Position numbers and translations under genes: made by a program. Shown piece by piece: positions 1 through 64,000 of a stretch of DNA of 64,000 bases; the stretch's first letter is position 1; each line of letters opens with the position of its first letter. The notes beneath the pieces are model-generated. The model was not told the origin of the DNA and searched no databases. It saw only the letters and a program-made list of their open reading frames with translations. The DNA is from Alphaproteobacteria bacterium (GTDB lineage: Bacteria; Pseudomonadota; Alphaproteobacteria; Caulobacterales; Aquidulcibacteraceae). The DNA is taken from NCBI GenBank assembly GCA_027488965.1, contig JAIYAO010000198.1:1-64000 (forward strand), read 5' to 3'.

Positions 1-1086
1 GACGATGAGATCGCCGTCCAGCAGGGCTGCGCTGTCTTCGGCGCGGATGAGCCGTCCGCAGATTTCCGCGACCTGGTAAACCCCGCGACGCCAGCCGCTG
101 GCGCTCGCCTGCCGTGCCCCCGGGGCAAGCGTCACGCGCAGGCCGATCAGCGCAAGCGGGCGTCCCGAAACATGGGCCGCCGCCGACAATGCTTCGATGT
201 GGCGCAGGAAAAACGGCGCGCCGAACAGCGAGGCCGGGCCTGCGTGACTGCTGCGCACCGCCGCAAGACCGGCTTCCACGTGCGCTTCACGGCGGCCTCG
301 GTAGATCTTCGAGAACAACCAGGCGATGGCGTCGTCGTGATCGTCCTTGGCGCCGATCACCAGCGAGGCGCCCCTGCCGATGGCGGCGGCGGTGAAATCC
401 CCGTCGCGCGTGTCGGCCAGCATGAGGGTCGGCAGATGGTGCAGGCGGGCGTTCCGCCGCAGCGCCCCGCAGAGCGCGAGCGCCGTGGCGGAATCCGCAT
501 GCGCGTTCAACGCCACCGCGTCGAACCGGTCGTCGTGCAGGAAGTCGAACCCCATGAACGAGCTGAACGCCGCTTCAAGGCGCCCATGATGCAGCGCCAG
601 CGCACGCTCGAGCGTGAGGAAAAACGGGTGCGGCTCCCCGATGTAGAGCGCCCGCCAGCCGGCCTGCGGCGCGGTGAAAGCAGGTGCGCCGCCGCAGGCT
701 GCGGCCGTCTGCAGGCGGAGCGTGAGCTCCTCGCGCGCGATGGCGGAACGGCGCGCCGCCGCCAGTTCGCGCGTCATGAGGGCAGCCGGCCCGTCCGTCT
801 GGGTCCAGCCGTCGAACGGATCATCGCCGGGAGTGGGCGGGTTTGCGAAGTCGGTGGCCGCGACGATGGCGCCCGGGCGGGCATCCAGCGCGGCAAGCTG
901 CGCCGCCTCGACCAGCGCCCAGGCGCGGGCATCGGGATGGGCGTCGAGGATGGCGATGTCTTCCGGGGCGAGCCGTTGACGCTGCATCGGCCCGACGAGC
1001 GCTGCGGCTTCCACGCCCGCGGCGACCAGCACGTCCTGCAGGTCGCGGGCGCGACGGGCGCTGGATGACCGAACGGAAACGCGCAT
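1..1086 (-). CDS. PopA-like receiver/degenerate GGDEF protein (partial, 3' end outside window)
   Basis: The minus-strand frame is open from an ATG at 1086 to the window edge (362 codons), so the C-terminus is missing; the ORF track omits it for that reason. The middle (about residues 110-230) looks like a response-regulator receiver fold ([18 protein letters not shown]; later [16 protein letters not shown]). Residues about 265-362 resemble a GGDEF domain: an [10 protein letters not shown] strand, then RLIRAED followed by LLDGDLIV where a catalytic GGDEF signature would be expected. It is therefore probably a degenerate, non-catalytic c-di-GMP-type protein like PopA. The CaiB-like gene is divergent from it. 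The family call is by pattern only; the plus-strand ORFs over this interval are shadows. Confidence 0.65.
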
Positions 1087-1233
1087 GCGGTGACGGACCT
1101 CGGTCGGACCGATCCCGTCGGTCAGCGGCGGCAGTATCGCCCCGCCCTCCCGCAAAGGAAAGCCGCGGAAATGGTTGACGGGACGTTGTTTGATGCCCAA
1201 CGCAATGAATTCAAGCGACAAAGGAGAAAAGCG

Positions 1234-2352
1234 ATGGCGTCGGGTCCGCTGAAGGGAATTCGGGTTCTGGAGTTTGCCGGCATCGGGCCCGGACCGTTCA
1301 CGTGCATGTTGCTGTCGGACATGGGCGCCGATGTGGTGCGCGTCGACCGCAAGGGCGCGCGCGGATCGAAGTTCGATGTCACGAGCCGCGGGCGCCGCTC
1401 GGTGGCCGTCGATCTCAAGTCTCCCGACGGCGTGGCGGCTTGCGTGGCGCTCGCGGAGAAGGCGGACGTGCTGCTCGAAGGATTCCGCCCCGGCGTGATG
1501 GAACGCCTGGGCCTTGGTCCAGACGCGTTGCTGGCGAGGAACCCGAAGCTTGTGTACGCGCGGATGACGGGCTGGGGCCAGACGGGACCGCTCGCCTCGG
1601 CCGCCGGCCACGATCTCAACTACATTGCGCTCACCGGCGGCCTGCACGCCATGGGCCGGAAGAACCAGCCGCCGGCGCCGCCGCTCAATCTCGTGGGAGA
1701 TTTCGGCGGCGGCGCGCTCTACATGGCCATGGGAATCTGCGCGGCGCTGATCGAAGCGCAGCGCTCCGGCAAGGGCCAGACTATCGACTGCGCCATGACG
1801 GACGGGGCGGCGTCGCTCGCGTCGATGTTCTACGGCATGCGCGCGTCGGGTCTGTGGAGCGATGACCGCGACTCCAACCTCCTCGATGGCGGCGCCCACT
1901 TCTACGACACCTACGAAACCAAGGACGGAAAGTGGGTCTCGATCGGCTCTATCGAGCCGCAGTTCTACGCGCTGCTGCTGGAAAAGTCGGGCCTCTCGGA
2001 CGATCCAGCCTTCGCCGCGCAGATGGACCGCACCGCGTGGCCTGCGCTGTCGGAAAAGCTCGCGGGCGTGATCGCGACAAGGACGCGCGACGAGTGGTGT
2101 GCCCTGATGGAAGGCACGGACGTGTGCTTTGCCCCGGTTCTGTCGTGGGAAGAGGCCACGCGCCACCCGCACAACGTCGCCCGCGACACCTTCGTGACCA
2201 TCGAGGGTGTCGTGCAGCCGAACGTGGCGCCGCGGTTCTCGGGCACGCCCTCCAGGGTGCAGGGGCCGCCGCCGGAGGCGGGCGCCCACACCGCCAGCGC
2301 CATGGCCGACTGGGGCGTGGACGCCGCCCTCGTGGCGCGGGTCGCCGGCTGA
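1234..2352 (+). CDS. CaiB/BaiF CoA-transferase family protein, alpha-methylacyl-CoA racemase type
   Basis: Predicted to epimerise 2-methylacyl-CoA thioesters or transfer CoA, in cytoplasmic branched-chain or sterol side-chain catabolism. The 372-aa product begins [17 protein letters not shown], the typical N-terminus of this family. It contains [11 protein letters not shown], holding the His of the racemase active site, and NLVGDFGGG, holding the catalytic Asp. A later [12 protein letters not shown] segment fits the position of the active-site Glu. The track start at 1090 is too far upstream; ATG 1234 is chosen because AAGGAG lies about 8 bases before it and the family motif starts right after. 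The CoA-transferase genes scoA-scoB follow, which fits acyl-CoA metabolism. Confidence 0.88.
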
Positions 2353-2446
2353 ACGTCGTTCATCGGCGGTTCAAGACGGGACTGCGAGAAAGGTTGTGAC
2401 GGCGCGCTCCTCGTCCCTCGCTCGCGTCGCCGTCCTGGGTAATGCC

Positions 2447-2488
2447 AGACGAGCGCCGGCCGCCGGCTCAGCGGCCGGCGTTTCGTCT
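2447..2488 (+). terminator. Strong GC hairpin, probable terminator after the CaiB-like gene
   Basis: A perfect 10-bp inverted repeat (CGCCGGCCGC / GCGGCCGGCG, 7-nt loop) lies 100 bp after the stop codon. AGACGA/TCGTCT arms extend it across a small bulge. Only a short T run (TTTCGTCTGT) follows, so intrinsic termination is likely but not certain. Confidence 0.55.
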
Positions 2489-2508
2489 GTCTGGCGTCCT
2501 GCTCGCAT

Positions 2509-2519
2509 TGCACAGTGCA
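2509..2519. promoter_or_regulatory. Palindrome upstream of scoA (possible operator)
   Basis: TGCAC-A-GTGCA is a perfect 5-bp-arm palindrome. A second TTGCAC copy lies 15 bp downstream (2523-2528), both ahead of scoA. TTGCA/TGCAA-type sites are known for PhaR-like regulators of polyhydroxybutyrate metabolism, which would suit an acetoacetyl-CoA transferase. The assignment is inference only. Confidence 0.25.
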
Positions 2520-2575
2520 GCGTTGCACCCTAGAAATCGCGCTGACGCGGCGTCGCCGCCGCCACGGGAACAGGC

Positions 2576-3283
2576 ATGGCCAGCAAGGTCTATTCGGACG
2601 CCGCCTCTGCGCTCACGGGGCTCACCTTCGACGGCATGTCTGTGATGAGCGGGGGCTTCGGACTCTGCGGCATCCCGGAAAACCTGATCGTGGCGCTGCG
2701 CGATAGCGGCGTGAAGGGGATCACGGTGATCTCCAACAACGCGGGCGTGGACGGCTTCGGCCTCGGCCTTCTATTGGAGACGCGCCAGATCGCACGCATG
2801 GTCTCTTCCTACGTCGGCGAGAACAAGGAGTTCGAGCGGCAGTACCTCTCCGGCGAGTTGCAGCTCGAATTCAACCCCCAGGGCACGCTGGCCGAGCGCA
2901 TCCGCGCTGGCGGCGCAGGGATAGCCGGCTTCTACACGAAGACCGGTGTCGGCACGTTGGTGGCCGAAGGCAAGGACATCCGCGCCTTCAACGGCGAGGA
3001 TTACGTTCTGGAGACAGGGCTCACCGCCGATCTCTCCATCGTGAAGGCCTGGCGCGGCGACAAGGCCGGCAATCTCCAGTTCCGCAAGACCGCGCGCAAC
3101 TTCAATCCGATGATGGCGACCGCCGGCAAGGTCTGCGTCGCGGAAGTGGAGCAGCTGCTCGATGTCGGCGCACTCGACCCCGACAACATCCATACGCCCG
3201 GCATCTACGTCGACCGGATCGTGCAGGGCGGCTTCCAGAAGCGCATCGAACAGCGCACCACGCGCAAGCGGGAGGCCGTGTAA
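2576..3283 (+). CDS. scoA: 3-oxoacid CoA-transferase subunit A
   Basis: Alpha subunit of the two-component succinyl-CoA:3-oxoacid (acetoacetate) CoA transferase, which activates ketone bodies or acetoacetate with CoA from succinyl-CoA. The 235-aa product has the normal subunit-A length. It carries the glycine-rich [13 protein letters not shown] segment near residue 25, an [16 protein letters not shown] stretch, and [17 protein letters not shown], all typical of the family. The ATG at 2576 follows a gap of 223 bp that contains a terminator and a palindrome. The TAA stop overlaps the ATG of scoB (TAATG), so the two subunits are translationally coupled. Confidence 0.93.
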
Positions 3284-3936
3284 TGCCCTGGACCCGTGAC
3301 CAGCTGGCCGCCCGCGCCGCGCAGGAACTGCAGGACGGCTTCTATGTGAACCTCGGCATCGGCATCCCGACGCTGGTGGCCAACTACATTCCCGCCGGCA
3401 TGGAAGTGACGCTGCAGAGCGAGAACGGCATGCTCGGCATGGGGCCGTTTCCCTATGACGACGAGGTCGATCCCGATCTCATCAACGCCGGCAAGCAGAC
3501 CATCACCGAACTGCCGCAGACCGCGTATTTTTCGTCTTCCGACAGCTTCGCCATGATCCGCGGCGGCCACATCGATCTCTCCATCCTCGGCGCGATGGAG
3601 GTGTCGTCGCGCGGCGACCTCGCCAACTGGATGGTGCCCGGCAAGATGGTGAAGGGCATGGGCGGCGCGATGGATCTCGTCGCCGGCGTCAAGCGCGTGA
3701 TCGTGGTGATGGAGCACGCCGCCAAGGACGGTACGCCCAAGCTGCTTAACGCCTGCCGCCTGCCGCTGACGGGCGTGCGGGTGGTGGACCGCGTGATCAC
3801 CGATCTCGGCGTGTTCGATGTGGACAAGAAGGGCCCCGGCGACCTCACGCTGATCGAGCGCGCCGAAGGCGTCAGCCTCGACGAAATCCGGGCGAAGACC
3901 GAAGCCCCCTTCACGGTGGCCGCCGCCGCGGCCTGA
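3283..3936 (+). CDS. scoB: 3-oxoacid CoA-transferase subunit B
   Basis: Beta subunit of the acetoacetate/succinyl-CoA transferase. The product is 217 aa, the usual length. It has [13 protein letters not shown] near residue 25 and [13 protein letters not shown], where the Glu of the ENG motif is the residue that forms the covalent glutamyl-CoA intermediate in this family. It starts inside the scoA stop codon (TAATG), giving a 1:1 operon. A hairpin straddles its stop codon, and the next gene has its own SOS promoter, so transcription probably ends here. Confidence 0.93.
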
Positions 3937-3953
3937 CCGGCAAACCGGCAGGC
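3931..3953 (+). terminator. Hairpin at the end of scoB
   Basis: GCCTG-A-CCGG-CAAA-CCGG-CAGGC forms a stem with one bulged A that includes the scoB stop codon. It is followed by TGTTGAT rather than a clean T run, so it may be a weak terminator. Confidence 0.35.
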
Positions 3954-3965
3954 TGTTGATAAGTC

Positions 3966-3993
3966 TTGTCGAGTTCCTGTTTTGTTCTATAGT
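3966..3993 (+). promoter_or_regulatory. LexA box inside the imuA promoter
   Basis: GTTCCTGTTTTGTTC at 3973-3987 is an exact alphaproteobacterial SOS box (GTTC-N7-GTTC). A plausible sigma70-type promoter surrounds it: TTGTCG (3966-3971), 16-bp spacer, TATAGT (3988-3993). LexA bound here would occupy the spacer. The imuA ATG is 18 bp after the -10 element. Confidence 0.8.
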
Positions 3994-4010
3994 CCTGCAT
4001 TGGCCCTCCG

Positions 4011-4907
4011 ATGCAGCTTTCCCTCGATCTCCGTGGCGGCGCCCGCCCCAGGCCCACGCCCCTTCGCCTCGTGGCCCCGCCCCGCGCGGCGGCGGCGGCG
4101 CCCGCCCAGTCTGAGGCCCTGCCGGAGTCCCTGAAGTCGAAGATCGCCCGGCTGGAGCGTGCGACGGCCACGGCGTGGGGCGTCGTCCCGCTGGGAGACC
4201 GGCGGGTGGATGGCTGTTTTCCCCGGGGCGGCCTGCCGCGCGGGCGCTGGCACGAGATCGTGGGGGAGGGGCTGGAGGCGGAGACGCCCGCCGCCGCCAC
4301 GGGGTTCGCCGCCAGCCTCGCCCGCCGGATGGCGCGGGAGGGCGCCGTCGTCTGGGTGATGCAGCGGCCCGATGTCCACGCCCCGGGGCTCCAGGCGTTC
4401 GGCCTTGGGGCCGACCGCGTGATCTTCGTGCGGACCGCCAACGACGCCGAGACCCTGGCTGTTCTGGAGGACGCCCTGCGCACGCGCGGCGTCGACGCCG
4501 CCGTGGGCGAGGTCGGCGCCTTGAGCCTCATCGCCGGCAAACGCCTGCAACTGGCCTGCGAGCGCGGCGGCGCCAGCGCTTTCCTTCTGCGCCGCCGGCT
4601 GTTCGGCGCGCACGGCGTGCGCGCCGGCGCCAGCGCCGCGACCACCCGCTGGGCGCTCGCGCCCGCCCGCAGCGAGACCGCGCTCCCGGGGCTTGGCCCC
4701 CCGCGCTGGCGCACCGCCCTGGAACGCTGCCGGGGCGGCCGCCCCGGCGCCTGGATCATGGAGGCCGCCGATGAAACGGGCGATGTGCGTGTGGTTGCGG
4801 AACTGGCCCATCACGCGGCTGATGCGGGGGACATCCGCGCGTCCTGGCGTGCAGGGCTGCGCGACCGCAGCGACCATCGACAACGCCCGGCGGCTGGCGG
4901 CGGTTGA
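4011..4907 (+). CDS. imuA: ImuA, RecA-like accessory protein of the SOS mutasome
   Basis: ImuA is a RecA/SulA-like protein that acts with ImuB and DnaE2 in damage-induced error-prone synthesis. The 298-aa product has PLGDRRVDGCFPRGGLPRG, matching the RecA-like start of the core. The region around VVWVMQRPDVHAPGLQ and the ADRVIFVRTAN strand match the middle of the fold. The C-terminus RCRGGRPGAWIME followed by [11 protein letters not shown] is typical. A LexA box lies upstream. Its last 137 nt overlap imuB in another frame, longer than the usual few bases. The start at ATG 4011 is the first after the promoter. Confidence 0.85.
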   Translation: MQLSLDLRGGARPRPTPLRLVAPPRAAAAAPAQSEALPESLKSKIARLERATATAWGVVPLGDRRVDGCFPRGGLPRGRWHEIVGEGLEAETPAAATGFAASLARRMAREGAVVWVMQRPDVHAPGLQAFGLGADRVIFVRTANDAETLAVLEDALRTRGVDAAVGEVGALSLIAGKRLQLACERGGASAFLLRRRLFGAHGVRAGASAATTRWALAPARSETALPGLGPPRWRTALERCRGGRPGAWIMEAADETGDVRVVAELAHHAADAGDIRASWRAGLRDRSDHRQRPAAGGG

Positions 4908-6287
4908 CGACATCGCCGCAGCACTCGGCGTCCGGCCCGGCCAGACCGTCGCCGATACCCTCGCGCTGTGGCCGCACCTTGAGGTGCACGACGCCGATAC
5001 GGAAGCTGACGCCGCGGCGCTGAAGGCTGTCGCCGCCTGGTGCTTGCGCTTTTCGCCCGCCGTGGCGCTCGATGCGCCGGACGGGGTGTTTCTCGACATC
5101 GACGGCTGCGCGCATTTCTGGGGCGGCGAGGCCGGCATGGCGCGCGCCGTGCGCGACCGACTGGCCCGCCAGGACATTCCCGCCCGCATCGCCATCGCCG
5201 ACACGTTCGCCGCCGCCTGGGCGCTCGCGCGTTATGGAGACGGCGACATCACGGTCTCGCAGGGCGACGCCGCTACGCGCCTCGCCCCCCTGCCGGCGGC
5301 GGCGCTGCGCATCGAGCCGCTCACGGCGCACCGCCTCGCCCGGCTGGGGGTGCGCACCATCGCGCAGATGCGCGCGTTGCCGCGGCCGGCGGTGCAGAAG
5401 CGCTTCGGCGCATCCGTGCTGCTGCAACTCGATCGCGCGCTGGGCGCGGCCGAAGAGGTGCTCGACTTCCTGCATCCGCCGCCGCCGTGGACGGCGCGGC
5501 GCGTGTTCGCCGAACCTGTCAGCCGGCCCGAGGCCTTCCAGCAGCTGGTGCGCGATCTGGCCGAGGCCCTGTGCGCGAAGCTTGATCGCGCCGGCCTCGC
5601 CGCGCGGCGGTTTGCGCTCGTCTTGCACCGTGTCGATGGCGAGAATGCCGGGCGCGGCGTGGGGGCTGCGCTGCCGATGCGCGATCCGAAACGGCTGGCG
5701 GCGCTGTTTGCGCCGAAGCTGGAGACGGTCGATCCCGGGTTCGGGGTGGAGGCGGCGGTGCTGGTCGCCCATGACGTGGCGCCGCTGCAGCATGCGCAGG
5801 CCGATCTCGTCGCCGCCGCCGCCGATGTGCGTAACGCCGATCTCGCGCCGCTTGTGGATCGCCTGCGCAATCGTCTCGGCGCCGACAACGTCTGGCGCGC
5901 CGCCCCGTTTTCGAGCCACGTGCCCGAACGCGCCGTCACGCGCACTCCGCCGCTTGCGGCGCCGACCGGGCAGGGATGGCCGCCCGACCGTCCGCGCCCC
6001 GTGCGACTGTTCCGCAAGCCGTTGCCCATCGAGGCCGTGGCGCCCGTGCCGGACGATCCGCCGCTGCTGTTCCGCTGGCGCGGGCGTACGCACCGCATCC
6101 GCCGCGCCGAGGGCCCTGAGCGGATCGGTGCGGAGTGGTGGCGCGCGGCCTGGGCCGACAACGACATCGACCGCGTACGCGACTACTACCGCGTCGAGGA
6201 CGAAGCGGGCGCACGCTACTGGCTGTTCCGCACCGGCCTTTACGGCCACGACCGTCCGACGAAATGGTTCCTGCACGGGGTGTTCGC

Positions 6288-6291
<4 letters not shown>
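4771..6291 (+). CDS. imuB: ImuB, catalytically inactive Y-family polymerase-like protein
   Basis: ImuB is a Y-family polymerase homologue that lacks polymerase activity and links the beta clamp and DnaE2 in the mutasome. The 506-aa product starts [18 protein letters not shown], where active family members carry the catalytic Asp (DMDAFFA-type motif). The middle has a DNA-binding helix-hairpin-helix region ([17 protein letters not shown]) and a little-finger part. ATG 4771 is preferred over the track start 4693 because it begins at the conserved N-terminus. It overlaps imuA by 137 nt and ends in GTGA shared with dnaE2. Confidence 0.87.
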
Positions 6292-9475
<3,184 letters not shown>

Positions 9476-9479
<4 letters not shown>

Positions 9480-10129
9480 TCCCTGTCAGGCGCGCCCAGC
9501 GGGAAAAACTTGCGCCAGGGCCGCGCCTCGTCGACGGCCCGCGCGAACGACGGGCGCTCCAGCAGGCGTCGCCGGTAGGCCTGCACATGGCGGAAGGGCG
9601 GGTCGATGGGGTGGGTCCAGTCGGCGTAGAACAGCGCCGGGGCGGCGCCGCAGTCTGCAAGGGAGAACGTGTCGCCCGCCGCCCACTCCCGCGTCGCCAT
9701 CACGCCGTCGAGCCACAGGTAGGCCGTCTCCAGCATCGCACGGGCCTCCGCGACGCCTTGCGGGTCCCGGTTATCGGGCGTGCGCAGCGCATCGAGAACG
9801 ATCTTCTGCTGCGGGGTCATCACGTAGTTGTCGAAGAACCGGTCCATCGCCCGCACATCGAGTGCGACGCGGGGATCCGCCGGCAGGAACCGCACAGGCC
9901 CCGGGTGATACAGGTCGAGGTGCTCGATGATGACGGTCGCCTCCATCACCGGGCGTCCTTCGTCCACCAGCACGGGGAACCGCTTGATGGGCCATAGCGC
10001 CGCCAGCTCCGTCATGGCTTCCTCGCCGTCGAGCATGCGGAACGCGAAGGGCGTGTCGTTCTCGTAGAGCGCCACCAGCACCTTCTGGCAGTATGACGAA
10101 AAGGGGTGGGCATAGAGCGTCAGGGCCAC
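9476..10129 (-). CDS. Glutathione S-transferase family protein
   Basis: Cytoplasmic GST-fold protein of 217 aa. The N-terminal thioredoxin-like domain begins [19 protein letters not shown], in the position of the GSH-activating Ser/Cys. It includes the cis-Pro region [21 protein letters not shown], the GSH gamma-glutamyl site. The alpha-helical C-terminal domain contains [14 protein letters not shown], the usual N-capping box. It starts at a GTG (10129) with AGGAG about 7 bases upstream. It is convergent with dnaE2 and stands alone. The substrate cannot be told from sequence. Confidence 0.87.
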
Positions 10130-10185
10130 GCGAACTCCTTGGGCTGGTGTGCGAGCCTAGCGCCTGGCCGCGTCGGCGGGGAAAG

Positions 10186-10207
10186 GAAAAGCACCGGCGG
10201 CGGCGCT
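10186..10207 (-). terminator. Intrinsic terminator of tRNA-Ser
   Basis: Read on the minus strand, AGCGCCG-CCGC-CGGTGCT forms a 7-bp stem with a 4-nt loop directly followed by TTTTCC. It begins at the last base of the encoded CCA end of the tRNA gene. Confidence 0.6.
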
Positions 10208-10296
10208 GGCGGATGGGGTGGGATTCGAACCCACGGTGAGCTTGCACCCACGGCGGTTTTCAAGACCGCTGCCTTAAACCACTCGGCCACCCATCC
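10207..10296 (-). tRNA. tRNA-Ser (anticodon UGA), CCA encoded
   Basis: Reverse-complement reading gives acceptor stem GGATGGG / CCCATCC with discriminator G and an encoded CCA. The anticodon arm is CGGTCTTGAAAACCG, placing TGA in the loop. The extra arm is long, as expected for class II serine tRNA, and the T arm contains GGTTCGAATCC. The length is 90 nt including CCA. It reads UCA-type serine codons. Confidence 0.95.
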
Positions 10297-10372
10297 GCGG
10301 GCGCGCGACGGGCGCTCTTAGGCGGACGCGGCGGCGGCGTCCACGGAAAGGGCGTGGGCGGGCATCGTTATC

Positions 10373-10416
10373 TCCCGTTGTTGGTGAATATGAATATACC
10401 GTAAAAGCTAACGGGA
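10373..10416. promoter_or_regulatory. Inverted repeat in the tRNA-Ser / rlpA divergent promoter region
   Basis: This AT-rich stretch separates tRNA-Ser (minus) from rlpA (plus). TCCCGTT (10373-10379) and AACGGGA (10410-10416) form a perfect 7-bp inverted repeat. On the minus strand TTGAGT-N18-TATATT is a reasonable promoter for the tRNA. No clear plus-strand promoter for rlpA can be singled out. Confidence 0.35.
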
Positions 10417-10502
10417 ACTCAAACCAGATCCGGTAAGTTGAGGCCAATGGATAAAGTGCGCCGGGATGATTTCGCGGCGCACTCTTCTTGCGGAGTGCTT
10501 GC

Positions 10503-11678
10503 ATGGCGCGTGCTGGACACAGGAACGGAACCCCGATCAAGGGCGCAGCCCTTTCGGCGCTGGCGCTTCTGGCCGGCGCGCCGTTCGCCGCGACCGCCGG
10601 CGCAGACCCCGGGCAAGGGGCGCCCATCGTCTTCGCCCGCCGCGCTGCGCCGGCCGCCTCCGCGCCCATGACCGTGGCCGCGCCGGCCACGGCCGCCGCC
10701 CCCGTCCGCTTCCAGACCACCGCCGCCCCGCGCCGCGCGGTCTCAGTTCCGTTTGACCAGCCGGAGGCCCTCTACGGCTATGGCGGGCCAAGGACCCGCC
10801 GCCCCGCCCCCCCGATCGACCTGCGCGGCGCGCTGAATGCGCCCGCGACCACGGCCTCCCTCGCGGACGATGCCTTCGAGACCGAGCAGCCGCCGCAGAC
10901 GCAGCCCGCGCCGGAGGCGCCCGCTCCCGCGCTGATGGCCGCCGCCGCCGCCGCGCCGGCGCAGACGCGCCCCGACTGGCTGGAGCAGGAGCGCACGGGC
11001 GCGCCCTACGAAGCCAAGGGCCAATGGTACGTGCCCACCGCGGAGCCGAGCTATTCCGAGACCGGCCGCGCCTCCTGGTATGGCGGCGAGTTTCACGGCC
11101 GGCGCACCGCCAGCGGCGAGATCTTCGATTCCGAGGCGCTGACCGCCGCCCACCCGACGCTGCCGATCCCCAGCCTCGTGCAGGTGACCAACCTGGCCAA
11201 CGGCCGCGAGGTGATTGTCCGGGTCAACGACCGCGGGCCTTTCCATGGCGGCCGGCTGATCGACGTCTCGCGGCGCGCCGCCGAGGTGCTCGGGTTCGAG
11301 CGCGAGGGCCAGGCCCAAGTGCACGTGCGTTACCTGGGGCCCGCCCCGAAGCGGGTGAACGCCGACGGCGCCGACGTCGCGCCCGCGCCGCCGCTACCGG
11401 CGGTGGCCGCCGCGGCGCCTGCGCCGAGGGCCGAAGCTCAAGCCGCCGACGGCGCTTTCGTGGTGCAGGTGGGCGCGTTCTCCGATCCCGCCAACGCCGA
11501 GCGTGCGCGGGCCGCCCTGAGCGGCGCGGGCGCTGTGAGCGTCGATCTGCGTCCTGCCGCGGGCGCCACGCTCCACCGGGTCCGCGTCGGCGCCTGGAGC
11601 ACGCGCCACGAGGCTGAAGCCGCGCGCCAGACCGTGGCGAGCCTCGGGTATCCGGGCGCGGTGGTGACCGCACGCTGA
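10503..11678 (+). CDS. rlpA: RlpA-like septal/periplasmic protein with SPOR domain
   Basis: RlpA proteins are outer-membrane or periplasmic lytic transglycosylases that act on denuded glycan at the septum. The 391-aa product has an N-terminal hydrophobic segment (GAALSALALLAGAPFAATAGA) consistent with export. A Pro/Ala-rich spacer of about 170 residues follows. The double-psi beta-barrel has GRASWYGGEFHGRRTASGE and VRVNDRGPFHGGRLIDVS, containing the conserved Glu/Asp region. A C-terminal SPOR domain (FVVQVGAFSDPANAERAR) binds septal peptidoglycan. ATG 10503 is preferred because GGAG precedes it by about 7 bases; ATG 10488 is an alternative. The D,D-carboxypeptidase gene follows. Confidence 0.88.
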   Translation: MARAGHRNGTPIKGAALSALALLAGAPFAATAGADPGQGAPIVFARRAAPAASAPMTVAAPATAAAPVRFQTTAAPRRAVSVPFDQPEALYGYGGPRTRRPAPPIDLRGALNAPATTASLADDAFETEQPPQTQPAPEAPAPALMAAAAAAPAQTRPDWLEQERTGAPYEAKGQWYVPTAEPSYSETGRASWYGGEFHGRRTASGEIFDSEALTAAHPTLPIPSLVQVTNLANGREVIVRVNDRGPFHGGRLIDVSRRAAEVLGFEREGQAQVHVRYLGPAPKRVNADGADVAPAPPLPAVAAAAPAPRAEAQAADGAFVVQVGAFSDPANAERARAALSGAGAVSVDLRPAAGATLHRVRVGAWSTRHEAEAARQTVASLGYPGAVVTAR

Positions 11679-11794
11679 TCCATGGCCGATCGCCCACCGG
11701 GGCGTTGCTGGGCTGGCGCGTTGACGCGTTCCTCCATCGTCGTTTCTATCGCGCCGACGCCCAGAATCGGGCGATTCGCTTTGGAGTCCCTGGC

Positions 11795-12982
11795 ATGCGC
11801 GCGTCGCGGAAAATCCTGTCGGCGCTGATCGCTGCAGCCGTGCTGGCCCCGGCCGGCTTCGTTCTCGCGCAGGCGACGCCGCCGCCACAGCAGAGCGCGC
11901 CGGCCATGGCCGGCGATCCCGTGACGAGCGCTGCAAGCCACCTCGCGATCTACGACTACGGCACGGGGCAGATGCTATACTGCCGGCGCTGCAATGAGCC
12001 GATGGCGCCCTCGTCCATGAGCAAGCTCATGACGCTGCTGGTGGTCGCCGACCAGATCCGCGCGGGCAAGGTGACCCTTGATACGCAATTGCCCGTCAGC
12101 GAGAACGCCTGGCGCAACGGCGCGTCGTCCGATGGCTCGCACATGTTCCTGGAGCTCAACTCGCGCGTGCGCGTGGAGGATCTGCTGCGCGGCGCGGCCG
12201 TCGTGTCCGCCAACGATGCGTGCATCGCCCTGGCCGAAGGCATCGCCGGTTCCGAGGCGGCCTTCGTCGACCTGATGAATGCGCGCGCCCGCGAGCTGGG
12301 CCTTGCGTCCGCGCAGTTCCGCAACGCCACGGGCCTGCCCGATCCCGATCACGTCATCAGCGCCGCAGACCTCGCGCGGCTCTCGGCCGTGATCATCCGC
12401 GACTATCCCGAACTCTACCGGCACTATTCCGAGCGGAGCCTCACCTACAACGGCAAGACGCAGGGCAATCGCAACCCGCTGCTGGGCCTTCCCGGCGCCG
12501 ATGGCGTCAAGACCGGTCACACGAGCGTGGCGGGCTACGGGATGATTGGCTCCTCGATCATCAACGGGCAGCGGCGCATCGTGGTGCTGAACGGGCTGGC
12601 GACCAACGCCGCCCGCACCGATGAGGCCAAGCGGCTGATGAACACGGCGTTCTACGATTTCTCCATCACGCCGCTGTTCGCCAAGGACGCCGTCGTGGGC
12701 GAGGCGGAGGTGTGGCTGGGCGGGCGCAAGACCGTGCCGCTCGTGGCGTCGCAGGCCATCGCCATCGGCGCCCACCGCGCCGTGCGCGCGGGAATGAAGG
12801 CGACCGTGGTCTACAACGGCCCGCTGGCTGCGCCGATCAAGAAGGGCGATGTGGTGGCGCGGCTTGTGGTGGAGGGGCCGGGCGTGCGCCAGGAGTACCC
12901 GCTCGTGGCGGGTGCGCGCGTGGGACGGGCCAACCCGTTCGCCCGGGCGGGTTTCGGCCTGACGCAGCTGTTCGGCGGCTGA
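11795..12982 (+). CDS. D-alanyl-D-alanine carboxypeptidase (PBP5/DacF-like)
   Basis: Removes the terminal D-Ala from peptidoglycan pentapeptides in the periplasm. The 395-aa product has a signal peptide (residues about 1-26, ending FVLAQA). It has the penicillin-binding triad SMSK (Ser74-Lys77), SAN (in VVSANDACIALAE) and KTG (in GVKTGHTSVAGYG). A C-terminal beta domain (residues about 285-380) matches the PBP5 accessory domain. The track begins at a TTG 90 bp upstream; ATG 11795 is chosen because the signal sequence starts there. It follows rlpA and is followed 9 bp later by tmk. Confidence 0.93.
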   Translation: MRASRKILSALIAAAVLAPAGFVLAQATPPPQQSAPAMAGDPVTSAASHLAIYDYGTGQMLYCRRCNEPMAPSSMSKLMTLLVVADQIRAGKVTLDTQLPVSENAWRNGASSDGSHMFLELNSRVRVEDLLRGAAVVSANDACIALAEGIAGSEAAFVDLMNARARELGLASAQFRNATGLPDPDHVISAADLARLSAVIIRDYPELYRHYSERSLTYNGKTQGNRNPLLGLPGADGVKTGHTSVAGYGMIGSSIINGQRRIVVLNGLATNAARTDEAKRLMNTAFYDFSITPLFAKDAVVGEAEVWLGGRKTVPLVASQAIAIGAHRAVRAGMKATVVYNGPLAAPIKKGDVVARLVVEGPGVRQEYPLVAGARVGRANPFARAGFGLTQLFGG

Positions 12983-12991
12983 GGCCGCGGG

Positions 12992-13621
12992 GTGGCCGGG
13001 CGCTTCATCACGCTGGAAGGCGGCGAGGGGGTGGGCAAGTCGACGTTGGCGAAGGGGCTGCACCATGCCATCGCCGCCGCCGGCCAGACTGTGGTCGCCA
13101 CCCGTGAGCCGGGCGGGACGCCGGGCGCCGACGACATCAGGGCGCTGCTGGTGCGCGGCGCGGCGGACCGGTGGAGCGCGCTCACCGAAACCCTGTTGCT
13201 GACCGCCGCCCGGAACGATCACGTGGAGCGCGTCATCCGCCCGGCGCTGGCGCAGGGGACGTGGATCGTGTGCGACCGCTTCACGGACTCCACCCACGCC
13301 TACCAGGCGGGCGCCGCGGGGCTGCCCGAGCCGGTGGTCGCGGCGCTGGGGGCGATCATCGACGCCCCGGCCCCGGACCTGACCCTCGTCCTCGACATAG
13401 ACCCTACCCTCGGTCTTGCCCGCGCGCGGAGCACGGCGGCCGGGGAAGGGCGCTACGAAGCGCACGACCTCGCCTATCACGCCCGCGTGCGCCGTGCGTT
13501 CCTCGCCATCGCGGCCAAAGAGCCCGCCCGCTGCGTGGTGATCGATGCGACACTGCCGGCCGATCAGGTCCTCATGGTCGCATGCAAGGCCATCGCGGCG
13601 CGCCTCGGACTTCCGCTATAG
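12992..13621 (+). CDS. tmk: Thymidylate kinase
   Basis: Phosphorylates dTMP to dTDP for DNA synthesis. The 209-aa product has the P-loop LEGGEGVGKST near residue 9 and the dTMP-binding REPGGTPGAD. The DR motif DRFTDSTHAYQAG completes the set, and length and order match bacterial Tmk. It starts at GTG 12992, 9 bp after the carboxypeptidase stop. holB begins 8 bp downstream; tmk-holB is a widely conserved pair. Confidence 0.95.
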   Translation: MAGRFITLEGGEGVGKSTLAKGLHHAIAAAGQTVVATREPGGTPGADDIRALLVRGAADRWSALTETLLLTAARNDHVERVIRPALAQGTWIVCDRFTDSTHAYQAGAAGLPEPVVAALGAIIDAPAPDLTLVLDIDPTLGLARARSTAAGEGRYEAHDLAYHARVRRAFLAIAAKEPARCVVIDATLPADQVLMVACKAIAARLGLPL

Positions 13622-13629
13622 TCGCGGGC

Positions 13630-14670
13630 ATGGATCTCGATCAGGAGCCCGGCGCGGCCCACCCCCGCGAGACGTTCGCCTTCACCGGCCACGAGGCTGC
13701 GGAGTCCGCTCTCGCGACGGCGCTGGACGGTGCGCGCATGCACCACGCCTGGTTGCTGACGGGCCCCAAGGGCGTCGGCAAGGCGACGCTGGCCTACCGT
13801 TTCGCGCGCGCGGCGCTTGGCGCCAGGCGAACCGGTCCGCGTCCGTTAGATGTGGCCGCTGAGGATCCTGTGGCGCGCCGGATTGCGGCGCTGTCGCACG
13901 GCGATCTCTTCGTGCTGCGGCGCGGGCTGAACGAGCGGGGCAAGCCGCGCAGCGAGATCAGCGTCGACGAGGCGCGCGGCCTCGGCGGGTTCTTCTCGCT
14001 GAAGAGCGGCGAAGGCGGCATGCGCGTGGCCATCATCGACGCCGCCGACGATCTCAACCGCAACGCCGCCAACGCCATCCTCAAGACACTGGAGGAGCCG
14101 CCGCCGCGCACGGTGCTGCTGCTCGTCTCGCACGCGCCCGGGGGCCTGCTGGCGACGATCCGCTCGCGCTGCCGGCGGCTCGACCTGCGCCCGCTGGACG
14201 AGGCGGCGGTGCGCAGCACCGTGGCTGCCGCTTCAGGCGCTGCACCCGACGAGGCGGCGGTGCGGTTCGCCGCGGGACGGCCCGGCCGCGCCATCGCGCT
14301 GGCGGCCGCGGGCGTCGGCCCGCTCTACGGCGCGCTGATCGACGCGCTGGGCGCTGCGCCCAAGCAGGGAGCGCGCGCGTTTCTGCCGGAGGTGTTCCGC
14401 GCCGGCGACCGCGCGCAGCGCCTCTCGCTGTTCCTCATGCTGGCGCGGGACTGGATGCGGCGCGCCGCCGCCGCGAGCGCCGGCGTCGAGGCGCCGCTGG
14501 CAGCGGAGGCTGCGCTGATGGCGCGCTTTGCGGAGCCGGGCCGCGCCGCGCGTCTCGGCGACGCCTACAGCGCGCTGCTGGCGCTCGAACAGGAAGCCGA
14601 CGGGCTCGATATGGACGCCACGCACGCCTTCGCGCGCGCCGCGCGCATCCTGGAGCGTGCGGCCGCATGA
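13630..14670 (+). CDS. holB: DNA polymerase III subunit delta'
   Basis: Clamp-loader AAA+ subunit of the replicative polymerase. The 346-aa product has Walker A (LLTGPKGVGKATLAY), the sensor-1 region NAANAILKTLEEPPPRTVLL, and the SRC arginine-finger motif (TIRSRCRRLDLRPL) typical of delta'. The track start at 13171 runs through tmk; ATG 13630 gives the conserved N-terminus (HPRETFAFTGHEAAE). The stop overlaps the tatD start (ATGA). Confidence 0.92.
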   Translation: MDLDQEPGAAHPRETFAFTGHEAAESALATALDGARMHHAWLLTGPKGVGKATLAYRFARAALGARRTGPRPLDVAAEDPVARRIAALSHGDLFVLRRGLNERGKPRSEISVDEARGLGGFFSLKSGEGGMRVAIIDAADDLNRNAANAILKTLEEPPPRTVLLLVSHAPGGLLATIRSRCRRLDLRPLDEAAVRSTVAAASGAAPDEAAVRFAAGRPGRAIALAAAGVGPLYGALIDALGAAPKQGARAFLPEVFRAGDRAQRLSLFLMLARDWMRRAAAASAGVEAPLAAEAALMARFAEPGRAARLGDAYSALLALEQEADGLDMDATHAFARAARILERAAA

Positions 14671-15446
14671 TGCTGATCGACAGCCATGTGAACCTGCACG
14701 CCGAGGCGTTCGAGGAGGATCGCGCCGCCGTGATCGCGCGTGCGCGCGGGGCCGGCGTCACGACGATGCTCACCATCTGCGACCGGATCGGCAACTTCGC
14801 GCGCGTGCGCGAGATCGCGGAGAGCGATGCCGACATCTGGTGCAGCGTCGGCGCCCACCCGCACTACGCCAAGGACCACCAGGACCTGACAGCCGACCAG
14901 CTCACGGCCTACGCCGCGCACCCAAAGGTCATCGGCATCGGCGAGACGGGGCTGGACCGCCACTACAATCATAGCCCGTTCGACCAGCAGCAGGCGGTGT
15001 TCCGCCGCCATATCGCAGCGGCGCGCGCCACGGGCCTGCCGCTCATCGTCCACACGCGTGAGGCCGACGACGTGACGGCGGCGATCCTGGAGGAGGAGCA
15101 CGGGGAGGGGGCCTTCCCCATCCTGATGCACTGCTACACGAGCGGCGCAGACCTCGCGCGGCGCGCGCTGGCGCTGGGCGCCTACTTCTCGCTCTCGGGC
15201 ATCCTCACCTTCCCGAAGGCCGATGACGTGCGCGCCGTCGCGGCCGAGATTCCGCTGGAGCGGATCATCCTGGAGACCGACTGCCCCTACCTTGCCCCGC
15301 CGCCCCATCGCGGACGCCGCAACGAGCCGGCGTTTCTCGCGGACGTGCACCGCTACTTCTGCGCCTGGCGCGGCCTCGATGAGGCGGAGACGGCGCGGGT
15401 GATGGCGGACAATTTCTACGCGCTGTTCGCCAAGGCGGCGCGATGA
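14667..15446 (+). CDS. tatD: TatD family metal-dependent hydrolase (DNase)
   Basis: TIM-barrel metal-dependent hydrolase of the TatD/YcfH type, implicated in DNA 3'-end processing. The 259-aa product has VGAHPHYAKD, GIGETGLDRHYN, VHTREADD, MHCYTSG and LETDCPYLAPPPHRG in the usual order, supplying most metal ligands. The first ligand motif reads DSHVNLHAEAF instead of the common DSHCHLDF, so the second His of HxH is Asn. I recall the same variant in other alphaproteobacterial members, but this was not checked. It is coupled by ATGA overlaps to holB before and the MBL gene after. Confidence 0.88.
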   Translation: MMLIDSHVNLHAEAFEEDRAAVIARARGAGVTTMLTICDRIGNFARVREIAESDADIWCSVGAHPHYAKDHQDLTADQLTAYAAHPKVIGIGETGLDRHYNHSPFDQQQAVFRRHIAAARATGLPLIVHTREADDVTAAILEEEHGEGAFPILMHCYTSGADLARRALALGAYFSLSGILTFPKADDVRAVAAEIPLERIILETDCPYLAPPPHRGRRNEPAFLADVHRYFCAWRGLDEAETARVMADNFYALFAKAAR

Positions 15447-16255
15447 CGCTGCGGGCCACGATCCTCGGCAGCGGCTCCTCCGGCGGCGTGCCGCGTGTGG
15501 GCGGCGACTGGGGCGCGTGCGATCCCACAGAGCCGAAGAACCGGCGCACCCGGGGCAGCCTGCTGCTGCAGCGCTGGAAGGGGGCCCCGGGAGAGGGGGA
15601 GGCGACCACCGTCGTCATCGACACCTCGCCCGACCTGCGCGAGCAGTTCCTCGCCGCCGACGTGCGCCGGCTCGACGCCATCGTGTTCAGCCACGACCAC
15701 GCCGACCAGACCCACGGCATCGACGATGTGCGCGCGCTCGTGCAGCGGATGCGCCGGCGCGTACCGACGCACATGGACGCCGTGACCCGCGCCTCGCTCA
15801 CGCGCCGCTTCGGCTACATCTTCGAGGGCCACGGCGGCTATCCCTCGATCCTCGAGATCGGCGCCGACGTGGAGGACCACGCACCGCGCACCATCGACGG
15901 GCCCGGCGGGCCGATCACGCTGCTGCCGCTGGCGCAGGATCATGGCGGCGTCGTCTCGTACGGATTCCGCGTGGGCGATTTCGCGTACAGCAACGACGTG
16001 GCGCACCTGCCGGCGGAGACGCTCGACGCGCTGCACGGGCTGTCGGTGTGGATCGTCGATGCGCTGCGCTATGCGCCGCATCCCACGCACGCACATCTGG
16101 AACGCACGCTGGACTGGGTCGCGCACCTTGCGCCGCAGCGCGCGGTGCTGACGAACCTGCACGTGGATCTCGACTACGCGACGCTGGTGCGGGATTTGCC
16201 CGCGGGCGTCGAACCGGCCTACGACGGGTGGCACGTGGATCTGGACCGCGCGTGA
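15443..16255 (+). CDS. MBL-fold metallo-hydrolase (PhnP/RNase Z-like superfamily)
   Basis: Metallo-beta-lactamase-fold hydrolase of 270 aa. The N-terminus ATILGSGSSGGVPRVGGDWG is the hallmark of the PhnP/phosphoribosyl cyclic phosphodiesterase-like subgroup. The metal-binding motif is FSHDHADQTHGIDDVR. Later ligand positions include LAQDHGG and the C-terminal NLHVDLDY. It sits in a tmk-holB-tatD-MBL run with 4-bp overlaps, an arrangement I recall from other alphaproteobacteria. The true substrate is not evident; a cyclic phosphodiester is a reasonable guess. Confidence 0.82.
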   Translation: MTLRATILGSGSSGGVPRVGGDWGACDPTEPKNRRTRGSLLLQRWKGAPGEGEATTVVIDTSPDLREQFLAADVRRLDAIVFSHDHADQTHGIDDVRALVQRMRRRVPTHMDAVTRASLTRRFGYIFEGHGGYPSILEIGADVEDHAPRTIDGPGGPITLLPLAQDHGGVVSYGFRVGDFAYSNDVAHLPAETLDALHGLSVWIVDALRYAPHPTHAHLERTLDWVAHLAPQRAVLTNLHVDLDYATLVRDLPAGVEPAYDGWHVDLDRA

Positions 16256-16256
16256 T

Positions 16257-16292
16257 TTGACATAATATATCTTATGCGAGTGACGGATGTCA
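16257..16292 (+). promoter_or_regulatory. AT-rich inverted-repeat segment at the mazG start
   Basis: TTGACATAATATATCTTATG is strikingly AT-rich for this genome. It holds CATAA/TTATG arms, and TGACA (16258-16262) is mirrored by TGTCA (16288-16292), which overlaps the mazG start. It could be a promoter/operator for mazG, with TTGACA as -35. No convincing -10 at standard spacing is visible. Confidence 0.35.
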
Positions 16293-17135
16293 GTAAATAC
16301 AATAGGTTATGAGGCGCGCGGCGGCGTCGCATCGCGCGCTGATGACCCGTCTGTCCGCCGCGCGGCGGCCATCGACGCGCTCGTGGCGATCATGGCGAAG
16401 CTGCGCGATCCCGCCGACGGCTGCCCGTGGGACGTGGCCCAGACCTTCGCCACCATCGCGCCCTACACCATCGAGGAAGCCTACGAGGTCGCCGACGCGA
16501 TCCAGCGCGGCGCGATGCCGGAGCTGAAGGAAGAACTGGGCGACCTCCTCTTCCAGGTGATCTTCCACGCGCGCATGGCCGAAGAGACGCGCGCGTTCGA
16601 TTTCACCGACGTGATCGAGATGCTCAACGCCAAGATGATCGAGCGGCATCCGCACGTGTTCGGCGACGGCGCTGCGCGCCGCACGGCGGAGGACCAGAAG
16701 ACCGCGTGGGACGACCAGAAGGCGGCCAAGCGCGCCGAACGCGGCGCGGGGCTGCTGGCGGATGTCCCTCTCGCCCTCCCCGCCCTCATGCGCGCCGAGA
16801 AGCTCACCAAGCGCGCCGCGCGCGTGGGCTTCGACTGGCCTGACGCCGACCGCGTGCTGGAGAAGCTCGACGAGGAACTGGGTGAACTTGCTACGGCGCG
16901 CGCCGCGACGGACGACGCCAACATCGCCGAGGAAGTCGGCGACATCCTCTTCGTCATGGCCAACCTCGCCCGCAAGCTCGGCGTCGATCCCGAGGAAGCG
17001 CTGCGGCAGGCCAACGCGAAGTTCGAGCGGCGGTTCGGGCATGTGGAGCGGGAGATGAATGCGCGTGGGGGTGAGCACACGCTGGATGATATGGAGGCGT
17101 ATTGGGTGGACGCGAAGAAGGCGGAGCGGGCGTAG
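16287..17135 (+). CDS. mazG: Nucleoside triphosphate pyrophosphohydrolase MazG
   Basis: Hydrolyses (d)NTPs to NMPs and pyrophosphate, for house-cleaning and (p)ppGpp-related stress control. The 282-aa product has two MazG repeats. The first (residues about 30-135) has LRDPADGCPWD, then TIEEAYEVADAI and LKEELGDLLFQVIFHARMA with the EExxE-type metal ligands. The second (about 175-275) has EELGELATA and EEVGDILFVMANLARKLG. The first 15 codons are unusually AT-rich, so a later start cannot be excluded. The upstream MBL gene ends 31 bp before it. Confidence 0.93.
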   Translation: MSVNTIGYEARGGVASRADDPSVRRAAAIDALVAIMAKLRDPADGCPWDVAQTFATIAPYTIEEAYEVADAIQRGAMPELKEELGDLLFQVIFHARMAEETRAFDFTDVIEMLNAKMIERHPHVFGDGAARRTAEDQKTAWDDQKAAKRAERGAGLLADVPLALPALMRAEKLTKRAARVGFDWPDADRVLEKLDEELGELATARAATDDANIAEEVGDILFVMANLARKLGVDPEEALRQANAKFERRFGHVEREMNARGGEHTLDDMEAYWVDAKKAERA

Positions 17136-17307
17136 TCGGCGGAAGACATACGCCCCTCGTCACTCTGTTTGAGAACTGGCTGACGCTCTACTGCGCGGGG
17201 CGCGGCGAAAGACGGCTCCGTGGAGCGCCGCCTGGGATCGTGAGAAGCGCCACTCGAAACACGCCTCGATGGGTGACTTATAGCCTCGGCCATCGCTGCG
17301 CCACCAA

Positions 17308-18900
17308 TCAGGGCGCAGGCGGCAATACTATAGTTCTTGCTACCCGAAATCCCGAGATATGGTCTCGATGCGTGGGTCTGGCGCTGCTCCGCCTCGCTGA
17401 TCGCAAGTCCTCCGATGGTTTGATCCAAGAGCCCCCGCGGAGGACGCGGATGGAGCACGCTCTGTTGTCGATTGGCGAACCGTCAGCCGCAGCGCTGGAA
17501 TACTCGGCGAAGCAATCCTCGACCCATTCTTGAACGTTCCCGTGCATGTCGTACAGCTTGAACGCGTTGGGGGGAAACGAACCTACTGGCGCTGACTCGC
17601 TTTCCCACCGGTCTCGCCCGCCTGCAAAGCCCCCGTAACCTTGGCGGCGCTCCTTGCCGTAATTCGCATGCTGACGGCTTACTGCGTCGCCCCAAGGGTA
17701 AGGTGTCGTGGTGCCAGAGCGCGCCGAATACTCCCACTCCGCTTCGGTCAGCAATCGATAAGCCCGCCCACCGACTTTGCCGTTTAGCCAGCGCACGTAG
17801 CGCCTTGCGTCCTGCCAACTCACATTCATAACCGGTCGATTCGCGCGTCCCCAGCCGCGATCTTCCGGTACCCAAGGTCCATCCTCTTCAAGGCAGCCAC
17901 CGTCCGCGACGCAGGCATCCCACTCGGCAAACGTCACTTCGAACTTGCCCGCCGCAAACGGCCGCGAAATTGTAACTTGCCGCAGCGGGCCCTCGAAACG
18001 CGACCGTCCTGACTCTGTCTCCAAGCTGCCCATCATGAATTTTCCCGCCGGCACGACCACCATCCATGGACACACGTCGCAGTCGCGAAACTCTACGCCG
18101 GGTGTAGCTGGCGCGGGCGGGGCATCGCGGGTTGCCGCTAGGCTCCAGCGCGGCGCGCGCACGAGGCCGTCGCGGTACTCCGGCGACTGGCCGCCTTCGG
18201 TGGCGCGGAAGACGCGGTTGTTGACGTCGGAGAACAGGAGCGCGATCGGCTCTTCCGCCTGACGCTCCAGCGCCGCCGCCAGCGCCGTCGTGAACGGGCT
18301 GTTCTGGCCCCCGCCATCCGCCGCCGTGCGGCCCGGCGATGTCGCGTAGGCGATGAAGAAGTTCTGCGGTTTGCCGAGATCGGCGAGGCCCTCGCCGCCG
18401 ACGCTGCGCGCGCCGTCCGGCAGCGGCAGGTTGCGGCAGGCGTCGAGCACCAGGATGTTCACCGCGTTGCCGGCCGCGATCATGTCGTCGAGCAGGAACT
18501 GCATGGGCGGGGACTGGAAGCGCAGGCGGTCCATGGTCGTGGCGTTGGCGTCCACCGGCACGAGGTAGTTGGCGCCGTCCTTCTGCGCGCCGTGGCCGGC
18601 GTAGAAGAAGAAGCTCACCGTCGTGGGGCCAGCAGCCTTCAGCTTCGCGCCGAAATCACCCATCGCCGTTTCAAGCCGCGTGCGGTTGGCGTCGACGACG
18701 AGATCCACCTCGAAGCCGAGACCCTTCAGCCGCTCCGCCATCAGCCGCGCATCACGCGGCGGGTTTGCCAGCGCCCAGCCGGCCGTCGCATACGCACCGT
18801 TGCCGATCACCAGCGCGAGTCGTTTCGCTGGCGCCTGCGCTTGGCCCATCCCGGCCGCCAGCACCACCATCGCCGCGATCACCCGATGCACCCACCGCAT
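17308..18900 (-). CDS. Secreted caspase-like (C14) protein fused to an FGE/SUMF1-like domain
   Basis: The 530-aa product starts at ATG 18900 with a signal peptide (residues about 1-23, AAMVVLAAGMGQAQA). The track start 49 codons upstream has no export logic. Residues about 25-255 are a caspase-like peptidase: RLALVIGNGAY, His103 in FFFYAGHGAQ and Cys155 in VLDACRNLPLP. Residues about 278-527 are a formylglycine-generating-enzyme-like fold: VPAGKFMMGS, NVSWQDARRYVRWLN, LLTEAEWEYSARSG, MHGNVQEWVEDC and RVLRGGSW. The catalytic Cys pair expected after GGSW is absent (IKPSEDLRSARRSSARP), so it probably binds or presents ligand rather than making formylglycine. The 3' half looks less GC-rich than the 5' half. 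Confidence 0.87.
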   Translation of the reverse strand: MRWVHRVIAAMVVLAAGMGQAQAPAKRLALVIGNGAYATAGWALANPPRDARLMAERLKGLGFEVDLVVDANRTRLETAMGDFGAKLKAAGPTTVSFFFYAGHGAQKDGANYLVPVDANATTMDRLRFQSPPMQFLLDDMIAAGNAVNILVLDACRNLPLPDGARSVGGEGLADLGKPQNFFIAYATSPGRTAADGGGQNSPFTTALAAALERQAEEPIALLFSDVNNRVFRATEGGQSPEYRDGLVRAPRWSLAATRDAPPAPATPGVEFRDCDVCPWMVVVPAGKFMMGSLETESGRSRFEGPLRQVTISRPFAAGKFEVTFAEWDACVADGGCLEEDGPWVPEDRGWGRANRPVMNVSWQDARRYVRWLNGKVGGRAYRLLTEAEWEYSARSGTTTPYPWGDAVSRQHANYGKERRQGYGGFAGGRDRWESESAPVGSFPPNAFKLYDMHGNVQEWVEDCFAEYSSAAADGSPIDNRACSIRVLRGGSWIKPSEDLRSARRSSARPTHRDHISGFRVARTIVLPPAP

Positions 18901-18938
18901 CGGCCCCTCCCTTGTTGCGCCTCCGTCGCGCCACCCGT

Positions 18939-18970
18939 TCCCGGATCGACGCCAAGCGGCGGGTCCGGGA
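18939..18970. repeat. Palindromic unit (TCCCGGA ... TCCGGGA)
   Basis: TCCCGGA (18939-18945) and TCCGGGA (18964-18970) form a perfect 7-bp inverted repeat. A nested GCC-AAGC-GGC hairpin lies between them. The composition resembles dispersed intergenic palindromes of alphaproteobacteria; copy number cannot be assessed from this window. Confidence 0.45.
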
Positions 18971-19037
18971 TCCAGGGCGGTGGAGCGCGTCCACACCACC
19001 GAAATTCTCGCAGACATCCAGTGGCGGCGTCCATGGG

Positions 19038-19071
19038 CCCCGGACACGCGGGTTGTGCCCGCATTCCGGGG
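19038..19071. repeat. Palindromic unit (CCCCGGA ... TCCGGGG)
   Basis: CCCCGGA (19038-19044) pairs with TCCGGGG (19065-19071), and GCGGG pairs with CCCGC inside, giving a two-part hairpin. The ATTCCGGGG end resembles the CGTCATTCCGGG arm of the element at 39891. Confidence 0.45.
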
Positions 19072-19355
19072 ATGGGTGCGGTGTCGCCCGCGTCATCGCC
19101 CTCCCGTGGCGCTGCACCGCAGCAAACCTTCTTGCGCGGCCACAGCCGCTTCGGCGTGGCGCGCCCCTGTCTGGAACATCGTCTCCGGGGTCGCGACTGC
19201 GTCGCGCCCCGGAGAGAGAGAGAACCCGGCCAGTTTGTCGTGCGGGGTGCGGAGTCAGGTCACGCGCCGGACCGGTTTGTACATTCCCGCGCAGGATTTG
19301 TACGTCGCGGAAAACGATGACCAAATCGGCGCGGCGAAAGGCGGGATAGGGGCCC

Positions 19356-20711
19356 CTACTCCGCGGCTTCCCGGACAGTGTCGATCATGCCCGGCTCGGT
19401 CCTGCCCGGCTCGATCATGCTCGGCGGGGGCTCCATGGCCGCCGCCGCTTCGGCGGGCAGCTCCACCGTGACGATGAGGCGGCCGGCGTCGTCCATGTGC
19501 TCCTCGTGCACCCGCCCGCGCGCCGAGAGCGCCGCATGCGCGCGGCCATCGGCGGGATCGAGGGACAGCGTGACGAGGCGCGTGGCGCCGAACGCGAGGC
19601 GGTCGATGGCGTCCAGCAGCGCGTCCACGCCCTCGCCCGTCTGCGCGGAAATCACCGTGGCGTCGCCCTGGCTTTCGGCGCGCGTGCGCCGGGCCTGCGC
19701 CTGTTCGGGGGCCAGCATGTCGATCTTGTTCCACGCCTCGATGACGGGCGGCTTGCGCGCATCGGCGTCGCCCAGCTGCGCCAGGATGGCGAGCACGTCG
19801 GCGCGCTGGGAGTCCGTCTCCGGGTGGGCGATGTCGCGCACGTGGACGAGCACGTCGGCGGCGGTCACCTCCTCCAGCGTGGCGCGGAAGGCGGCGACGA
19901 GTTCGGTGGGCAGATCGGTGATGAAGCCCACGGTGTCGGAGAGGATCACGGACCGGCCGGCGGCGAGCTTCACGATCCGCGCGGTGGGATCGAGCGTAGC
20001 GAAGGGCATGTCCTTGGCGAACACGCCGGCGGCGGTGAGCCGGTTGAAAAGGCTCGATTTTCCGGCGTTGGTGTAGCCCACGAGGACGACCGCTGGCAGG
20101 CCCGCGCGGCGGCGCGCGCGCCGCTGCAGGCCGCGGGTGCGGCGCACCTCTTCGAGTTCCAGCTTCAGCTTGTCGATGCGCTGGGCGATGAGGCGGCGGT
20201 CGAGCTCGATCTGGGTTTCGCCGGGGCCGCCGGTCTTGCCGAGGCCGCCGCGCTGGCGTTCGAGGTGGGTCCAGGTGCGCACGAGGCGCGAGCGCTCGTA
20301 GGCGAGGCGCGCAAGCTCCACCTGCACCGCGCCCTCCCGCGTGCGGGCGCGGCGGCCGAAGATCTCGAGGATGAGGCCGGTGCGGTCGATGACCTTGGCG
20401 CCGATGCCGGTCTCGAGGTTGCGCTGCTGGACGGGAGAAAGCGTGGTGTCGAGGACGACGATGGCGATGCCCTGGGCGGCCACCTCGTCCTTGAGCGCCT
20501 CCACGCGGCCCTGGCCGAGGAAGCTGCCGGGCGCGATGCGCCGCACCGGCAGCACCTCGCTGCGCACGACCTCAAGGTCGAGCGCTTCGGCGAGGCCGCA
20601 GGCTTCGGCAAGGCGGAGGGCGGGATCGCGGACGAGGTCCCTGACCAGCGGCAGCAGGACGACCGCCTTCTGGCGGGCCGCCGCGGTCGTGTGAGGTTCC
20701 CTAGTCGTCAC
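19356..20711 (-). CDS. hflX: GTPase HflX
   Basis: Ribosome-associated GTPase that rescues or splits stalled 70S ribosomes under stress. The 451-aa product has the N-terminal HflX domain ([32 protein letters not shown]). A coiled-coil linker ([17 protein letters not shown]) leads to the G domain with G1 [11 protein letters not shown]3 DTVGF and G4 NKID. It starts at GTG 20711, overlapping the hfq stop by 11 bp, the classic hfq-hflX pair. The C-terminal about 30 residues are Pro/Glu-rich and low complexity. Confidence 0.95.
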
Positions 20712-20946
20712 CCGGTTCCTTGTCTCCCTCGAACAGCTGCACCGGCGCGCCCGGCATCACCGTGGATATCGCGTGCTTGTACACCAGCTGGATCTGCCCG
20801 TCGCGCCGCAGCAGCACGCAAAAATTGTCAAACCACGTCACCACGCCCTGAAGCTTCACTCCGTTCACGAGGAAGATCGTCAGCGGCGTCTTCTGCTTGC
20901 GGACGGCGTTGAGAAACGTGTCCTGCAGGTTCTGCTTCTTGTCCAT
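20701..20946 (-). CDS. hfq: RNA chaperone Hfq
   Basis: Hexameric Sm-like protein that pairs small RNAs with mRNAs. The 81-aa product ([19 protein letters not shown]) contains Sm1 ([20 protein letters not shown]) and the Sm2 YKHAIST motif. The track start at GTG 20979 adds 11 residues not typical of the family, so ATG 20946, preceded by GAAGG, is used. Its stop lies within the hflX start region. It follows dat in the nitrogen-regulation block. Confidence 0.96.
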
Positions 20947-21045
20947 ATTCTTGGGCCCTTCGCCGGATCGGAACGCCACACAAACATTCAGCGCCCCTCA
21001 ACATACCCGAGCCCTCGTGTGCGCTGCAACACGGGCCGTGGAAAG

Positions 21046-21897
21046 CTAGCGGGCGGCGCCTTCGAAATAGGCGGCGCGCAGGGCCGTTGCGACCGGTCCC
21101 GGCGTGCCGGCGCCTATGGTTCTGCCATCGATGGCGACGATCGGGGTCAGTGCGCCTGACGCCGCCGACATGAAAGCTTCACGCGCCGCATAGGCCTCCG
21201 CCGGCGTAAACGCGCGTTCTTCCACCGCGATCTGGCGCTCGCCCGCACGCTCCATCAACACCTGGCGCGTGATGCCGGGCAGGATGTCGTGGCCGAGCGG
21301 ACGCGTTCGCAAACGGCCTTCTGCATCGACGATCCAGGCTGTGGAGGAGGCGCCTTCGGTGACGAGGCCCGCGCGATCAACGAGCCACGCTTCATAGGCC
21401 CCTGCTTCGCGCGCGGTCTGTTTGGCGAGCACGTTGGGCAGGAGCGACACGGATTTGATGTCGCAGCGTCCCCAGCGGATGTCCGGCATGGTCACCACCG
21501 CCACGCCGTCGCGCTGCCGGCGCGCGAGCGCTGCCCGGTCGATGCGGCGGGCCGTCACGATGACGGTGGGGGCCACATCGACCGGAAAGGCGTGATCACG
21601 GGGCGCAGCGCCCCGCGTGACCTGAAGATAGACAATCCCGTTCTTCAGCATGTTGCGCCGCACGGTTTCGCGCAGCACCCGCACCAGCGCGCCCCTCGCC
21701 ATCGGCATCGCGATGCCAAGCTCCGCCAGCGAACGCTCCAGCCGTGCGAAGTGCGGCTCCTCGTCAAGGAGGCGCCCGTCCAGCAGGCTCCAGACTTCAT
21801 AGACGCCATCGGCAAACTGGAAGCCGCGGTCCTCGACCCGCACGGCGCCCGCGTCCATCGGCAGGTAGGCGCCGTTCACATAGGCATAGCGGCTCAT
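21046..21897 (-). CDS. dat: D-amino-acid aminotransferase (class IV PLP enzyme)
   Basis: Fold-type IV PLP aminotransferase, predicted to interconvert D-alanine and D-glutamate for cell wall synthesis. The 283-aa product matches the Dat length. It has AYVNGAYLPMDAGAVRVEDRG at the N-terminus, the PLP lysine in RCDIKSVSLLPNVLAK, and EGASSTAWIVD. The track start is far upstream; ATG 21897 overlaps the ntrX stop by 4 bp. Its position downstream of ntrX and upstream of hfq is common in alphaproteobacteria. Branched-chain or 4-amino-4-deoxychorismate activity cannot be excluded. Confidence 0.88.
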   Translation of the reverse strand: MSRYAYVNGAYLPMDAGAVRVEDRGFQFADGVYEVWSLLDGRLLDEEPHFARLERSLAELGIAMPMARGALVRVLRETVRRNMLKNGIVYLQVTRGAAPRDHAFPVDVAPTVIVTARRIDRAALARRQRDGVAVVTMPDIRWGRCDIKSVSLLPNVLAKQTAREAGAYEAWLVDRAGLVTEGASSTAWIVDAEGRLRTRPLGHDILPGITRQVLMERAGERQIAVEERAFTPAEAYAAREAFMSAASGALTPIVAIDGRTIGAGTPGPVATALRAAYFEGAAR

Positions 21898-23288
21898 TCG
21901 ATGTCGCCGATGGCGCGGCCGGGCGCATCGACGCCGAGCGACTTGAGTTTGCGGTGTAGCGCCGAGCGCTCCATGCCGATGAAGGCGGCGGTCCGCGAGA
22001 TGTTGCCGCCGAAGCGGGTGATCTGGACGTTGAGATACTCCCGCTCGAACCGCTCGCGTGCGTCGCGCAGCGGCATGCCGATCACCTCCTGGAGGCCCTG
22101 GTGCTGGGAGAACGCCGCCGACGGCCAGGCCTCGGGCGGCAGGGCATCGACCGTGACGGGCGTGCTGGGATCGCCGCTGGCGAGGATCAGGATGCGTTCG
22201 ATGATGTTGCGCAGCTGGCGCACGTTGCCCGGCCATTCGGCCGCCTGCAGCGCCGCCATCGCGTCAGGCGCAAGGATGCGCGTCGGCAGGCCCGAACCAT
22301 CCGTGAGCCGGCGGACGAAATAGTCCGCCAGCTCGGGGATGTCCTCGCGCCGCTCCGACAGGCTTGGCACGCGCAGCGGCACCACGTTGAGCCGGTGGAA
22401 CAGGTCCTCCCGGAACTTTCCGCGCTCGATGTCCGGGCGCAGATCGCGCGAGCAGGAGGAAATCACGCGGACGTTCACCTGCACGTCGGCGGAGCCGCCG
22501 AGGCGGCGGAACCGCTGATCCACCAGCACGCGCAGGATCTTGCTTTGCGTTTCAGGCGGCATGTCGCCCACTTCATCGAGCAGCAGCGTTCCCTGATGGG
22601 CCTGTTCGAACACGCCGATCTTGCTTGGCCGTCCGTCCGGGGCTTCCTCGCCGAACAACTCGATCTCCATCCGGTCGGGCGCGATCGAGGCGGCGTTGAT
22701 CGCCACGAAGGGCCCGCCGCCGCGCGTCGAGCGCTCGTGCAGCAGGCGCGCCACGAGTTCCTTGCCGGAGCCGGAGGGGCCTGAAATCATCACGCGCGAG
22801 TTTGATTGGGCGATCCGGTCCACGGCAGAACGCAGCTGCGCCATGACGGGCGATGCGCCGACAAGGTCTGCGCCGCTCACGGAGCGGGCGCGCAAGGAGG
22901 CGTTCTCGCGCTTGAGGCGCGACGTCTCCACCGCGCGGCTCACGACCACCAGTAGCCGGTCGGCGTTGAACGGCTTCTCGATGAAGTCGTACGCGCCCTT
23001 GCGGATCGCGGCGACGGCCGTCTCGATGGTGCCGTGGCCGCTGATGACGATGACAGGCATGTCGGGATCGCTTTCCCGAAAGAGCCCGAGGAGATCGAGC
23101 CCGTCGATGCGGCTGCCCTGCAGCCAGATGTCGAGCACCACGAGCGTCGGACGCCGCCGTCGCACCGCCTCAAGCGCCTCGTCGCTGTCGCGCGCGGTGC
23201 GCACCTGGTGCCCCTCGTCCTGCAGGATTCCAGAGACCAGCTCGCGGATGTCGGCTTCGTCATCGATGACCAGAACGTCGGAACTCAT
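21894..23288 (-). CDS. ntrX: Response regulator NtrX
   Basis: Partner of the membrane kinase NtrY, controlling nitrogen, redox and envelope responses. The 464-aa product has a receiver (phospho-acceptor Asp53 in VLDIWLQ), an AAA+ domain (Walker A GPSGSGKE, Walker B GTLLLDEVGDMP, FREDLFHRLNVVPLR) and a Fis-type HTH C-terminus (RTAAFIGMERSALHRKLKSL). The GAFTGA loop that contacts sigma54 is missing (ELFGEEAPDGRPSKIGVF), so it likely acts with sigma70 or as a repressor. It lies 9 bp after ntrY and overlaps dat. Confidence 0.94.
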   Translation of the reverse strand: MSSDVLVIDDEADIRELVSGILQDEGHQVRTARDSDEALEAVRRRRPTLVVLDIWLQGSRIDGLDLLGLFRESDPDMPVIVISGHGTIETAVAAIRKGAYDFIEKPFNADRLLVVVSRAVETSRLKRENASLRARSVSGADLVGASPVMAQLRSAVDRIAQSNSRVMISGPSGSGKELVARLLHERSTRGGGPFVAINAASIAPDRMEIELFGEEAPDGRPSKIGVFEQAHQGTLLLDEVGDMPPETQSKILRVLVDQRFRRLGGSADVQVNVRVISSCSRDLRPDIERGKFREDLFHRLNVVPLRVPSLSERREDIPELADYFVRRLTDGSGLPTRILAPDAMAALQAAEWPGNVRQLRNIIERILILASGDPSTPVTVDALPPEAWPSAAFSQHQGLQEVIGMPLRDARERFEREYLNVQITRFGGNISRTAAFIGMERSALHRKLKSLGVDAPGRAIGDIE

Positions 23289-23297
23289 GGGTTTTCC

Positions 23298-25541
23298 TCA
23301 GTCGTCGCCGTTGAAAAACATGGCGGGCGAGATGCCGCGCCGGGGAAGAATGAAGCGCACCATGGCGCCCGGTCCGGGCGCAGGAGCGTCAGACAGGACG
23401 AGCGATCCGCCGTGGTCCTCGACCACGCGGCGCACGATAGCGAGCCCGAGGCCCGTGCCCTTGGTGCGTGTCGTAACGTAAGGCTCCACGAGCTTGTCGC
23501 GGTCCTTGACGGGAAAACCGACACCGTTGTCGACGATGTCGATCGTCACGGCGGTCTCGTCATGGGCGATACGCATAAGCACGCGGCCCTCCTTGGGCTC
23601 GCCTTCCTTGTTGCGGCGTGTCTGAATCGCCTCGGCGGCGTTCTTGATGACATTGGTGAAGGCCTGAGCGAGCAGGCGCCCGTCGCAGATCAACTGCACC
23701 GGCGCGGCGTCGCCTTCCACTTCGAAACGGACATCCGCAAACGAGAGGCGTTGATCCATCATCGCCTCGCGCGCCGTGGCGACGATGTCCACCGGCTCGA
23801 AACGGGGCGTCGGCATGCGGGCGAAGCCCGAGAACTCGTCGACCATCCGCCCGATGTCGGCCACCTGCCTCAGGATTGTTTCCGTGCACCGCTGGAAGGT
23901 TTCGGCGTCGGACTGGATTTCGGCGCCGAAGCGGCGTTGCAGGCGTTCGGCGGAAAGCTGGATCGGCGTCAGCGGATTCTTGATCTCGTGAGCGATGCGT
24001 CGCGCCACGTCCTTCCAGGCTTCCTGGCGTTGGGCGGCCACAAGGGTGGTCATGTCGTCGAACGTCAGCACGACGCCCGATGAGTTTCCCGCCCCGCTGA
24101 CGCGCACGCTGAGGTGCCTGGTCGATCCGTCGCGTGCGAGATCGATCCGCTTGGGGGCGATGGGCACCGCTTCGCGCGCGGCGGCGACGATCTCGGCGAA
24201 TTCCGGCGCCACTTCGTCAAGCCGGCGCCCGTCCAGAGCGTCCGCGCCCACGCCCAGAAGGTCGGCAGCGGAACTGTTGGCGGCGGTGATGCGGCCGTCG
24301 CCATCGAGGCCCACAACGCCGGCGCTGACGTTGGCCAGCACAGCCTGGATGAAGCGGCTGCGTTCTTCTGCGTCGTGGCGGGCGTTCACCAGGTCGCTGC
24401 GCTGGGTATCGAGTTGGGAAGTCATGCGGTTGAAGGCGCGGCCCAGCGCATCGACCTCGTCGCGCTCGCGTCCCACCGCCACGCGCGCGTTCAGGTCTCC
24501 CGACGCCACGCGTCGCGCCGCCTCGGCAAGCCGCCCGATGGGCTCCGAGACACGGCTCGCATTGGACAGGCCCAGCCAGACCGCCCCCAGCAGTATGAGC
24601 ACCGCCGTGGCGAGATACGCCAGCGCGAACAGGACCTGCAGGCGCGCGCGGCTTTCCTCGGTGTCGCGATAGTCGGTCACCGCCTGGTCGAAGGAACGCA
24701 GCTGGCGCAGCATGTCGGGATCGACGAAGCGCGCCACGTAGAGGTAGGCGTCGTCGTAGGCGCTCAGCCGATAGAGCGCGCGGATGAGGCCGGCGTCGCC
24801 GTAGAGGCGCATGGTCAGATCGCCGGAGGTGGCCTCGGCGAAGTCGTCGGCGGCCGGCGATGCGTAGGCCGGCGCCTCTGGCGTGCGCGCGGCGGCGAGC
24901 ACGCGGCCCTCGCCGTCGATGACATAGGCGGCGGCGAAGAACCGCTGCTCTGTCTGCGCCTCGAGGTAGGCGTTGTAAGCGGCGTTCTGGGCGGTCAGGC
25001 CCTGTTCGGCGCGGTTGAGGTCCGTGGCCATCGCCAGCACCTCGCCGCGCATGTTCTCCTGTGCCGCCTGCACGTAGTTTCGCCCCACAAGGGCGGCGTT
25101 TTCGACCACGGTTTTCACTCGGTCGGAGAACCACTCCTCGATGCCCCGGCTCATGGTGGCGCCCAGGAAGAGGGCGACGATGACCGCGGGTGTCACCGCC
25201 GCGGCGCTGAACAGCGAGACGAACCGCAGGTGCAGCCGCGCGCCGCTGTCCGGCGTCGAACGCGCCCCGGCGACCCGGACGATCCGCAGCACGAGAAGGA
25301 TGGCGAGGCCCATGCTGATGAGGAGGCTGGCCCCCAGCAGCGCCAGCACGAGGGGGCTTTCCAGCCGCAGGGGACCCGCGCCGGAGACGGCGAGGACGGT
25401 GGCGGTGACCGTCAGCACGGCGGCGACCACGAAGCCGCCCACGAATCCGATGGTGCCCAGACCCCATGGCCCGGCCTCAGTTCGTCCGGGAAGGGAAGTC
25501 GTCGTCATCGGGTCACAGGGTGCGTGGCTTTGGGGCCACAC
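23298..25541 (-). CDS. ntrY: Membrane sensor histidine kinase NtrY
   Basis: Membrane kinase that phosphorylates NtrX. The product is up to 747 aa. Three or four N-terminal TM segments (residues about 30-115) precede a periplasmic sensor region and a further TM near residue 310. HAMP (EPIGRLAEAARRVASGDL), PAS (VSAGVVGLDGDGRITAANSS), HisKA (RRIAHEIKNPLTPIQLSAERL) and HATPase (VIKNAAEAI; DNGVGFP; GTGLGLAIVRR) follow. The start is uncertain: GTG 25541 has GAGG 7 bases upstream, while ATG 25508 would give 736 aa but lacks a good ribosome site. It lies 23 bp after ntrC. Confidence 0.93.
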   Translation of the reverse strand: MWPQSHAPCDPMTTTSLPGRTEAGPWGLGTIGFVGGFVVAAVLTVTATVLAVSGAGPLRLESPLVLALLGASLLISMGLAILLVLRIVRVAGARSTPDSGARLHLRFVSLFSAAAVTPAVIVALFLGATMSRGIEEWFSDRVKTVVENAALVGRNYVQAAQENMRGEVLAMATDLNRAEQGLTAQNAAYNAYLEAQTEQRFFAAAYVIDGEGRVLAAARTPEAPAYASPAADDFAEATSGDLTMRLYGDAGLIRALYRLSAYDDAYLYVARFVDPDMLRQLRSFDQAVTDYRDTEESRARLQVLFALAYLATAVLILLGAVWLGLSNASRVSEPIGRLAEAARRVASGDLNARVAVGRERDEVDALGRAFNRMTSQLDTQRSDLVNARHDAEERSRFIQAVLANVSAGVVGLDGDGRITAANSSAADLLGVGADALDGRRLDEVAPEFAEIVAAAREAVPIAPKRIDLARDGSTRHLSVRVSGAGNSSGVVLTFDDMTTLVAAQRQEAWKDVARRIAHEIKNPLTPIQLSAERLQRRFGAEIQSDAETFQRCTETILRQVADIGRMVDEFSGFARMPTPRFEPVDIVATAREAMMDQRLSFADVRFEVEGDAAPVQLICDGRLLAQAFTNVIKNAAEAIQTRRNKEGEPKEGRVLMRIAHDETAVTIDIVDNGVGFPVKDRDKLVEPYVTTRTKGTGLGLAIVRRVVEDHGGSLVLSDAPAPGPGAMVRFILPRRGISPAMFFNGDD

Positions 25542-25564
25542 AAAAGACCCTCAGACGCCCGAGG

Positions 25565-26943
<1,379 letters not shown>

Positions 26944-26947
<4 letters not shown>

Positions 26948-28020
26948 GGCAGATGCTCCTCCGCGATCGGCAGGAGCACACGGAAAACAGTGTGGCCGGG
27001 CCGGGATTCCACGTCGATGCGCCCTTCGTGGCGGGTCACGATCTCGGCGGCGATGGCGAGGCCAAGGCCCACGCCATCCGCTTTCGTCGTGGCGAACGGC
27101 TCGAACACGCGGCCCACCATGGCGGCGGCGAGGCCGGGGCCGTTGTCCGTCACCGCGATCTCCATCTGCGGGCGCGCGAGCCCGCCGGCGTTGCGCACCC
27201 TCACGCCCGGGCGGAAACGCGTACTCAGCGTCACCATGCCTGCGGGCATGCCGCGCACGGACTCCGCGGCGTTCTTGGCGAGGTTGAGGAAGACCTGGAT
27301 CAGCTGGTCCATGTCCCCGTCCACGGCCGGCAGGGACGGATCGTAGGCCTCCACGATCGCCACGTGGGGGAAGCTGGTCGACACAACCGCCTGGGCGCGT
27401 CCCAGCGCCTCGTGGATGTTCACGCGCGCCATGCGCGGCGGAGCGAGGTCGTCGAAGGCGTCGATGCGGTCCGTGAGGCGCCGGATGCGATCGGATTCCG
27501 CGCAGATCATGTCCGTCAGTACGCGCACTTCGGCGGTGGCGTCCTTGCCGATGAGCTGCGCCGCGGCGCGAATGCCGGCCAGAGGGTTGCGGACCTCGTG
27601 CGCGAGCGTGCGCGCGATGGGCGGGGCGCTGCGCGCGGGTTGGGCGCTGCGCGAAAGGGCGCGCGGCACGAACGTGAGGACCGCGCCCGGGGGATCGTCG
27701 ACCGGGGCCGCCATGAAATCGGCCCGGCCGAGCGAGAACGTAGGTCCCTCGATCAGCATGTCCGCCTGCGAGAGGCGGATCGCCTCGTTGGCGGTCCGCC
27801 GTCCAAAGGCGGCGACGACACTTTCGGGGCCGAAGACATCGCTCAAACGGCGGCCCACAAGGCCGCCCGCCGACGCCGCAAGCAGTTCAGCCGCCGCCAC
27901 GTTGGCGAAATGAATGCGCCCAGCCACATCGACGCCGATCACCAGCACGGGAAGCGCGTCGAGCAGGGTTTGTGCGTCCCCCGCATTGCGCGCCGTGCGC
28001 AGTCGCGTGAGCGTTTCCAT
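26944..28020 (-). CDS. ntrB: Nitrogen regulation sensor kinase NtrB
   Basis: Soluble histidine kinase/phosphatase that controls NtrC in response to PII. The 358-aa product has an N-terminal PAS (VLVIGVDVAGRIHFANVAAAE), an H-box with His141 (LAHEVRNPLAGIRAAAQLI), an N-box (LIQVFLNLAKNAAESV) and G-boxes (VTDNGPGL; GVGLGLAIA). The track ORF extends too far; ATG 28020 sits on the dusB stop (ATGA). The ntrC start overlaps its end. The GlnB/GlnK partners are outside the window. Confidence 0.94.
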
Positions 28021-29030
28021 CACGCCGCCTCCAGCTGGGGTTGCGCCGCGAAGATGTCCCGGAGCGCGCGCTGTACGGTGGTCGGGCAGTCGAGGCGGCA
28101 GATGTCGGCGCGTGCGGCGCGGCGGGCCTCGGGCGCCAGCGCCAGCGCGCCCGCCTCGATCGCCCAAGCGATGTGCTTGCGCGCCACGCGCAGCCCGAGG
28201 GCGTGACCGTAGAACGACAGCGAGTCCTCGTAGAACTCCGCGAGGCTGTCGCCGATGATGGCGGCGGACGGCGCCTGCGCCTCGCCGCCGACGGCAAGGG
28301 CGCGCGCCACAGCCGCCGTGTGCCACGGCATGCCCTGCGCGCCGCGCCCGATCATCACGCCGGCAGCGCCGGAGAGGCGCAGCGCAGTACGGGCGTCGGC
28401 CGCGGAGGCGATGTCGCCGTTGGCGATGACGGGGATGCGAACGGCTTCCACGGTGGCGCGGATGGCGCCCCAGTCGGCGCGGTCCCGGAAGAACTGGCAA
28501 CGGGTGCGGCCGTGGATGACGATCATCTGTACACCCGCCGCTTCGGCGCGCGCGGCGATGGCCGGTGCGTTCAGCGCGGCGGCGTCCCAGCCGAGGCGCA
28601 TCTTCAGCGTCACCGGACGGCTGGTGGCGGCCACCGTCGCCTCGATCAGCCGCAGGGCGTGATCGGGGTCGCGCATCAGCGCCGAACCGGACAGGCCGTT
28701 GGTCACGGTTTTGGACGGGCAGCCCATGTTGATGTCGATCACGTCGGCGCCCGCCGCCTCCGCGAGCCGGGCGCCCTCGCCCATCCAGCGCGGCTCCCGG
28801 CCGGCCAACTGGATCACGAGCGGCGAAAGCAGCCCGGCGCCTGCCGTGCGGCGCACCATGTCGCGCCGGGCGCGGACCAGTTGGTCTCCGGCGACCATCT
28901 CGGACACCACGTAAGGCGCACCGAAGCGGTGCGCTTGACGGCGGAACGGAAGGTCCGTGACCCCCGCCATAGGGGCGAGCAGCACGGGCGTTTCCACGCG
29001 GAGGGAGCCGAGCTGCAAGGGGTTTAGCAT
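28020..29030 (-). CDS. dusB: tRNA-dihydrouridine synthase DusB
   Basis: FMN enzyme that reduces uridine to dihydrouridine in the tRNA D loop. The 336-aa product has PVLLAPMAGVTDLPFRR at the FMN site, the catalytic Cys in INMGCPSKTVTNG, KMRLGWD, VIHGRTRCQFF and PVIANGDIASA. ATG 29030 gives the usual N-terminus; the track ORF starts 135 codons earlier without family similarity. It is the first gene of the dusB-ntrB-ntrC-ntrY-ntrX run, the conserved alphaproteobacterial order, and is divergent from ispDF. Confidence 0.93.
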   Translation of the reverse strand: MLNPLQLGSLRVETPVLLAPMAGVTDLPFRRQAHRFGAPYVVSEMVAGDQLVRARRDMVRRTAGAGLLSPLVIQLAGREPRWMGEGARLAEAAGADVIDINMGCPSKTVTNGLSGSALMRDPDHALRLIEATVAATSRPVTLKMRLGWDAAALNAPAIAARAEAAGVQMIVIHGRTRCQFFRDRADWGAIRATVEAVRIPVIANGDIASAADARTALRLSGAAGVMIGRGAQGMPWHTAAVARALAVGGEAQAPSAAIIGDSLAEFYEDSLSFYGHALGLRVARKHIAWAIEAGALALAPEARRAARADICRLDCPTTVQRALRDIFAAQPQLEAA

Positions 29031-29130
29031 GCCACTTTGTACGGCGCCTATTTTGGTGGCGCCAGTGGCTACACCCGGACGCATTGCCTCAGTTTCCCGA
29101 CCGCGACATGAAAGCCACGGGAGACCCCGA

Positions 29131-30285
29131 GTGACCGCAGCCGCCCTCATCGTCGCCGCTGGCCGCGGCCAGCGCGCCGGCGCCGGCCTGCCCAAGCAGT
29201 TCCGCCCGTTCGCAGGCCAGCCCATGCTGCGCTGGTCTGTCGCCGCCTTCAGGGCCAGCCCGGCCATCGGCCGCATCGTGGTGGTGGCCGATCCCGCGGA
29301 CGGCGACCTCGTGCACGCCGCCCTGGACGGCCTTCCGGGTATCGAGACGATCGCCGGGGGAGCCACCCGGACCGGGTCGGTCCGCCGGGGCATGGAAGCG
29401 CTCGCCGCGGGGGCGCCGCCGGCCCACGTGCTCATTCATGATGCGGCCCGCCCCGGCGTAACCCCCGAGGTGATCCGAAACGTCCTCGAAGCGCTTGCTC
29501 ATGTGGACGCCGCGGCCCCGGCGCTGGCGGTGGCGGACGCGCTCAAGCGCGCCGGCGATGACGGGACTGTCCTTGACGATGTGCCCCGCGACGACCTGTG
29601 GCGGGTGCAGACCCCGCAGGGCTTCTCGTTCCCGCCGTTGCTCGCGGCTTACCGGGCGCTCGACGAGAGCGCCGCCTACGCCGACGACCTGGCAGTGGCC
29701 CGCGCGGCGGGGCTGGCGGCCCGCCTCGTGCCGGGCGCTGCGCGGCTGGGCAAGATCACATTTCCCGAGGACCACGCCATGATGGAACAGCTGGTCGGCG
29801 TAGGCGCAACCTGCGTGGGCGCCGGCTTCGACGCCCACCGGTTCGGCCCGGGCGACCACGTGACCCTGTGCGGCGTGCGCATACCGCACGACCACGGCCT
29901 CATAGGGCACTCGGACGCCGACGCCGGTTGGCATGCGCTGACAGACGCGTTGCTCGGGGCCATCGGCGCCGGCGACATCGGAGACCATTTCCCCCCCAGC
30001 GACCCGCAGTGGCGCGGCGCAGACTCAGGGCGCTTCCTTCGTCACGCGGCGGCGCTGGTGGCGCAGGCCGGCGGGCGCATCGTCCACGCGGATGTGACGC
30101 TCATCTGCGAACGCCCGAGAATCGGACCGCACCGTGCGGCCATGCGCGAACGCACGGCGGAGGTGCTCGGGCTTCCGCTCGCGCGCGCCAGCGTCAAGGC
30201 GACCACCACCGAGCGCATGGGTTTCACAGGCCGCGAGGAAGGCCTCGCCGCGCAGGCCACGGCCACGGTCCTGATGCCGGGTTGA
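29131..30285 (+). CDS. ispDF: Bifunctional MEP cytidylyltransferase / MEcPP synthase IspDF
   Basis: Carries out steps 3 and 5 of the non-mevalonate isoprenoid pathway. The 384-aa fusion has IspD first (residues about 1-225: AALIVAAGRGQRAG, LPKQFRPF, HDAARPGVTPEVI). IspF follows (about 226-384: GFDAHRFGPGDHVTLCG, GHSDADAGWHALTDALLG and DIGDHFPPSDPQWRGADS, with the zinc ligands). The GTG start at 29131 has GGAG about 8 bases upstream. The upstream ATG at 29108 is out of frame and ends after eight codons on this GTG. Fused ispDF is typical of alphaproteobacteria. Confidence 0.95.
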   Translation: MTAAALIVAAGRGQRAGAGLPKQFRPFAGQPMLRWSVAAFRASPAIGRIVVVADPADGDLVHAALDGLPGIETIAGGATRTGSVRRGMEALAAGAPPAHVLIHDAARPGVTPEVIRNVLEALAHVDAAAPALAVADALKRAGDDGTVLDDVPRDDLWRVQTPQGFSFPPLLAAYRALDESAAYADDLAVARAAGLAARLVPGAARLGKITFPEDHAMMEQLVGVGATCVGAGFDAHRFGPGDHVTLCGVRIPHDHGLIGHSDADAGWHALTDALLGAIGAGDIGDHFPPSDPQWRGADSGRFLRHAAALVAQAGGRIVHADVTLICERPRIGPHRAAMRERTAEVLGLPLARASVKATTTERMGFTGREEGLAAQATATVLMPG

Positions 30286-30287
30286 GC

Positions 30288-32891
30288 CTACATGTTCGCC
30301 AGCAGCGGGCGCACGAGGTTGATGTACTCGTCGCTCCACGCCTTGCCGCGCAGGTCTATCGGCATACACGCTTCATCGAAGGGGGCAGAGGTTTCCGCCG
30401 CCTGATCGACGATGGGGCACCAGTCGGGACCGAGCAGCAGACCGTCGACCACCGCCTGCGTCCGCCCGATCACCATCACGCTGGTGGAGAAGGAGGTGTA
30501 GTAATCCTGCGAAACGGACCCCTCCAGCGAGGCCCACACCGCCCCCCAGCCGCCGGCGCGTGCAACGCGCGCAGCCTCCGCCACGAGATCCAGGTTCCGG
30601 TTCGACAGGTGCAGCACGACGATGCCAGTGGGCGAGAGTTTCCGCAGGTAGAGTCCGATGGCTTCCGTGGTCAGCAGGTGTGCGGGCACGGCGTCCGATG
30701 AGAACGCATCGACGACGAGAACATCGAAACTGTCGTCCGGCAGCCCCTGCACGCCGAGGCGCGCGTCGCCCAGGACGACGCGCGCATCCGGCGCGCACTG
30801 CGGCACATAGGTGAACACGCCCGTCTGGGTGGAGAACCGCACCACCATCGGATCGATCTCGAAGATCGTCAGCGTGTCCTGCGGCCGCTTGAGACACGCG
30901 GTGGAGCCGGAACCGAGCCCGATGAGGCCAAGACGGCCCACCGGGTAGCGTGCGAGGCCGGCCTGCGTGGCGCGGCCGAGCCCGGTGTTGGGGTGGTAGT
31001 AGGTCAGCGGATCGCGTGTGCGGGCGCCTGTAAGGTACTGGGCGCCGTGGATGGTGGTGCCGTGCATCATCACGCGCATCACGCCGTCGGGCATGTCGGG
31101 ATACTCGACCACGCGGGTGACGCCGAAGAAGCTGCGCCCCTGGAAGGCGATGTTGCGGTCGGCGCCGTTGACGTAGACGCTGGCGAACGCCGCAAGGACG
31201 AGTGCTGCGGCGAGTACAGGCTTGGCCCGGTTTGCGAGGATCGCCACGGCGATGATCGCGAGCACGATGAACAGAAGCGCCTCAGGTGCGCTGTTCTGAC
31301 GGAAGTAGTAGATCACAGCCACGGTGATCGCGAGGCCGAAGCCCAGGATCGCCGCGATCTCGCGCACCACCTGACGGCGCTGGGCGAGCAGCACCAGCAC
31401 CGCAAACCCGAACATGCCCGCCGAGATCGAATAGTCGACGGGCTGCAGCCCGTCCTGGTCCAGCAGGAGACGCCCGATGGCGGACGCGCCGAGCAGGCCG
31501 GCAAGACCGATCGCCGCCAGCCGCGCAAACTTCTGCTCTGCACTGGCGGCGATCACCAGCAGGCCGATGAAGAGGAAGCCCACCGCCTGCCCGAGATCCT
31601 GCGGACTCAGTTCTCCCGGCTCCCAGAACGGCCGCAGGCCTTCGTCGCCCCAGGTGAGACGCGAGACGGCGACGCCCACCGCCACGACGGCCGCAAAGAT
31701 CGCGGCGTAGTCCGGCAGCGGCTTGTCCCGGCGCGGCAGGAAGAGCGCCACGGCGGCCAGCGCGAGCGGATACTCGTACACGTCGTTGAAGATCACGGGC
31801 GCCAGCAGCGCCGTCGCCGCGCCGCCGACGACGCCGCCGACGCTGACCCACATGTAGAATTCCGTCAGCCTCCCCACCGGCGGGCGGCGGGCGGACAACG
31901 CGAGGTGACAGACCAGCGCCGACAGGAAGAAGCACACGAGGCTGGCGATGAGGGTGAAGAAGAACTCATTCTCGGTGAAGGCGATCACCACCGCGGCCAG
32001 CGCGATCGGCTGCATCAGCGCCACGGGATCGCGCCACAGGTCGGCGCCCTTTCCGAAGGCGATCACGAACGTCACGAGATAGAGCGCGAGCGGGATGACC
32101 CAGAGGAACGGCGCAGAGGCCACGTCCGTGGAGATGTGGTTGGTGACGCCGAGCATGAGGCTCGACGGCGCCGCTGCGGCCGCCATCCAGAACAGGCGGT
32201 CTCCCCATGTGGAGGTGGGCGCAGCCTCGTCCGGCGCCGCTGCCTGTGCGCTGTCGGTGCGGGTGGCGAGCCAGCCGGCGGCGACGATCGCGGCGCCCAC
32301 GGCCACGAATCCCCATGCCCAGGACACCGCCTGCGCCGACAGCCCCAGCAAGGGCTCCACGGCGATGGGGTACGCCGCAAGGCCGAGCAGGCTGCCGAGG
32401 TTGCTGGCGGCGTAGAGGTGATACGGATCGTGGGAGTCCGCGCGCCCGGTGCGCGCGTACCACGCCTGCAGCAGCGGCGCCGTGGCCGAGATCGCCGCGT
32501 AGGGCAACCCGACCGACAATGTCAGCACGCCGAGCAGCCACAGGATCGGATGGGCGGTGTTGGGTAGTCCGAGCGCCGTCGACACCGCGATCTGCAATCC
32601 GCCGCCGGCAACCACGAGCACGACCACCGCCGCGGCGAGTACGCCCGCATGGATCGCCACCTGCGTGCGCAGCGAGGCGAGGCGCGCGAGCCGGTGCGCG
32701 TAGACGTAGCCCACCAGCAGCGCGGCCTGGAAGAACACCATCGACGTGTTCCAGACCGCAGGCGACCCGCCGAGCTGGGGCGTCGTCATCCGCGCGAACA
32801 TGGGCTGCAGCAGGAAGATCAGCGCCGCACTGGCGAACATCACGCCGGCAAACACGGGCGCCGCCGCCTGGCGTGCTTGTTGGGACTGCAT
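30288..32891 (-). CDS. Polytopic membrane protein with spermidine-synthase-like (class I methyltransferase-fold) domain
   Basis: This 867-aa product joins a large membrane part (more than ten hydrophobic segments, residues about 10-620) to a cytoplasmic Rossmann domain (about 650-830). The soluble part has GLIGLGSGSTACLKRPQD, FEIDPMVV, VVLGDARLGV and LVVDAFSSDAVPAHLLT, the aminopropyltransferase/spermidine-synthase pattern. Such fused proteins are usually annotated as 'fused MFS/spermidine synthase'; the physiological reaction is unknown. It is convergent with ispDF, with only 2 bp between stops. pncC is divergent. Confidence 0.82.
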   Translation of the reverse strand: MQSQQARQAAAPVFAGVMFASAALIFLLQPMFARMTTPQLGGSPAVWNTSMVFFQAALLVGYVYAHRLARLASLRTQVAIHAGVLAAAVVVLVVAGGGLQIAVSTALGLPNTAHPILWLLGVLTLSVGLPYAAISATAPLLQAWYARTGRADSHDPYHLYAASNLGSLLGLAAYPIAVEPLLGLSAQAVSWAWGFVAVGAAIVAAGWLATRTDSAQAAAPDEAAPTSTWGDRLFWMAAAAAPSSLMLGVTNHISTDVASAPFLWVIPLALYLVTFVIAFGKGADLWRDPVALMQPIALAAVVIAFTENEFFFTLIASLVCFFLSALVCHLALSARRPPVGRLTEFYMWVSVGGVVGGAATALLAPVIFNDVYEYPLALAAVALFLPRRDKPLPDYAAIFAAVVAVGVAVSRLTWGDEGLRPFWEPGELSPQDLGQAVGFLFIGLLVIAASAEQKFARLAAIGLAGLLGASAIGRLLLDQDGLQPVDYSISAGMFGFAVLVLLAQRRQVVREIAAILGFGLAITVAVIYYFRQNSAPEALLFIVLAIIAVAILANRAKPVLAAALVLAAFASVYVNGADRNIAFQGRSFFGVTRVVEYPDMPDGVMRVMMHGTTIHGAQYLTGARTRDPLTYYHPNTGLGRATQAGLARYPVGRLGLIGLGSGSTACLKRPQDTLTIFEIDPMVVRFSTQTGVFTYVPQCAPDARVVLGDARLGVQGLPDDSFDVLVVDAFSSDAVPAHLLTTEAIGLYLRKLSPTGIVVLHLSNRNLDLVAEAARVARAGGWGAVWASLEGSVSQDYYTSFSTSVMVIGRTQAVVDGLLLGPDWCPIVDQAAETSAPFDEACMPIDLRGKAWSDEYINLVRPLLANM

Positions 32892-33035
32892 GAAACCTCT
32901 CGCGGTGCTTGGTCGCTCTGTCGGCGCGGTCTGCGCCAGCCGCAGGGCTATAGGGGAACGGCCAATGACAGGGTAGCGGGGTATCGGACAATTCGGCCGC
33001 TGGCGCCCGCCCGCCGGCTGGGGCTAAGTGTGGCG

Positions 33036-33527
33036 ATGTTCCCCGACGACCTCCTGCACAGCGCCCGCCTCCTCCTCGCCGAAGCCGAGGATCGCCGCCT
33101 CAAGATCGCTACGGCGGAAAGCTGTACGGGGGGGCTCGTGGCGGCGCTGCTGACGGAAGTGCCCGGGTCTTCTTCGGTGTTCGAGCGCGGTTTCGTCACC
33201 TACTCCAATCGCGCCAAGGAGGAACTCCTCGGCGTGCCCGGGGACCTCATCGCCGACATGGGCGCCGTGAGCGAACCCGTCGCGCGGATGATGGCGGAGG
33301 GCGCGCTGCGTGAGGCGCACGCCAACATCTCTGTGGCGATCACAGGCGTGGCCGGCCCGGGCGGCGGCACTGCGTTCAAGCCCGTGGGCCTCGTGCATCT
33401 GGCGGCGGCGCGCGAGAACCGCGCTATCCTCCATGAAACCCTGCGGCTGGGCGATATCGGCCGCAGCGCGATCCGGATGGCGGCGGTGGCGAGCGCGCTG
33501 GGGCTGCTGCGGCGGATGATCCTCTGA
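33036..33527 (+). CDS. pncC: Nicotinamide-nucleotide amidohydrolase (CinA C-terminal domain family)
   Basis: Deamidates NMN to nicotinate mononucleotide in pyridine-nucleotide recycling. The 163-aa product is the stand-alone CinA C-terminal domain: KIATAESCTGGLVAALLTEV contains the catalytic Ser. FVTYSNRAKEELLGVP and AITGVAGPGGGTAFKPVGLV are the other conserved blocks. ATG 33036 is chosen; the track ORF begins inside the divergent gene. It is convergent with the ratA-like gene, with about 10 bp between stops. Confidence 0.92.
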   Translation: MFPDDLLHSARLLLAEAEDRRLKIATAESCTGGLVAALLTEVPGSSSVFERGFVTYSNRAKEELLGVPGDLIADMGAVSEPVARMMAEGALREAHANISVAITGVAGPGGGTAFKPVGLVHLAAARENRAILHETLRLGDIGRSAIRMAAVASALGLLRRMIL

Positions 33528-33537
33528 CGACGCGCGG

Positions 33538-34002
33538 TCAGGCCGGCACAGGCGCGAAGCGGCGCGTCGCTTCCTGCTCGAACGCCGCCATGATGCGGTC
33601 TGCCGCGCGGTCGCGGTTGACCTTCACCAGCGAATTCAGCAGCGGGTTCTTGAACTCGTAGGCGATCCAGAACCGCACCACCGAACCGCCTTCGCCATCG
33701 GACGCGAACCGCCAGCGGTTCTCAAGTTTCCGGAACGGCCCGCTCACCAGCGTGACGTCCACTTCCCCCGCCTCCGGCGCGGATCGCACGCGGGTGGAGA
33801 ACCGCTCTCGCAGCGACTTCCAGCCCACCAGCACATGCGCCACCGCCTCGCGCACGCCGCCATGCTCCCGTTCGCCCGACACCTTCATGTCGAGGACCCA
33901 TGGAATGAACGACGGATAGGCGCGCACATCGCCGACGAGCGCGCACAGTTTCTCCGGCGCGAACGGCAGGCGGCGCTCGGCCTCGATGGTCGTGGCGCTC
34001 AT
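33538..34002 (-). CDS. RatA/COQ10-family START-like protein
   Basis: Small START-fold protein of the type II toxin RatA / ubiquinone-binding COQ10 family; in alphaproteobacteria usually regarded as a coenzyme Q chaperone. The 154-aa product has [26 protein letters not shown] near the start (quoted in two parts: [15 protein letters not shown] and AYPSFIPW) and [12 protein letters not shown] near the end. The length is typical. The start overlaps the lipA stop by 4 bp, a conserved lipA-ratA pair. A toxin role is possible but less likely. Confidence 0.85.
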
Positions 34003-34967
34003 GCGCGCTCGCGCGTCTCGCGGGCCGCACGCAGGCGTGCGAAATCCTCGCCCGCGTGGTGGCTGGAACGCGTCAGCGGGCTCGCCGACACCATCAGGAA
34101 GCCCTTGGACTCCGCGATCGTGGCCAGGCCCTGAAACTCTTCCGGCGTCCAGTAGCGGTCGATGGCGGCATGCTTGCGGGTCGGCTGCAGGTACTGGCCG
34201 ATGGTGAGGAAATCGATGCCGGCGGAGCGCATGTCGTCCATCACCTGGATGATCTCGGCGCGCGTTTCGCCGAGGCCCACCATGAGGCCTGACTTTGTGA
34301 ACAGCCGGTCATTGCGCTCCTTCACCCGCTCCAGCAGGCGCAGGGAATGGTAGTAGCGCGCGCCCGGGCGGATCGTAAGGTAAAGGCGCGGCACGGTTTC
34401 GAGGTTGTGGTTGAACACGTCGGGGGCGGCGTCGATCAACATCTCCGCGGCGCCGGGCTTGCGCAGGAAATCCGGCGTCAGGACCTCGATCGTCGTCCCG
34501 GGCGCGGACCGGCGGATCGCCGCGATGGTCTGCACGAAGTGGTCGGCCCCGCCGTCGTCGAGGTCATCGCGGTCCACCGAGGTGACCACGACGTGGGCCA
34601 GGCCCATCTTCGCGACCGCGGCGCCCACGTTTGCGGGCTCTTGAGGGTCCAGCGCGCCGGGCAGGCCGGTGGCGACGTTGCAGAAACTGCACGCGCGGGT
34701 GCACACCTCGCCGAGGATCATGAAGGTGGCATGGCGCTGCTGCCAGCACTCCCCGATGTTGGGGCAGGCCGCCTCCTCGCACACGGTCACGAGGTTGTTC
34801 TCGCGGACGATCTCCTTCGTGCGCTGGTACTCGGCGCCGGCCGGCGCCTTGACCCGGATCCAGTCCGGCTTGCGCAGGACCGCCGTGTCCGGCCGCTCCC
34901 GCTTCTCGGGATGGCGGTGGCCGCCCCCGGGGCCGGCGGGCGTGCGCTTGTCGATCAGGGTGGCCAT
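33999..34967 (-). CDS. lipA: Lipoyl synthase
   Basis: Radical-SAM enzyme that inserts sulfur at C6 and C8 of octanoyl groups on lipoyl domains, including those of the PDH E1-beta and E2 subunits encoded nearby. The 322-aa product has the auxiliary cluster motif ([14 protein letters not shown]) and the radical-SAM motif [31 protein letters not shown] and the C-terminal [10 protein letters not shown] complete it. ATG 34967 gives the normal length. It is coupled to the downstream ratA-like gene; lpdA and the PDH operon lie within about 12 kb. Confidence 0.96.
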
Positions 34968-35115
34968 GGGGGGAACATGGGTCCATCCGCCCCCCCGATC
35001 AATGCGTTTTGACGGAGGGACCGCTTGCGAAATCGCCGCAATTGGATAGCGTTGTTACAGGCTTGAAACAAAGATCACGGCTCCCGCTCAAGGGGGTCGA
35101 GGGAGCGCCCACCGC

Positions 35116-36693
35116 ATGGTGCAGAGACCGTTCGACGTGGCGCGCACGCGCGTCACGCTCTTCGATGCTCTTCTGAGGGCCCGGACAGAGACCGGCGGCA
35201 AGACCCCGATCCTGGAAGACCACGACCGCAAGGTGCTGAGCTACGACGACATCGTGCGCGCGGCGTTCGCCCTTGGGGGGAAAATCAAGGCCATGACGGC
35301 GCCGGGCGAGGCCGTGGGGGTGCTGCTGCCCTCCGGCGTCGGCGCCACGGTGGTGTTCTTCGCGCTGCAGGCCATCGGGCGCACCCCGGTGATGCTCAAC
35401 TTCACGGCCGGCCCCGCCAACATCAAGGGCGCGTGCCGCGCCGCCCGGGTGAAGCGGATCCTGACCGCCCACAAGTTCGTGGAGGCCGGCAAGCTTGAGC
35501 CGTTGATGGCCGATCTCGCCCGCGACGTCACGGTGACCTACCTCGAGGCCGTCCGCGAAAAGCTCCACCTCGGCGACAAGCTCGCCGCGCTGGTGAAGGC
35601 CGCCTTCCCGAAGGCGTTCCGCGCGCCCGGCAATCCGGACGACCCCGGCGTCATCCTGTTCACCTCCGGTAGCTTCGGCGCGCCGAAGGGGGCGATGCTG
35701 AGCCACGCGAACATTGTGGCCAACGTCGAGCAGGTGGCCGCCCACGTGGCGTTCGATCCCGACTGGGTGTTCTTCAACCCGCTGCCGATGTTCCACTGCT
35801 ACGGGCTCACAGGCGGCACGCTGCTGCCGCTGCTGATCGGACGGAAGGTCGTCCTCTATCCCTCGCCCCTCCACTTCAAGGAAATCCCGCAGCTGATCGC
35901 CGAGTGCGGGGCCAACATCCTTTTCGCCACCGACACCTTCGCCCACCAGTATGCGCGCAGCGCCAAGGGCGACCAGCTGAAGTGCCTGCAGTTCTGCGTG
36001 CTAGGCGCCGAGAAGGTGAAGCCGGAGACGCGCGAGCTCTACCAGCGCCGCTTCGGCGTCGAACTGCTGGAAGGCTACGGCGCCACCGAGGCGTCTCCCG
36101 TGATCGCGGTGAACCAGCCGGGCAGCCAGCCAGGCGGCGCCAATGTGCCGGGGACCGTGGGGCGGCTCCTGCCCGGCATCGAGATCCGGCTCGACGACGT
36201 GCCGGGGATCTCCCAGGGCAAGAGGCTAATGGTGCGCGGCCCCAACGTGATGCGCGGCTATCTCCTCGCCGACGGCGGCGTGGAGGAACTGCAGGACGGC
36301 TGGCACGACACCGGGGACGTGGTGTCCATCGACGCCGACGGCTTCGTCTCCATCATCGGTCGCGTGAAGCGCTTCGCCAAGATCGGCGGCGAGATGGTGT
36401 CGCTGAACCAGGTGGAGGGCTTCGCCGCCGCCGTCTGGCCGGAGCACCGCCACGCCGCCATCGCCATGCCGGACGCCCGCAAGGGCGAGCGGGTGATTCT
36501 GATCTCCGACGCGCCGGACGCCGACAGCGCCAAGATCCTCGAGTGGGCCCAGCAGAACGGCGCGCCCGAAATCGCGGTGCCGAAGAAGGTGCTGAAGGTG
36601 GCGGAGATCCCGGTGCTGGGGACGGGGAAGACCGACTATGTGACGGTGCAGAAACTGGCCGAGGAAGCGATAAAGCTGGCAGACGCGGCGTAG
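35116..36693 (+). CDS. AMP-binding acyl-[ACP] synthetase (Aas C-terminal-like)
   Basis: Adenylate-forming enzyme, probably ligating fatty acids to ACP. The 525-aa product has the AMP-binding signature VILFTSGSFGAPKGAMLSH, where the usual T-E/T-G is replaced by S-F-G. It also has FFNPLPMFHCYGLTGG, GYGATEASPVIAVN, YLLADGGVEELQDGWHDTGD (the A8 hinge region) and the C-terminal Lys region PVLGTGKTDYVTVQKL. Similarity is to the stand-alone version of the synthetase half of Aas; no PlsC-like acyltransferase domain is present. The start at ATG 35116 follows a 148-bp gap. imm53 begins 18 bp downstream on the same strand. Confidence 0.83.
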   Translation: MVQRPFDVARTRVTLFDALLRARTETGGKTPILEDHDRKVLSYDDIVRAAFALGGKIKAMTAPGEAVGVLLPSGVGATVVFFALQAIGRTPVMLNFTAGPANIKGACRAARVKRILTAHKFVEAGKLEPLMADLARDVTVTYLEAVREKLHLGDKLAALVKAAFPKAFRAPGNPDDPGVILFTSGSFGAPKGAMLSHANIVANVEQVAAHVAFDPDWVFFNPLPMFHCYGLTGGTLLPLLIGRKVVLYPSPLHFKEIPQLIAECGANILFATDTFAHQYARSAKGDQLKCLQFCVLGAEKVKPETRELYQRRFGVELLEGYGATEASPVIAVNQPGSQPGGANVPGTVGRLLPGIEIRLDDVPGISQGKRLMVRGPNVMRGYLLADGGVEELQDGWHDTGDVVSIDADGFVSIIGRVKRFAKIGGEMVSLNQVEGFAAAVWPEHRHAAIAMPDARKGERVILISDAPDADSAKILEWAQQNGAPEIAVPKKVLKVAEIPVLGTGKTDYVTVQKLAEEAIKLADAA

Positions 36694-36711
36694 CCTCCAG
36701 CGGGATATCTC

Positions 36712-37017
36712 ATGGACGTTCTGGATTGGCTTGCGCAGTGGTTCCAATCCCAATGCGACGACGATTGGGAGCACGGCTCAGGTATAACCACTGAAAGCAT
36801 CGACAATCCCGGCTGGTCAATCAAGGTGGCACTCGCAGGCACCGATTGCGACGGGCGCACCTTGGAGCGCACCAACTGCAACTACGAGCACGCGACTGAT
36901 TGGTGGACCTGTTGGACCGCAGACAACGTGTTAACGGGTGCGGCGGACCTCAGCAGCTTCGCCCAATGCTTGAGGCATTTCGGGCGTGGGCAACAGGCGC
37001 TCCCTAGCCAACCTTAG
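36712..37017 (+). CDS. Imm53-family immunity protein (orphan)
   Basis: The 101-aa product begins MDVLDWLAQWFQSQCDDDWE, then has GSGITTESIDNPGWSIKVALA and a W-rich middle (DWWTCWTADNVLTG), the pattern of the Imm53 family in polymorphic toxin systems. No toxin with an RHS, LXG or similar delivery domain is encoded nearby, so it is an orphan immunity gene or has been recruited for another role. Its codons are visibly less GC-rich than those of its neighbours, suggesting transfer. It ends in a 4-bp convergent overlap with lpdA. Confidence 0.75.
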   Translation: MDVLDWLAQWFQSQCDDDWEHGSGITTESIDNPGWSIKVALAGTDCDGRTLERTNCNYEHATDWWTCWTADNVLTGAADLSSFAQCLRHFGRGQQALPSQP

Positions 37018-38420
37018 ATATGCAGCGCCCCGCCGCACGCATCCAACACAGCCTCGTGCATCATTTCGCTCAGCGTCGGGTGCGGGAAGATGGTTGAGGC
37101 GAGCGTCTCTTCCGTCGCTTCCGCCTGCATGGCGATCACGTAGCCCTGGATGAGTTCGGTGACTTCGGCGCCGACCATGTGCGCGCCTAGAAGCTCGCCC
37201 GTCTTCGCGTCGAACACCGTTTTCACAAGCCCCTGGTCCTCGCCGAGCGCGATGGCCTTGCCGTTGCCGACGAATGGGAACCTTCCCACCCGCACCTCCC
37301 GGCCCGCAGCCTTCGCCGCCGCTTCCGTGAGGCCCACGCTCGCCACCTGCGGGTGCGAATAGGTGCAGCCGGGGATGCGCTCCTTGAGCATCGCGTGCGG
37401 GTGCTTCCCCGCAATGCCTTCCACGCAGACGACGCCCTCGTGCATCGCCTTGTGCGCCAGCCACGGCGCGCCGGCCACATCGCCGATGGCGTAGAGGCCC
37501 GCGACATTCGTCCTGCACGCGCCGTCGATGAGAACGTGGCCACGGTCGAGCTTCACGCCCAGCGCCTCCAGCCCGAGACCTTTGGTGTTGGGAGAAATGC
37601 CCACCGCGACGATGGCGTGCGAGGCCGCCAGCGTCTCGCTCTTGCCGCCGCTCTCGACCACGGCCTCAACTCCGTCCGTGGTCGCCTTCAGGCTCTTCGC
37701 CGTCGTACCGACGCGGATGGCGATGCCGTCCTTCTCGAAGCGCTTGCGCGCGAACGCCGAAATCTCCTCGTCCTCCACTGGCAGGATGCGCTCCAGCATC
37801 TCCACCACCGTCACCTTCACGCCGAGCGTGGCGTAGAAGCTCGCGAACTCGATGCCGATGGCGCCGGAGCCGAACACCAGCAGGGACTGCGGCCACTCCG
37901 GCGGCGTCATCGCCTCGCGGTAGGCCCAGATGCGCTTGCCGTCCGGGGCGAGACCCGCGGCGGGAATCGTGCGTGCGCGGGCGCCGGTGGCGAGGATGAC
38001 GTGCTTCGCGTTGTGCGCCATGTCCTTGCCGTCCTTGCCCTTCACGACGACGCTCGGCGCCGCACTCCCCTTCTCCAGCCGCGCCTCCCCGGCGAACACG
38101 TCGATCTTGTGCTTTTTCATGAGAAAGCCGACGCCGCCCGACAGCCGCCCCGCCACCTTGCGCGAGCGGTCCACCACCGCCTTCGGGTCGAAGCGGACGT
38201 TGTCGGCGGCGAGGCCGTAGTCCTGCGCGTGCTGCATCGTGCGGTAGACTTCGGCGGTGCGCAGCAGCGCCTTGGTGGGGATGCAGCCCCAGTTGAGGCA
38301 GATGCCGCCGAGTTGGTCGCGCTCGACGATGGCCGTCTTCAGGCCGAGCTGGCTGGCGCGGATGGCGGCCACATAGCCGCCGGGCCCTGCGCCGATCACG
38401 ATGACGTCGTAGCTGCTCAT
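37014..38420 (-). CDS. lpdA: Dihydrolipoyl dehydrogenase (E3)
   Basis: FAD enzyme that reoxidises dihydrolipoamide of the 2-oxoacid dehydrogenase complexes. The 468-aa product has the FAD motif VIGAGPGGYVAAIRASQLG, the redox disulfide GGICLNWGCIPTK, the NAD-binding VFGSGAIGIEFASFYATLG, and the catalytic His-Glu pair in HPHPTLSEMMHEAVLDA (written HPTLSEMMHE in the gene). ATG 38420 is used rather than the track start 12 codons upstream. It is separated from the PDH operon by marC, two unknowns and a cupin gene, and probably serves PDH and other complexes. Confidence 0.96.
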   Translation of the reverse strand: MSSYDVIVIGAGPGGYVAAIRASQLGLKTAIVERDQLGGICLNWGCIPTKALLRTAEVYRTMQHAQDYGLAADNVRFDPKAVVDRSRKVAGRLSGGVGFLMKKHKIDVFAGEARLEKGSAAPSVVVKGKDGKDMAHNAKHVILATGARARTIPAAGLAPDGKRIWAYREAMTPPEWPQSLLVFGSGAIGIEFASFYATLGVKVTVVEMLERILPVEDEEISAFARKRFEKDGIAIRVGTTAKSLKATTDGVEAVVESGGKSETLAASHAIVAVGISPNTKGLGLEALGVKLDRGHVLIDGACRTNVAGLYAIGDVAGAPWLAHKAMHEGVVCVEGIAGKHPHAMLKERIPGCTYSHPQVASVGLTEAAAKAAGREVRVGRFPFVGNGKAIALGEDQGLVKTVFDAKTGELLGAHMVGAEVTELIQGYVIAMQAEATEETLASTIFPHPTLSEMMHEAVLDACGGALHI

Positions 38421-38430
38421 CGCTTCATTC

Positions 38431-39084
38431 CTAGCCTGCGGTGCGCGCCAGTCCAAACGCCCCGATCACGCCGTCGATCACGAACTGGGCGGCGAGAGCG
38501 GCGAGGATGATGCCGAAGATCCGCGTGATCATCGCCGCCACCGTCGCGCCCATGAGCCGCGTCAGCGGGCCTGCGGCGAGGAAGGCTCCGAGGGTGAGGG
38601 CGAGGTTGGCCCCCGCGCCGGCGAGGATCGCCCCGCGCTCCAGGGCGCCGTCGTTCTGGGTGAAATAGAGGATCATGGTGGCGATGGCGCCGGGCCCCGC
38701 GATCAGCGGGATCGCCAGCGGAAAGACGGAGATGTCGTCGTGCTCTCCGGGATGGGCGAGGCGCTCCTCGATGACCTTCTGGTTGCGCTCCTCGCGGCGC
38801 TGCGTCTGCTTCTCGAACAGCATGTCGATGGCGATGAGGAACAGGAGCAGGCCGCCCGCGATCCGGAACGCATCGAGCGAGACGTGCAGCTTGTCCAGCA
38901 GCCACTCGCCGCCGAATGCAAAGCCCATCAGCACCAGCGTGGCGATGAACACGCTCTTGAACGCCATGGCGCGCCGCCACGCCGCCGGCATGCCCTGCGT
39001 CAGCGACGCGAACATGGGCGCGACGCCGGGCGGGTCGATCACCACGAAAAAGGTGACGAACGCGGCGAGGAAGAGATCGAGCAT
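38431..39084 (-). CDS. MarC family integral membrane protein
   Basis: Inner-membrane protein of the MarC/UPF0056 family (217 aa, about six TM segments). The N-terminus LFLAAFVTFFVVIDPPGVAP is typical. IPLIAGPGAIATMILYF is the conserved second motif. MarC proteins were once linked to multiple antibiotic resistance but have no settled function. ATG 39084 begins at the first TM. It lies 10 bp upstream of lpdA and may be cotranscribed with it. Confidence 0.88.
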   Translation of the reverse strand: MLDLFLAAFVTFFVVIDPPGVAPMFASLTQGMPAAWRRAMAFKSVFIATLVLMGFAFGGEWLLDKLHVSLDAFRIAGGLLLFLIAIDMLFEKQTQRREERNQKVIEERLAHPGEHDDISVFPLAIPLIAGPGAIATMILYFTQNDGALERGAILAGAGANLALTLGAFLAAGPLTRLMGATVAAMITRIFGIILAALAAQFVIDGVIGAFGLARTAG

Positions 39085-39212
39085 GGGGCCTTCTAGCGTG
39101 CGTCGCGCCGGGGGCAATGGCGTTGCCGGGCAGCAGGCATGCGCCGGCGCCCGCACGGACGGGACAGTCCGGCGGCTGATCGGGGCAGCAGTCCAGGCGC
39201 GCGGCGAGCCGG

Positions 39213-39722
39213 CTACGAGGAGTCGGCGGCCACCTCTTCAGGGGCGCAGTGCGGCGCCAGCGGGCATGCCGGCGGCCGGCGCGCCACGATGGCCAGACGC
39301 TTGAGCCCGCGCGCGAGGCGGCGCGCGATCGCGGCAGCATACGCCCCCGGGTCGGACAGCCACCGCCACAGGCGCGCCAGGCGCACACGCACGCAACCGG
39401 ACCGCCACTGGAGCTGTCGCGTCAACATGCGAACGCTCGCGCGGCACCGCGCGCGGGCAAAGCCGCTCGGCGGCGCATGCAGATGCAGCGGGCGGCCGCC
39501 ACGCCCGGGGACGCCGTGGACGACGACGGCCATGGCCACCAGCAGGACCTTCAGGTCCGCGCGCGCGTCATTCAACTCCGCGCGCACCCATGCCCGCCAC
39601 GCGCGCGCCGTGGCGCCGTCGCCGAGCAGGTCGACGCAGTCGACGACGAAACCCACGATCCAGACGCGGAACGCGGCCAGGTGGGCTTCGATGATCGCAA
39701 TGGTTTTCTGCCGTGTCTCCAT
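39213..39722 (-). CDS. Hypothetical protein
   Basis: I do not recognise a family. From ATG 39722 the product is 169 aa: METRQKTIAIIEAHLAAFRV, an amphipathic or hydrophobic helix (WIVGFVVDCVDLLGD), a second hydrophobic stretch (LKVLLVAMAVVVHGV), then a long Arg-rich basic tail ending with Cys residues. It might be a membrane-associated nucleic-acid or lipid-binding protein, but that is a guess. The start could be further upstream (track start 39851), yet ATG 39722 gives the better N-terminus. The overlapping plus-strand ORFs are shadows. Confidence 0.5.
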   Translation of the reverse strand: METRQKTIAIIEAHLAAFRVWIVGFVVDCVDLLGDGATARAWRAWVRAELNDARADLKVLLVAMAVVVHGVPGRGGRPLHLHAPPSGFARARCRASVRMLTRQLQWRSGCVRVRLARLWRWLSDPGAYAAAIARRLARGLKRLAIVARRPPACPLAPHCAPEEVAADSS

Positions 39723-39890
39723 GTGCGCAGTATCGCACGGGTTTCGATGACGGGGATTGGCGCGGCGCGCTTTCGCAGCTTGTCCCACACCTTCCGGCGC
39801 CGCGCGCGTTGGCGCGCATGCGGGAATTTTTCTGCTATCCGCGCTTATCAACCTGCATAAACGCGGACAGGCCTGTCGCTCGTCATTCCG

Positions 39891-39982
39891 GGGCGGCCGC
39901 AGGCCGAACCCGGACTCCAGCCCGGTCTTGCAAGGTCTGTCCGGATTCCGGGTTCATCGCTGCGCGATGGCCCGGAATGACG
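39891..39982. repeat. Palindromic intergenic element bounded by CGTCATTCCGGG / CCCGGAATGACG
   Basis: A perfect 12-bp terminal inverted repeat (39891-39902 and 39971-39982) encloses a nested inverted repeat GAACCCGGA...TCC / GGATTCCGGGTTC (39906-39918, 39943-39955). The whole 92-bp unit lies between the unknown gene and the cupin gene. Elements with CGTCATTCCGGG ends are very common between genes in alphaproteobacteria; I recognise the type but cannot count copies. Confidence 0.7.
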
Positions 39983-40000
39983 AACACCGCAGGCCTCCTC

Positions 40001-40465
40001 TCAAAGCGGCGAACCGTCCTTGCGCGTCTTGGCGTTCGCACCGGAGTAGCGGCCCTTGGGAAAGGCCATGTCGATGTCGGAATACTCGCCCCAGTCCTCG
40101 TCGCTGCGGCCGCCGACTACGAGCAGCGTGGCGTCAGCGCCCGAATGGTTCTTCAGGCAGTGGCCGTTGCGCACGCCGCCCTTCCACCCGGCGGCGTCGC
40201 CCGCGCGCAGCACCGTTTCGCCCTCGTCCTCCACCAGCGTGACCTCGCCCTCCAGCACATAGACGAACTCGTCCTCCACCGCATGCCAGTGCCGCTGCGA
40301 CGACCACACCCCCGGCTTCAATGTCACGAGGTTGACCCCGAACTGCGTGAGCCCCGCCGCGGCGCCGAGCTTTTTCCACGTGCGTTCTGCGCACGGCTCA
40401 TCGTAGGGCGGCGGATAGCCAGAGCCTTTGCCTGCCGGAGCGGAAGGGATGTCGATCTTGGGCAT
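40001..40465 (-). CDS. Cupin-domain protein
   Basis: Single-domain cupin of 154 aa. Metal-site motifs are visible: RHWHAVEDEFVYVLEGEVTL (two His and a Glu) and the second half AGDAAGWKGGVRNGHCLKNHS (quoted in part, GHCLKNHSG, with the C-terminal His). The family covers many small-molecule enzymes and sugar-binding proteins; no substrate can be named. ATG 40465 has a GGAG-rich leader. It lies downstream of the 134-aa gene in the same direction, with a hairpin between. Confidence 0.85.
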   Translation of the reverse strand: MPKIDIPSAPAGKGSGYPPPYDEPCAERTWKKLGAAAGLTQFGVNLVTLKPGVWSSQRHWHAVEDEFVYVLEGEVTLVEDEGETVLRAGDAAGWKGGVRNGHCLKNHSGADATLLVVGGRSDEDWGEYSDIDMAFPKGRYSGANAKTRKDGSPL

Positions 40466-40493
40466 GAATCAGAACTCCTCCCCTCCCTTCCCC

Positions 40494-40514
40494 TGCCCCT
40501 TGCGGGGAGGGGCA
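40494..40514. repeat. Hairpin TGCCCCT...AGGGGCA between two small genes
   Basis: TGCCCCT-TGCGGGG-AGGGGCA is a 7-bp inverted repeat with an inner CCCC/GGGG. It resembles one arm of the GC-rich element inside pdhC. It may be a remnant repeat or weak terminator for the 134-aa gene; there is no T run. Confidence 0.4.
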
Positions 40515-40532
40515 CGCCTAGCAAACGTACCG

Positions 40533-40937
40533 CTATGCGAAATCAACCGGCTCATGACGAGACACGTCTGCTGGCCATTCAGGGTTGCCATGAGCTTCAA
40601 CGCAGTCGAGGACGCCATTGTTTAGATGAACAATGGTTCCGATCAGATTTTTCGGTGCTTCACCTGAGCCGCTCTCAGCAAAGCACCCACCATCAATAAT
40701 AACTCCGGAGGTTGGCGCGCGCGGCCAATCGCCCTTTTCCAGTCGCACCTGAGCAAAGAATCCATGCCCAGTGTAGTCGATCTGCTCGACACTCATGTGA
40801 GAGCGCTGCAGCCGAAGGGCCGCCGTTAACTCAGAATCACATTGAAGCGCACGGTCGAGCGCCAAGTTCACCAGCCGCAGAAAGGCGTCCCATTGCGGCG
40901 GATGAGCCGGCCCCGGGTTGCTTTCGACCAGTTTCAC
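40533..40937 (-). CDS. Hypothetical protein coupled to pdhC
   Basis: The family is not recognised. The 134-aa product has [20 protein letters not shown] near the start and ends with [20 protein letters not shown], a 'small soluble protein with LNNGxLDxxE tail' pattern that I associate with immunity-type or SMI1-neighbour proteins, without proof. GTG 40937 overlaps the pdhC stop (GTGA), so it depends on translation through pdhC. Base composition is less GC-rich than its neighbours, as for imm53. It could be a second transferred immunity-like gene. Confidence 0.6.
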
Positions 40938-42226
40938 AACAGCATGCTCATCGGGTCCTCGATGAACCCGCGGAACGCCTTCAGGAACGCCGAGCCGATC
41001 GCGCCATCCACCACACGGTGATCGCAGGTCAGCGTCACCGTCATCACGGTGGCGATGGCGAGCGCGTCGTTCTTCACGATGGGGCGCTTCTCGCCGGCGC
41101 CGACGCTCATGATCATGCCCTGCGGCTCGTTGAGGATCGAGGCGAAGCTCTTGATCCCCATCATGCCGAGGTTCGACAGCGAGAACGTGCCGCCCTGGTA
41201 TTCGTGGGGCTTCAGCTTCCTGTCGCGCGCGCGCTGGGCGAGATCGGCCATCTCGGCGCTGATGGCGGCGAGGCCCTTCGTTTCCGCCGCGCGGATGATC
41301 GGCGTGATGAGGCCGCCGTCGATGGCCACGGCCACCGCCACGTCGGCGTGGTGGTGCAAGGCGATGCCCTCGGGCGAATAGCTGGCGTTGGACTCGGGCA
41401 CGCGCATGAGCGCCAGCGCGCAGGCCTTGATGAGGATGTCGTTGACGGAGATCTTCACGCCCTGGTCGGCGAAGCGCGCGTTGATCTCGGCCCGCGCCTT
41501 CAGCAGCTTGTCGATTTCGAGGTCGATGGTAAGCGGGAAATGCGGGATGTCGCGGAAGCTGTCGGTCATCCGCCGCGCGATGGTCCGGCGCATCATGTCG
41601 AGCGGGACGAGGTCGTAGCTGCCGGGGGCGACGCCCATCTGCTCCAGCGTTTTGGGCGCGGACGCGGGCACGGTGAGCGCGCGCGAGCCGTTCGGCGCCG
41701 CCGTCGCTTGCGCGGGCGCACGGCCCATGGCCGCCTCCACATCGGCCTTCACGATGCGGCCGTGGGGCCCGGAGCCCTTGAGGCCCGCGAGATCGATGCC
41801 CGCCTGCTGCGCGATGCGTTTGGCGAGGGGTGAAGCGGCGATGCGCTCGCCAGCCTTTGCGCCCCCGCCTGCGGGGGAGCTGTCAGCCGCAGGCTGACTG
41901 AGGGGGCGCGGCGGCGGCGGACTTGCCCCCTCCGCTTCGCTGCGCTCAGCACCTCCCCCGTTTGCGGGGGAGGTAATGGGAGGCGCGCCCTCGCCCCGCA
42001 GCCGCGCGATGGGCGTGTTCACCTTCACGCCTTGTGCGCCGGCCTCCACCAGCAGCGCCTCGACGACGCCTTCATCGACGGCCTCCACCTCCATGGTGGC
42101 CTTGTCGGTCTCGATCTCCGCGATGATCTGGCCGGGGGTGACCGTATCGCCCGGCTTCACCAGCCATTTGGCGAGGCCGCCCTCCTCCATGGTGGGCGAG
42201 AGCGCGGGCATGAGGATGTCGGTCAT
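40934..42226 (-). CDS. pdhC: Pyruvate dehydrogenase E2, dihydrolipoamide acetyltransferase
   Basis: Core subunit that passes the acetyl group to CoA. The 430-aa product has one lipoyl domain ([20 protein letters not shown]; lipoyl Lys in [17 protein letters not shown]). A linker (residues about 80-125) follows, then the E1/E3-binding domain ([20 protein letters not shown]). The catalytic domain has the HxxxD motif [18 protein letters not shown]. The linker is encoded by a palindromic repeat element (see separate entry). ATG 42226 overlaps the membrane-protein stop (ATGA). The stop overlaps the 134-aa gene. Confidence 0.95.
41861..41974. repeat. Triple-hairpin palindromic repeat inside the pdhC linker
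   Basis: Three perfect hairpins lie in tandem: CCCCCGC/GCGGGGG (from 41862), TCAGCC-GCA-GGCTGA (41883-41897) and CCTCCCCCG-TTTG-CGGGGGAGG (41952-41973). They are joined by CCCCCTCCGCTTCGCTGCGCT-type sequence. This is the look of a dispersed GC-rich intergenic repeat, but here it is read in frame as about residues 85-122 of E2 ([20 protein letters not shown]). Confidence 0.7.
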
Positions 42227-42687
42227 AGGGCGCCTGGCATGGTGATGGGCGTCACGTTCGGACGCCACTTGTAGAAGAACGTGAGGTAGATCAGCGCCGC
42301 GTAGGTGAGCGCCGCCGAACACCAGACGAAATAGATGACCAGTTCGTCGATGGTGAGTTCCTGGTCCTTGGCGTACCGGAATCCCTCGGTGTAGTTGCCG
42401 AGCGCGGCGAGGCCCGCGGCCCCTATCCCCTCGGTGTCGCGCAGCTCCTCCAGCCGCCCGATCAGCCCTTCGTGCTGCATCTGCGCGCCGAACATCACCG
42501 CGAGGATCATCCCCAGCGCGATGGACACGAAGAAGAACGCGAGCGACCGCGTGAACACCGTCTCCGAGGACAGCACGTAGTTGAGCCCCGCCATGTAGAC
42601 CGAGATCACGGTGAAGAAGACGCCGACGCCGGCCAGCAGCGTGTTGGTCTGCTCCACGAGAAGTTCGACGGTTTCCGCTTCGGTCAT
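42223..42687 (-). CDS. Unknown three-TM membrane protein inside the PDH operon
   Basis: This 154-aa protein of no family known to me has hydrophobic segments at about 18-38, 48-68 and 115-139. A charged loop lies between TM2 and TM3 ([20 protein letters not shown]). It is locked into the PDH operon: ATG 42687 overlaps the pdhB stop, and its own stop overlaps the pdhC start (both ATGA). Translation between E1-beta and E2 therefore passes through it. It could tether the complex or couple it to a transporter, but that is inference. Confidence 0.8.
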
Positions 42688-44072
42688 GGTGTGGCGCTCC
42701 GGTAGCAGACTGCGCGCACGGCGCGCACGATGTCGTCGGCATCGGGCATGGCGAGCTTCTCCAGGTTGGCGGCGTAGGCGAGCGGCGCATCCACCTGGTG
42801 CACGCGCGCAGGGGGCGCATCGAGATAGTCGAAGGCTTCGGCGACGACGGCCGCGCACACCTCGGCGCCCACGCCCATCCGGCCCCAGCCTTCCTCGGCG
42901 GTGACGAGGCGGCTGGTCTTCTTCACGCTCTCGATCACTGTGGCCGTGTCGAGCGGGCGCAGCGTGCGCAGGTCGATCACTTCGGCCTCGATCCCCTCTT
43001 CGGCGAGGACCTCGGCCGCCTTCAGGGCGAAGCCCACCATCCGCGCGTGCGCGGTGATGGTCACGTCGGCGCCGACGCGGCGCACCTTCGCCTTGCCGAT
43101 GGGCACGAGCGAGTCGGCCACGTCGGGGATGTCGAACTCCGTGCCGTAGAGCATCTCGTGTTCGAGGAAGACGACGGGGTTCGGGTTGCGGATCGCGGCC
43201 TTCAACAGCCCCTTCGCATCAGCCGCGTCATAGGGCGCGATGACGATGAGGCCCGGAATGTGGGCATACCACGACGAATAGTCTTGGCTGTGCTGCGCGG
43301 CCACGCGCGAGGCCGCGCCGTTGGGCCCGCGGAACACGATGGGGTTCGTGATCTGGCCGCCGGACATGTAGAGCGTCTTGGCGGACGAGTTGATGATCTG
43401 GTCGATGGCCTGCATCGCGAAGTTGAAGGTCATGAACTCAACGATGGGCTTGAGGCCCGCCATCGCAGCGCCCGCGCCGAGGCCGGCAAAGCCGTGCTCC
43501 GTGATGGGCGTGTCTACCACGCGGTCGGGGCCGAACTCCTCCAGCAGGCCGCGCGACACCTTGTACGCGCCCTGGTACTGCGCCACCTCCTCGCCGATCA
43601 GGAAGACGTCGGGGTTGCGGCGCATCTCCTCCGCCATCGCATCGCGCAGGGCGTCGCGGACGGTGATCCGCACCATGGCCGTGCCCGCCGGGATTTCGGG
43701 GTCGGCCGTGACGGACGCCACTGGAGCGCGGGCGACCTCGCCCGCGTCCGCTTTCGGTTCCGGCCTCGGCGTTTCATGTTTTGGCACTGGCTCGCGGACG
43801 AGGTCGTCCGCGCTCCGGGCGGGCGCGCCGCCGCCGTTCCGCAACCGCGCGATGGGCGTGTTGACCTTCACCCCCTGCGCTCCCTCCGCAACGAGCAGCG
43901 CCTCGATCACGCCCTCGTCCACGGCCTCCACCTCCATGGTGGCCTTGTCGGTCTCGATCTCCGCGATGATCTGGCCGGGCGCGATGGCGTCGCCCGCCTT
44001 GACCAGCCATTTCGCGAGATTGCCCTCCTCCATCGTCGGCGAGAGTGCGGGCATGAGGATATCGTTCGACAT
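42684..44072 (-). CDS. pdhB: Pyruvate dehydrogenase E1 beta subunit with N-terminal lipoyl domain
   Basis: Beta subunit of E1 that decarboxylates pyruvate with TPP. The 462-aa product has an alphaproteobacterial lipoyl domain (residues about 1-80: [34 protein letters not shown]) and a charged linker. The transketolase-like core has [55 protein letters not shown] and [17 protein letters not shown] 44072 follows the MAPEG stop (TGATG). The stop overlaps the 154-aa membrane protein. Confidence 0.96.
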
Positions 44073-44467
44073 CAGCCAAATCCGAGAAGAGCCGCGAGGA
44101 TCAGCACGATGCCGGCGAGGCCCACCAGCCAGATGAGCGGGCGTATGAACGGCAGGCCGAACACATAGACGGCGGCGTGGACCACGCGCGATCCAAGGAA
44201 CAGCTGCGCGCCCAGCACCGTGCCGGCGGTGTGCACGTCCGCGACGGCCGCCGCCAGCACCACCGGCGCAAACAGCGTCAGACCCTCGCGGTGATTGTCG
44301 ACGACGCGCAACATGCGGGCGTGGAAGCCCGTGGGCGCCGGCAACCCATCGCGGGCGTTGGCGAGCGGCATCAGGCCCAGCGCGCGCACACCGGCCATGG
44401 CCTGGACAAGCACAAGGACGAGCAGCAGCGCCACCGACCATGCCAGCATTGTGAGTTCAACGGTCAT
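44072..44467 (-). CDS. MAPEG family membrane protein
   Basis: Four-TM protein of 131 aa in the MAPEG (eicosanoid and glutathione metabolism) superfamily. [20 protein letters not shown] carries the typical Arg/Asn/Glu-containing helix. [21 protein letters not shown] is the second conserved block. Function in bacteria is unclear; some members are glutathione transferases. ATG 44467 begins at the first TM. It is translationally coupled to pdhB (TGATG) and follows the 95-aa membrane protein by 22 bp. Confidence 0.87.
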
Positions 44468-44489
44468 CGGCGACTTCCCCCGTGCAGTT

Positions 44490-44777
44490 TCACTGCGTCG
44501 ATCCAAAGTTCAGCGTCTTGAAGACGAACGGCGCCACGAGCGCTCCGCCCAGAAAACAGTAGCCCCACGCCGTCTGCAGGGCGGCTGCGCGGCGAAGCAT
44601 CATCTGCTCGCGCGTTTCGCCGGTCCGCTTGTGCGGGTGGCGGAAGAACCGCCAGCGCTGCACTGGTGTGGCTTCGCCTTTGTCGGCGGCCGCAAGATTC
44701 TTGAGGTGTGCGAGAATGAAGGACGTGCCCGCCGCGCCGAACAACGCAATCTGGATGATGTACGGGAGGGCGGCCAT
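44490..44777 (-). CDS. Small two-TM membrane protein (unknown)
   Basis: The 95-aa product has an N-terminal hydrophobic segment (LPYIIQIALFGAAGTSFIL) and a C-terminal one (WGYCFLGGALVAPFVFKTL), with a basic loop between (RWRFFRHPHKRTGETREQ). I recognise no family. It sits between DUF5076 (9 bp) and MAPEG (22 bp) in the PDH operon, so it is cotranscribed with pdhA and pdhB. Confidence 0.7.
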   Translation of the reverse strand: MAALPYIIQIALFGAAGTSFILAHLKNLAAADKGEATPVQRWRFFRHPHKRTGETREQMMLRRAAALQTAWGYCFLGGALVAPFVFKTLNFGSTQ

Positions 44778-44786
44778 GGCGGGAGA

Positions 44787-45089
44787 TCACCTCTTGCCGG
44801 AAGCGGCCGGCGCCGCCGATCCGCCGCTGGCGATCTCTTCATCGATGTTGAGGCGGATCGCCGCCAGCACATCGGCCTCCATGGCGCCGGTACGGGCGGC
44901 ATGGGCGTGAGCGACATAGCGCGCGACGTTGGCGAGCAGCCGGCCCCACTTCCACACATCCTCACCGTAAAGGTCCGGCGGGAAGATCGCCGCCAGCTCC
45001 CGCCGCTCCACGATCCACACACGCAAGATTTCGTCAGCCTGCTGGGCGGCGTCGACGGCGCGGGGGCGCGGCAGATCCTGGGCCGCCAT
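44787..45089 (-). CDS. DUF5076-like protein
   Basis: The 100-aa soluble protein has DLPRPRAVDAAQQADEILRV, IFPPDLYGEDVWKWGRLLAN and EADVLAAIRLNIDEEI, the pattern of DUF5076, a family I recall from alphaproteobacteria, without known function. ATG 45089 is 2 bp after the pdhA stop, so translation is coupled. The longer track ORF overlaps pdhA in another frame and is not supported. Confidence 0.75.
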   Translation of the reverse strand: MAAQDLPRPRAVDAAQQADEILRVWIVERRELAAIFPPDLYGEDVWKWGRLLANVARYVAHAHAARTGAMEADVLAAIRLNIDEEIASGGSAAPAASGKR

Positions 45090-45091
45090 GC

Positions 45092-46093
45092 CTATGCCTC
45101 CACCAGGATGTCCGTCATCAGCTCCGCCGGATCGGGTTCCGGGCTCTGCTGCGCGAACTCCGCGGACGCCACCACGATGGCGCGCACCTCGCGATCGATC
45201 TCCTTCAGCGCGTCTTCGTCGGCGTGGCCGAGATCGATCAGCAGCGTCTTCACGTGCTCGATGGGATCGTGGTGGGAGCGCATGGCGTCCACCTCCTCGC
45301 GCGTGCGGTACTTGGCGGGATCGGACATGGAATGGCCGCGGTAGCGGTAGGTCTTCATCTCCAGCAGCGTGGGGCCCTCGCCCTTGCGGGCGCGCGCAAG
45401 GGCCTTCTTGCCGGCCTCGCGCACGGCGAGCACATCCATGCCGTCCACTTCCTCGCCAGGAATGTTGAAGCTCACGCCGCGCTTGTAGAGGTGGGTTTCC
45501 GAGGTGGAGCGCTGGATGGCGGTGCCCATGGCGTACTGGTTGTTCTCCACGATGTAGACCACCGGCAGCTTCCACAACGCGGCCATGTTGAAGCTCTCGT
45601 ACACCTGGCCCTGGTTGGCGGCGCCGTCGCCGAAGTAGGCCACGCACACCGCGCCGTTCTTGCGGTACTTGTTGGCGAACGCGATGCCGGTGCCGAGCGA
45701 GACCTGCGCCCCGACGATGCCGTGGCCGCCGAAGAAGTTCTTCTCGCGGCTGAACATGTGCATGGAGCCGCCCTTGCCGCGGCTGTAGCCGCCGGCGCGG
45801 CCCGTCAGTTCCGCCATCACGCCGTTGGCGTCCATCCCGCAGGCCAGCATGTGGCCGTGATCGCGGTAGCCGGTGATGACCTGATCGCCCTCTTTCATCG
45901 CCGCCTGCATCCCGATGACGACGGCTTCCTGGCCGATGTAGAGGTGGCAGAAGCCCCCGATCAGGCCCATCCCGTAGAGCTGGCCCGCGCGCTCTTCGAA
46001 GCGGCGGATCAGCAGCATGTCACGGTAGTAGCCGGTCAGTTCTGCCGCGGTCGCCTTCGGCGGTTTCGCGCGGGACGTGGACGCCTCGCTCAT
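45092..46093 (-). CDS. pdhA: Pyruvate dehydrogenase E1 alpha subunit
   Basis: Binds TPP and decarboxylates pyruvate. The 333-aa product has the TPP motif YFGDGAANQGQVYESFNMA followed by IVENNQYAMGT (GDG...NN). GKGGSMHMFSREKNFFGGHG and TYRYRGHSMSDPAKYRTREE are the conserved phospho-loop region. ATG 46093 removes 13 unneeded residues from the track ORF. It is the first PDH gene after ftsB; DUF5076, two membrane genes and pdhB follow. Confidence 0.96.
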   Translation of the reverse strand: MSEASTSRAKPPKATAAELTGYYRDMLLIRRFEERAGQLYGMGLIGGFCHLYIGQEAVVIGMQAAMKEGDQVITGYRDHGHMLACGMDANGVMAELTGRAGGYSRGKGGSMHMFSREKNFFGGHGIVGAQVSLGTGIAFANKYRKNGAVCVAYFGDGAANQGQVYESFNMAALWKLPVVYIVENNQYAMGTAIQRSTSETHLYKRGVSFNIPGEEVDGMDVLAVREAGKKALARARKGEGPTLLEMKTYRYRGHSMSDPAKYRTREEVDAMRSHHDPIEHVKTLLIDLGHADEDALKEIDREVRAIVVASAEFAQQSPEPDPAELMTDILVEA

Positions 46094-46174
46094 GCGTGGG
46101 GGTCTCCCGGGACAATTCAGGTCACCGGACAAAACCCTAGGTCGCGCAGACGGGCCCGTCCACCGGCGCCGCGC

Positions 46175-46516
46175 TCAAGGCAGCCCTGCAGTTTGGACGC
46201 CCGCCGCGGTGTCTGCGGCGTCGGCGAGGTCGATCACCACCTCGTCGGTGCGGGCGGCGTTGAGGAGCGCGCGGGCGCGCTCCTCCAGATAGTCGCGGTC
46301 GAAGGCGGGGCTGTCGGTGCGCAGGCGTGCCGCGCGATCCTCAAGATCGGCGATGGTGAGGGCGAGGTCGGCGTGCGCGGCCTCAAGGGCGCGCTCGCGG
46401 GCCTGGAGATCGACGTACGCAATCAGCCCCTGCTGGCCGGTCAGGCCGTGGGACGCGAGGTAGAGAATCAGCGCCCCCAGCGCGAGTCGCGCTGTAGCGC
46501 CTTGAGTCAAGAGCAT
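46175..46516 (-). CDS. ftsB: FtsB/DivIC-type septum formation initiator
   Basis: Bitopic divisome protein bridging FtsQ and FtsL. The 113-aa product has one N-terminal TM (ARLALGALILYLASHGLTG). A coiled coil follows (residues about 35-75: LQARERALEAAHADLALTIA) and the conserved FDRDYLEERARALLN segment. The eno-ftsB-pdhA order is typical of alphaproteobacteria. It lies 81 bp upstream of pdhA. Confidence 0.88.
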   Translation of the reverse strand: MLLTQGATARLALGALILYLASHGLTGQQGLIAYVDLQARERALEAAHADLALTIADLEDRAARLRTDSPAFDRDYLEERARALLNAARTDEVVIDLADAADTAAGVQTAGLP

Positions 46517-46623
46517 GGTCGAATTTCCCGATTCGGGGGCACCGTGAATCGGGTTGCTTAAGGAACAGTTACGCTAAATGCCGCCACCAGATCGTGTGGC
46601 GCAGCGACAAATCCAGCGCAAAA

Positions 46624-47526
46624 TCAGGGGGTCAGCGGCAGGCGGGAAATCACCGCCGGCGCCGGTCTCGCCGTCTTCGGAACCAGGTCCTCGCCGAACT
46701 CCGTCCATTGGCTGCGCGACACGAACACGAATTCGCCGTCCCGGACCACGCCTCCGGTGGGCTCGGCCATGCCGGCGTCCCGCGCCAGCACGTCCACGCG
46801 CGCGATGGCGGTCCACCCCGCATCGAGCGTGAGCCGCAGCACCCTCGGCGGCGCGACGCCGTTCTGGACCGCGATCAGTGCTGCGCCATCGCGCGTGACG
46901 CCGTCCACGCCGCGCAGTTGTGCATCCGCCGGCGCCTCCAGCTTCGCCAGCACGCCGCTGGCAAGGTCGAGACCCCAGAAGCCGTCTCGGTAGTTGGCGA
47001 ACACGAGGCGCGTTCCGTCCGGCGAGACCGCGAGGCCCTGGAAGGAGCCACGCGGCACGCTGGCGATGCGCACCATGGCTGAGGCGCCGGGCGCCAGCCG
47101 GAACACATGGCCGGCCTTCGCGTCGCTCACATACACCGCCCCGTCAGGTCCGACGGCGAGATCGCCGAACCATTGCGCCTCCGCCGGCGCGGCGATGAGG
47201 GCGGTGCGTCGCCCGCTGCGGAGGTCGAACCGCACAAGTCCCGGCCGCGCGCCGCCGATTGCGCCCCACAGGGCGCGTCGCGGCGGGTCGGCGGCGATGC
47301 CGAAAACCGGGTAGCGGGCGTTGCGGGCGGACCATCGGCGCAAGGCGCCGTCGGGCGCGATGCGGAACACGCCCTGCGCATGGACGCTGCTCACCAGCAT
47401 CCGGCCCGCGGTGTCATAGGCGAGAGATTCGATCAGCAGGGGTTCCGCGCGGGTCTGCGTCACCGGGACAGGATCGGCATGAGCGACCCCAGCCAGCGCC
47501 AGGGCGATGATCAGCGCGCGCAACAT
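46624..47526 (-). CDS. Secreted SMP-30/gluconolactonase-like beta-propeller
   Basis: The 300-aa product has a signal peptide (LRALIIALALAGVAHADPV) and repeated propeller blades: YDTAGRMLVSSVHAQGVFRI, LAVGPDGAVYVSDAKAGHVF, LAVSPDGTRLVFANYRDGFW and VVRDGEFVFVSRSQW. It probably binds a metal and hydrolyses or senses a small ligand in the periplasm; the substrate is not evident. It begins 6 bp after the eno stop on the same strand, so it is likely cotranscribed with eno. Confidence 0.75.
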   Translation of the reverse strand: MLRALIIALALAGVAHADPVPVTQTRAEPLLIESLAYDTAGRMLVSSVHAQGVFRIAPDGALRRWSARNARYPVFGIAADPPRRALWGAIGGARPGLVRFDLRSGRRTALIAAPAEAQWFGDLAVGPDGAVYVSDAKAGHVFRLAPGASAMVRIASVPRGSFQGLAVSPDGTRLVFANYRDGFWGLDLASGVLAKLEAPADAQLRGVDGVTRDGAALIAVQNGVAPPRVLRLTLDAGWTAIARVDVLARDAGMAEPTGGVVRDGEFVFVSRSQWTEFGEDLVPKTARPAPAVISRLPLTP

Positions 47527-47532
47527 CGGCCC

Positions 47533-49162
<1,630 letters not shown>

Positions 49163-49289
49163 GGCCGGTAAACTCCAGGGAGCGCGCAGCGCGTACGCTA
49201 ATACGTCGGCGCGAGAAAGCGGGGCTTATGGGCGAGCAGGCGCGGAAACGCAAGCGCGCAGACGGCAGCGGCCAGCGTGCATTGATCAG

Positions 49290-49340
49290 TTGACCTAACG
49301 GCGTACCCGTGCGTACCCTGTACTGAACGGTACCGTACCC
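49290..49340 (+). promoter_or_regulatory. TetR promoter/operator region with GTACC repeats
   Basis: TTGACC (49290-49295) with an 18-bp spacer and TACCCT (49314-49319) is a plausible promoter. Four GTACC-type repeats lie between 49303 and 49340, including a perfect 10-bp palindrome ACGGTACCGT (49327-49336). They are the likely operator of the TetR regulator, implying autoregulation (inference). Confidence 0.5.
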
Positions 49341-49389
49341 ACCGGCCATTCCGTCGGCGGTGGCGGGGTCCTAGCCTAAGGAGGCGTAC

Positions 49390-50064
49390 ATGACCGCTGT
49401 CGAGGAAACCCGTCCCCGCTGGCTGCCGGCGCTGAAGGATCCCCGCAATGAGGCCATCCTCGGCGCGGCCTTCGATGTCTTTGAGGAAAAGGGCCTCCAC
49501 GGCGCGACGATGCTGGAGATCGCCACCCGGGCGAAGGTGTCGAAGGAGACGCTCTACGCCCGCTTCGACAGCAAGGAGGGGCTGTTCTATGCCCTGCTGG
49601 CTTGGGGCTCGGAGAAGGCCGCCGTCGATCTCGCGGCGCTGGACGACTCCATCGACGAGGATCCGGTGGGCGCGCTGCGCGCCTATGGCGTCGCGTGCCT
49701 CTCCAAGATGATGCAGGCGGAATCCATAGAGGTGCACCGCATCGTGGTCAGCGAGGCGCGCCGGATGCCGGAAGTGGCGCGGGTGTTCGACGAGTTCACC
49801 TGCCAGGCCGCCAGCGCGATGATCGATCGTGTGGTGGACGCCCTGGAGGCCCGCGGGGTGGCCCGGATGGAGGATCGCGCCGGATTCGCCGAGGCGTTCA
49901 TCGGTCTCCTGCGCGGCAATCTCCACCACCACGTGGTGATCGGCATTCTGCCGGTCCCGACGGACGCCGAAGTGCAGGCCTATGCGCACCGCGCGATGGA
50001 CTGGCTTCTGCGCATCTACGCGCCGCCGGCGTCGGCCGCTGCGGCGCGCGCAGCGGCGGCATAG
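49390..50064 (+). CDS. TetR/AcrR family transcriptional regulator
   Basis: DNA-binding repressor of 224 aa. The HTH spans residues about 20-60: ILGAAFDVFEEKGLHGATML, then EIATRAKVSKETLYARFDSK. The C-terminal ligand domain (about 75-215) is alpha-helical and of the AcrR-like C-terminal type. ATG 49390 follows AAGGAGG by a few bases. No efflux or enzyme gene lies next to it: rpmF is divergent and pyrG convergent, with about 6 bp between stops. Its targets may be elsewhere. Confidence 0.88.
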   Translation: MTAVEETRPRWLPALKDPRNEAILGAAFDVFEEKGLHGATMLEIATRAKVSKETLYARFDSKEGLFYALLAWGSEKAAVDLAALDDSIDEDPVGALRAYGVACLSKMMQAESIEVHRIVVSEARRMPEVARVFDEFTCQAASAMIDRVVDALEARGVARMEDRAGFAEAFIGLLRGNLHHHVVIGILPVPTDAEVQAYAHRAMDWLLRIYAPPASAAAARAAAA

Positions 50065-50070
50065 CCGCGA

Positions 50071-51747
<1,677 letters not shown>

Positions 51748-51763
51748 TCAAAGGCGCGCCGGA

Positions 51764-52447
51764 TCACTCGTCCGGCCCGACCTTCTCGCGTGACGGCGGG
51801 GGGGCCGGGGCCGGAACCTGCGCCGATTCGGCCGCGGGTGCAGGGGTTGGCGCAGCCGGCAGCGGAATCATCGGCGCCGTCCCGGTGGCCTTGGGCGCCC
51901 CTGCCCCGACCGGCTGGCCCGCGGCGCCTGTCGCTGCGGGCGCGGCGCCGACCGGCGTGCGGACTGCAGCGGGGCGCGGCGCTGCGGCCGCAGGCGCCGC
52001 AGCAGGCTGGGCCGCGAGCGGGCCCGCCCGGGTGACTGCGCTTTCGGGCGCCGGCGCAAGCGGTCCGGCGCCCGTGGCCGCCCCTGTGACGGGGGTGGTG
52101 GTGGGGGATGACGCTGCGGGCGCGGCGCCCTGCGGGGCCGGCGCGCCAGGCAGGCCGGGAATATTGAACTGGATGCCGCCCTTGCGGGCGCCGGCGTCGT
52201 CGATGACGGAGCGTTCAGCGGGTTGCGCGCCCGCCAGCACGGCCAGCACGATGCTGGTGACGAAAAAGGCGCCGCCCACCCAGCTGGTGATGTTGACCAT
52301 CATGTCGGCCGCGCCGCGGCCCGAGATCAGGCCGCCCGTGCCGCCGCCGCCCATGCCCAGCGCGCCGCCCTCGGAGCGCTGCATGAGCACTGCAAACACG
52401 AGCACGGCGGCGATGATCAGGTGCAGCGCCAGAAATACGTTCTGCAT
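51764..52447 (-). CDS. secG: Preprotein translocase subunit SecG with extended tail
   Basis: Inner-membrane component of SecYEG that aids protein export. The 227-aa product has two TM segments (FLALHLIIAAVLVFAVLMQR and WVGGAFFVTSIVLAVLAG). Between them lies the glycine-rich cytosolic loop SEGGALGMGGGGTGGL. From residue about 75 it continues into a 150-residue Pro/Ala-rich, probably disordered tail; many SecG proteins end near 80-130 residues. ATG 52447 is the family start. tpiA lies upstream on the same strand. Confidence 0.9.
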   Translation of the reverse strand: MQNVFLALHLIIAAVLVFAVLMQRSEGGALGMGGGGTGGLISGRGAADMMVNITSWVGGAFFVTSIVLAVLAGAQPAERSVIDDAGARKGGIQFNIPGLPGAPAPQGAAPAASSPTTTPVTGAATGAGPLAPAPESAVTRAGPLAAQPAAAPAAAAPRPAAVRTPVGAAPAATGAAGQPVGAGAPKATGTAPMIPLPAAPTPAPAAESAQVPAPAPPPSREKVGPDE

Positions 52448-52582
52448 GGTGGGGTCGGTCTCCGGGCGCGACAGCGCTGCGCGGCTCACTTGGGGAGCGC
52501 GCGAAGCGGGCTCAATAGCCGAGGCGCCCGGCGACTTCCAGACCTGTGGGGGCGCAATGCACAAGGCCGGGCGAGGCCCCGC

Positions 52583-53338
52583 TCAGCGCACTGCAGCCGC
52601 AGGATGGGCGGCGATGATCGCTGCAAAGTCCGCCGCCTTGAGGCTGGCTGCGCCCACCAGCGCGCCGTCCACATCGGCCACGGCGAAAATTTCGGCGGCG
52701 TTTGCGGGCTTGACCGAGCCGCCGTACAGCACCCGCATCCCGGCGCCCGCCGCCCCGAACAGCCCCACAAGGCGCGCCCGCACCGCCGCATGCATGGCGC
52801 CGATCTCCGCCGGCGTCGGCGTGAGACCGGTGCCGATAGCCCACACCGGCTCGTAAGCGATCACCGTGGCGGCATCGGCCATTTCCGCAATGCTTTGAGC
52901 CAGTTGGCTCTCGACGACTGCAATGGCGCGCCCGTCCTTGCGCTCCTCCAGCGTCTCGCCGACGCAGATGATGGGGGCAAGGCCCGCCGCCGCCGCCGCC
53001 GCCGCCTTGGCGCGCACGGTCGCGTCGGTGTCGCCATGGTCGCGGCGGCGCTCGGAGTGTCCGACGATGCAGTAGCGGGCGCCGGCGTCGGCCAGCATGG
53101 CGGCGCTGAGATCTCCGGTGTGGGGGCCGTCCGCGCCCGGGTGGCAGTCCTGGCCGCCGATCCGTACGGGCCCCGCCACCCGGCAGGCGGCGGCCAGCAG
53201 CGTCGCCGGAGGACAAATCGCCACGTCAAGCACATCGCCCAAGTCCGCGACCGCCGTCGACAGGGCCTCCAGCTCCCCCAGATCGGCCTGCCGGCCGAAC
53301 ATCTTCCAGTTGCCTGCGATCAGCGGCCTGCGACTCAT
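52583..53338 (-). CDS. tpiA: Triosephosphate isomerase
   Basis: Interconverts dihydroxyacetone phosphate and glyceraldehyde 3-phosphate. The 251-aa product has RPLIAGNWKMFG (Lys), YCIVGHSERRRD (catalytic His), VIAYEPVWAIGTG (catalytic Glu) and VLYGGSVKPANAAEIF (phosphate loop). ATG 53338 is the family start; the track ORF starts 94 codons too early. It is divergent from ppiD, an arrangement shared by many alphaproteobacteria. Confidence 0.96.
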   Translation of the reverse strand: MSRRPLIAGNWKMFGRQADLGELEALSTAVADLGDVLDVAICPPATLLAAACRVAGPVRIGGQDCHPGADGPHTGDLSAAMLADAGARYCIVGHSERRRDHGDTDATVRAKAAAAAAAGLAPIICVGETLEERKDGRAIAVVESQLAQSIAEMADAATVIAYEPVWAIGTGLTPTPAEIGAMHAAVRARLVGLFGAAGAGMRVLYGGSVKPANAAEIFAVADVDGALVGAASLKAADFAAIIAAHPAAAVR

Positions 53339-53438
53339 GCGCTTGTCCCGTACTTCCTGCGGTGGGCGGGCCCATGGCCGTTGTCGCGGCCATGGCCGGC
53401 CCCTAAAGTCCGCCCGCTTCGAAAAACCGGACGGGACC

Positions 53439-55349
53439 ATGCTCACGGAATTGCGGAAAGTCACGCGCGGATGGGTCGCGATGGGGATCATCGGTCTCCT
53501 GGCCCTCGCCTTCGCGATCTGGGGCATCAACGATGTCTTCAAGCCCATTCGCTCCAACGACGTGGCCAACGGGCGCGGCTTCACCGTGCCCGGCCAGGAG
53601 TTCCAGATCGCCTTCGACAACGAGTTGAAGAGCGTCCAGGCGGAAGCTCAGCGGGTGGTGACGAAGCAGGAAGCGGTGGCGGCCAATTTCCACATGCAGG
53701 TGGTGGACCGTCTTGTTTCGCAGCGTGTGTTTGACCAATTGGCGCGCCGCGTGGGCGTCAACTCGTCGGACGCGATGGTGGCCGAGCGGATCCAGTCCAA
53801 TCCGGCGTTCCGCAGCCAGGTCACGGGGGCGTTCGATTCGCGCACGTACCAGAGCCTGCTGGCGCAGAACGGCGTGTCGCGTTCACTCTATGAGTCCGAC
53901 CTGCGTCAGGGCATGACACGGGCGCAACTGGCGCAGGCGCTTGTGGCAGGCGTCCGCCCGCCCAGCAGTTTCGGCCGCATGATCATGGCGTACGAGACGG
54001 AGCGGCGCACGGTGACCCTAACCGCCATCACGCCCGACCGCGCACCGGCGCCGCCCGCGCCGACCGATGCCGACCTCGACACGTTCTACAAGGCGCAGTC
54101 TGCGGCGTTCGCCTTGCCGGAGTACCGCGCGTTCACGCTCATCGAGGCGGATCCCGCAGCTTTCGAGGCGCGCGTGGAGCTGCCCGAAGAAAAAATCCGT
54201 GAGCTGTTCGAGTTCCGCAAGGCGCAGATCACCACGCCTGAACGGCGCAGCTTCGTGGTGGTGAGCGGCGGCGACCAGGCCAAGGCCCAGGAGGCTGCGC
54301 GCCGTCTTGCGGCCGGCGACCCTGCGGACGCCATCGCCGCCGACCTCGACATGCAGGCGATCAGCTTCGTCCAGAAGACCAAGGCCGACGCCCCCGATCC
54401 GCGCATCGGCGCGGCGGTGTTCGCCGCGCAGAACGGCCAGACCACGCCACCCATCCAGGGCATCACCTGGTCGGCGGCGCGCGTCTCGGAAATCGTGCCC
54501 GGCGTCACGCCGACGTTCGAGCAGGCGCGCCCGCAGCTTGTGGCGGAGCTTGCCCGCGATGAGGCCCAGACGCTCATGAACGAGGCGGTCGAGCAGTTCG
54601 AGGATGCCCGCGGCGGCGGCGCCGACATCGAAGCGGCGGCCAAGCAGGTCGGCCTGCGCGTGACGAAGGCCCCGCTGGTGGATGCGCGCGGTCTCGACGT
54701 CAATGGCGCGCCCTCCCCCGCGGTGCTGGACCAGCCGGACCTGCTGAAAGCCGTGTTCGCCGCCACCGAGGGCGACCCCACAGACTGGCTGCCGCAGGCG
54801 GAAGGCGCCTCGATCATGATCCGCATCGACACGCTGCGTCCGAGCGGTCCCCCGCCGCTGGCGCAGGTGCGCGAGCGCGTCGCCGACGCGTGGCGGATGG
54901 AGAAGATCGCCGCGGGCATGACCGCCATCGCCAGCGAACTCGCCGCGCGCGTGAAGAGCGGAACGCCGTTCGCCGAGGCCGCGCGCGCCCGCGGGCTGCC
55001 AGGCGTGAGCGTCCAGACGCTCGACCGGCGCACCGCCCAGCAGACGCCGTCCCCGCGATTGGCGGCCGCCATATTCGGCGCCCGCGTCGGCGAGGTGGTC
55101 ACCGGCGCCGGAGGCCCCCGCGGTCAGGTGCTGTTCGTTGCGCACGTGGACAAGATAGAGCGCGACGATCCGGCCGCCGACCCCGCAGGCGTCGAGACCC
55201 GTCGCCGCGACATAGAGGGACCGTTGGGCAACGACGTGATCGCCACCGTACAGAATGCGGCGCGCGCGGATGCAAAGGTGCGGCTGAACCAGCCCCTGAT
55301 CGACAGCATCGTCGGCAAGACCGACCCGAACGCGGATGCCGGTTCTTGA
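53439..55349 (+). CDS. ppiD: SurA-N/PpiD-like peptidyl-prolyl isomerase
   Basis: Inner-membrane-anchored periplasmic chaperone for newly exported proteins. The 636-aa product has an N-terminal TM (WVAMGIIGLLALAFAIWGIN), a SurA-N-like domain (QVVDRLVSQRVFDQLARRVG), and a parvulin-like region (residues about 240-350). A further C-terminal domain (FGARVGEVVTGAGGPRGQVL) follows. ATG 53439 begins just before the TM. Its stop overlaps the TTG start of trpE. PpiD-trpE order is known in alphaproteobacteria. PPIase activity is not certain from sequence. Confidence 0.88.
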   Translation: MLTELRKVTRGWVAMGIIGLLALAFAIWGINDVFKPIRSNDVANGRGFTVPGQEFQIAFDNELKSVQAEAQRVVTKQEAVAANFHMQVVDRLVSQRVFDQLARRVGVNSSDAMVAERIQSNPAFRSQVTGAFDSRTYQSLLAQNGVSRSLYESDLRQGMTRAQLAQALVAGVRPPSSFGRMIMAYETERRTVTLTAITPDRAPAPPAPTDADLDTFYKAQSAAFALPEYRAFTLIEADPAAFEARVELPEEKIRELFEFRKAQITTPERRSFVVVSGGDQAKAQEAARRLAAGDPADAIAADLDMQAISFVQKTKADAPDPRIGAAVFAAQNGQTTPPIQGITWSAARVSEIVPGVTPTFEQARPQLVAELARDEAQTLMNEAVEQFEDARGGGADIEAAAKQVGLRVTKAPLVDARGLDVNGAPSPAVLDQPDLLKAVFAATEGDPTDWLPQAEGASIMIRIDTLRPSGPPPLAQVRERVADAWRMEKIAAGMTAIASELAARVKSGTPFAEAARARGLPGVSVQTLDRRTAQQTPSPRLAAAIFGARVGEVVTGAGGPRGQVLFVAHVDKIERDDPAADPAGVETRRRDIEGPLGNDVIATVQNAARADAKVRLNQPLIDSIVGKTDPNADAGS

Positions 55350-56857
55350 CCCTCCCCGTCGAGCCTGCGCGCGACGACGTTCTTGCAGCCCTCGGCGCCG
55401 GCCGCGCACAGCTGGTTTGGACGCGCCGCGTCAGCGATCTGGAAACGCCGGTTTCGGTGTTGCTGAAGCTGGGCGGCGATCGCCCCGGCGCATTTCTGCT
55501 GGAATCCGTCCAGGGCGGCGACTGGCGCGGGCGCTATTCGATCATCGGCGTCGAGCCGGATCTGGTGTTCCGCATCCGGGACGGCGTGGCCGCAACCAGC
55601 GCGGGTGGCTTTGACGATGGCGCCTTCACGCCGATGGGCCTTGAACCGGTCGCTGCACTGCGCGCGGTGCTGAAGGCGAGCGAGGCCGACATCCCCCATG
55701 GCCTGCCGCCGCCGTCCGCGGGGCTGTTCGGTTATCTATCCTACGACATGATCCGCTACGTGGAGCGCCTGCCGGGCGGCGCGCCCGATCCCATGGGCTT
55801 GCCGGACGCCGTGCTCGTGCGTCCGCGCCTTGTGGCGGTGTTCGACAACGTGGCGAGCGAGATCACGTTCGTGACCGTCGCCCGGCCCGGCGGCGATGCT
55901 GCGAGGGCTTACGCCGACGCGGTGCAGCGTCTTGAGGCGGCCATGGCGCGATCCGACGAGCCGCTGGCGAGTTCGCCCTCTCCCAGCAGCGCGCCGCCCC
56001 TGCCCCCGCCCCCCGTGTCGAACACGCCGGTGGAGACCTACAAGGCCAACGTGGAGCGCGCCCGCGCCTACTGCCGCGCCGGCGACATATTCCAGGTGGT
56101 GCCCAGCCAGCGGTTCTCCGCGCCGCTCAGGGAGAGCCCGCTCGCGCTCTATCGCGCCCTGCGCCGGCTCAATCCTTCGCCGTTCCTGTTCTACCTGATG
56201 TTCGACGGCTACTCGCTCGTCGGCTCGTCGCCGGAAATCCTCGTGCGCGTGCGCGACGGCACGGTGACCGTGCGCCCGATCGCAGGCACGAGGCGGCGCG
56301 GCAAGACCCCAGTCGAGGACCGGGCGCTGGAGGAAGAACTCCTGGCCGATCCCAAGGAGCGCGCCGAACACCTCATGCTGCTCGATCTCGGGCGCAACGA
56401 CGTAGGCCGCGTGGCCTCCACCCGGCGCCAGTCCAACGATGGCGGCGTGCGCGTCACACAATCCTTCGGGATCGAACGCTATAGCCACGTGATGCATATC
56501 GTGTCCAACGTGGAGGGGCGCCTGCGGGCCGGTCTCGACGCCATCGACGCGCTGTTTGGGGGCTTTCCTGCGGGCACAGTCTCTGGCGCGCCGAAGGTGC
56601 GCGCCATGGAGATCATCGATGAGCTGGAGCCCCACCGGCGCGGCGTCTATGGCGGGGGCGTCGGGTACTTCTCGGCCGCAGGCGAGATGGACACCTGCAT
56701 CGCCCTGCGCACCGGCGTGGTGAAGGACGGCATGCTGCACGTACAGGCGGGCGGCGGCGTTGTTCTCGACAGCGACCCGCAGGCGGAGTGGGAAGAGACT
56801 GTCCACAAGGCGCAGGCGCTGTTTCGCGCGGCCGCGGAGGCGTGGCGATTCTCCTGA
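55346..56857 (+). CDS. trpE: Anthranilate synthase component I
   Basis: Makes anthranilate from chorismate with TrpG. The 503-aa product has the tryptophan-binding AFLLESVQGG near the start and the catalytic block PIAGTRRRGKTPVEDRALEE. LMLLDLGRNDVGRVAS and GGFPAGTVSGAPKVRAMEII follow. The start is TTG 55346, overlapping the ppiD stop by 4 bp (TTGA), which gives LTLPVEPARDDV; no in-frame ATG lies near. It ends 133 bp before trpG with no clear gene between. Confidence 0.94.
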   Translation: MTLPVEPARDDVLAALGAGRAQLVWTRRVSDLETPVSVLLKLGGDRPGAFLLESVQGGDWRGRYSIIGVEPDLVFRIRDGVAATSAGGFDDGAFTPMGLEPVAALRAVLKASEADIPHGLPPPSAGLFGYLSYDMIRYVERLPGGAPDPMGLPDAVLVRPRLVAVFDNVASEITFVTVARPGGDAARAYADAVQRLEAAMARSDEPLASSPSPSSAPPLPPPPVSNTPVETYKANVERARAYCRAGDIFQVVPSQRFSAPLRESPLALYRALRRLNPSPFLFYLMFDGYSLVGSSPEILVRVRDGTVTVRPIAGTRRRGKTPVEDRALEEELLADPKERAEHLMLLDLGRNDVGRVASTRRQSNDGGVRVTQSFGIERYSHVMHIVSNVEGRLRAGLDAIDALFGGFPAGTVSGAPKVRAMEIIDELEPHRRGVYGGGVGYFSAAGEMDTCIALRTGVVKDGMLHVQAGGGVVLDSDPQAEWEETVHKAQALFRAAAEAWRFS

Positions 56858-56990
56858 CGCCGCAGTTCGCCTATACCCATTCCGTTCGCCGGATCGCCGC
56901 CATGCTCCCAGTTCGCCTGCCCTGCCCTTTCCCCGCGCGGATGAATGCGCTCGCCTCGCCCTGCCGTCCGGCGGACGGGAGGGCCGCGCC

Positions 56991-57569
56991 ATGATCCTCG
57001 TCATCGATAACTACGACAGCTTCACCTACAATCTCGTCCACTTTCTCGAAGAGCTGGGCGCCGAGACCGAAGTACGCCGTAACGACGCGCTGACGGCGCA
57101 GGCGGCGCTCGCGCTCGATCCTCAAGCGGTCGTCCTGTCGCCCGGGCCGTGTACGCCGAACGAAGCCGGCATCTGCCTGGAGGTGCTGCGCGAGGCGCCG
57201 GCGGGCCTGCCGGTTCTCGGCGTCTGTCTCGGCCACCAGGCCATCGGACAGGCGTTCGGCGGCGATGTCGTCCGCGCCAGCGCCATCATGCACGGCAAGG
57301 TCTCCACCGTGCGCTGCGTCGACCGCGGCCTCTTCAAGGGCTTGCCCGCCACCTTCGAGGGCACGCGCTACCACAGCCTCGCCATTCGCCGCGACACGCT
57401 GCCCGATGTCCTGCGCATCGATGCCGAAACCGCCGATGGCGAGATCATGGGCGTGAGCCACGTGGCGCGCCCGGTGTTCGGCGTGCAGTTCCACCCGGAG
57501 TCGATCGCGTCGGAGCACGGCCACGCGTTGCTGAAAAACTTCCTCGTGGCCGCGGGCATCATCCCATGA
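56991..57569 (+). CDS. trpG: Anthranilate synthase component II (glutamine amidotransferase)
   Basis: Supplies ammonia from glutamine to TrpE. The 192-aa product begins MILVIDNYDSFTYNLVHFL. It has the nucleophile Cys in GVCLGHQAIGQAFGG and the His-Glu pair in FGVQFHPESIASEHG. ATG 56991 is the family start, although the track ORF extends 77 codons upstream. Its stop overlaps the trpD start (ATGA). Confidence 0.95.
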   Translation: MILVIDNYDSFTYNLVHFLEELGAETEVRRNDALTAQAALALDPQAVVLSPGPCTPNEAGICLEVLREAPAGLPVLGVCLGHQAIGQAFGGDVVRASAIMHGKVSTVRCVDRGLFKGLPATFEGTRYHSLAIRRDTLPDVLRIDAETADGEIMGVSHVARPVFGVQFHPESIASEHGHALLKNFLVAAGIIP

Positions 57570-58594
57570 GCGAGGCGCTCAAGCCGCTCCTCGCGCAACT
57601 CGTCGGCGGCGCATTGCCCGGGACGCCCGCGCTCGAAGCGGCGTTCGGCGAGATCATGGACGGGGCGGCGACGTCCGCGCAGATCGGCGCCTTTCTCACG
57701 GCGATGCTGCCGCACATGACGAACGCCGATGCCCTCGTCGCCGGCGCGCGCGCCATGCGGGCGCGGATGGTATCCGTCGCGGCCCCCGCCGGCGCCGTCG
57801 ATGTCTGCGGTACGGGCGGCGACGGCGCACACACGCTCAATGTCTCCACGGCGGTGGCGTTCGTCGTTGCGGGCTTCGGCGTGCCGGTGGCCAAGCACGG
57901 CAACCGGGCGATGTCCTCGCGCAGCGGCGCCGCCGACGTACTTGAAGCGTTGGGCGTCCGGCTGACGGGCGACGCCGCCACGCTGGCCCGCTGTCTGGCC
58001 GAGGCGCGGGTCGCCTTCCTGTTTGCACAGAACCACCACCCCGCCATGCGCCACGTGGCGGCGCCGCGGCGCGAACTGGCGTTCCGGACGATCTTCAACC
58101 TGCTGGGGCCGTTGGCCAATCCGGCCGGCGTGACGCGCCAATTGGTGGGCGTCTTTGCGCCGGCTTACGCCACGCCGATGGCGGATGCGCTCGAACAGCT
58201 GGGCGCGGACTGCGTGTGGGCGGTGCACGGGGCCGGCGGTCTGGACGAGCTGTCCTGCGCCGGCGCCAACCTGGCGGTCATGCGTCCGGCAAGTCCTGGC
58301 GTGACGCCGGATCTCACCGCGGCCGAGGCCGGTCTGCCCAGCTTCAGCGCCGACGCCATCCGGGGCGGCGACGCCGCCGAGAACGCGGAGGCGCTGCGGG
58401 CGTTGCTGGAGGGGCGATCCGCGGGATCGGCCTATGCGGCGTTCGTGACCCTCAACGCGGCGGCCGCCTTGGTGGTCGCTGGCGCCGCCGAAACGCTGGT
58501 GGAGGGCGCGAACCGCGCGCGCGCCGCGCTGAGCGACGGGTCGGCGCGCAGGGCGCTGGAGGCCCTGATCGACCTGACGGGCGGCGCGCCATGA
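57566..58594 (+). CDS. trpD: Anthranilate phosphoribosyltransferase
   Basis: Transfers phosphoribosyl from PRPP to anthranilate. The 342-aa product has the PRPP-binding [39 protein letters not shown], and the [20 protein letters not shown] block. ATG 57566 overlaps trpG and its stop overlaps trpC (ATGA), so trpG-trpD-trpC is a coupled unit. Confidence 0.95.
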
Positions 58595-59388
58595 GCGATA
58601 TCCTGAAGCACATCCTCGCCTACAAGGCCGAAGAGGTGGCCGCCCGGAAAGCGGCGCGTCCTCTGGCGGCGGTGGAGACCGATGCGCTCGCGGCCGACCC
58701 GCCCCGCGGCTTCGCCGATGCGTTGCGGCGCAAGGCCCGCACCGGACGCTTCGCCCTCATCGCCGAGATCAAGAAGGCGAGCCCGTCGAAGGGCCTGATC
58801 CGCGCCGACTTCGATCCGCCTTCACTTGCCCTGGCCTATGAAGCGGGCGGCGCTGCCTGCCTGTCGATCCTGACCGACGGGCCCAGCTTCCAGGGCGCGG
58901 ACGAACACCTTTCCGCATCGCGCGCCGTGGTCTCCCTGCCGGTGCTGCGCAAGGATTTCGTGATCGATCCCTACCAGATCGTGGAGGCGCGCGCGCTGGG
59001 CGCGGACGCCATTCTGGTGATCATGGACGCCGTCGACGACGACCTCGCCGCCGAACTGGTGGAGACCGCCCGCGCCTGGAAGATCGACGCCCTCGTAGAA
59101 TGCCACGACGCCGAGGAGATCGCCCGCGCCGTGCGCCTCCCCGCCCCCCTGATCGGCGTCAACAACCGCAACCTGCGCACCTTCGAGACCCGGCTGGAGA
59201 CCACCGAGGAGCTCGCCCCCCTCATCCCCGCCGACCGCCGGCTTGTGGCGGAGTCCGGGATCCGGAACACCGCCGATCTCGCCCGGTTGGAGCGGGCGGG
59301 CGCGGGGGCATTCCTCGTGGGGGAATCGCTGATGCGCGAGGCCGATGTGACCCAAGCAACCCGCATGCTGTTGGGAGTCACGGCTTGA
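58591..59388 (+). CDS. trpC: Indole-3-glycerol-phosphate synthase
   Basis: Closes the indole ring in tryptophan synthesis. The 265-aa TIM barrel has [58 protein letters not shown] and [16 protein letters not shown]. It is the monofunctional form with no fused TrpF. ATG 58591 overlaps trpD. lexA follows after a 115-bp intergenic region that carries a LexA box. Confidence 0.96.
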
Positions 59389-59421
59389 AAATCGGGCCGT
59401 CGCGCCTGTCGTGCGCAAGTA

Positions 59422-59450
59422 TTGACCTCCGATGGGAACGGACATAGAAC
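59422..59450 (+). promoter_or_regulatory. Autoregulatory LexA box in the lexA promoter
   Basis: GAACGGACATAGAAC at 59436-59450 is an exact GAAC-N7-GAAC SOS box. TTGACC (59422-59427) with a 17-bp spacer and TAGAAC (59445-59450) forms the promoter, so LexA would cover the -10 element. A degenerate half-site (TTTTGTTCTC) lies about 20 bp downstream. Confidence 0.82.
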
Positions 59451-59503
59451 GCGCTCAGTTGACCTTTTGTTCTCTGGCCTGTTGTCCCCGGGGGAGCCAC
59501 TTC

Positions 59504-60181
59504 ATGCTGACGGCGAAACAAAAAGAGCTGCTGCTCTTCATTCATCAGCGGATCAAGGAGACGGGCGTCTCCCCCTCCTTCGACGAGATGAAGGACGCGC
59601 TCGATCTCGCCTCCAAGTCCGGCATCCACCGGCTGATCACGGCGCTGGAGGAGCGCGGTTTCCTGCGCCGCCTCGCCCACCGGGCCCGCGCGCTGGAGGT
59701 GCTGAAGCTGCCGGACTCGGCAGCGCCGGCCAACGCCCGCACCAAGCCCGGCTTCAAGCCGGCGCTGGTGGGTGCGGCTCCGCGCGACGGCGATGGCGGC
59801 TATGAGGTGGCTGTGCTCGGCAAGATCGCCGCCGGCGTGCCCATCGAGGCGATCCAGACCGAGATCGGCCGGGTCAGCGCGCCGCTGGAGCTCTTGGGCA
59901 ATGGAGAGCATTTCGCCCTCGAGGTGGACGGGGACTCCATGATCAACGCCGGCATCCTGCACGGCGACGTGGTGGTGCTGCGCCGCGGCGAGACCGCCAA
60001 CAGTGGCGACATCGTCGTGGCCCTCGTCGATGGCGAGGAAGCAACGCTGAAGCGGCTGCGCAAGCGCGGCGGCTCCATCGCCCTTGAAGCAGCGAACCCG
60101 CGCTTTGAAACCAAGATTTTCGGGCCCGACCGAGTCGAGATCCAGGGCCGCCTGGTGGCGCTCATTCGTCGCTACGCCTGA
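59504..60181 (+). CDS. lexA: LexA repressor
   Basis: Repressor of the SOS regulon, self-cleaving on RecA-ssDNA. The 225-aa product has a winged-HTH N-terminus ([37 protein letters not shown]). The cleavage site is Ala110-Gly111 in [10 protein letters not shown], and the catalytic dyad is Ser145 ([10 protein letters not shown]) and Lys183 (EEATLKRL). The track start at 59432 overlaps the operator; ATG 59504, with GGGGGAG upstream, is right. The stop overlaps the convergent comEC by 20 bp. The exact box matches the one before imuA. Confidence 0.96.
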
Positions 60182-62330
60182 GATCGCCGGACCATGGCCT
60201 GTCGCCGGCGTGGGCGCGAGCCATCCGGATCGTCTTGCCAGACTCGGTGACGATAAGACCCCCGCGCCGGGCGAGATCGGCGGGATCGACAAGGATCGCC
60301 GGGCGGCACTGCGCGGCAAACCCGGGCGGCGCAGGCGCATCGCTGAGCACGATGGCGCCGGTCACGCAGGCTACGGCGAACCCGTCCGCGCTACGAACCC
60401 GGAACGCGGGACGCCCCGCCGGAGTCCGCCAGGCGCACAGCGCGTCATCGCACCCGTCAGGCGGCGCGAGCCGTGAAGCCGCCAGTGGGGAGAGCCCCGC
60501 AAGGCCGGCCAGCCGCCCGCGTGCAAAGGCGCTGCGCCGCGGATCGCCTAACGCGATCCAGCGCTCTGGCATGCGCGCCACCACCGCCCGCAGGTCTCCG
60601 TCGGCCAGCACCACGGCGCGCGGCGTCGTCACGTAGAGGCCGCCTGCCAACGCGAAACCCGCCAGACCCACCCAACGGAGCGGCCCACGCCAAAGGCAGA
60701 TCCAGAGGATGGCCCCCACCGCCGCAAGGAACGCCCCCGTCGGGGCCAGCGGCAACGCACGCACCGCTTCAGGGCGCTCGGCGAACACCGCCCCGATGGC
60801 GCGCACCATGTCCAGTGCGCCCGCCATGATCTCCAGCGCAGGTTCTGCGGCCCCGAACGGGGCGAGCGCCGCCGCCGCGACGGATGCCGGCGCGATGACG
60901 AACGTGATCAGCGGCGTGGAGGCGAGATTGGTGGCAAGGCCGTACACCGCCACGCGCTGGAAGTGGTAGATCGCGAACGGATCGGTGGCGATGCCCGCCA
61001 CAAGGCTGGCGAGCAGCATGTCCGACAGCGTGCGCCATGTGGCGGCGAGGCCGCCGAGCAGCGCCCCGGGCGCTGCGGGCCCTGCGTCAGGTTTGCGAGT
61101 CTCGAACGCCGCCACCAGCGCCGCCGTCGCCGCAAACGACATCTGAAACCCCGGCTCCACGACGGACTCCGGCGCCATGAGCACGACGATCACCGCCGCC
61201 ACGCCCAGCGCGCGCAGCGTGAAGGCAGGTCGATCCAGCAGCACCGCGCCAAGCGCCACGCCGGTCATCACGAACGCCCGCTGGGCCGGGACGCTGGCGC
61301 CGGAAATGACGAGATAGATCGCGGCGACCGTGAGGGCCGACCCGGCCGCCCACTTGCGGATCGGATAGCGCAGCGCCAGCGGTCCGATGAGAGCAAGCAC
61401 GAAGTGCGCCGCGGCGTACACGCCGCCCGCCACCAGCGCCATGTGCAGGCCCGAGACCGACAACAGGTGGCCGAGGCCGGAATCGCGGAACGCCACGTTG
61501 GTGGCCTCCGACATCAGGCTACGGTCGCCCGTGACCATGGCGGCCGCGATGGCGCCGCCTTCGGTGGGCGCCATGGTGAAAATCGTTTCCGTCAGGTCGC
61601 GCCGCCAAGCAGCGATCGCCAGCTGCGCACGATCGGCACCGGAAGGCGGCGGCGGCGCGGCCACGGGTCGGCAACGGCCCAGCGCAAAGCCGCTGGCGCC
61701 GATCTGCTGGAAGTAGGCCCGGCGCGCAAAGTCATACCCGCGCGGCGCCATGGGGCCTTCGGGCGGGCGCAGGATCACGAGGCAGTCGACGGCGCGTCCC
61801 GGCGGCAGCAGCCCGTCGGCGCGCACGGAAACGCGCGCGAACCTCGGCGGATCCGCAACCCCTTCGATGGCGTCGACCAGCACCCGCATGCGCGGCCGCG
61901 TGGCCCCAGGTTCGGCATCCATCACCCAGCCGGTGAGCCGCACCGGGCCTACCTCCCCGGCCAGCCGCGGCGCAGCCACCACCGCGGTGCGCACCGCGGC
62001 CGAGATGGCGCCTGCGGCGAACGCCGCCAGCATCACGCAGATCGCCGCCAGCGCGCCGCGGGCCCGCCCGCGCCCCGATCCGGGCCAGTAAGCCAGCAGG
62101 AACGCCACTGCCAAAGCCGCCGCGAGCACGGCCGGCGCAATCAACGGGGACGGCGTGGCCTCAGCTGTCATCCAGGCCGCAGCGCCGGCGATCATCGCCA
62201 CCGGCGGCCACAAGGCCCAGCGGTCGTGCTGCGCCGCCCACGCCTGCGCGCCTGCGGCCTTGATCGCATCGGTGAGGCGCGCTTTAGGAGGGACCCCGCC
62301 CCGCCGCCTTGAAAGTCCAGCCCCCGCCAT
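60162..62330 (-). CDS. comEC: ComEC/Rec2-family DNA uptake channel
   Basis: Polytopic inner-membrane protein of the ComEC/Rec2 family, needed for ssDNA import during natural transformation. The product is about 722 aa. It has N-terminal TMs ([20 protein letters not shown]), an OB-like region, and the Competence domain ([40 protein letters not shown]). The C-terminal part lacks obvious metallo-beta-lactamase motifs. ATG 62330 is the best start but overlaps the gltX ATG on the other strand; a start further inside is possible. Confidence 0.88.
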
Positions 62331-63714
62331 GAGCGTCGTCACGCGCTTCGCCCCGTCCCCCACCGGCTTCCTGCATATCGGAGGTGCGCGGACCGCGCTA
62401 TTCAACTGGCTCTTCGCGCGTCGCCACGGCGGCCGCTACCTGCTGCGCATCGAGGACACCGATCGCGCGCGTTCCACGCAGGGGGCCATCGACGCGATCA
62501 TCGAGGGCCTCGGCTGGCTTGGCCTCGACGCCGACGCACCTCCGATCTTCCAGTTCGCTCGCGCCGCGCGGCACCGCGAGGTCGCCGAGGAGATGATCGC
62601 GCGCGGCGGCGCCTTTCGCTGCTACCTCTCCGCCGAGGAGGTGGAGGCGCAGCGTGCGCTGGCGCAGGCGCAGGGCCGCGCGTTCCGGTCCCCGTGGCGC
62701 GACGGGGGCGCGGCGCCCGCCGGTGCGCCGTCCGTCGTGCGCCTGCGCGCGCCCGACGCCGGTGATGTGCTGAACGACGACCTGGTGCAGGGCCCGGTGC
62801 GCGTGAAGGCCGCCGACATCGACGATCTCGTGCTGCTGCGCGCTGATGGCGGGCCCACGTATATGCACGCCGTGGTTGTCGACGATCATGACATGGGTGT
62901 GACGCACGTGATCCGCGGCGACGACCACCTGACCAACGCGGCGCGGCAGATTCCGATCTTCCAGGCGATGGGCTGGGACGTGCCCGCCTTCGCCCACGTG
63001 CCGATGATCCACGGACCGGACGGCGCCAAGCTGTCCAAGCGTCATGGGGCGCTAGGCGTGGAGGCGTACAGGGATCTGGGCTACCTGCCGGAAGGTCTGC
63101 TCAACTACCTGATGCGGCTTGGCTGGAGCCACGGCGACAGGGAGATCATGACGCTGGCCGAAGCGGCCGCCGTGTTCGACCTCGCCAATGTGGGCCGTGG
63201 ACCCGCGCGCCTCGATTTCGCGAAGCTCGACTTCGTCAACGCCCACTACATGAAGGGGGCCGACGACGATCGGCTCACACGCCTCACCCTCGATTATGTC
63301 TCAGCGCAGCGCGACTGGGTCATAGGCCCGGAAGAAGCGGCCCGGATCGCCCGCGCCGTGCCGGTTTTGAAGCACCGCGCCAAGACTGTAGCCGAACTGG
63401 CGGATCAATCGTACTTCCTGGTTAGGGCACGCCCCATTGCGCTTGACGTTGCAGCGCAAAAAGCGATGAAGGACGGGGTGGCCGCGCGGCTTGCGCGGCT
63501 TGTCCCGTGCCTGGAAGCGGCGCCCGATTGGGAGGAGGCGACGCTCTCGCAGGCGCTGAAAACGTTTGCCGCCGCCGAAGGCGTCGGCATGGGGCAGATC
63601 GGGCCTGGACTTCGCGCGTTGCTGACAGGCGGCGCCGCCAGCCCGGACCTCGGTCAGACACTGGCGCTCCTCGGCCGCGAAGAGTCGCTCGCCAGGATCG
63701 CCGACGGACTTTGA
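62329..63714 (+). CDS. gltX: Glutamyl-tRNA synthetase
   Basis: Charges tRNA-Glu, and possibly tRNA-Gln for GatCAB. The 461-aa class I enzyme has the HIGH-type motif SPTGFLHIGGARTALFNW and the KMSKS-type GAKLSKRHGALGVEAYRDLG. ATG 62329 is the family start; 174 bp of the track ORF upstream are not coding for it. The start overlaps the comEC ATG on the opposite strand by 2 bases. gltA follows after 41 bp. Confidence 0.95.
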   Translation: MSVVTRFAPSPTGFLHIGGARTALFNWLFARRHGGRYLLRIEDTDRARSTQGAIDAIIEGLGWLGLDADAPPIFQFARAARHREVAEEMIARGGAFRCYLSAEEVEAQRALAQAQGRAFRSPWRDGGAAPAGAPSVVRLRAPDAGDVLNDDLVQGPVRVKAADIDDLVLLRADGGPTYMHAVVVDDHDMGVTHVIRGDDHLTNAARQIPIFQAMGWDVPAFAHVPMIHGPDGAKLSKRHGALGVEAYRDLGYLPEGLLNYLMRLGWSHGDREIMTLAEAAAVFDLANVGRGPARLDFAKLDFVNAHYMKGADDDRLTRLTLDYVSAQRDWVIGPEEAARIARAVPVLKHRAKTVAELADQSYFLVRARPIALDVAAQKAMKDGVAARLARLVPCLEAAPDWEEATLSQALKTFAAAEGVGMGQIGPGLRALLTGGAASPDLGQTLALLGREESLARIADGL

Positions 63715-63755
63715 CGCGGGCGTCGCCGCTCGCACGGCTATGAAAGGGACGCGTC

Positions 63756-64000
63756 ATGGAAAACAAGATCACGCCGAAGGGCGCTACGTCGCTCGAAGTG
63801 AACGGCAAGAAGGTCGACCTGCCGATGTTCGGCGGCTCGGTCGGCCCCGACGTGGTGGATATCCGCAAGCTGTACGCTGAAACGGGCGCCTTCACCTACG
63901 ATCCCGGCTTCACCTCGACCGCCAGTTGCGAAAGCCAGATCACCTTCATCGACGGTGACGAGGGCGTGCTGCTCTATCGCGGCTACCCCATCGACCAGCT
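63756..64000 (+). CDS. gltA: Citrate synthase (partial, 3' end outside window)
   Basis: First enzyme of the TCA cycle. Only the first 81 residues are in the window: [20 protein letters not shown], then [21 protein letters not shown] and [11 protein letters not shown]. This is the standard N-terminus of hexameric type II bacterial citrate synthase. It starts at ATG 63756. The ORF track misses it because it runs off the edge. Confidence 0.95.

Follow-up and report, generated by a model that had tools for sequence, protein, structure and literature searches.

An apparently exported caspase fused to a PvdO-like FGE-fold domain that lacks the copper cysteines: a candidate recognition module

The window, the whole 64,000-nucleotide stretch of DNA that we analysed, encodes a caspase joined to a domain of the formylglycine-generating enzyme (FGE) fold. 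We put a probability of about 0.6 on the reading that this protein is an exported orthocaspase whose PvdO-like FGE domain, of the C-type-lectin fold, is a recognition module and not a formylglycine-generating enzyme. In such a mechanism, the protein would be exported to the periplasm or to the outside, the FGE domain would use its variable C-terminal surface to bind a ligand or a protein, and this binding would position or switch the caspase. The fold, together with the use made of such domains by diversity-generating retroelements (DGRs) in relatives, suggests ligand binding and control of the protease; we favor recognition because related domains in neighboring species are hypermutated.

The minus-strand open reading frame of 530 codons starts with an ATG at 18900, and its stop codon ends at 17308. 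A ribosome-binding site, AAGGGAGG, lies immediately 5’ of the ATG. The encoded protein consists, in order, of an apparent signal peptide, a caspase domain (PF00656) and an FGE-fold domain (PF03781). The first-pass annotation had described an intact His103-Cys155 dyad behind a signal peptide, and this description stands: both residues are present and are invariant in the eight same-family fusions that were aligned, and the N-terminal segment MRWVHRVIAAMVVLAAGMGQAQA, assigned by eye as a signal peptide, is resembled by the N-termini of relatives. Judged from this segment, the protein is apparently exported, to the periplasm or outside.

Table. Features of the caspase-FGE gene and its surroundings (window coordinates).
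Feature	Position	Strand	Basis
Caspase-FGE fusion gene, 530 aa plus stop	17308..18900	-	ORF, ribosome-binding site, Pfam domains
Apparent signal peptide, residues 1-23, cleavage near QAQA/P	18832..18900	-	sequence inspection
Caspase (Peptidase_C14 p20) domain, residues 26-243	18172..18825	-	Pfam 1.1e-35; 3v4o fold match
Catalytic His103 (FYAGHG)	18592..18594	-	sequence; invariant in 8 family fusions
Catalytic Cys155 (LDACRN)	18436..18438	-	sequence; invariant in 8 family fusions
Linker, residues 244-273, Pro/Ala-rich, low model confidence mid-linker	18082..18171	-	pLDDT
Conserved CxxC, Cys274/Cys277	18070..18081	-	Cys in 33/37 aligned domains
PvdO-like FGE-fold domain, residues 278-522	17335..18069	-	Pfam 7.4e-57; PDB 5hha match
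Conserved Cys330/Cys336 pair	17893..17913	-	Cys in 34/37 aligned domains
Conserved Cys463/Cys482 pair	17455..17514	-	Cys in 36/37 and 35/37 aligned domains
Segment homologous to DGR variable regions, residues 488-519	17344..17439	-	alignment with relatives
Lys494 and Leu499, replacing the copper cysteines, inside residues 488-519	17419-17421 and 17404-17406	-	
Lower-GC stretch, 0.62 versus 0.71 around	17052..18096	.	change-point fit
2.2-kb insertion between convergent mazG and hflX	17136..19355	.	same-genus comparison

Both domain assignments are firm. Peptidase_C14 matched at 123.9 bits, against a Pfam cut-off of 21.4, and FGE-sulfatase (PF03781) at 193.3 bits; scores this far over the cut-offs exclude chance. 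With a p20 domain above the Pfam cut-off and a His-Cys dyad, the N-terminal half belongs to peptidase family C14 as a bacterial orthocaspase, and Cys155 is its sole cysteine. The best solved match of this half in Foldseek was the caspase domain of the MALT1 paracaspase (3v4o, TM 0.77). The likeness, which includes the dyad, is confined to the caspase domain; MALT1 is a mammalian intracellular protein. By analogy with metacaspases and paracaspases, the enzyme probably cuts after Arg or Lys. The window genome has 12 Peptidase_C14 matches, whose partner domains are FGE, MORN, WD40-like and PPC. Assignment of the window gene to a known defense-system model was rejected, the gene giving a weak generic caspase match only.

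The C-terminal half had been described as keeping the motifs of the FGE fold while lacking the cysteine pair that should follow GGSW. Both observations were borne out. The scaffold motifs EAEWEY, GNVxEW, RGGSW and GFR are retained, and the sequence after GGSW is IKPSEDLRSARR. In an alignment that is ungapped at this site, GGSWIKPSEDL of the window protein faces GGSYLCAKNFC of the genome’s own FGE, so that Lys494 and Leu499 stand where that FGE has its two copper-site cysteines. Six cysteines are found in this half (274/277, 330/336 and 463/482), all of them upstream of GGSW and none downstream, and no two cysteines elsewhere in the chain were seen at the copper site. The Cys-bearing FGE of the window genome, on contig C33, adjoins a sulfatase. 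The domain thus has the FGE fold without the two copper-binding cysteines after GGS, and there is good support for the earlier view that it is no formylglycine enzyme: the cysteines are replaced, and the genome has a separate FGE beside the sulfatase. By analogy, loss of the cysteines alone would not exclude an enzymatic function, because PvdO is without the pair yet has been described as an oxidoreductase.

The first-pass annotation treated this cysteine loss as distinctive, but it is the rule in the subfamily. The copper pair occurs in none of 37 aligned FGE domains, comprising that of the window protein, its paralogues and the domains of sister genomes. A C-x4-C motif after GGS-W was likewise found in 0 of 18 caspase-FGE fusions on public contigs, and in 5 of the 195 FGE-domain ORFs of the public loci fetched, a set biased toward relatives of the query. 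The three cysteine pairs of the window protein, by comparison, are conserved in 33-36 of the 37 domains, and the region of the former active site is highly variable among them.

Structure prediction, which had been proposed as a check, supported the FGE fold. The AlphaFold2 model (mean pLDDT 87.6) predicts two confident domains whose mutual arrangement is uncertain because pTM is 0.61; pLDDT falls below 50 at model residues 226-238 (protein residues 249-261), in a linker that is probably flexible. In Foldseek the first match of the FGE half was PvdO (PDB 5hha, TM 0.85; the closest solved structure, matched separately at 180 bits), followed by FGEs at TM values of about 0.6-0.7; TvpA, the variable protein of a DGR, was matched as well. 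PvdO of Pseudomonas shares with the window FGE half the fold, about 40% identity, the CxxC and C463/C482-type cysteines and the absence of copper cysteines, and it is periplasmic, the window protein being apparently exported. It differs as a single-domain protein of pyoverdine maturation, whereas the window protein is a fusion with a caspase. FGEs (SUMF1 and the T. curvata and S. coelicolor enzymes) share the fold and the scaffold motifs; unlike them, the window FGE half has no copper cysteine pair. Comparison with the FGE, EgtB and metacaspase families, also proposed earlier, upheld the FGE fold and C14 membership but not EgtB: the ergothioneine synthase score was 54.6 bits against a curated cut-off of 360, and Pfam found only the caspase and FGE domains, with no DinB-like domain. 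Membership of PvdO itself (NF051459), for which the curated cut-off is 500 bits, was rejected at 207.3 bits, and gene context did not favor it either, with mazG and hflX as neighbors and no pyoverdine or siderophore cluster.

Two genomes of the same family, G003 and G004, carry DGRs that target the PvdO-like FGE domain. The DGR on G003 contig C44 (L120, 8928-14575) is complete: bAvd, RT and a template repeat accompany two FGE targets, the first of them a TIR-FGE, and in the two PvdO-like targets all differences between variable region and template inside the repeat lie at template adenines. This locus also has two template-like repeats, and its second FGE target begins with an apparent signal peptide. 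The G004 system places template and RT on C57 (L315) and the FGE target on C146 (L316), with 16 of 18 changes at A. On a further G003 contig, C171, caspase and FGE are fused in a protein that has the dyad and a signal-like N-terminus. This fusion ends in a variable region next to an Avd gene, and the contig stops there, so the fusion’s own RT and template are out of view. This variable region differs from that of contig C183 at 20 of 120 bases, and the downstream flank of about 195 bases, including the start of Avd, is near identical in the two contigs; C183 runs on into Avd and then the start of RT. A cyanobacterial contig (L194) has a caspase-FGE gene, an Avd-like ORF, RT and template on one piece, and all 19 template differences of its caspase-FGE fall at adenines.

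These loci bear on the earlier suggestion of a ligand-sensing or substrate-binding module, which they support indirectly: DGRs use the homologous domain as their variable protein, both in sister genomes and in the cyanobacterial caspase-FGE, and a close caspase has Sel1 repeats in the place of FGE. The suggested control of the peptidase is an inference. Cyanobacterial DGR variable proteins with an N-terminal orthocaspase have been published (Vallota-Eastman et al. 2020, PMC7517822). Like the window protein, they combine this N-terminus with a C-terminal C-type-lectin-fold domain that carries the variable region; the window protein differs from them in that its genome is without detectable RT or Avd, its own segment shows no measurable hypermutation, and its N-terminus is an apparent signal peptide. 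A role as sensors in conflict systems has been proposed for C-lectin domains of the FGE type (PMC7159879, PMC10907252).

The window copy itself is probably a member of fixed specificity, inserted between hflX and mazG. It has the C-type-lectin/FGE domain and C-terminal variable segment of a DGR variable protein, but a template with adenine-confined differences was not found among those of relatives. Neither RT nor Avd/bAvd was detected in the draft window genome of 200 contigs, and an active DGR there is not supported. Compared with the templates of relatives, to which this test was limited, the window segment had no significant adenine bias (p 0.05-0.23), and the G003 C183 variable region, searched as DNA against the window genome, gave no match. 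Contig C60 of this genome ends in a truncated FGE that looks like a DGR target, as 21 of its 32 differences from the relatives’ templates are at A (p about 1e-6), although the test is confounded, with paralogues without a known DGR giving p around 1e-2 to 3e-4, because adenine codons mark exposed positions that are variable anyway. The C60 end (L127) is the C-terminal part of a caspase-FGE gene and the start of C140 (L073) an N-terminal part; the two ends may be one gene split by assembly.

The halves of the window protein differ in their nearest relatives. For the caspase half the nearest is a caspase-Sel1 protein of G017 (67% identity), and for the FGE half a fusion in G001 (59%), whose caspase half is only 37% identical. 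GC3 drops from 0.891 in the caspase half to 0.658 in the FGE half, with values of 0.81-0.93 in neighboring genes, and the lower-GC stretch begins at the domain junction and runs through the FGE half into the 3’ flank. At the level of sequence, the differing relatives and differing GC3 show the halves to be shuffled modules. The gap between mazG and hflX is 10 and 0 bp in the same-genus genomes G001 and G002; because the genes abut in both, the 2.2 kb of the window is read as an insertion, and its loss on two occasions would explain the arrangement less simply. A 17-nt direct repeat with one mismatch (17199-17215 and 19328-19344) lies near both ends; its tie to the insertion is suggestive and could be chance.

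Several other readings of the FGE half were weighed. It might merely anchor or localize the caspase in the envelope, through constant binding to wall or membrane and without regulation. Other caspases of the window genome and its relatives have Sel1, MORN, PPC or WD40-like partners, which suggest interchangeable binding parts and would suit an anchor, but the same surface is hypermutated by DGRs in relatives, which implies changing ligands rather than one fixed anchor; we regard this reading as rather unlikely. Chances are slim that the half is a Cys-independent, PvdO-like enzyme that oxidizes a peptide or siderophore in the periplasm, the caspase processing the same substrate. PvdO is the best structural and sequence match, is periplasmic, manages without copper cysteines and has been assigned the last oxidation of dihydropyoverdine (PMC6206403). 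However, purified PvdO was inactive and had no detectable cofactor (PMC6206403), the window protein reaches 207 bits where 500 are called for and sits beside hflX and mazG rather than in a siderophore cluster, and the former active-site segment varies strongly among relatives.

Decay of a mobile gene with no present function would fit the absence of the insertion at the same place in both same-genus genomes. We consider it very improbable, as the reading frame, dyad, cysteine pairs and scaffold residues are all intact and the same genome has at least three further complete caspase-FGE fusions, plus one cut by a contig end. A working formylglycine-generating enzyme that uses other cysteines has next to no likelihood: the fold and the six cysteines could accommodate one, but Lys and Leu occupy both copper positions, the remaining cysteines are three conserved pairs upstream of GGSW, and the genome has its Cys-bearing FGE beside a sulfatase. 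We retain recognition as the preferred function of the FGE half. As a tentative and possible extension, these proteins may form an exported, immune-receptor-like protease family with interchangeable recognition domains, some diversified by DGRs and others exchanged by recombination, in which the window gene would have fixed specificity and have moved as a unit between housekeeping genes.

Caspase/FGE-sulfatase fusions have been known since 2012, when they made up 33 of 671 sequences in a survey in which formylglycine production by the second domain was put forward as speculation (Asplund-Samuelsson et al. 2012, PMC3501461). The window protein has the same two Pfam domains in one chain as those metacaspase/orthocaspase fusions; it differs in the lost catalytic cysteines, the PvdO-like domain, the three conserved cysteine pairs and the apparent signal peptide. 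Such fusions turn up repeatedly across the bacterial phyla, and annotation based on domains labels their second half a sulfatase-modifying enzyme. Once this half is seen as cysteine-less and probably recognition-type, the misleading label gives way to a hypothesis that can be tested, that of proteases with changeable recognition outside the cytoplasm. The annotation point rests also on the sister genomes, where hypermutation is aimed at this domain of an apparently exported caspase.

Other arrangements of these domains were observed. TIR-FGE fusions occur at L120, L121 and L075, and G017 contig C8 (L058, 1189-3015) encodes an adenylate/guanylate cyclase domain fused to a PvdO-like FGE domain. 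A Methylococcaceae contig (L149) carries a DGR with three FGE-domain targets and one common template. On contig C89 of the window genome (L053), a CHAT-domain gene (1-1725; PF12770, 77 bits) overlaps the start of a caspase-FGE gene (1725-3254), an overlap which suggests that two caspase-like proteases may be translationally coupled.
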